IMG/VR virus record: IMGVR_UViG_3300047995_000032
Location: 1 to 21,791 of that record
Strand: one strand, 5' to 3'
Length of the DNA stretch: 21,791 bases
DNA from: a virus
The position numbers were made by a program, and so were the translations under genes. Below are positions 1-21,791 of the stretch, one piece after another; position 1 is the first letter of the stretch, and each line of letters opens with the position of its first letter. Under the pieces are notes generated by a model. The model was given only the letters and a program-made list of their open reading frames with translations, did not search any database and was not told where the DNA came from.

Positions 1-397
1 ATTGCATTTGATCTGTAGTTTCTACTGGCATCTTCATCCATATAACAAATGAATACAAACCAAAGTGTACATGAGATGGATTGAACTCATGTTGATACTG
101 CCAGTTGACCCATAGATCATTCAATTGGATTGAAGATCCTTCTGGTATCATGGTTATCATTTCACTTGCTTTGTATTTGAAATGCTCTCCGTATTCTTTT
201 GTTACATCACCAATAAATTTTCTGAAAGTATCAGTAGGATTCATTTCCTTGCTCGCACTAATATTTCCTGCTAGTTTAAACTTGGCATCTCTTCCTGCAG
301 TGTCTATCATGCCCCACAGATCATCCATAATGTTTTTGGGTACACGAACTTCCAACCACCCATCATTTTGGGGGACTATCGGTCTCGATTCTATCAT
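1..397 (-). CDS. Putative 2OG-Fe(II) oxygenase-like protein, 3' end cut by window
   Basis: I read this gene directly from the minus strand. It opens at an ATG at 397 with an in-frame TAA two codons upstream, so the start is well set, and stays open for 132 codons to the window edge. The clearest segment is residues 98-120: an N-W-Q stretch, then E104-F-N-P-S-H109-V-H111-F-G, then S-F-V-I-W. That pattern is typical of a family common in cyanophages and marine phages, often annotated as putative 2-oxoglutarate/Fe(II) oxygenase. The family name comes from memory of this motif, and the distal metal ligand would lie outside the window. It follows the 25-residue microprotein at the end of the tail module. 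The substrate is unknown. Family call moderate; reality of the gene strong. Confidence 0.7.
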   Translation of the reverse strand, partial: MIESRPIVPQNDGWLEVRVPKNIMDDLWGMIDTAGRDAKFKLAGNISASKEMNPTDTFRKFIGDVTKEYGEHFKYKASEMITMIPEGSSIQLNDLWVNWQYQHEFNPSHVHFGLYSFVIWMKMPVETTDQMQ

Positions 398-400
398 AAT

Positions 401-478
401 TTAATTGTGTGGATCGTAATATCTTATTATCCAACCTGTTCCTGCTATTAGTATAGCAATAATTATTAAACTTGTCAT
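401..478 (-). CDS. Membrane microprotein, 25 residues
   Basis: This short ORF reads M-T-S-L-I-I-I-A-I-L-I-A-G-T-G-W-I-I, then R-Y-Y-D-P-H-N and a TAA stop. Residues 4-18 form one hydrophobic helix, and the remaining tail is polar. Its ATG overlaps the TGA stop of the upstream collar gene in an ATGA arrangement (475-478). That is the usual translational coupling in this genome and argues the ORF is translated. It ends only a few bases before the next start at 397, so it exactly fills an otherwise non-coding gap. I know no function for it. A small membrane-anchored accessory protein is possible, but this is inference from hydrophobicity alone. Confidence 0.6.
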   Translation of the reverse strand: MTSLIIIAILIAGTGWIIRYYDPHN

Positions 479-1266
479 GTCTTCATTATGTATGCTAACG
501 CATAATATGGTGGTCTGTTTTCATGTGATTGTCCTCCACCAGCAGAACCTGTATTTACAGTAGTTACTTTACAGTCATTATTACTTGCTGGCCATGGACG
601 ATATCCTACATCATTTTGAGCATCTTGTCTATCCCAAGTATGAGTGTGAGCAGGAATTTGATTTAGTGTAAGAGTCACACTAGAATTACCACCAGTATTA
701 CCAACACCGTAACTAGAACCAGCACCAACAATAAATCTGTCTTGTAAATTTGGTGTACCATTCTGACCATTACATAAAACAAAACCATTTGGAATAGCAT
801 TAGTGGCACCAGACCATAATATTATAGCACCAGTTGGAAGTCCTCCTCCACCAGTACCAGTAACTTCAAGATTTCCATTTACTTTTACACCTGTTGCTGT
901 GGTTTCTAATTTTGCTGTAGTGTTACTACCACCATCATAAAATAATTTTACTGCACCATTTGCAATACAGTGAATCATGTCTTCTGCAGCACCAGGAGTT
1001 GCATCTTTTTGAAGATATAGATTACTGCCATTAGTAACAATGCACATGTCACCAGTTCCTATCTCACTGATAAAACTATTGTTGCTATTTACATCATGAA
1101 AGATTTGCAAACAATTACTAGAACTCGTTCCAAATTGTATGTGACCACCAGAAGTAATGTTATAGGTTCCTGCATTAGTGTCTACTATAGTTAGACCAGC
1201 AGAATCTACCTGTAACTTACCAGTTAAACTAGATCCAGAACTTTCAGTGGTTCCTATAAATGCCAT
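475..1266 (-). CDS. Tail fibre tip protein with C-terminal collar domain (263 aa)
   Basis: This is a predicted structural protein of the tail fibre or receptor-binding tip. Residues 40-135 carry a beta-rich fibre module (H-I-Q-F-G-T, F-H-D, V-K-L-F-Y-D, L-E-T-T-A-T-G-V) common in marine phage fibres. Residues 143-263 form a phage tail-collar domain: P-T-G-A-I-I-L-W-S-G, G-F-V-L-C-N-G, P-N-L-Q-D-R-F-I-V-G-A-G and a closing N-R-P-P-Y-Y-A-L-A-Y-I-M-K-T. An H207-T-H209 motif matches the HxH metal-binding motif found in T4 gp12 and gp37 tips. The collar domain is strongly similar to that of the neighbouring 128-residue gene, so the two are paralogues. The start is an ATG 5 nt below the previous stop with no obvious ribosome site. 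It overlaps the following microprotein by 4 nt. Confidence 0.88.
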   Translation of the reverse strand: MAFIGTTESSGSSLTGKLQVDSAGLTIVDTNAGTYNITSGGHIQFGTSSSNCLQIFHDVNSNNSFISEIGTGDMCIVTNGSNLYLQKDATPGAAEDMIHCIANGAVKLFYDGGSNTTAKLETTATGVKVNGNLEVTGTGGGGLPTGAIILWSGATNAIPNGFVLCNGQNGTPNLQDRFIVGAGSSYGVGNTGGNSSVTLTLNQIPAHTHTWDRQDAQNDVGYRPWPASNNDCKVTTVNTGSAGGGQSHENRPPYYALAYIMKT

Positions 1267-1270
1267 GTGA

Positions 1271-1657
1271 CTAAGTTTTAAATATGTATGCTAACGCATA
1301 GTATGGTGGTACAGTATTAACTGTGTCAGAACCAGACCCACTAAAACTATGAGTGTGTCTTCTGTTTAAAGAACCTGTTGATACAGAATTACCTCCAGTT
1401 GCTAAACTTTCAAAACCTGTAGAACCACTAACAGAGATGTTTACAGTATCAGTTGTAGAACCACCTGTTGCATCTACAGCATAAGAACTTCCTGCACCTA
1501 CTATAAATTTATCCTGTAAATTTGGTGTGCCATTATTACCATCACACAATACCCATCCAGATGGTATTGCATTTGTAGCACCAGACCACATTGCTATCAG
1601 TCCAGTTGGTATTCCTGATACCCCTGATAAATTTGATCCGTCTCCAAAGTATGCCAT
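1271..1657 (-). CDS. Short tail-collar domain protein (128 aa)
   Basis: This gene is almost entirely a phage tail-collar domain. It has I-P-T-G-L-I-A-M-W-S-G at 16-26, G-W-V-L-C-D-G at 34-40, P-N-L-Q-D-K-F-I-V-G-A-G at 45-56, an H101-T-H103 metal-binding-type motif, and the terminal P-P-Y-Y-A-L-A-Y-I-F-K-T. It lacks the extra N-terminal fibre module of its downstream paralogue, so it looks like a minimal tip. The ATG lies one base past the fibre stop, and a GAGG ribosome site sits inside the end of the upstream gene, pointing to coupled translation with the 1253-residue fibre. It probably trimerises at the distal end of a fibre and helps contact the host surface. Which fibre it caps is unknown. 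Confidence 0.88.
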   Translation of the reverse strand: MAYFGDGSNLSGVSGIPTGLIAMWSGATNAIPSGWVLCDGNNGTPNLQDKFIVGAGSSYAVDATGGSTTDTVNISVSGSTGFESLATGGNSVSTGSLNRRHTHSFSGSGSDTVNTVPPYYALAYIFKT

Positions 1658-1658
1658 A

Positions 1659-4600
1659 TTAAACCTCAGTTAAGTTGAACTTATATTTCTTACCAGTGGT
1701 TCTATTGATTAAGAATAGATCATCAGCACCCTCTTGCATTGTCCAGTTTCCTTCAGTTCCATCTACCTCGTTACCACCCATTCCTGTGTTGTTTAGATGA
1801 ACGTCACCAGAGTAGACGTTTGCCCAACGTAAGTTAGATGCTCCAAGATCTTGTGCGTTATCTGAACCAGGTACTATGTCACCATCGGAAGATTGTATGC
1901 GTAATCTTTCTACGAGTACACTACCATTATCAACTGCAACAACAAAATCAGCTAAATTATCACCTTGATCATGAGCATATAATCTAATATCACCACTACG
2001 TCTTGTTCTAAATTCCAATCCATGATAATAACCATTATTAGAACCAGTGTCTTCAATTCTTAAACAGGCAGTATCGGCATTACCTCCAGCATAGTTTACA
2101 CTAGATTTACCTACAACTCCCATGTAGCATGTAGCGTTTGAAGTATTACCTGGTCTAACTTTGAAATTATCACTAACAGTCAATGCACTAAGAGTTCCGA
2201 CAGATGTTAATGATGATCCTGTGACTGCACTACCAAGTGTGTATGCAACACCAGCACCACTTAAATCAATCTGTCCTTGACCACCACCATTTGTAGGTCC
2301 GATAACTTTATTAGTATCACTGGCAATTAGAATACCATTTACATAATAGTTCTTACCACTTGCAAGATCTATATGTTCTGATGATGTCCAACTATTATAT
2401 GTTACACCACCATCAACTCCTCTCCATAGGAATGTCTTATCACTTGTACCCTTAACAATAATACCACCGTCTTCTGCAGCAGTATCAGAAGGACCTATCG
2501 CACTGAATGTAGGTGTACCAGATCCTGTTACGTTGTTGCTCAATACCGCTGTGTCGTTTGTGATACTTACAATGATTGTTCCAGCAGGAACTGTAATACC
2601 AGCAGTGTTTGATGTAATCTCCATGCCAGGTATTAGTCCTAGTGTAGGAGCAATCGCTACGATATTTGCAGATCCAGATACAGCAGTACATGTAAACTGT
2701 GTACTTACAACAGCAGCAAGTTCAATTGCCTTGTCTGTAATCTGTACAATATTAGATTTAATTGTGGTTGTAGTACCATTAACTGTAAGATCACCCTTGA
2801 TAAGTGTATCTCCATCTACGGTAAGATTTTGACTAGTACTAATATTGTAACTAGAATCACCACGCAACCATGCTTGTCCACCAGAACCAATAACAAGTTG
2901 ATTATCTCCACTAATATTAGGAGGTCTAAATGTTACATCAGCAGAAGTCTCGTTGTATGCAGGACCTATAAGAACGTTGTTATTACCTTGTACATCAAAA
3001 CCAGCATAGTGTCCAATACAGACGTTTCCACTACCCGTCGAGTTTGTCTCCATTGCATTGTTACCAATCGCAAGGTTCTTACTACCAGAAAGTGTAACAA
3101 GTAATGCATCTTTACCAATACCAATATTATTATTTCCGACACCCGCTGCCCTCAAAACCCTGTGGCCAATTGCAGTATTGGATGCACCAATATTATTTGT
3201 GAACAATGCTTGGTATCCAAATGCTGTGTTCTGAGATCCAGAAGTGTTTGCAGCAAGTGCTGATGTACCCACACGAGTGTTTGTATTTACAGCACCACCA
3301 CCTCTACCAATTTGCATTGGATCACTAGAAGTTCCACGTATTGTAAGGTCTGCATTTTCAATGTTAAGATTACCATTGAATACAGCGTTATCATTTGTAT
3401 CAACACCAACAGTGAGATCTTCTTTAAGTATTAAGTCATGGTTGATAGTTGTATCACCAGTTGAAGCACCCATGACGATGCTTCCAGCAGCACCACCAAA
3501 CAATATACTTGTAGCACCAGTGTTAACTAAATTAAATCCTGCAGATGTTGTAGTAATACCAGTTAAAATTGTAGGGTTGGTCTGGAATACTAACTTATCT
3601 AATCCTGTTGTATCTGTAATCAAACCACGCATCTGTGTAGATGTGGTAGATGAGAATGATGCAAGAGTATCAGATCTATATGCTACGTCTCCACCAACTC
3701 TAAAGTTAACAGCAACTGTTGCAGCAGGGTTATCTGATGTTAATGTTAGAGAATCATTTACATCCAACACTTTAGATGTTGCGATGTCTAGTGTTGCAGA
3801 TGCAGTTGTACTAACTATAAGACCATTGACTGATGTCGCAACAGCAGCACCGATGTTAGGTGAGGTAAGTGTTGGAGATGTAAGAGTTTTGTTAGTAAGA
3901 ATCTGTGTCTCTGCCTCTGTAACAAACCTTCTTTCAACAGAACCGTCCCATCCTCTCCAGTATCCACCAGAGTTAAACCACTGTAATGATTGATATTTTG
4001 TGACAGATCCACTACCATCTGTTTCTAAGTTTATCTGTACACCGCCGTCATTTCCAACTAAATTATTTCCCTTTCTTAATTCTATACTATTGTCTTCTAC
4101 TATTAAAGTAGTAGTATTTAAAATTGTTTGAGTGCCATCTACAACTAAGTCACCAGAAACTGTAACAGTAGACCCGTTATCAGAAATCAAACTGTTTCCT
4201 ATCTGACTGTTACCAGAGTCCCACTTTAATAATTGATTACCACTAAAGTTACCAGCATTTTTTAATTGGAAATCTGTACCTGATAATAAGATACCAGCGG
4301 ATGCTGTCAACGCTGCACCAGTGTCATCGTTAGCAGATGTGACTGTGAATGTTGTTACACCACCAGCAGTTGCTTGTGAAATGCTAGTAGCACCAGTTCC
4401 TACAAACTTAAAGTCTCCTGCAGTAACAACGTTAGCACCAGATGAAAGTCTAGTTACTGTGTTTGTATCTACACTAGCAATACTAATTGTGTTACCCGCT
4501 TGTGATACTGTGACGTTTGCTCCACCAGTAAACTCGACATCACCAGTTACAAGTGATCCAGCTGCTCCTCCCTTCAATCTGGTTATAGTATCAACAGATG

Positions 4601-5420
4601 TATATGTAATTGTTGAGTCGCCATTACCATCAACACCTTGAGCAACAGTAGTAGCACCACCAGATAAGAATGTAAAGTTACCAGGATTTAATACTTGTCC
4701 TGTGGTTGCTCTTATCTTCGTGATCGTGTCAACATATGTTGAGTTGATCGTAATTGTTTTAGATGCTGTGTCCTGAGATACTGTAGAGGATCCAGTTGCA
4801 GCAATTGTAATATCTCCAGTCTGTGCTGTACCACCAGTTCCAGACTTCACTGTTGTTATAGTATCAGCATCAGGTGCTGTACCAGATATTGTAATGACTT
4901 CACCAACTCTATTGATTGCTAGAGCAAGAGCATTAGATCCAGCAGGAACAGCAGCAGGAGGACCTACAGCGATACTGACATCATCATCTCCTTGTCCTGA
5001 TCCACCAGCAGTTAGTCTAATAACTTTTGTATTATTATTGACACCATCTTGTGCACTCACAACGTAAGTGGTGTTGTCATTTGGTGTTGTAACAGATCCA
5101 CCTAGAGCAATAGCAGCACCGTTTACTTGTATTGTGGAGTTTGAAAGAGCAGCGTTTGGTATGTTAGAGAGAGTATTAGCAGATCCAGAAATTACACATG
5201 AAGTAAAAGTTTTATTTTCTAAGACTTGGTTTTGTGTTAGATACACATCACCAGGTGTTCCCCATGAAACAACCGTACCGTTACTGGTAAGATATTTTCC
5301 TGCTCCTGTGTCACCACTTATGACTATATTGTTACCAGACAATTCTAAATTGTCACCAGAAATCAGTTCCTCAATCTTTTGAGAAACCGCATTTACTATT
5401 AACGGAAAACGATCTGCCAT
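1659..5420 (-). CDS. Large tail fibre protein (1253 aa)
   Basis: The N-terminus (A-D-R-F-P-L-I-V-N-A-V-S at 2-13, then S-G-D-N-L-E-L) matches the attachment end of long fibres in T4-like cyanophages. Residues 185-362 hold about four imperfect 45-residue repeats built on D-T-I-T, T-G-D-x-x-F and G-G-A-x-T-V-S-Q. Residues 425-515 and about 875-1000 are two copies of a module (V-D-G-T-Q-T-I-L and V-N-G-T-T-T-T-I). Residues 717-825 are YadA-head-like repeats with N-T-A-F-G, N-T-A-I-G, N-N-I-G-I-G, N-L-A-I-G and N-V-C-I-G. The last 75 residues (G-S-D-N-A-Q-D-L-G, R-W-A-N-V-Y-S-G-D-V-H-L, K-K-Y-K-F-N-L-T-E-V) are a conserved cyanophage fibre end. A late promoter motif lies 32 bases before the ATG. 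Two collar genes follow directly and probably form its tip. Role clear at family level; receptor unknown. Confidence 0.9.
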   Translation of the reverse strand: MADRFPLIVNAVSQKIEELISGDNLELSGNNIVISGDTGAGKYLTSNGTVVSWGTPGDVYLTQNQVLENKTFTSCVISGSANTLSNIPNAALSNSTIQVNGAAIALGGSVTTPNDNTTYVVSAQDGVNNNTKVIRLTAGGSGQGDDDVSIAVGPPAAVPAGSNALALAINRVGEVITISGTAPDADTITTVKSGTGGTAQTGDITIAATGSSTVSQDTASKTITINSTYVDTITKIRATTGQVLNPGNFTFLSGGATTVAQGVDGNGDSTITYTSVDTITRLKGGAAGSLVTGDVEFTGGANVTVSQAGNTISIASVDTNTVTRLSSGANVVTAGDFKFVGTGATSISQATAGGVTTFTVTSANDDTGAALTASAGILLSGTDFQLKNAGNFSGNQLLKWDSGNSQIGNSLISDNGSTVTVSGDLVVDGTQTILNTTTLIVEDNSIELRKGNNLVGNDGGVQINLETDGSGSVTKYQSLQWFNSGGYWRGWDGSVERRFVTEAETQILTNKTLTSPTLTSPNIGAAVATSVNGLIVSTTASATLDIATSKVLDVNDSLTLTSDNPAATVAVNFRVGGDVAYRSDTLASFSSTTSTQMRGLITDTTGLDKLVFQTNPTILTGITTTSAGFNLVNTGATSILFGGAAGSIVMGASTGDTTINHDLILKEDLTVGVDTNDNAVFNGNLNIENADLTIRGTSSDPMQIGRGGGAVNTNTRVGTSALAANTSGSQNTAFGYQALFTNNIGASNTAIGHRVLRAAGVGNNNIGIGKDALLVTLSGSKNLAIGNNAMETNSTGSGNVCIGHYAGFDVQGNNNVLIGPAYNETSADVTFRPPNISGDNQLVIGSGGQAWLRGDSSYNISTSQNLTVDGDTLIKGDLTVNGTTTTIKSNIVQITDKAIELAAVVSTQFTCTAVSGSANIVAIAPTLGLIPGMEITSNTAGITVPAGTIIVSITNDTAVLSNNVTGSGTPTFSAIGPSDTAAEDGGIIVKGTSDKTFLWRGVDGGVTYNSWTSSEHIDLASGKNYYVNGILIASDTNKVIGPTNGGGQGQIDLSGAGVAYTLGSAVTGSSLTSVGTLSALTVSDNFKVRPGNTSNATCYMGVVGKSSVNYAGGNADTACLRIEDTGSNNGYYHGLEFRTRRSGDIRLYAHDQGDNLADFVVAVDNGSVLVERLRIQSSDGDIVPGSDNAQDLGASNLRWANVYSGDVHLNNTGMGGNEVDGTEGNWTMQEGADDLFLINRTTGKKYKFNLTEV

Positions 5421-5451
5421 TTATCTACCAAATGTTACTACTGCTCAAGTT

Positions 5452-5459
5452 TATTTATG
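5452..5459 (-). promoter_or_regulatory. T4-type late promoter motif CATAAATA
   Basis: The minus strand reads CATAAATA here, one base from the T4 late consensus TATAAATA. It lies 32 bases before the ATG of the 1253-residue fibre, with no other promoter signal in this short gap. Its internal TAA is also the stop codon of the protease-esterase gene. Recognition by a phage gp55-type sigma factor is inferred. Confidence 0.65.
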
Positions 5460-8400
5460 TGATGACGATTGATCCACCCATACCAAGAGATGCGTGTGGA
5501 GAACAAACATAATAATATGTTCCTGATGACACTCCTGTTGTGTTCCAAGACAGAGTTCCACTCTGTGTTCCTTGTGTTCCAGTTACAGTTCCTGTTGATA
5601 CTTGACTACCAGAACCACCAACATAAACAGTCTTAATATAGAATGGATGACCAAATGTATTTGAAACAATAAAGTTAATTGTATCTCCTGCCTGTACAGT
5701 AACTGTAGGATCATTACCAGTTACTAATCCATTCCTATCATTTCCACTTAGTTGATAGTTAACGTTACTGTTTGCAGTCACAGTTATATTATATGTATTA
5801 GATGGTAATGTAACTGTAATTGTCTGACCATCACTCTCTACCCATTCCTCAAACAAAGCAATCATCTTTGCATTGACACCATGTCCACCATTACTTGCAC
5901 AATGAACAACTTCATTTACATTCCCATTAATATTATAACGATAGAGTTGTGTTGCTGCGTCTCCTTGGAATGTTAATCCAGTATTCTGTTCTCCTCCTGC
6001 CCATCCCATAGCTTGTGCCATACGATATGTGGATAGTCTAGCACCTATGAATTGAATACCAACACCAGCACCACCATTATAAGGTATGACACCATCATTA
6101 GTATTCTGCATCATCAATATTTTTCTACCAGCAACAGGAACTTTCTGAACAGTGTATCCATAACTTCCAGCAGATCCACTAGTATCTAAATGATCTGTTG
6201 GCATAAAGAACTGTGTAAAATTATTTACCTCATTAGTATGAAATTGAGATACAATAGGAACAATTAAATCAACAGCAGGATCATCTATCTCAACAAATGC
6301 TCTGCATGCTAGTGCTGCACCATTAGATATACCAGAGATTCTAATTCTTGTGCTATCTACATTTGTAAATGTCTTCAATAACTTAATAAGATTTCTTAGA
6401 TATTCTATGTCAGGAGCGATGCTACTTTCATCAACTATATTCCAACTGCTTCCAGAACCATAAGGACCTACTCTAATATGATCTCCTAGTGTAGCATAGA
6501 TTGGATCATTGATAGTACTACCATTACCACCATTACCATGTAAACAAATCATTACTGGGTATCCTGTAGGACCTGCTTCATTAGTAGGAATGTATAGATC
6601 GGAAAGATAATTATATAAACCAGCAGTTGCAGGATCTTTAAAACCTGTAGGACCTACTGTTGAATTATATGATTTCCATTCTTTTTGTATTGATAATTGT
6701 GATGAGGTAGATAATAGACCACTAGGAAATCCATTAGTAGCATGTAATTTTTTAGGTCTAGGAAATACTGCACCACTTCTTCTATCTCCTACTTTATTCT
6801 GTAAATTACCATTCTGTTTTCTAGGATTTTTTGTTACCAAATATTTGTTAGGACTATCTTTTCTACATGAGTTGTCAGCAAATGTTCCTCCACCAACATC
6901 AAATGTCATGTCACCAAAGACACTATTGTTATTCATGTATGCACGGAGATCATCATTACTAAATCTATCTGTCCTCCTAGCACTAGCAACCATTGCTGCA
7001 ACACTAGCAATTAATGGTGATGCCATACTAGTTCCACTTATAGGATACATCCAGTTATTACCACCATATTTCGTATCAGCGAATCCTGCTCCTGCATTAC
7101 CTCCTGTAATAGTAGCAGGATTTCCCCATGCAGATAATATATTAGTGCCAGGTGCAAAGACATCTATTCTAGGACCGAAGTTTGTAAAAGATGACCTCTT
7201 GAATGAAGCATCACTATTCAATGATCCTACCATAATTGCATTTGGTGCACTGGCAGGAGACATACCTCTATTAAAATAGACTGGAGAGTTACTATTATAT
7301 CCTTGGAAGATAACAAAATTATTATAATTTGCATCACCTTGTGGTACTACATGAAAATTATCATTACCAGCAGCACAAATAATAACTATACCATCTGCAA
7401 TAGCATCTTCTACATCAGCATTGACAGATGTAAGTGTAACAGGAATACTCCATTTGTTAGGAGCGATACCAAAATCTGTTTCTAATCCTGCCATTGTCCA
7501 ACCAGCAGCATTAGGATTACCAGAATTGTATTGCACACCTTGATAATTTACTTCTACAACATTTCCAATTGCAATACCAGCAGGAAATTCTGATTCTAAA
7601 GATGTCTCTGTACTATACCCCCAACTATGATTTGATATTGTAGGGTTCTTATATCCAGTTACAGGATTGATAGGTTTCTTTTTATGGAATGCTCTAAGGT
7701 AATCATATAATAATAGTGTAGGTAAACTCTGACCAGAAGGCATCGTTCCTAGAATTTGTAATCCATATATGTTTGCTTCGTTTGCAAGTCCATAATAATT
7801 TCCTGCACAAGTTCCAGCAACGTGAGTTCCATGATACTCAGGATTGGTTGCATTACTATAGTAAGTTACAGCTCCAGTAGGTAGAGTCTGACCATCATCA
7901 TCTATAGATGTCACTTCAGTATTCAACTCGTTGAACCAATCATATGAAACAAATCTGTTTGCTGCAAACCCACTCCAATCACCACAGTCAGCAGATACAG
8001 GATCGTCACAAACAACTATGTCTACGTGTCTACCATCTCCCCATGCATTTTCATAATTATCACCTGGTATGGTTGTAACATATTGATTATAACTTCCTCC
8101 ACTTGATCCAAACTGTCCTTTACCTCTAACTGTACCTGTAGAATCAATGGTATGTGAAAGACCCCATGGAAAACTATTGTTAGTATCAATGCCTCCTGCT
8201 TTCCAGAAACTTCCCTCAAGTGTTCTAGGAACTTGATTATCAGTTGGTGTTGCACATTTCTTAGGATATATTCCTCTATCTTCTGGACGCAAGTCTACAT
8301 CCCATACTCTAGGATCTTGTTTTAATTCTTCTGCTTGTTCATCTGTCATCCAGTAGTGTGTGTTCCTACTGATAGGACGTTTCATATTTAAACGAAACCC

Positions 8401-8478
8401 ATTGTCCTTCATATCATCATAAAATCCGTCCAAGTCTTCCCTATTATGAAGAGTGACAATATAGATTTTTTCTGACAT
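5455..8478 (-). CDS. Virion-associated subtilisin protease / esterase / cupredoxin fusion (1007 aa)
   Basis: Three enzyme-like domains are visible. Residues 1-70 resemble an I9-type propeptide. Residues 145-535 are a subtilisin-like S8 protease with Asp in H-V-D153-I-V-V, His in H216-G-T-H219-V-A-G, the oxyanion Asn in A-A-G-N372 and Ser in S-G-T-S484-M-A-S-P. Residues 635-882 resemble a poly(3-hydroxybutyrate) depolymerase or feruloyl-esterase alpha/beta hydrolase, with H647-G-N-G, nucleophile elbow G-I-S718-N-G, Asp in N-D795-G and His in G-G-H866-G. Residues 885-1007 form a cupredoxin-like domain with H944 and C992-S-P-H995-x4-M1000, the plastocyanin ligand pattern. I chose the ATG at 8478 over one 18 bases upstream because GGAGAG sits 5 bases before it. 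It lies among tail genes and is preceded by the stop of the 347-residue fibre, so a virion role is inferred. It could cut host surface proteins, or its own tail partners. Confidence 0.85.
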   Translation of the reverse strand: MSEKIYIVTLHNREDLDGFYDDMKDNGFRLNMKRPISRNTHYWMTDEQAEELKQDPRVWDVDLRPEDRGIYPKKCATPTDNQVPRTLEGSFWKAGGIDTNNSFPWGLSHTIDSTGTVRGKGQFGSSGGSYNQYVTTIPGDNYENAWGDGRHVDIVVCDDPVSADCGDWSGFAANRFVSYDWFNELNTEVTSIDDDGQTLPTGAVTYYSNATNPEYHGTHVAGTCAGNYYGLANEANIYGLQILGTMPSGQSLPTLLLYDYLRAFHKKKPINPVTGYKNPTISNHSWGYSTETSLESEFPAGIAIGNVVEVNYQGVQYNSGNPNAAGWTMAGLETDFGIAPNKWSIPVTLTSVNADVEDAIADGIVIICAAGNDNFHVVPQGDANYNNFVIFQGYNSNSPVYFNRGMSPASAPNAIMVGSLNSDASFKRSSFTNFGPRIDVFAPGTNILSAWGNPATITGGNAGAGFADTKYGGNNWMYPISGTSMASPLIASVAAMVASARRTDRFSNDDLRAYMNNNSVFGDMTFDVGGGTFADNSCRKDSPNKYLVTKNPRKQNGNLQNKVGDRRSGAVFPRPKKLHATNGFPSGLLSTSSQLSIQKEWKSYNSTVGPTGFKDPATAGLYNYLSDLYIPTNEAGPTGYPVMICLHGNGGNGSTINDPIYATLGDHIRVGPYGSGSSWNIVDESSIAPDIEYLRNLIKLLKTFTNVDSTRIRISGISNGAALACRAFVEIDDPAVDLIVPIVSQFHTNEVNNFTQFFMPTDHLDTSGSAGSYGYTVQKVPVAGRKILMMQNTNDGVIPYNGGAGVGIQFIGARLSTYRMAQAMGWAGGEQNTGLTFQGDAATQLYRYNINGNVNEVVHCASNGGHGVNAKMIALFEEWVESDGQTITVTLPSNTYNITVTANSNVNYQLSGNDRNGLVTGNDPTVTVQAGDTINFIVSNTFGHPFYIKTVYVGGSGSQVSTGTVTGTQGTQSGTLSWNTTGVSSGTYYYVCSPHASLGMGGSIVIT

Positions 8479-8479
8479 A

Positions 8480-9523
8480 TTAACTCTCCAATACAACGTA
8501 TGTAAGTGTTACTGTTATGTTCGCTGTTGATCCTGATTTATTAACTATCTTTGCGTATGTGGTTCCTGTACCAGCAGAGTTAAAACATATTGTGCCAGGT
8601 GTAATTAATTGTATTTGGTTACCAGTAGTAATTACTTCAGATAGAACACCAGAACCTGGTAAAGGATCTACATTTATTCCTCTTGATGCATCAGCAGTTC
8701 TACTACCAGTATCACTGTATAATGTTACCCATGCAGCATGAGATGTTGATACTTTTAGAAGAGCATATGTTTTGGGAGTTGTAAATGATGTGTTAGATAC
8801 AGCTTCGTTTGCAATGTTAACTGTTACGACTGCAGTAGTTCTTGATCCTGCAGCAGTTTCCCATGTTACAGATCCTGCACCATCAGTAGTCAAGACCTGT
8901 CCACTAGTCCCGTTGGTTGTTGGATAAGTATTGCCACCAGCAGTCAACGCTCCCGTAATTGTTACACCAGTATTAGTAGTGGAAAATTTATAACTTCCAC
9001 CGTAACTTAAATTAACACCAGAAGTGCCAGGATTTATACTAACACTTGAAAAGTCCTGCATAATGAATGGATGATTACCACCAGCATCACCTCTAAAATA
9101 ATTTCCACTTGCAGAACTACTCCAATGAAAAGATGCATGTGTTGAAGCACCATTATAAAGATAAAATCCTTGATTACCATTACCAATCTGACATTTAAAA
9201 CTACCAAGAGTAGTTTCAATTGTTTGAGTTGTTGTGTTACCTCTTCCAGTTACTGTTGCCAGTGTATCTGATTCTCCTGTAATAAACGCAGATAAATCTG
9301 GAGGTGTGTATGTAAATCCTCCACTGTTCTGATCATAACTTAATGCTCCACCACCAGAAGAAGAGTTAGTAGTGACACTAAACAATGATCTATTAGTAGC
9401 ACTCGCACCAGCTCCTGCAGCTGCCCACGATGATCCATTCCATGCGTATGTTATCCCTGCTACAGTGTATGTAAAAGTTCCGTCAGTTGCTTGCCCTCCC
9501 GTTGCGGGAAAATTAATTGCCAT
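8480..9523 (-). CDS. Tail fibre-like structural protein (347 aa)
   Basis: This is a beta-rich, Gly/Ser/Thr-rich protein without a recognisable enzyme domain. The N-terminus (M-A-I-N-F-P, then Y-A-W-N-G-S-S-W) is a cyanophage structural start. Residues 45-90 hold G-G-F-T-Y-T-P-P-D-L-S and R-G-N-T-T-T-Q. Around residues 190-220 are G-A-L-T-A-G-G and G-Q-V-L-T-T-D-G-A-G-S-V-T-W. Both blocks recur in the 714-residue neighbour. The C-terminal 120 residues (A-W-V-T-L-Y-S-D-T, P-G-S-G-V-L-S-E-V-I-T) form a compact beta domain seen in other marine phage fibres, possibly receptor-facing. A ribosome site AAGGAG lies 11 bases before the ATG, and a late promoter motif lies at 9547-9554. It ends one base before the protease-esterase start. 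Confidence 0.82.
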   Translation of the reverse strand: MAINFPATGGQATDGTFTYTVAGITYAWNGSSWAAAGAGASATNRSLFSVTTNSSSGGGALSYDQNSGGFTYTPPDLSAFITGESDTLATVTGRGNTTTQTIETTLGSFKCQIGNGNQGFYLYNGASTHASFHWSSSASGNYFRGDAGGNHPFIMQDFSSVSINPGTSGVNLSYGGSYKFSTTNTGVTITGALTAGGNTYPTTNGTSGQVLTTDGAGSVTWETAAGSRTTAVVTVNIANEAVSNTSFTTPKTYALLKVSTSHAAWVTLYSDTGSRTADASRGINVDPLPGSGVLSEVITTGNQIQLITPGTICFNSAGTGTTYAKIVNKSGSTANITVTLTYVVLES

Positions 9524-9546
9524 TGCTCAGTATGCTCCTTATGTTT

Positions 9547-9554
9547 TATTTATT
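9547..9554 (-). promoter_or_regulatory. T4-type late promoter motif AATAAATA
   Basis: The minus strand reads AATAAATA immediately after the stop codon of the 714-residue fibre and 24 bases before the ATG of the 347-residue fibre. A start about six bases downstream would put AAGGAG (9535-9540) at the very 5' end of the RNA. The match is weaker than the CATAAATA sites, and AT-rich sequence can give it by chance. Confidence 0.5.
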
Positions 9555-11699
9555 TTACCAAGTTGTTAGTGCTGCTCTTTTCCAAGTATTAGTTGCAACA
9601 GCAATGTATACATAACCAGAATCATATCTAATATCACCCGCAGTACCAGTAGAACTAGCAGTAGCAGGGGCGTTTGAGGATAACGCTGGTGCAAGTGGTG
9701 GTGCTACATCAACCCACTGTGAACTATCAACATCTTGATAGTAAATTTTTAGACGTCCACTGTCACTTTCCCACCATAGGTCACCAGCAGATGCTGCTGG
9801 AGGTGTGTCACTTATAGTTACACTAGCACCTCCACCACCGCCAACTCCCCATGCTACGTTACCAGCTCCATCACTCGTCAATACCTGACCATTTGTACCA
9901 TTAACTGTTGGATAGGTCAAACCACCAGCAGTCAACGCTCCTGATACGGTAACTCCATTGGTAGTTGTTTCTAATTTTTTACTTCCTGCTCCTGTTCCCC
10001 AGTAAAGTTCAACACTTAAAGCAGCACCATTGTTAACACCATTTTCTAGAACTTTAATAGCATCATAACCACCGTTACTAATATAGATATCGTTGCCACT
10101 TTGTATCTTAATATTTTTACCAGTAGATTGAGTTGATAAAAATAAGTCTGAATTATATGCAGTAATTTCTGATTGACCACCGTTCGTATAGGTTTGTTTA
10201 AGTTCAAGATTATCAAAACTTACTCCACTCCCTAACCAGATTTTAGCAGAAGCACCACCAGCAGTTTGTTTTTTAAACCAAAGTAAATGGTCAGAATCAT
10301 CATATGTAATCTTTGGAGCATTTGCTGCATATTCTCCAAAATTTATATCTTTCCCTGTAACAGTATTACCTCTATCAATTACAGATTGTAGTGTATCTGT
10401 TTCTGATGTAAGATAGTTTGGTGTCCAGTTAACCCATTGTGTACCACTATATTGTAACAAGTCTCCTGCTGTTTCATTAGTAAGAGTTACACCAGTATGA
10501 ACTCCTAGTCCATGAACAGGAAGTTGTGTTAGATATCCTTGTGATGCATGGTTACCCCATCCAAATGCTGAGTCCCAGTTAGAACTATTATCTGTAGTTG
10601 ATGTATAAACTCCAGCACTAGATCTCTTCATCAAACCACTGGTTGTGAAATCAGCATCACGAATAGCATCTCCTAGTGATGTTATGTAACTACTAAGATC
10701 TGGTGGAGTATATGTAAATACACCACTACCATTATTGTATACAAGAGTACCTCCTCCTGCTGCTGTTGATGATTGAACAGAAAGATCTGATAGTGAAAGA
10801 CCTCCTCCACCACCACCTGTTAAATCATTTGCTGCTTTCCATCTTGATGTACCAGAATCCCATTTAAGAACCTGTCCATTTGTAGGTGCAACAGATAGAT
10901 CTACATCAGATAGATTATCAAGGATTGAATCTTCATTTAATAATTTTTTCCATGCAGTATTGTGTGAATAGTATGCATTACCATCAGTAGTATTCTTTAA
11001 AAAGAAACCATCATAAGTTGTAGCAAGAGATGAAGTAATATCTGCTGCTACAAACGCATTACTATATTGTAATTTTGCTGTAAAGTATGCTGGACTTGTA
11101 CTTGTATTACCTCTACTAACAACTGTCTGTAGAGTATCAGACTCCATAGTTAAGTATCCTACAGAAGCATGATTACCCCAACTGTATGATGTATCCCAGT
11201 TAGAAATTTTTGCAGTAGTTACATTAGATGCAGCAGATGCAGAGAATACAGGATCAGTTTCTGTATATGATGTTAAGTATCCTCTAGTAGTTACGTATGT
11301 TTCTGTAGCGTATGATGAAAGATCTGGAGGAGTGAATGTAAACTCTCCATTACCACTGTTGTATGATAGAGCAGCAGTTCCTACAGATGCTGTAGTGACA
11401 CTTGATTGAGGAGGAACTACTGGTTTGTTTAAGATTACAGCAGCACCACTCGAAGCATTCCAATCAGAGTTTACCTGTGCTGCAGGAATAGTTGGTCTAT
11501 TAGATAAGTCATTATAACTTCCACTAAATGGTGTTACCCATTGCACTGTAGTACCTGTAGTAGACAGGACTTGTCCTGTAGTACCAGACGATCCTGCTGT
11601 CTGTATTGGTTTTCCAGCAGGGATATTCAGACCCTCCTTCAGATCTATCGGTGAGTCATCACCGTAATTAGCAATTTCATTTGCAAGAATTTTTGACAT
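9555..11699 (-). CDS. Modular tail fibre-like structural protein (714 aa)
   Basis: The N-terminus M-S-K-I-L-A-N-E-I-A-N-Y-G-D-D is a hallmark of cyanophage fibre and tail-associated proteins. The body repeats a module of the form G-x-F-T-(Y/F)-T-P-P-D-L-S-S-Y, followed by W-G-N-H-A-S-x-G-Y-L-T and D-T-L-Q-x-V-x-x-R-G-N-T; at least two full copies and one partial copy are visible. Near the C-terminus come G-Q-V-L-T-S-D-G-A-G-N-V-A-W, then S-D-T-P-P-A and G-D-L-W-W-E-S, then G-T-A-G-D-I-R-Y and W-K-R-A-A-L-T-T-W, which are widespread phage fibre end motifs. No enzyme domain is seen. A ribosome site AGGA is 8 bases before the ATG, next to a hairpin arm that would cover the start codon. It opens the fibre cluster and has its own late promoter motif. 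Confidence 0.85.
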   Translation of the reverse strand: MSKILANEIANYGDDSPIDLKEGLNIPAGKPIQTAGSSGTTGQVLSTTGTTVQWVTPFSGSYNDLSNRPTIPAAQVNSDWNASSGAAVILNKPVVPPQSSVTTASVGTAALSYNSGNGEFTFTPPDLSSYATETYVTTRGYLTSYTETDPVFSASAASNVTTAKISNWDTSYSWGNHASVGYLTMESDTLQTVVSRGNTSTSPAYFTAKLQYSNAFVAADITSSLATTYDGFFLKNTTDGNAYYSHNTAWKKLLNEDSILDNLSDVDLSVAPTNGQVLKWDSGTSRWKAANDLTGGGGGGLSLSDLSVQSSTAAGGGTLVYNNGSGVFTYTPPDLSSYITSLGDAIRDADFTTSGLMKRSSAGVYTSTTDNSSNWDSAFGWGNHASQGYLTQLPVHGLGVHTGVTLTNETAGDLLQYSGTQWVNWTPNYLTSETDTLQSVIDRGNTVTGKDINFGEYAANAPKITYDDSDHLLWFKKQTAGGASAKIWLGSGVSFDNLELKQTYTNGGQSEITAYNSDLFLSTQSTGKNIKIQSGNDIYISNGGYDAIKVLENGVNNGAALSVELYWGTGAGSKKLETTTNGVTVSGALTAGGLTYPTVNGTNGQVLTSDGAGNVAWGVGGGGGASVTISDTPPAASAGDLWWESDSGRLKIYYQDVDSSQWVDVAPPLAPALSSNAPATASSTGTAGDIRYDSGYVYIAVATNTWKRAALTTW

Positions 11700-11739
11700 A
11701 CTTCTAGTCCTACAGACACTTTCTCTAAGCTAGAAGTAT
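11698..11739 (-). promoter_or_regulatory. Start-codon-sequestering hairpin before the 714-residue fibre
   Basis: ATACTTCTAG (minus strand, 11739-11730) and CTAGAAGTAT (11707-11698) form a perfect 10-bp inverted repeat with a 22-base spacer. The right arm includes the A and T of the ATG, and the ribosome site AGGA lies in the loop beside it. The left arm overlaps the last three bases of the late promoter at 11737-11744. RNA started at that promoter would lack most of the left arm, while read-through RNA would carry both arms. Confidence 0.6.
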
Positions 11740-11744
11740 TTATG
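11737..11744 (-). promoter_or_regulatory. T4-type late promoter motif CATAAATA
   Basis: CATAAATA on the minus strand, 38 bases before the ATG of the 714-residue fibre. Its TAA is the stop codon of the upstream oxygenase-like gene. It is a plausible late start for the whole fibre cluster. Confidence 0.65.
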
Positions 11745-12192
11745 TGTATACTAAATTTCCCGCTACGATACTTCTACCTTCTCCCTTATTAGGAGGTACA
11801 TAATGATCCATATAACCAGGAAATAATATCAACATCCCAGTTATAGGTTTAATTCTTTTGTTACTTGTTCTGAATACAATAGGTGAAGATCCATATGGTG
11901 TATTCACGTAGTATACGAATGCCCAATCGTTATGAATATGATTATGATAACTCTGATAGTGTCCATACTGATACACTTGACCCCATAGATCTACCAATTT
12001 AGTAGGTCTATCAATTAAACTCTTCGCATAGTCTGCGATAACATTAAACTCTTCTACATCAAAACAATTCCACTGAGTCATCAATGCTCCCTTATCTTCG
12101 GTAACACTATTCTCACAAATGACTCTATGAAGATCTGGATTTATGTCCTGTGCGAAAGGATACTTATGTGCTTGTATCTCGTCTATGTCCAT
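11740..12192 (-). CDS. 2OG-Fe(II) oxygenase-like protein (150 aa)
   Basis: This small protein has the double-stranded beta-helix signature of 2-oxoglutarate/Fe(II) dioxygenases. An H87-N-D89 pair follows a His-rich run (Y-H83-N-H85-I-H87). Then come F-V-Y-Y-V-N-T-P, G119-M-L-I-L-F-P, the distal H130 in D-H-Y-V-P-P, and R140 in R-S-I-V-A-G-N, the usual 2OG-carboxylate position. All expected metal and cosubstrate residues are therefore present. GTG codons at 12201 and 12195 could extend it by three residues, but the ATG at 12192 is preferred; no ribosome site is visible for either. It lies downstream of the non-coding RNA region and directly upstream of the late promoter for the fibres. The substrate is unknown; modification of a virion protein or of DNA are both open options. 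Confidence 0.75.
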   Translation of the reverse strand: MDIDEIQAHKYPFAQDINPDLHRVICENSVTEDKGALMTQWNCFDVEEFNVIADYAKSLIDRPTKLVDLWGQVYQYGHYQSYHNHIHNDWAFVYYVNTPYGSSPIVFRTSNKRIKPITGMLILFPGYMDHYVPPNKGEGRSIVAGNLVYT

Positions 12193-12204
12193 CACATTCA
12201 CAAT

Positions 12205-12250
12205 AAAAAAAGACCATCTGCCCCACTTCTCAGTTGCATCTTAGGTCTTT
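12205..12250 (-). terminator. Rho-independent terminator of the non-coding region
   Basis: On the minus strand AAAGACC (12250-12244) pairs with GGTCTTT (12215-12209), followed by a run of T to 12205. The loop of about 28 bases is long but can pair partly. It ends 13 bases before the oxygenase start and would stop RNA coming from 12442. Confidence 0.6.
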
Positions 12251-12442
12251 AAAAAATAAAGAGGGAGGTTGGAATCCTGTATACCAACAAAGAAGGGGCA
12301 TTACTACAGAGTAAAAACCTTCTTGCCTGAGACCCGACTGGTTGAGTCGGTTCTACTTTCGTAGCAGCACCACCTGTGTCTCATCACCTTAACTAGCGGT
12401 TGCCAGTAAGTTTATTCAGTCACTCCCAACGTTGCGTCCAAC
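12205..12442 (-). ncRNA. Candidate structured non-coding RNA of about 240 nt, no family recognised
   Basis: This gap has no ORF worth reporting but is full of inverted repeats. In order of transcription: a 6-bp stem TGAGAC/GTCTCA (12383-12378 with 12333-12328) closes a junction. Inside it are a GAAA tetraloop hairpin CTAC-GAAA-GTAG (12364-12353) and a 6-bp hairpin CCGACT/AGTCGG with a 5-base loop (12350-12334). Next come AAGAAGG/CCTTCTT (12324-12318 with 12296-12290), holding an inner TTAC/GTAA, then GTTGG/CCAAC (12288-12284 with 12272-12268), then the terminator hairpin. A sigma70-like promoter lies just upstream. It does not fit tRNA, tmRNA, group I intron, 6S RNA, hammerhead or the common riboswitch consensus sequences as I know them. 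The structure was judged by eye. Confidence 0.6.
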
Positions 12443-12448
12443 AAATAT

Positions 12449-12476
12449 ACTATAGCATAAAAAAAGAGGGTGTCAA
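12449..12476 (-). promoter_or_regulatory. Sigma70-type promoter for the non-coding RNA
   Basis: A perfect -35 box TTGACA (12476-12471) and a -10 box TATAGT (12454-12449) are separated by 16 bases, predicting a start near 12442. The -35 box lies in the loop and right arm of the terminator at 12459-12483 and contains the TGA stop of the upstream gene. A host-type promoter of this quality is typical of phage early genes. Confidence 0.7.
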
Positions 12477-12483
12477 CCCTCTT
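12459..12483 (-). terminator. Rho-independent terminator ending the metabolic gene cluster
   Basis: On the minus strand a perfect 8-bp stem AAGAGGGT/ACCCTCTT with a TGAC loop runs into seven T (12465-12459). The stop codon TGA of the 104-residue gene occupies the loop. It is the strongest terminator in the window and marks the end of the replication and metabolism operon. Confidence 0.85.
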
Positions 12484-12787
12484 CGTCTCCATCTGTGTTG
12501 ATTTCAATATCATCCAGTGCATCTAAATCTCCTCCATGTTTAGTAGGAAACTGTATAACATTATCATGTGAACTAATGTCTAGATTAAATTCACTTTCTC
12601 TATTATAATACTGCTGTGTATTGTCAGTGAATCTAATAGTGTTATTGACTTGTGATTTTAAGTCACGTAATGCCATTAGCATTTCAAATAGTTCACATAG
12701 ATGTTGATCTTCTCCCTCTGCGAGAGCATTGATTAGTGCCTTTCTCATTGCTGATTCAGCACGTTCTACGTTTGATTTTACGCTCAT
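12473..12787 (-). CDS. Small conserved-looking protein of unknown function (104 aa)
   Basis: I do not recognise a family. Residues 5-50 (A-E-S-A-M-R-K-A-L-I-N-A-L-A, C-E-L-F-E-M-L-M-A-L-R-D-L) are predicted to be mostly helical and could form a small helical bundle or coiled coil. Residues 55-80 are polar, and the last 20 residues are strongly acidic (D-D-I-E-I-N-T-D-G-D-E-E-G). There is no signal peptide or membrane segment. The start ATG overlaps the previous gene's stop by 4 nt, indicating translational coupling. Its own stop codon lies in the terminator loop, so it is the last gene of the operon. An acidic C-terminal tail of this kind occurs in phage proteins that bind nucleic-acid enzymes, but no role can be assigned. 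Confidence 0.75.
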   Translation of the reverse strand: MSVKSNVERAESAMRKALINALAEGEDQHLCELFEMLMALRDLKSQVNNTIRFTDNTQQYYNRESEFNLDISSHDNVIQFPTKHGGDLDALDDIEINTDGDEEG

Positions 12788-13044
12788 GATGTGTAAGGGG
12801 ATGTAACTGTATCTTTTCTGCCACCATAGGCAGCAACTTCTGGGTCAGGGTCTAACCACTTAGTATATTCGTGGTCTTCTATACAACAATCTAGTTGTGC
12901 TTGACTATCTAGCAAGTACATGTCATTGTATCTTCGTGTCCATTCATTGAACTTCTGTATTCTAAAATCTGGATAACCAGTTTTTAGTTTGCCAAACTGT
13001 ACATACCTGTACGGATAGCGTTCTAAGATCACTTCAAGTTTCAT
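12784..13044 (-). CDS. Small protein of unknown function (86 aa)
   Basis: I do not recognise a family. The sequence M-K-L-E-V-I-L-E-R-Y-P-Y-R-Y begins at an ATG (13044) that overlaps the membrane-protein stop in an ATGA arrangement. A longer frame opens 45 bases further up but lies inside the upstream gene and adds an unlike Tyr/Ser-rich stretch, so I reject it. The protein is rich in aromatic and charged residues (W-T-R-R-Y-N-D-M-Y, Y-T-K-W-L-D-P-D-P) and has adjacent cysteines (C-C at about 53-54). There is no membrane segment. The ending A-A-Y-G-G-R-K resembles processed or disordered phage tails, but this is only an impression. Confidence 0.7.
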   Translation of the reverse strand: MKLEVILERYPYRYVQFGKLKTGYPDFRIQKFNEWTRRYNDMYLLDSQAQLDCCIEDHEYTKWLDPDPEVAAYGGRKDTVTSPYTS

Positions 13045-14078
13045 GGTAAAAAGGTGCCAATAAATGCTAATACTATTAGTATAGCACACATTCGTCCTAA
13101 GACAACATAATATTTACGAATTGGTGTACCAAAATATTGTTGACCTATCATTAAACATTTATGTGCAGGAGATAATAAGTACCCTGAGTATTCTGTAGCA
13201 AGAAACCATGTAAGATATTGAGGACCAAAGATCAACACAAGTGCTGATGTCATTCCTGCATACTTACCTGATGATCCCATGATCCATGCTGCTACCATGG
13301 ATACAATAGTTACAGGTATAATCATTTCTGGTGTTGCAGATTTAAGATATACCATAACTGGTTCTTTAATCAATCCTACCACACCACCTAGTGCTAAAAC
13401 TATTGTAGATATAATTGCAAACTGTTTATTAATATACTTGCCCCAGTTCCAATCCTTACATAACCATGCATAGTAACAACACATAGCAGCAAACCAAGGA
13501 AAGAATAGGATTGCTCCTGCTTTACCCACACATAACAAGAACCATATTGTTGCTATGAATGGTGCCCAACCTTTTAATGCTCTCTTCCAATCAAAATCTC
13601 TGATGTTACTCATGTCAGGTATGACACTTCTAGGATTTACTTTGGTAAAGATATACCACCAAGTGTATCCAATGCATACGAGTAGAAAAGGAAAAGTATA
13701 ACTTAGCATCTCTCCATAAGTTATACCTAGTGCTGCCATAGGAAGAATGATTGTCTTCTCTAATGGTGACCACCAATAGTAATGATGTGTAGAAAGATAA
13801 TCTATAATACCAAACTCACTTCTTTTCTTTTTATCAGGTGGTGCAATAGCATCCAATAGTGGTGCTGACAATGCAACTCTACCAGGTATTGGTAAGACTC
13901 CTCCTATCAATGATGTAATAATAATCATGATGCGAGCATCTTTTACATATCTTTTTGCTAATGAATATACATCATCAAGTACATGATACTGTCTGATGTA
14001 ACCGCCTATTATCATAATACCAAAGATATAACCCATGTAGAGTTCTTTCTGTGCTATTGATTCTATAATTTTAATCAT
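13041..14078 (-). CDS. DUF401-like polytopic membrane transporter (345 aa)
   Basis: This is an integral membrane protein with about eight to ten hydrophobic helices, including residues 14-30, 49-66, 103-120, 123-145, 170-205, 220-240, 255-275, 278-300 and 323-344. Two family marks stand out. One is G-G-V-L-P-I-P-G-R-V-A-L-S-A-P-L-L-D at about 59-76, close to the P-M-P-G-G-x-x-x-S-A-P loop of DUF401 and GntP-like members of the ion transporter superfamily. The other is Y-L-L-S-P-A-H-K-C-L near residue 300, a DUF401 C-terminal motif. DUF401 is uncharacterised but predicted to carry organic anions. The phage copy would act in the host inner or thylakoid membrane. It starts with a 4-nt overlap after the Phd-like gene and ends with a 4-nt overlap into the next gene. 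Family recalled from motifs; substrate unknown. Confidence 0.72.
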   Translation of the reverse strand: MIKIIESIAQKELYMGYIFGIMIIGGYIRQYHVLDDVYSLAKRYVKDARIMIIITSLIGGVLPIPGRVALSAPLLDAIAPPDKKKRSEFGIIDYLSTHHYYWWSPLEKTIILPMAALGITYGEMLSYTFPFLLVCIGYTWWYIFTKVNPRSVIPDMSNIRDFDWKRALKGWAPFIATIWFLLCVGKAGAILFFPWFAAMCCYYAWLCKDWNWGKYINKQFAIISTIVLALGGVVGLIKEPVMVYLKSATPEMIIPVTIVSMVAAWIMGSSGKYAGMTSALVLIFGPQYLTWFLATEYSGYLLSPAHKCLMIGQQYFGTPIRKYYVVLGRMCAILIVLAFIGTFLP

Positions 14079-14257
14079 GCTCCGTCATCATGGTTCCATA
14101 AATTTATTAAGTCTTCATCCCACTGTTCTGGAATAGCAAGAACTGCTCGTCCATCAGGATGTCTAACAATAATAATCTCTCCTTTCTCTACACGATCAAG
14201 GTAATCATCTTTGTTAGTATCAAATTCTTCTTTTGTAATTTCTAATGCTTCTGTCAT
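14075..14257 (-). CDS. Phd/YefM antitoxin-like small protein (60 aa)
   Basis: The sequence M-T-E-A-L-E-I-T-K-E-E-F, then Y-L-D-R-V-E-K-G-E-I-I-I-V, then G-R-A-V-L-A-I-P follows the Phd/YefM antitoxin fold. An N-terminal strand is followed by a helix, then a V-E-x-G-E turn, then a strand with G-(R/K)-x-x-A-V-L. The C-terminal toxin-binding tail usual in this family is short here (residues 44-60, acidic). No toxin gene of the Doc, YoeB or VapC kind is adjacent; the neighbours are glutaredoxin and a membrane protein, each overlapping by 4 nt. An orphan antitoxin-like protein could bind DNA as a repressor or neutralise a host toxin. Similarity is modest and was judged by eye. Confidence 0.6.
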   Translation of the reverse strand: MTEALEITKEEFDTNKDDYLDRVEKGEIIIVRHPDGRAVLAIPEQWDEDLINLWNHDDGA

Positions 14258-14499
14258 GATATTTCACAGCATAAATTATTTTCTTGCATGTATCTTAATG
14301 AATCTTGACAACCTCCTAAAGGTATGTCATCCATGATTACTTGTGGAAAGGTAGATCCTTCTCCAAATAATTCATAGAATTCATCGTACGAATAGTCTGT
14401 ATTCAAATCTAATATCAGACTAGGCAATCCTTCTAGTTCTAAAATTTGTTTAAATTTTTCACAGAAAGGACACCCTTGTTTAGAGTATACAGTAAACAT
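14254..14499 (-). CDS. Glutaredoxin (81 aa)
   Basis: A compact glutaredoxin with the redox motif C10-P-F-C13 after the first strand (M-F-T-V-Y-S-K-Q-G). The cis-proline is in T-F-P-Q-V near residue 51, and the glycine pair of I-P-L-G-G-C lies in the glutathione-binding region. It probably reduces the phage ribonucleotide reductase, whose large subunit ends in a redox cysteine pair, as T4 NrdC does for the T4 enzyme. The extra C-C near the end (N-L-C-C-E-I-S) is unusual for the family. The ATG overlaps the transaldolase stop by one base, and the stop overlaps the Phd-like start by four. Confidence 0.9.
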   Translation of the reverse strand: MFTVYSKQGCPFCEKFKQILELEGLPSLILDLNTDYSYDEFYELFGEGSTFPQVIMDDIPLGGCQDSLRYMQENNLCCEIS

Positions 14500-15146
14500 T
14501 ATACCATGCGTTTAAAATCTTTGTCAAATATATCTAGTCCTTCACGAGTAAGAACATGGTCATACATTTTATCAAATATTTTTACAGGTAGGGTACAAAC
14601 CTTTGCACCATAAAGGAAGCAGCGAGATACATGATGTACATCACGTAAACTAGCAGCGAGGACTTTTGTTTTTATTGCTTGTGTGCAATACAAATCAGCA
14701 ATGCCACGAACTAATTCTACACCACTAAATGAGTTGTCATTAAGACGACCTACAAATGGTGAGATGTATGTTGCTCCTGCCATTCCTGCCATTGCTGCTT
14801 GTGCTACTGAGAAACAAAGAGTCACGTTAGTCTTGACACCAACATCACTAAAATATTTACATGCTTTGATTCCTTCCTTTGTCATAGGTAACTTGATAGT
14901 TACTGCTTCGCTAATGTCACGATACTTTGCAGCATCATCTATCATCTCTGCTGCTGTGTCACCTTTGACCTCTGCAGATATACTTTCCATCTCAGGAAAT
15001 GCTTCTGCAATATCTTGTATTAATTCTAGGTAATTGATTCCTTGATTTGCAACAAGTGTCGGGTTAGTTGTTACACCCGCAACTATTCCACTGTCGTATC
15101 GTTCTTCTATTGCATTGATATCAGCAGTGTCTAGAAAAATTTGCAT
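14499..15146 (-). CDS. talC: Transaldolase, cyanophage TalC type (215 aa)
   Basis: This enzyme belongs to the short transaldolase / fructose-6-phosphate aldolase group. It has F-L-D-T-A-D at 4-9, G-V-T-T-N-P-T at 24-30, and the Schiff-base lysine K85 in A-V-T-I-K-L-P-M-T. Further along are N-V-T-L-C-F-S at 107-113 and Y-I-S-P-F-V-G-R near residue 130. Length (215) matches phage and FSA-type enzymes, not the roughly 330-residue host TalB. In cyanophages TalC is a well-known auxiliary metabolic gene, thought to favour the pentose phosphate pathway and so NADPH and ribose for dNTP synthesis. It sits in an operon with ribonucleotide reductase and glutaredoxin, consistent with that role. No strong ribosome site is seen before its ATG. 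Confidence 0.95.
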   Translation of the reverse strand: MQIFLDTADINAIEERYDSGIVAGVTTNPTLVANQGINYLELIQDIAEAFPEMESISAEVKGDTAAEMIDDAAKYRDISEAVTIKLPMTKEGIKACKYFSDVGVKTNVTLCFSVAQAAMAGMAGATYISPFVGRLNDNSFSGVELVRGIADLYCTQAIKTKVLAASLRDVHHVSRCFLYGAKVCTLPVKIFDKMYDHVLTREGLDIFDKDFKRMV

Positions 15147-15151
15147 AATAT

Positions 15152-15574
15152 TTAAAAATAATCTTTTCTATAGTATCTTCCTAAGATGTTACTATTATAA
15201 TAGGCAGGAGTGCCATCTGTCAACCTCTTTGTCAGGACATCATTTAAAAAGAGTTGTCTTGTCTCTGCGTAGTTTGTTTTTCCGACTGTTGGATGGAGCG
15301 AGAGGATTTCTCTTCGGAAATTCTCTTCTCCCATTGTTCTAATATCTTGTTTAAGTTCGTCAGAGCTTCCAAAATATCGTTTCCAGTTTGACTCACTTGT
15401 AACTCTTCGCTTTCCTCCTCTGGGTTTTCTTTTTTGCACGAAGTACTTTCTTCCGATGTAGGACTTCCCATTGATGGTGTTGGTGATGCAATAGACGAAC
15501 CCATAGTGATCGCCGATGTCATCAGAATCAAAAATATTGCCTTTATAAATCCACGGGTTTGTGTACTCTGCCAC
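15152..15574 (-). CDS. GIY-YIG nuclease-domain protein (140 aa)
   Basis: Residues 24-45 carry the GIY-YIG nuclease core: Y-G25-F-V-Y28, a short turn, then S-Y39-I-G41-R42-K-Y. A Glu in F-R-R-E89-I-L and a later Asn (Y-Y-N127) are candidates for the remaining catalytic positions. The start M-A-E-Y-T-N-P-W-I-Y and end N-I-L-G-R-Y-Y-R-K resemble a family common in T4-like cyanophages. Translation appears to start at GTG (15574): an in-frame TAG lies 21 bases upstream and no ATG comes between. The AGGAG ribosome site (15589-15593) is better placed for an ATG at 15582 in another frame. It lies between pcyA and talC and could be a free-standing homing nuclease or a domesticated DNA-processing enzyme. 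No second DNA-binding domain is obvious. Confidence 0.82.
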   Translation of the reverse strand: MAEYTNPWIYKGNIFDSDDIGDHYGFVYCITNTINGKSYIGRKYFVQKRKPRGGKRRVTSESNWKRYFGSSDELKQDIRTMGEENFRREILSLHPTVGKTNYAETRQLFLNDVLTKRLTDGTPAYYNSNILGRYYRKDYF

Positions 15575-15596
15575 GTTGTCATAACAAGTCTCCTAA

Positions 15597-15604
15597 TATT
15601 TATG
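15597..15604 (-). promoter_or_regulatory. T4-type late promoter motif CATAAATA
   Basis: CATAAATA on the minus strand, with its TAA forming the stop codon of pcyA, just before AGGAG and the GIY-YIG gene. If used, it would allow late expression of the GIY-YIG to unknown-protein segment independently of nrd. The leader before the first start would be very short, so use is uncertain. Confidence 0.45.
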
Positions 15605-16283
15605 GTTCGTCAAATAAGACCTCTGTCATATATCTTTCTGCCCATTCCTTACCAAAATAGTTTATCAATATATTCTTAGTCTTATCATTTTTCATTTGTT
15701 GTTGACAGTATTCTATCTGTCCAAAGTATCTGTGTTCTGATCTAGAACTATCTCTAGTAGCACCCCATACAGCACCAACAAATATGTCAAGGTACTGGTC
15801 TACAATATCACAGAAATTTTTCTTCTCTTTATCTGTGGTTAGTCTTGCAAACTTACAGTATGGTGAGAATACTTCACCCCATTCTGGTAAAACTCTCTCG
15901 TGTGGGAAATAAAAACTGTCACTGATGTCTTCTATGTCTTCAAAGATATCATGTTCAAGACCATCTACAGGAGATATGTCTGTGATGGCAGCACTAACTA
16001 TATCTTTTACTGCAACTATATCTACACCAAAAATAGGTAAGTCAAACTCTGGATCAGGATACCATATACAATGTACTATGTTTAGATTACCTAGTTTAGC
16101 AATCTCTATATGCACCTTCCTAAGTCCAGTACAATAGTACATCTCATTTTTGATATCAAGTTTGCCATCATCAGTATCATGTAGTACAGATTCAAACTCA
16201 GAATCAACATCAAGAGGTTCTACATTTGGTAGAGTCCTCTGATGTTTCTGTATTATTTTTATTAGATCTTCAATTACTTCCAT
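15600..16283 (-). CDS. pcyA: Phycocyanobilin:ferredoxin oxidoreductase, PcyA type (227 aa)
   Basis: PcyA reduces biliverdin IX-alpha to phycocyanobilin with electrons from ferredoxin. The protein follows cyanobacterial PcyA across its length. R-K-V-H-I-E60-I-A-K holds the catalytic Glu, V-H71-C the catalytic His, and F-G-V-D88-I-V the catalytic Asp; these correspond to E76, H88 and D105 of the Synechocystis enzyme. W-G-E-V-F-S-P-Y-C at 135-143 and E-Y-C-Q-Q-Q-M-K-N-D-K-T at 191-202, then W-A-E-R-Y-M, are diagnostic of the family. It is slightly shorter than host PcyA at the N-terminus. Its ATG overlaps the small upstream ORF by 10 nt. It shares an operon with a second bilin reductase of the PebS type. 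No heme oxygenase is in the window, so biliverdin must come from the host or from elsewhere in the genome. Confidence 0.93.
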   Translation of the reverse strand: MEVIEDLIKIIQKHQRTLPNVEPLDVDSEFESVLHDTDDGKLDIKNEMYYCTGLRKVHIEIAKLGNLNIVHCIWYPDPEFDLPIFGVDIVAVKDIVSAAITDISPVDGLEHDIFEDIEDISDSFYFPHERVLPEWGEVFSPYCKFARLTTDKEKKNFCDIVDQYLDIFVGAVWGATRDSSRSEHRYFGQIEYCQQQMKNDKTKNILINYFGKEWAERYMTEVLFDEP

Positions 16284-16525
16284 CGAGCAAAAAATTCCTT
16301 CATTGTAGTTTGATATCCTGACTCTCTATAGGGTGGTTCCTTTATCCCCTTCATCTTCTTGTAGTCGTTGTGCATCGCTCCCAGTAACCATGCCTGTGCT
16401 AGTTGTTGAGGTCCCTCGTTCAACAATTGGATTTGATATTTCGATAGACCAGCCTTCATCTCCAAGTACTCCTTTCTCCACGATGTGTGGGGTGATTTGT
16501 TTGTCATCTTTATCCCATTGTTCAT
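16274..16525 (-). CDS. Unknown small protein, or C-terminal part of a frameshifted gene (83 aa)
   Basis: No family recognised. The sequence looks protein-like, with a helical, Gln/Leu-rich middle (Y-Q-I-Q-L-L-N-E-G-P-Q-Q-L-A-Q-A-W-L-L-G-A-M-H) and a basic end (M-K-E-F-F-A-R-W-K). It overlaps the 131-residue frame above by 200 bases in the +1 frame, far more than any other pair here. No ribosome site precedes its ATG; an internal ATG six codons later is an alternative start. In this stretch its codon choice is more natural than that of the other frame. Just upstream of its ATG is a run of six A; removing one A would join the two frames into one protein of about 148 residues. It ends 10 nt inside pcyA. 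Confidence 0.6.
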   Translation of the reverse strand: MNNGIKMTNKSPHTSWRKEYLEMKAGLSKYQIQLLNEGPQQLAQAWLLGAMHNDYKKMKGIKEPPYRESGYQTTMKEFFARWK

Positions 16526-16721
16526 GTAGTTTTTTAGTTTCTAGATCAACTCCTGCCATAGTTTGTAGAACTTTACCATCCCAGTACCATTTTTCTATGT
16601 ATGAAAAAAGATATTTAAGAATAATATTAAAAGGTGGTTTCTGTTTATTGATCCACTTCTTAATTTTTTGTAAGGTTGTTTCTTTACCACCCCAACTGTG
16701 TTCAAATTCTATCTTAGGCAT
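16326..16721 (-). CDS. Unknown protein; the second half of the frame is doubtful (131 aa as read)
   Basis: No family recognised. The ATG overlaps the end of pebS by 8 nt. Residues 1-66 are convincing: basic and aromatic-rich, with I-K-K-W-I-N-K-Q-K-P-P and Y-L-F-S-Y-I-E-K-W-Y-W-D-G, and T-M-A-G-V-D-L-E-T-K-K before the six-A run near 16530. After that the frame turns into a Gly/Thr/Ser-rich stretch (E-R-G-T-S-T-T-S-T-G) with unusual codons such as TCG and GGC. That stretch looks like an out-of-frame reading of the 83-residue ORF. So either two genes overlap, or one gene has been split by a single-base change or a sequencing error. The first half is very likely coding either way. Confidence 0.55.
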   Translation of the reverse strand: MPKIEFEHSWGGKETTLQKIKKWINKQKPPFNIILKYLFSYIEKWYWDGKVLQTMAGVDLETKKLHEQWDKDDKQITPHIVEKGVLGDEGWSIEISNPIVERGTSTTSTGMVTGSDAQRLQEDEGDKGTTL

Positions 16722-17340
16722 AACTGAAAAAGAATTCTTTGATTAAAATTTCTGATTGTTCTTTACCAAATCTACTGGAGAGATATCCAGAGATTGGATC
16801 TAGTCTTATCATATACTTATCAAAGTCATTGTACTGATCAGTATCAGTACCAGTTGGTTGATGCTCATTGAGCATATCTTTATAGAATTGTAGATACTTT
16901 GTAAACAGTGGTAGATATTCATCTACCTCATCAGGTTTGCAGTATCTAACAATAAGATTGTCAGAGAAATGATTACCCGCTTCAAAGAATCTATATGTAC
17001 CCTCTACTTTAGGTAACTCTGGTGTATAAAACAAGTAGTTCTCTACAGGATGTTGGAAATCAAACACAATAACAACTCGTTTATCACTCATTCCCATGAG
17101 ATCCATACCAAAACAGGGTAGATTAGATCCTGTCTTAGGGTATATTATATTGTTATGAATGCTGCAAGATTTATCATCCCAGATTTCAACTTGTCTTGAC
17201 TTAATTAGATGTTCACCTGAGTACAAATCAGCAGTTAGGTTTACACCTTTCTTATTAGTCCATTCAGCATGTCGCTTAACAAATTCTATATCTGGAAAAA
17301 TCTTAGCAACAGTTGCTTTATAATTTTTCCAAAGATCCAT
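16714..17340 (-). CDS. pebS: Phycoerythrobilin synthase-type bilin reductase, PebS-like (208 aa)
   Basis: PebS is the cyanophage enzyme that converts biliverdin to phycoerythrobilin in one protein, a job split between PebA and PebB in hosts. The match to Prochlorococcus phage PebS as I remember it is very close: I-I-Y-P-K-T-G at 65-71, L-P-C-F-G-M-D80-L-M, V-I-V-F-D-F-Q-H-P at 90-98, Y-R-F-F-E-A-G-N-H-F-S at 116-126, and V-R-Y-C-K-P-D-E-V-D at 131-140. D80 and D181 (in R-L-D-P-I-S-G-Y) line up with the catalytic D105 and D206 of P-SSM2 PebS, keeping the 101-residue spacing. The N-terminus is about 25 residues shorter than that protein. It starts two bases after nrdB stops, with no clear ribosome site. 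A PebA-like two-electron activity cannot be excluded from sequence alone. Confidence 0.92.
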   Translation of the reverse strand: MDLWKNYKATVAKIFPDIEFVKRHAEWTNKKGVNLTADLYSGEHLIKSRQVEIWDDKSCSIHNNIIYPKTGSNLPCFGMDLMGMSDKRVVIVFDFQHPVENYLFYTPELPKVEGTYRFFEAGNHFSDNLIVRYCKPDEVDEYLPLFTKYLQFYKDMLNEHQPTGTDTDQYNDFDKYMIRLDPISGYLSSRFGKEQSEILIKEFFFSYA

Positions 17341-17342
17341 AG

Positions 17343-18533
17343 TTATAATTTGAATCCCGCAAAGGTATCCTTCTTAACGTCTTGTTTTATACTACCAATA
17401 AGATAAGATTCTACCTCTGTCTCCTGTGGTGCAACTTGCATACCTTTAGAAGATAACCAATGCTGCGTCCATGGTAGTGGGTTGTTAGATATAGGTACAT
17501 CAAAGATAGGTTTCAAACCGATTGACTTAAGTCTACGATTCGCAGTCCATTCAACATACCTCTGTAGTAATTTATCATTGAGACCTATGATAGATCCATC
17601 CTTGAACAAATACTCTGCCCATAACTTCTCTTCTTCTACAGAATTTTGGAACATACTATACACATAGTCTTCCTCTTCCTTGACAATCTCTAACATATCA
17701 GGGTCATCACCCTTCTTCCAGTTATTCATAATGTTTTGTGTAACTGTCATATGTTGTGATTCGTCTCTCGCAATCAGTCCTATGATCTTTGCTGAACCCT
17801 CTAACAATTTAAGTTCACCAAATGCAAATGAACATGCAAAAGAAACATAGAATCTAATACCTTCTAAGATGTATACATTTGCTACTGCTCTGTATAACTT
17901 TCTCTTCAATTCTTTCTTTTCCCATGCTACAGTTGGACTGCCTTGCCAGTCTGGTCTCCACCAGTTGCTAGTGTCATATGTATGAGCATCATTAATGAAT
18001 TCATCATATGCTTTAGTAACTGATTGTGCTCTCTTAAGTATATGATCATCATCTAAAATCTTATCAAAGACTTCTGATGGATCTGGATATACATTCTTGA
18101 TGATATGTGTATATGATCTACTATGAATCATCTCCATAGTCTGCCATATGTTCATGCAACCTTCTAACTCAGGTAAACTGCAATAAGGCATGAATGCCAT
18201 GCCAGGACCACGACCTTGTACGGAGTCCAAGAGGATCTGATACTTGAGATTGCTAGTAAATATGTGTTTCTGTGCAGCATTTAATTTCTGGTAATCCGCC
18301 CTGTCATTTTGTAGAGACACCTCTTCTGGTCTCCAAAAGAAACCAAGTTGATTCTGTGTCAACTTATCAAAGATAGGATACTTAAACTTATCATATCTTT
18401 GTACTCCTAGAGGAGCACCAAAGAACATCTGTCCTTTAGTAGTATCTACTTTGTCGGTATTAAATACCGTCATGCCCTCTACACTTGTCATAGGTCTGTT
18501 AGGTGTGTTTGTTCTAAATTTTGCAACTGTCAC
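17343..18533 (-). CDS. nrdB: Ribonucleotide reductase class Ia small subunit NrdB (396 aa)
   Basis: NrdB houses the di-iron centre and tyrosyl radical that drive ribonucleotide reduction. All expected ligands are visible: D103 (L-L-D-S-V-Q-G-R), E134 and H137 (M-E-M-I-H-S-R-S-Y), the radical Tyr Y141, E224 (L-E-G-I-R-F-Y), and E258 and H261 (A-R-D-E-S-Q-H). These match D84, E115, H118, Y122, E204, E238 and H241 of the E. coli protein. The C-terminal tail carries V-A-P-Q-E-T-E-V and ends in G-F-K-L, which docks to NrdA. It is about 20 residues longer than E. coli NrdB, mostly at the N-terminus. It overlaps the nrdA end by 20 nt. Located in the cytoplasm, it works with the NrdA gene directly upstream. 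Confidence 0.97.
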   Translation of the reverse strand: MTVAKFRTNTPNRPMTSVEGMTVFNTDKVDTTKGQMFFGAPLGVQRYDKFKYPIFDKLTQNQLGFFWRPEEVSLQNDRADYQKLNAAQKHIFTSNLKYQILLDSVQGRGPGMAFMPYCSLPELEGCMNIWQTMEMIHSRSYTHIIKNVYPDPSEVFDKILDDDHILKRAQSVTKAYDEFINDAHTYDTSNWWRPDWQGSPTVAWEKKELKRKLYRAVANVYILEGIRFYVSFACSFAFGELKLLEGSAKIIGLIARDESQHMTVTQNIMNNWKKGDDPDMLEIVKEEEDYVYSMFQNSVEEEKLWAEYLFKDGSIIGLNDKLLQRYVEWTANRRLKSIGLKPIFDVPISNNPLPWTQHWLSSKGMQVAPQETEVESYLIGSIKQDVKKDTFAGFKL

Positions 18534-20829
18534 AGTCTTCTTCCTCGGTTGTTAGTATGTCTTGTAATAGATCTTCTATACTTGCTTTCTTCTCTTCTGT
18601 CAGTTGTGGTTCATCTCCTTTCTGATCGTATGTATTTTGATAATACGATGTCTTCCAACCATACTTATATGTTTTAAGTAGGTCACCCGCCATAACTGAT
18701 ACAGGTACTTCATTGTTCTCATAATTTTCTGGATTGTAACTCCAGTTGCCAGAAATTGCTTGGTCAAAGAACTTCTGCATCACACTCACGATCTTTATAT
18801 ATCCATCGTTGTCCTTCATGTCCCATAGCAATGTGTAATTATTCTTCAAAGACCCATACTGTGGAACAATCTGCTTAAGAGGTCCTTTCTTGGACTTCTT
18901 AGTGGACAAGTATGCTCTAGGTGGTTCGATTCCATTTGTTGCGTTAGACACAACGGAACTGCTTTCTGATGGCATCTGTGCGGACAGCGTTGAATGCCTA
19001 AGTCCGTACTCTTGGATGTCAAACCGTAAAGAATCCCAATCATAATTTAACTCTCCACTACAGAACTCATCAATGTCTGTTTTATAAGTGTCGATTGGGA
19101 GGATACCTTTGAAATATTTCGTACGAGAGAAATATTCACATGCTCCTTTCTCTTTTGCAACTGCGTTGCTTGACTTGAGTAGATGGTACTGGAAAGATTC
19201 AGACAATTGGTGTACTGATTTCCATGCTTCTGGGTTGTCATACTTGAGTCCTTGTTTTGCTAGGTAATGTGCTAGTCCAATATAACCAATACCCAATGAC
19301 CTACGTGCTAGTGTGCTACGTTCTGCAGCAGCAACAGGATAGTTCTGATAATCAATCAGTTCTTCTAGTCCTCTAACTGCTAGGTCACAGAGATTTTCAA
19401 GTTCATCTAACCTATTGATCTTGCCTACGTTGATAGCAGACAAAATACACAATGCAATTTCACCCTCACCATCAATGTGTTCTAGTGGTGTAGTGGGCAA
19501 TGTAATTTCCTGACATAAGTTACTCATGTTTACCTTGTCTAGGAAAGAACTATGACTATTGCAATGATCAATATTCATTATGTATAATCTTCCTGTCTCT
19601 GCCCTTTCCTTTAAGATGCTTAACATCAAATCCTGAGCAGGAATTGATTTTCTTGGGACAGTTTCGTCTGCTTCATATTGTTCGTAGAGTTCGTCGAATC
19701 CCTCAGTTCCAAAGACATCATAAAGATCGGGAACATCATGAGGAGAAAACAAACTGATAGTACCCCCGCTAATGAATCTTTCATAGAATAATTTTGTAAT
19801 TTGTATGCTATAGTCTAACTTACGAACTCTAGAATCATCTGTACCTTTATTATTTTTAAGTACAATAATATCTTCTATTTCTTTGTGCCAGATTGGGAAG
19901 TGGACAGTCGCTGATCCACCTCTAATGCCATTTTGAGTGCAGCATCTGACAGTTGCTTCAAACTTTTTGAGGAACGGTACAACACCTGTGTGTTGAACTT
20001 CTCCACCCCTGATTTTACTGTTGATCCCACGGATGCGGCCTGCGTTGATACCAATCCCAGCCCTCTGAGCGACGTAACGACCAATGGCCATATCAGAAGT
20101 AAAAATACTATCCAAGGTGTCGTCAGCGTCAACCAAAACACAAGACGCAAACTGCCGAAGAGGGGTGCGAACTCCTGCCATGATGGGGGTTGGTATGTTG
20201 ATCTTGTGTTTGGAAATGGCATCGTAATATCTCCTTATGTAATCTAATCTATTTTCAGTGTAATTTTGGAATAATGTGACAGCAATCATTATATACATGT
20301 ACTGTGGTGTTTCATAAACATCACCAGAACTTCTATCCTGTACAAGATATTTGTCAACGACTTGTCTGAGTCCTGCATAGGTAAACAACATGTCTCTATC
20401 ATGATCTATCCATGAATTAATTTCATCCCATTCTTCTTCTGTATATTTACCAAGAATATCCTTATCATATACATCAATATCAGCACATTTTGACGCATGA
20501 TCATAAACACTGGTGAATCCATTGACCCATTCAGATCCAAACACCTGTTTATAAACAGAATACAACAACAATCTTGCTGCTACAAACTGATAGTTTGGTG
20601 TTTCCAAACTAATAAGATCACTCGCTGATCTAATTAATATTTCTTGGATGTCGTTAGTAGATATTCCATCAAAGAATTGAAGACCTGAGTTCATCTCTAC
20701 TTGAGAGGCACTCACACCGCCCCCTAACCCTTCACACGCTTCTTCTACTACCTTATGAATCTTATCTAGATTAAGGGGTGTTAGAGACCCGTCTCGCTTA
20801 CGAACTTTGGTTCCGTGACCGTTTGTCAT
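18514..20829 (-). CDS. nrdA: Ribonucleotide reductase class Ia large subunit NrdA (771 aa)
   Basis: NrdA reduces ribonucleoside diphosphates to deoxy forms. An ATP-cone domain occupies about residues 7-95 (V-R-K-R-D-G-S-L-T-P-L-N). The catalytic barrel follows, with redox C230 (F-A-S-C-V-L), the dimer and effector region with R-A-G-I-G-I-N-A-G-R at 256-265, and active-site N437, C439 and E441 in S-N-L-C-Q-E-I. The partner redox C461 is in I-A-L-C-I-L-S, and the radical-path pair Y729-Y730 is in S-Y-Y-Q-N-T. The C-terminal electron-relay cysteines are C766 and C769 (C-D-S-C-K-I), spaced by two residues where the E. coli enzyme has C-E-S-G-A-C. Length is normal (E. coli 761). The start ATG overlaps the primase stop by 4 nt. 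The phage glutaredoxin is its likely reductant. Confidence 0.97.
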   Translation of the reverse strand: MTNGHGTKVRKRDGSLTPLNLDKIHKVVEEACEGLGGGVSASQVEMNSGLQFFDGISTNDIQEILIRSASDLISLETPNYQFVAARLLLYSVYKQVFGSEWVNGFTSVYDHASKCADIDVYDKDILGKYTEEEWDEINSWIDHDRDMLFTYAGLRQVVDKYLVQDRSSGDVYETPQYMYIMIAVTLFQNYTENRLDYIRRYYDAISKHKINIPTPIMAGVRTPLRQFASCVLVDADDTLDSIFTSDMAIGRYVAQRAGIGINAGRIRGINSKIRGGEVQHTGVVPFLKKFEATVRCCTQNGIRGGSATVHFPIWHKEIEDIIVLKNNKGTDDSRVRKLDYSIQITKLFYERFISGGTISLFSPHDVPDLYDVFGTEGFDELYEQYEADETVPRKSIPAQDLMLSILKERAETGRLYIMNIDHCNSHSSFLDKVNMSNLCQEITLPTTPLEHIDGEGEIALCILSAINVGKINRLDELENLCDLAVRGLEELIDYQNYPVAAAERSTLARRSLGIGYIGLAHYLAKQGLKYDNPEAWKSVHQLSESFQYHLLKSSNAVAKEKGACEYFSRTKYFKGILPIDTYKTDIDEFCSGELNYDWDSLRFDIQEYGLRHSTLSAQMPSESSSVVSNATNGIEPPRAYLSTKKSKKGPLKQIVPQYGSLKNNYTLLWDMKDNDGYIKIVSVMQKFFDQAISGNWSYNPENYENNEVPVSVMAGDLLKTYKYGWKTSYYQNTYDQKGDEPQLTEEKKASIEDLLQDILTTEEEDCDSCKI

Positions 20830-21791
20830 ACTTTCTTCCAGTTATTAAATTTAAGTTTTGCTTCTAGTTTTTGATATACATTAGATTCTACCATCTTTTG
20901 CACATCATGTCCACCAAGTGACATGTCGTTTATGTCCTTTTGCTGAATATTGTTAGGCCAAATGACTACCTTATCTCCTCTGTCAATGACTTTGGAGATT
21001 TTGTTGACGATTTCTCTATTGCGTGGTTCGTTATCAAATACCCAAATATAATCGCTCCAACCAAACGCCCTAATATCAATATCGGAACCAGCCATGGCAA
21101 CCGAGTTTTTAATGAACGTCGCATCAAAAGGTCCTTCTGTAATGTAAATTGATTTGTTTGTATCTATTCTATCCAGTCCAAAGATCTTGGGTTGTTCCTC
21201 GTCCAGCATGATCGTGATATATCTAAGTTTAGCATTGCGTGCTAGTGATCTGCCTTGGTATCCAAAAAGGTTACCTTCTTTGTCTTTGAAAGGGATGATG
21301 ATGCGGGGATGATCCTGCCTGAGGGTATCAAATGTTCGCTTCTGTTTATTAGTCCACTCTTTAAATTTTGGACAATAGTAGAAATAGTCGAGATCTTTGA
21401 TGCCTCTTTGTTCTAGATATTTCCTAGCCTCGTGAAAAATATTTAGGTCTGAGATTTTTTCTAGACCAGTAGCAGATTTAACAAAATTAGGAGGTAAAAA
21501 ATTAAGTTTTGGATTTGGTGTGTAAGACCCTTTACCTGTACTAGAGGTAGAGTCTTTAAACTTTTCCATGACATATTGATCATGTAATAATATGTCTTGA
21601 TCCTTTAAAAAATTAGACAAAGTTCTACCAACACCGCAATTGTGGCACTTGTATACAGTGTCTGCCTTAATTCTAAAAAAATATCCCCTTGCTTTATTCT
21701 TTCTCTTTTTACTGTCTCCGCAATAAGGACATCTAAAATTGTAGAGTCCTGCTTTCTTGCGAGTAAAGAGAGATAGGCGAGGAGATATTAA
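20826..21791 (-). CDS. gp61: DNA primase, T4 gp61 family, 5' end cut by window
   Basis: This primase lays RNA primers for lagging-strand synthesis with the gp41 helicase. The frame stays open to the window edge (321 residues visible), so the start lies outside; a TTG at 21620 is not the true start because the essential zinc finger lies above it. Numbered from the edge, the finger is C21-P-Y-C24-G-D-S-K and C49-H-N-C52, with N-K-A-R-G-Y between, as in T4 gp61. The central region has I-I-I-P-F and F-G-Y-Q-G-R-S-L. The Toprim motifs are E219 in I-T-E-G-P-F-D and D253/E255 in W-V-F-D-N-E-P-R. Near the end D-I-N-D-M matches the T4 V-N-D-M motif. It heads the visible operon and couples to nrdA by a 4-nt ATGA overlap. 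Confidence 0.95.
   Translation of the reverse strand, partial: LISPRLSLFTRKKAGLYNFRCPYCGDSKKRKNKARGYFFRIKADTVYKCHNCGVGRTLSNFLKDQDILLHDQYVMEKFKDSTSSTGKGSYTPNPKLNFLPPNFVKSATGLEKISDLNIFHEARKYLEQRGIKDLDYFYYCPKFKEWTNKQKRTFDTLRQDHPRIIIPFKDKEGNLFGYQGRSLARNAKLRYITIMLDEEQPKIFGLDRIDTNKSIYITEGPFDATFIKNSVAMAGSDIDIRAFGWSDYIWVFDNEPRNREIVNKISKVIDRGDKVVIWPNNIQQKDINDMSLGGHDVQKMVESNVYQKLEAKLKFNNWKKV

Follow-up and report, generated by a model that had tools for sequence, protein, structure and literature searches.

This locus raises the question of what a single protein that combines a subtilisin-like protease, an alpha/beta hydrolase and a plastocyanin-like domain might do among the tail genes of a virus, and whether its copper-type end is tied to the photosynthetic host. 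The window, i.e., the whole stretch of DNA that was analyzed, is a linear virus record of 21.8 kb (21,791 nucleotides), the gene set of which (primase-like, nrdA, nrdB, transaldolase, glutaredoxin, 2OG oxygenase and tail fibre genes) is that of a T4-like cyanophage. The gene of interest extends from 8478 to 5455 on the minus strand and encodes 1007 residues. The preliminary description of this DNA had the coordinates right; the plus strand at 5455-8478 is riddled with stop codons. The tail-region setting proposed there is borne out: the gene sits together with tail fibre and baseplate genes and near gp9/gp10-like genes. In Kyanoviridae, the tail locus is conserved as talC-...-tail fibre-small fibre-S8 protein-structural protein, and the locus order of the window is found in ACG-2014h, ACG-2014e, S-WAM2 and S-RSM4. 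The features considered are listed in Table 1.

Table 1. Coordinates of the gene, its domains, its neighbours in the window and a cellular relative of its last domain.
Feature	Residues	Position	Strand	Key residues	Basis or remarks
Whole gene	1007 aa	5455..8478	-		ATG at 8478; stop 5457-5455; near-identical copies in two further IMG/VR contigs (L001, L002)
N-terminal domain, subtilisin-prodomain (I9-like) topology	1-75	8254..8478	-		Model; Foldseek
S8 subtilase	~85-540	6859..8226	-	D158, H216, S484, oxyanion N372	Pfam 1.7e-28; alignment; Foldseek
Linker between protease and esterase	555-617	6628..6816	-		pLDDT mostly <50 at 555-586 and 609-617
Alpha/beta-hydrolase esterase (predicted)	618-890	5809..6627	-	S718, D795, H866	Invariant triad; model; Foldseek
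Cupredoxin (predicted)	894-1007	5458..5799	-	H944, C992, H995, M1000	Pfam Copper-bind; alignment; profile
Tail-fibre-like gene (phrog_9627), directly upstream	347 aa	8480..9523	-		Position kept in ACG-2014e, S-CAM4, S-RSM4
Tail fibre protein (phrog_9729)		9555..11699	-
Virion structural protein (phrog_6002), directly downstream		1659..5420	-		Syntenic structural protein in relatives
134-aa cupredoxin, example	134 aa	L301:7946-8347	minus

The presence of protease, alpha/beta hydrolase and cupredoxin domains in one protein is backed by profiles as well as by AlphaFold models, which in Foldseek comparisons match S8, esterase/PHB depolymerase and cupredoxin folds, as the structural check proposed at the outset had anticipated. 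The full-length model (pLDDT 80.6, pTM 0.54) should be considered as informative on the domains and not on their mutual arrangement. The first enzymatic domain matches Pfam Peptidase_S8 above the cut-off, and Foldseek aligns the full-length model to proteinase K with E-values of 1e-16 to 1e-17 and TM scores of 0.75-0.83, depending on the target. It presents the Asp-His-Ser triad and the oxyanion Asn in an S8 fold, and all four residues are invariant in the alignment as scored (15 rows, the window and 14 relatives, with the N372 region poorly aligned in L009). Of the triad first proposed, H216 (HGTH) and S484 (GTSMASP) stand. D153 is replaced by D158 as the catalytic residue: both aspartates are invariant in the 15 rows, and alignment of VDIVVCDDPV to the subtilisin motif VxVxVIDTGI places the catalytic Asp at D158. 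Ahead of the protease lies a prodomain-like region (residues 1-63) that was absent from the earlier account. In the model, its elements (E4-10, H13-25, E29-32, E39-44, H46-52 and E58-63) follow a strand-helix-strand-strand-helix-strand order, and the Foldseek alignments to pro-subtilisin E and ProN-Tk-SP cover more than 540 columns. Pfam I9 gave sub-threshold matches in four of eight relatives (E 0.009-0.075) and no match in the protein of the window. The fold and triad, and apparently the topology of a prodomain, are those of proteinase K and the S8 subtilisin family, from which the window protein differs in being viral, in carrying large insertions and in being fused to two further domains. 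In three other loci (L086, L175 and L179), a cupredoxin domain is set inside the S8 protease part itself.

For the second domain, the triad S718/D795/H866 is as originally read; it is invariant in nine rows, with S718 lying in a GISNG motif, and the fold is matched structurally. No Pfam esterase model was called above its cut-off (BD-FAE, 0.03), and the NCBIfam PHA-depolymerase model matched at 2e-10, below the equivalog cut-off. As the scores against NF050058 (40.5 bits, cut-off 150) and TIGR01840 (12.9 bits, cut-off 107.85) are under the curated values, the domain is called esterase-like and is placed in no subfamily. PDB searches by sequence were weak, and the fold was settled by structure comparison. 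The model of residues 588-1007 (pLDDT 90.7) retrieved acetyl xylan esterase B as the best Foldseek match (1.9e-12), then feruloyl esterases and PHB depolymerases, while its C-terminus matched rusticyanin. The alpha/beta-hydrolase fold with a Ser-Asp-His triad is that of the PHB depolymerase/feruloyl-acetylxylan esterase group. The order of the triad is shared with these nearest structures (the acetyl xylan esterase AoAXEB, feruloyl esterases and PHB depolymerases), although the identity is only about 20%. Judging by the model, the second domain is thus a predicted acetyl-xylan/feruloyl-esterase-like alpha/beta hydrolase.

The third domain is a cupredoxin with a complete predicted type-1 copper ligand set. 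It scores above the curated cut-off of Pfam Copper-bind (PF00127; 2e-8, 34.9 bits against 21.2) and contains the His-Cys-His-Met set, while a profile of the C-terminal domain matches plastocyanin, amicyanin and rusticyanin chains with the ligands aligned. The C-x2-H-x4-M spacing and the upstream His that had drawn attention to this end are thus confirmed as C992-x2-H995-x4-M1000 and H944, a full type-1 set. The C-x2-H-x4-M form is found in the window and its closest group, and most relatives carry the amicyanin-like C-x2-H-x2-M.

It should be considered, however, that the domain could be merely a beta-sandwich adhesin, in which the ligands are a relic and the virion contains no copper. Copies without ligands do persist within the same proteins, and the copy in the S-CAM1 tail fibre has no site; such persistence indicates that the fold also does something that does not depend on the metal. 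Against this reading, all four ligands are among the eight columns that are invariant in 17 diverse rows, with identity down to 34%. Moreover, in S8-anchored loci, a sample not selected on the copper domain, all four ligands are present in 43 of the 54 cupredoxins that span the site. In the remaining 11, His, Cys and His are lost together, with Met lost too in 10, while the framework residues G, T, Y and I are still held, and each of these domains sits in a protein with another, intact CxxHxxM site. Such loss or retention of the ligands as a set is, at the level of sequence, the signature of a predicted metal site, keeping in mind that nine of the 11 ligand-less domains are close relatives of one another. 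Divergent copies in other phage proteins, described below, also argue against a relic, a reading that we therefore consider unlikely.

Several very large viral proteins of 2,200-3,100+ residues (L048, L051, L053, L059, L069, L106 and L107) contain cupredoxin-like domains in tandem, and in several of them the site is intact in the first copy, whereas the second is without Cys and His (YYYVSENAQAM). The S-CAM1 tail fibre (L033:7293-9545) contains a cupredoxin-like domain without the Cys-His-Met part, followed by an S8-like stretch.

The fusion of the three domains had been described as a new kind. It is, however, already present in GenBank, where Synechococcus phage ACG-2014h is the only one with the full S8-esterase-cupredoxin order. 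This protein (ACG-2014h, also S-MbCM7, gp177, AHB80591.1, T4-GC_292) is annotated as a hypothetical protein and shares with the window the domain order over 99% and the genome position, while being 41% identical and carrying C-x2-H-x2-M. The survey of domain order that had been called for adds about a dozen viral contigs with the fusion, and S8-cupredoxin proteins without the esterase are commoner. Among complete S8 proteins in all fetched loci, 48 are S8-cupredoxin, 35 S8 alone, 12 S8-esterase-cupredoxin and 21 other cupredoxin-containing arrangements. The S8-cupredoxin form is found in ACG-2014e/i/j, S-CAM4, S-H9-1 and AG-345-P14; in all of these but the last, a comparison with the window showed a common S8 domain, C-terminal cupredoxin and locus, the differences being the missing esterase and the amicyanin-like C-x2-H-x2-M. 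S8 alone is found in S-WAM2, S-RSM4, S-CREM1, S-H38 and Sf-FR1. For the first four of these, a whole-genome search revealed no strong cupredoxin anywhere, so that the copper head is dispensable in some phages. The esterase, in turn, is found beside baseplate genes and behind a different N-terminal domain (YHYH in S-SSM2) in S-RIM14-, S-SSM2-, S-SSM4- and ACG-2014d-type phages.

The same modules are also encoded by separate genes. About 20 distinct viral loci present an esterase gene, a cupredoxin-bearing gene and an S8 gene in adjacent order. In four loci (L198, L199, L240 and L244), the cupredoxin is part of the S8 protein instead, and a shorter middle gene lacks it. The middle gene of L227 scores above the cut-off of the Pfam model for the T4 gp9/10 N-terminal domain, and in S-SSM7, the S8 gene (T4-GC 292) directly adjoins a gp9 that ends in a cupredoxin. 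The window thus fuses modules that elsewhere lie side by side at the baseplate, and from gene order and sequence, the predicted esterase, cupredoxin and S8 domains belong to a single module of the baseplate/tail region that is conserved.

The cupredoxin reaches well beyond this module. With the L227 domain as the query, 318 phage records matched in 320 places, mostly annotated as gp9 baseplate wedge tail fiber connector, and all four ligands were present in all 11 of the gp9 or fibre proteins read. The gp9 connectors of Syn19, S-RIM2 and ACG-2014b, for example, end in a homologous cupredoxin with all four ligands, but differ from the window protein in having an N-terminal T4 gp9/10 domain and neither protease nor esterase. 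The long tail fiber proximal subunit of S-SCSM1, annotated as 'virion protein', contains a homologous cupredoxin with intact ligands, and S-SCSM1 virions have been studied by mass-spectrometric proteomics (PMC9602691). For S-CREM1, the S8 protein of which is without esterase and cupredoxin, 14 virion proteins are reported. The numbers of records and places, together with the single site in each esterase-cupredoxin-S8 cluster, could be read to mean that each phage genome has just one copper domain. This was rejected, as a sensitive whole-genome search revealed divergent extra cupredoxin-like copies in giant structural proteins (L313-L324), with CxxHxxM in 10 of the 12 that were read. These copies suggest, on the basis of the motif, that a virion may have several copper-type sites. 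A pattern scan yielded more than 538 loci with the domain in viral contigs, a set that is biased because the pattern contained Cys and His, while the same type of scan yielded 17 loci in 84,980 cellular genomes, some of them possibly viral contigs. The predicted copper-site domain is thus rare in cellular genomes and common in cyanophage tail machinery. Our search of the open-access literature for cupredoxin, plastocyanin-like and copper-binding tail or baseplate proteins revealed no blue-copper-type domain described as a phage tail part, and the domain is apparently an undescribed, although common, tail part of marine cyanobacterial viruses.

The most likely reading, judging by folds and residues, is that the protein acts as a host-surface enzyme. 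Specifically, we give a probability of roughly 0.58 to its being a modular baseplate/tail-fibre component of a T4-like cyanophage, in which the S8 protease, esterase and cupredoxin act at the host surface. The protein would be a virion part close to where the fibres attach, with the prodomain presumably keeping the protease inactive up to the stage of assembly or release. Once contact is made, the predicted protease would trim a surface protein, and the predicted esterase would strip acyl groups off a surface glycan, which would open the way to the tail. The cupredoxin would bind one copper ion and may serve as a stable head for docking, stabilisation or receptor contact and not as an electron carrier. 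Tail-borne depolymerases are well known, and the window protein is a variant of such tail-borne surface enzymes; the most interesting part is the copper-site module, which is widespread in the baseplates and tails of cyanophages.

Of the two roles that the preliminary description had offered, host-surface weapon and maturation factor, the surface enzyme is favored and the latter is less likely, given the company of tail fibre, baseplate and gp9/gp10-like genes. As a maturation factor, the S8 protease would cleave structural proteins of the phage as particles are assembled, and the other domains would serve as its anchor, in line with the prodomain-like N-terminus of the model and with so unusual a protease within a structural gene cluster. 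The locus, however, contains tail fibre and baseplate genes and not head genes, and the partners of the protease, whether fused to it or encoded next to it, are a carbohydrate-type esterase and gp9-like connectors. T4-like phages, moreover, already have a prohead protease of their own, gp21. We thus hold a maturation role to be improbable. An equally low probability is given to a late-infection enzyme that is not part of the virion and attacks the host surface or debris at lysis: release by lysis would need no signal peptide, but the place among the tail genes is conserved and the neighbouring cupredoxin gene is gp9-like.

That the domain is a plastocyanin taken from the host, which would supply photosynthetic electron transport in the infected cell, is hardly credible, for although the C-x2-H-x4-M spacing, the photosynthetic host and plastocyanin being the best NCBIfam model would fit it, the score is under the equivalog cut-off (PetE, TIGR02656; 37.5 against 87.85 bits), host PetE lies across a branch of length 2.1 in the protein tree, the domain is fused to tail enzymes without a signal peptide, most relatives carry the other spacing, and its family centres on gp9-like tail proteins. 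The link first drawn between the plastocyanin-like end and the photosynthetic host thus finds no support. Plastocyanin, amicyanin and rusticyanin do share the cupredoxin fold and type-1 ligand set with the window domain, but these are stand-alone electron carriers, whereas the phage domain scores under every equivalog cut-off.

The nearest relative of the window's cupredoxin is a 134-residue protein with a signal-peptide-like start from Prochlorococcus-family genomes, intact in 13 of the 400 sampled (L280 and L282-L293), where its neighbours are ordinary cellular genes. It is 66-67% identical to the window domain (L263/L280 copy) and has the same C-x2-H-x4-M, but it is a stand-alone protein of a cellular genome, and it differs from the PetE of the same family. 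It groups with the window-type domain with support of 98/96 in the protein tree and 100/100 in the DNA tree, and in the former it falls, well supported, among the phage sequences. Nonetheless, the claim that the secreted host protein derives from the phage domain was not upheld, as a monophyletic phage group is compatible with the AU tests (p 0.144 for protein, 0.29 for DNA). This secreted relative suggests that the domain was exchanged between phage and host, and the Prochlorococcus protein is possibly a phage-derived decoy or the host donor.

A broader proposal, which we put forward tentatively and at somewhat less than even odds, is that marine cyanomyovirus particles are copper proteins, with type-1 centres in the baseplate/tail-fibre apparatus (usually in gp9, here at the tip of a protease-esterase fusion) that are needed for adsorption, and that some Prochlorococcus secrete a copy as a possible decoy or receptor blocker. 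Were these sites to be occupied by copper, hundreds of the sequenced cyanophages would have a redox-active metal on the part of the particle that reaches the cell first. This would bear on host recognition by abundant viruses, on how virus particles take part in trace-metal chemistry and on those gp9-type and tail-fibre proteins of cyanophages that are unassigned.

Three further minus-strand features of the window may be mentioned. Positions 13041-14078 encode a DUF401 membrane protein (Pfam 1.7e-11, phrog_14035), possibly an anion permease auxiliary gene. Between the transaldolase and small genes, an ORF at 15152-15574 resembles, by eye, a GIY-YIG type endonuclease. The adjacent short proteins at 475-1266 and 1271-1657 have a common tail-collar-like domain, an apparent duplication.
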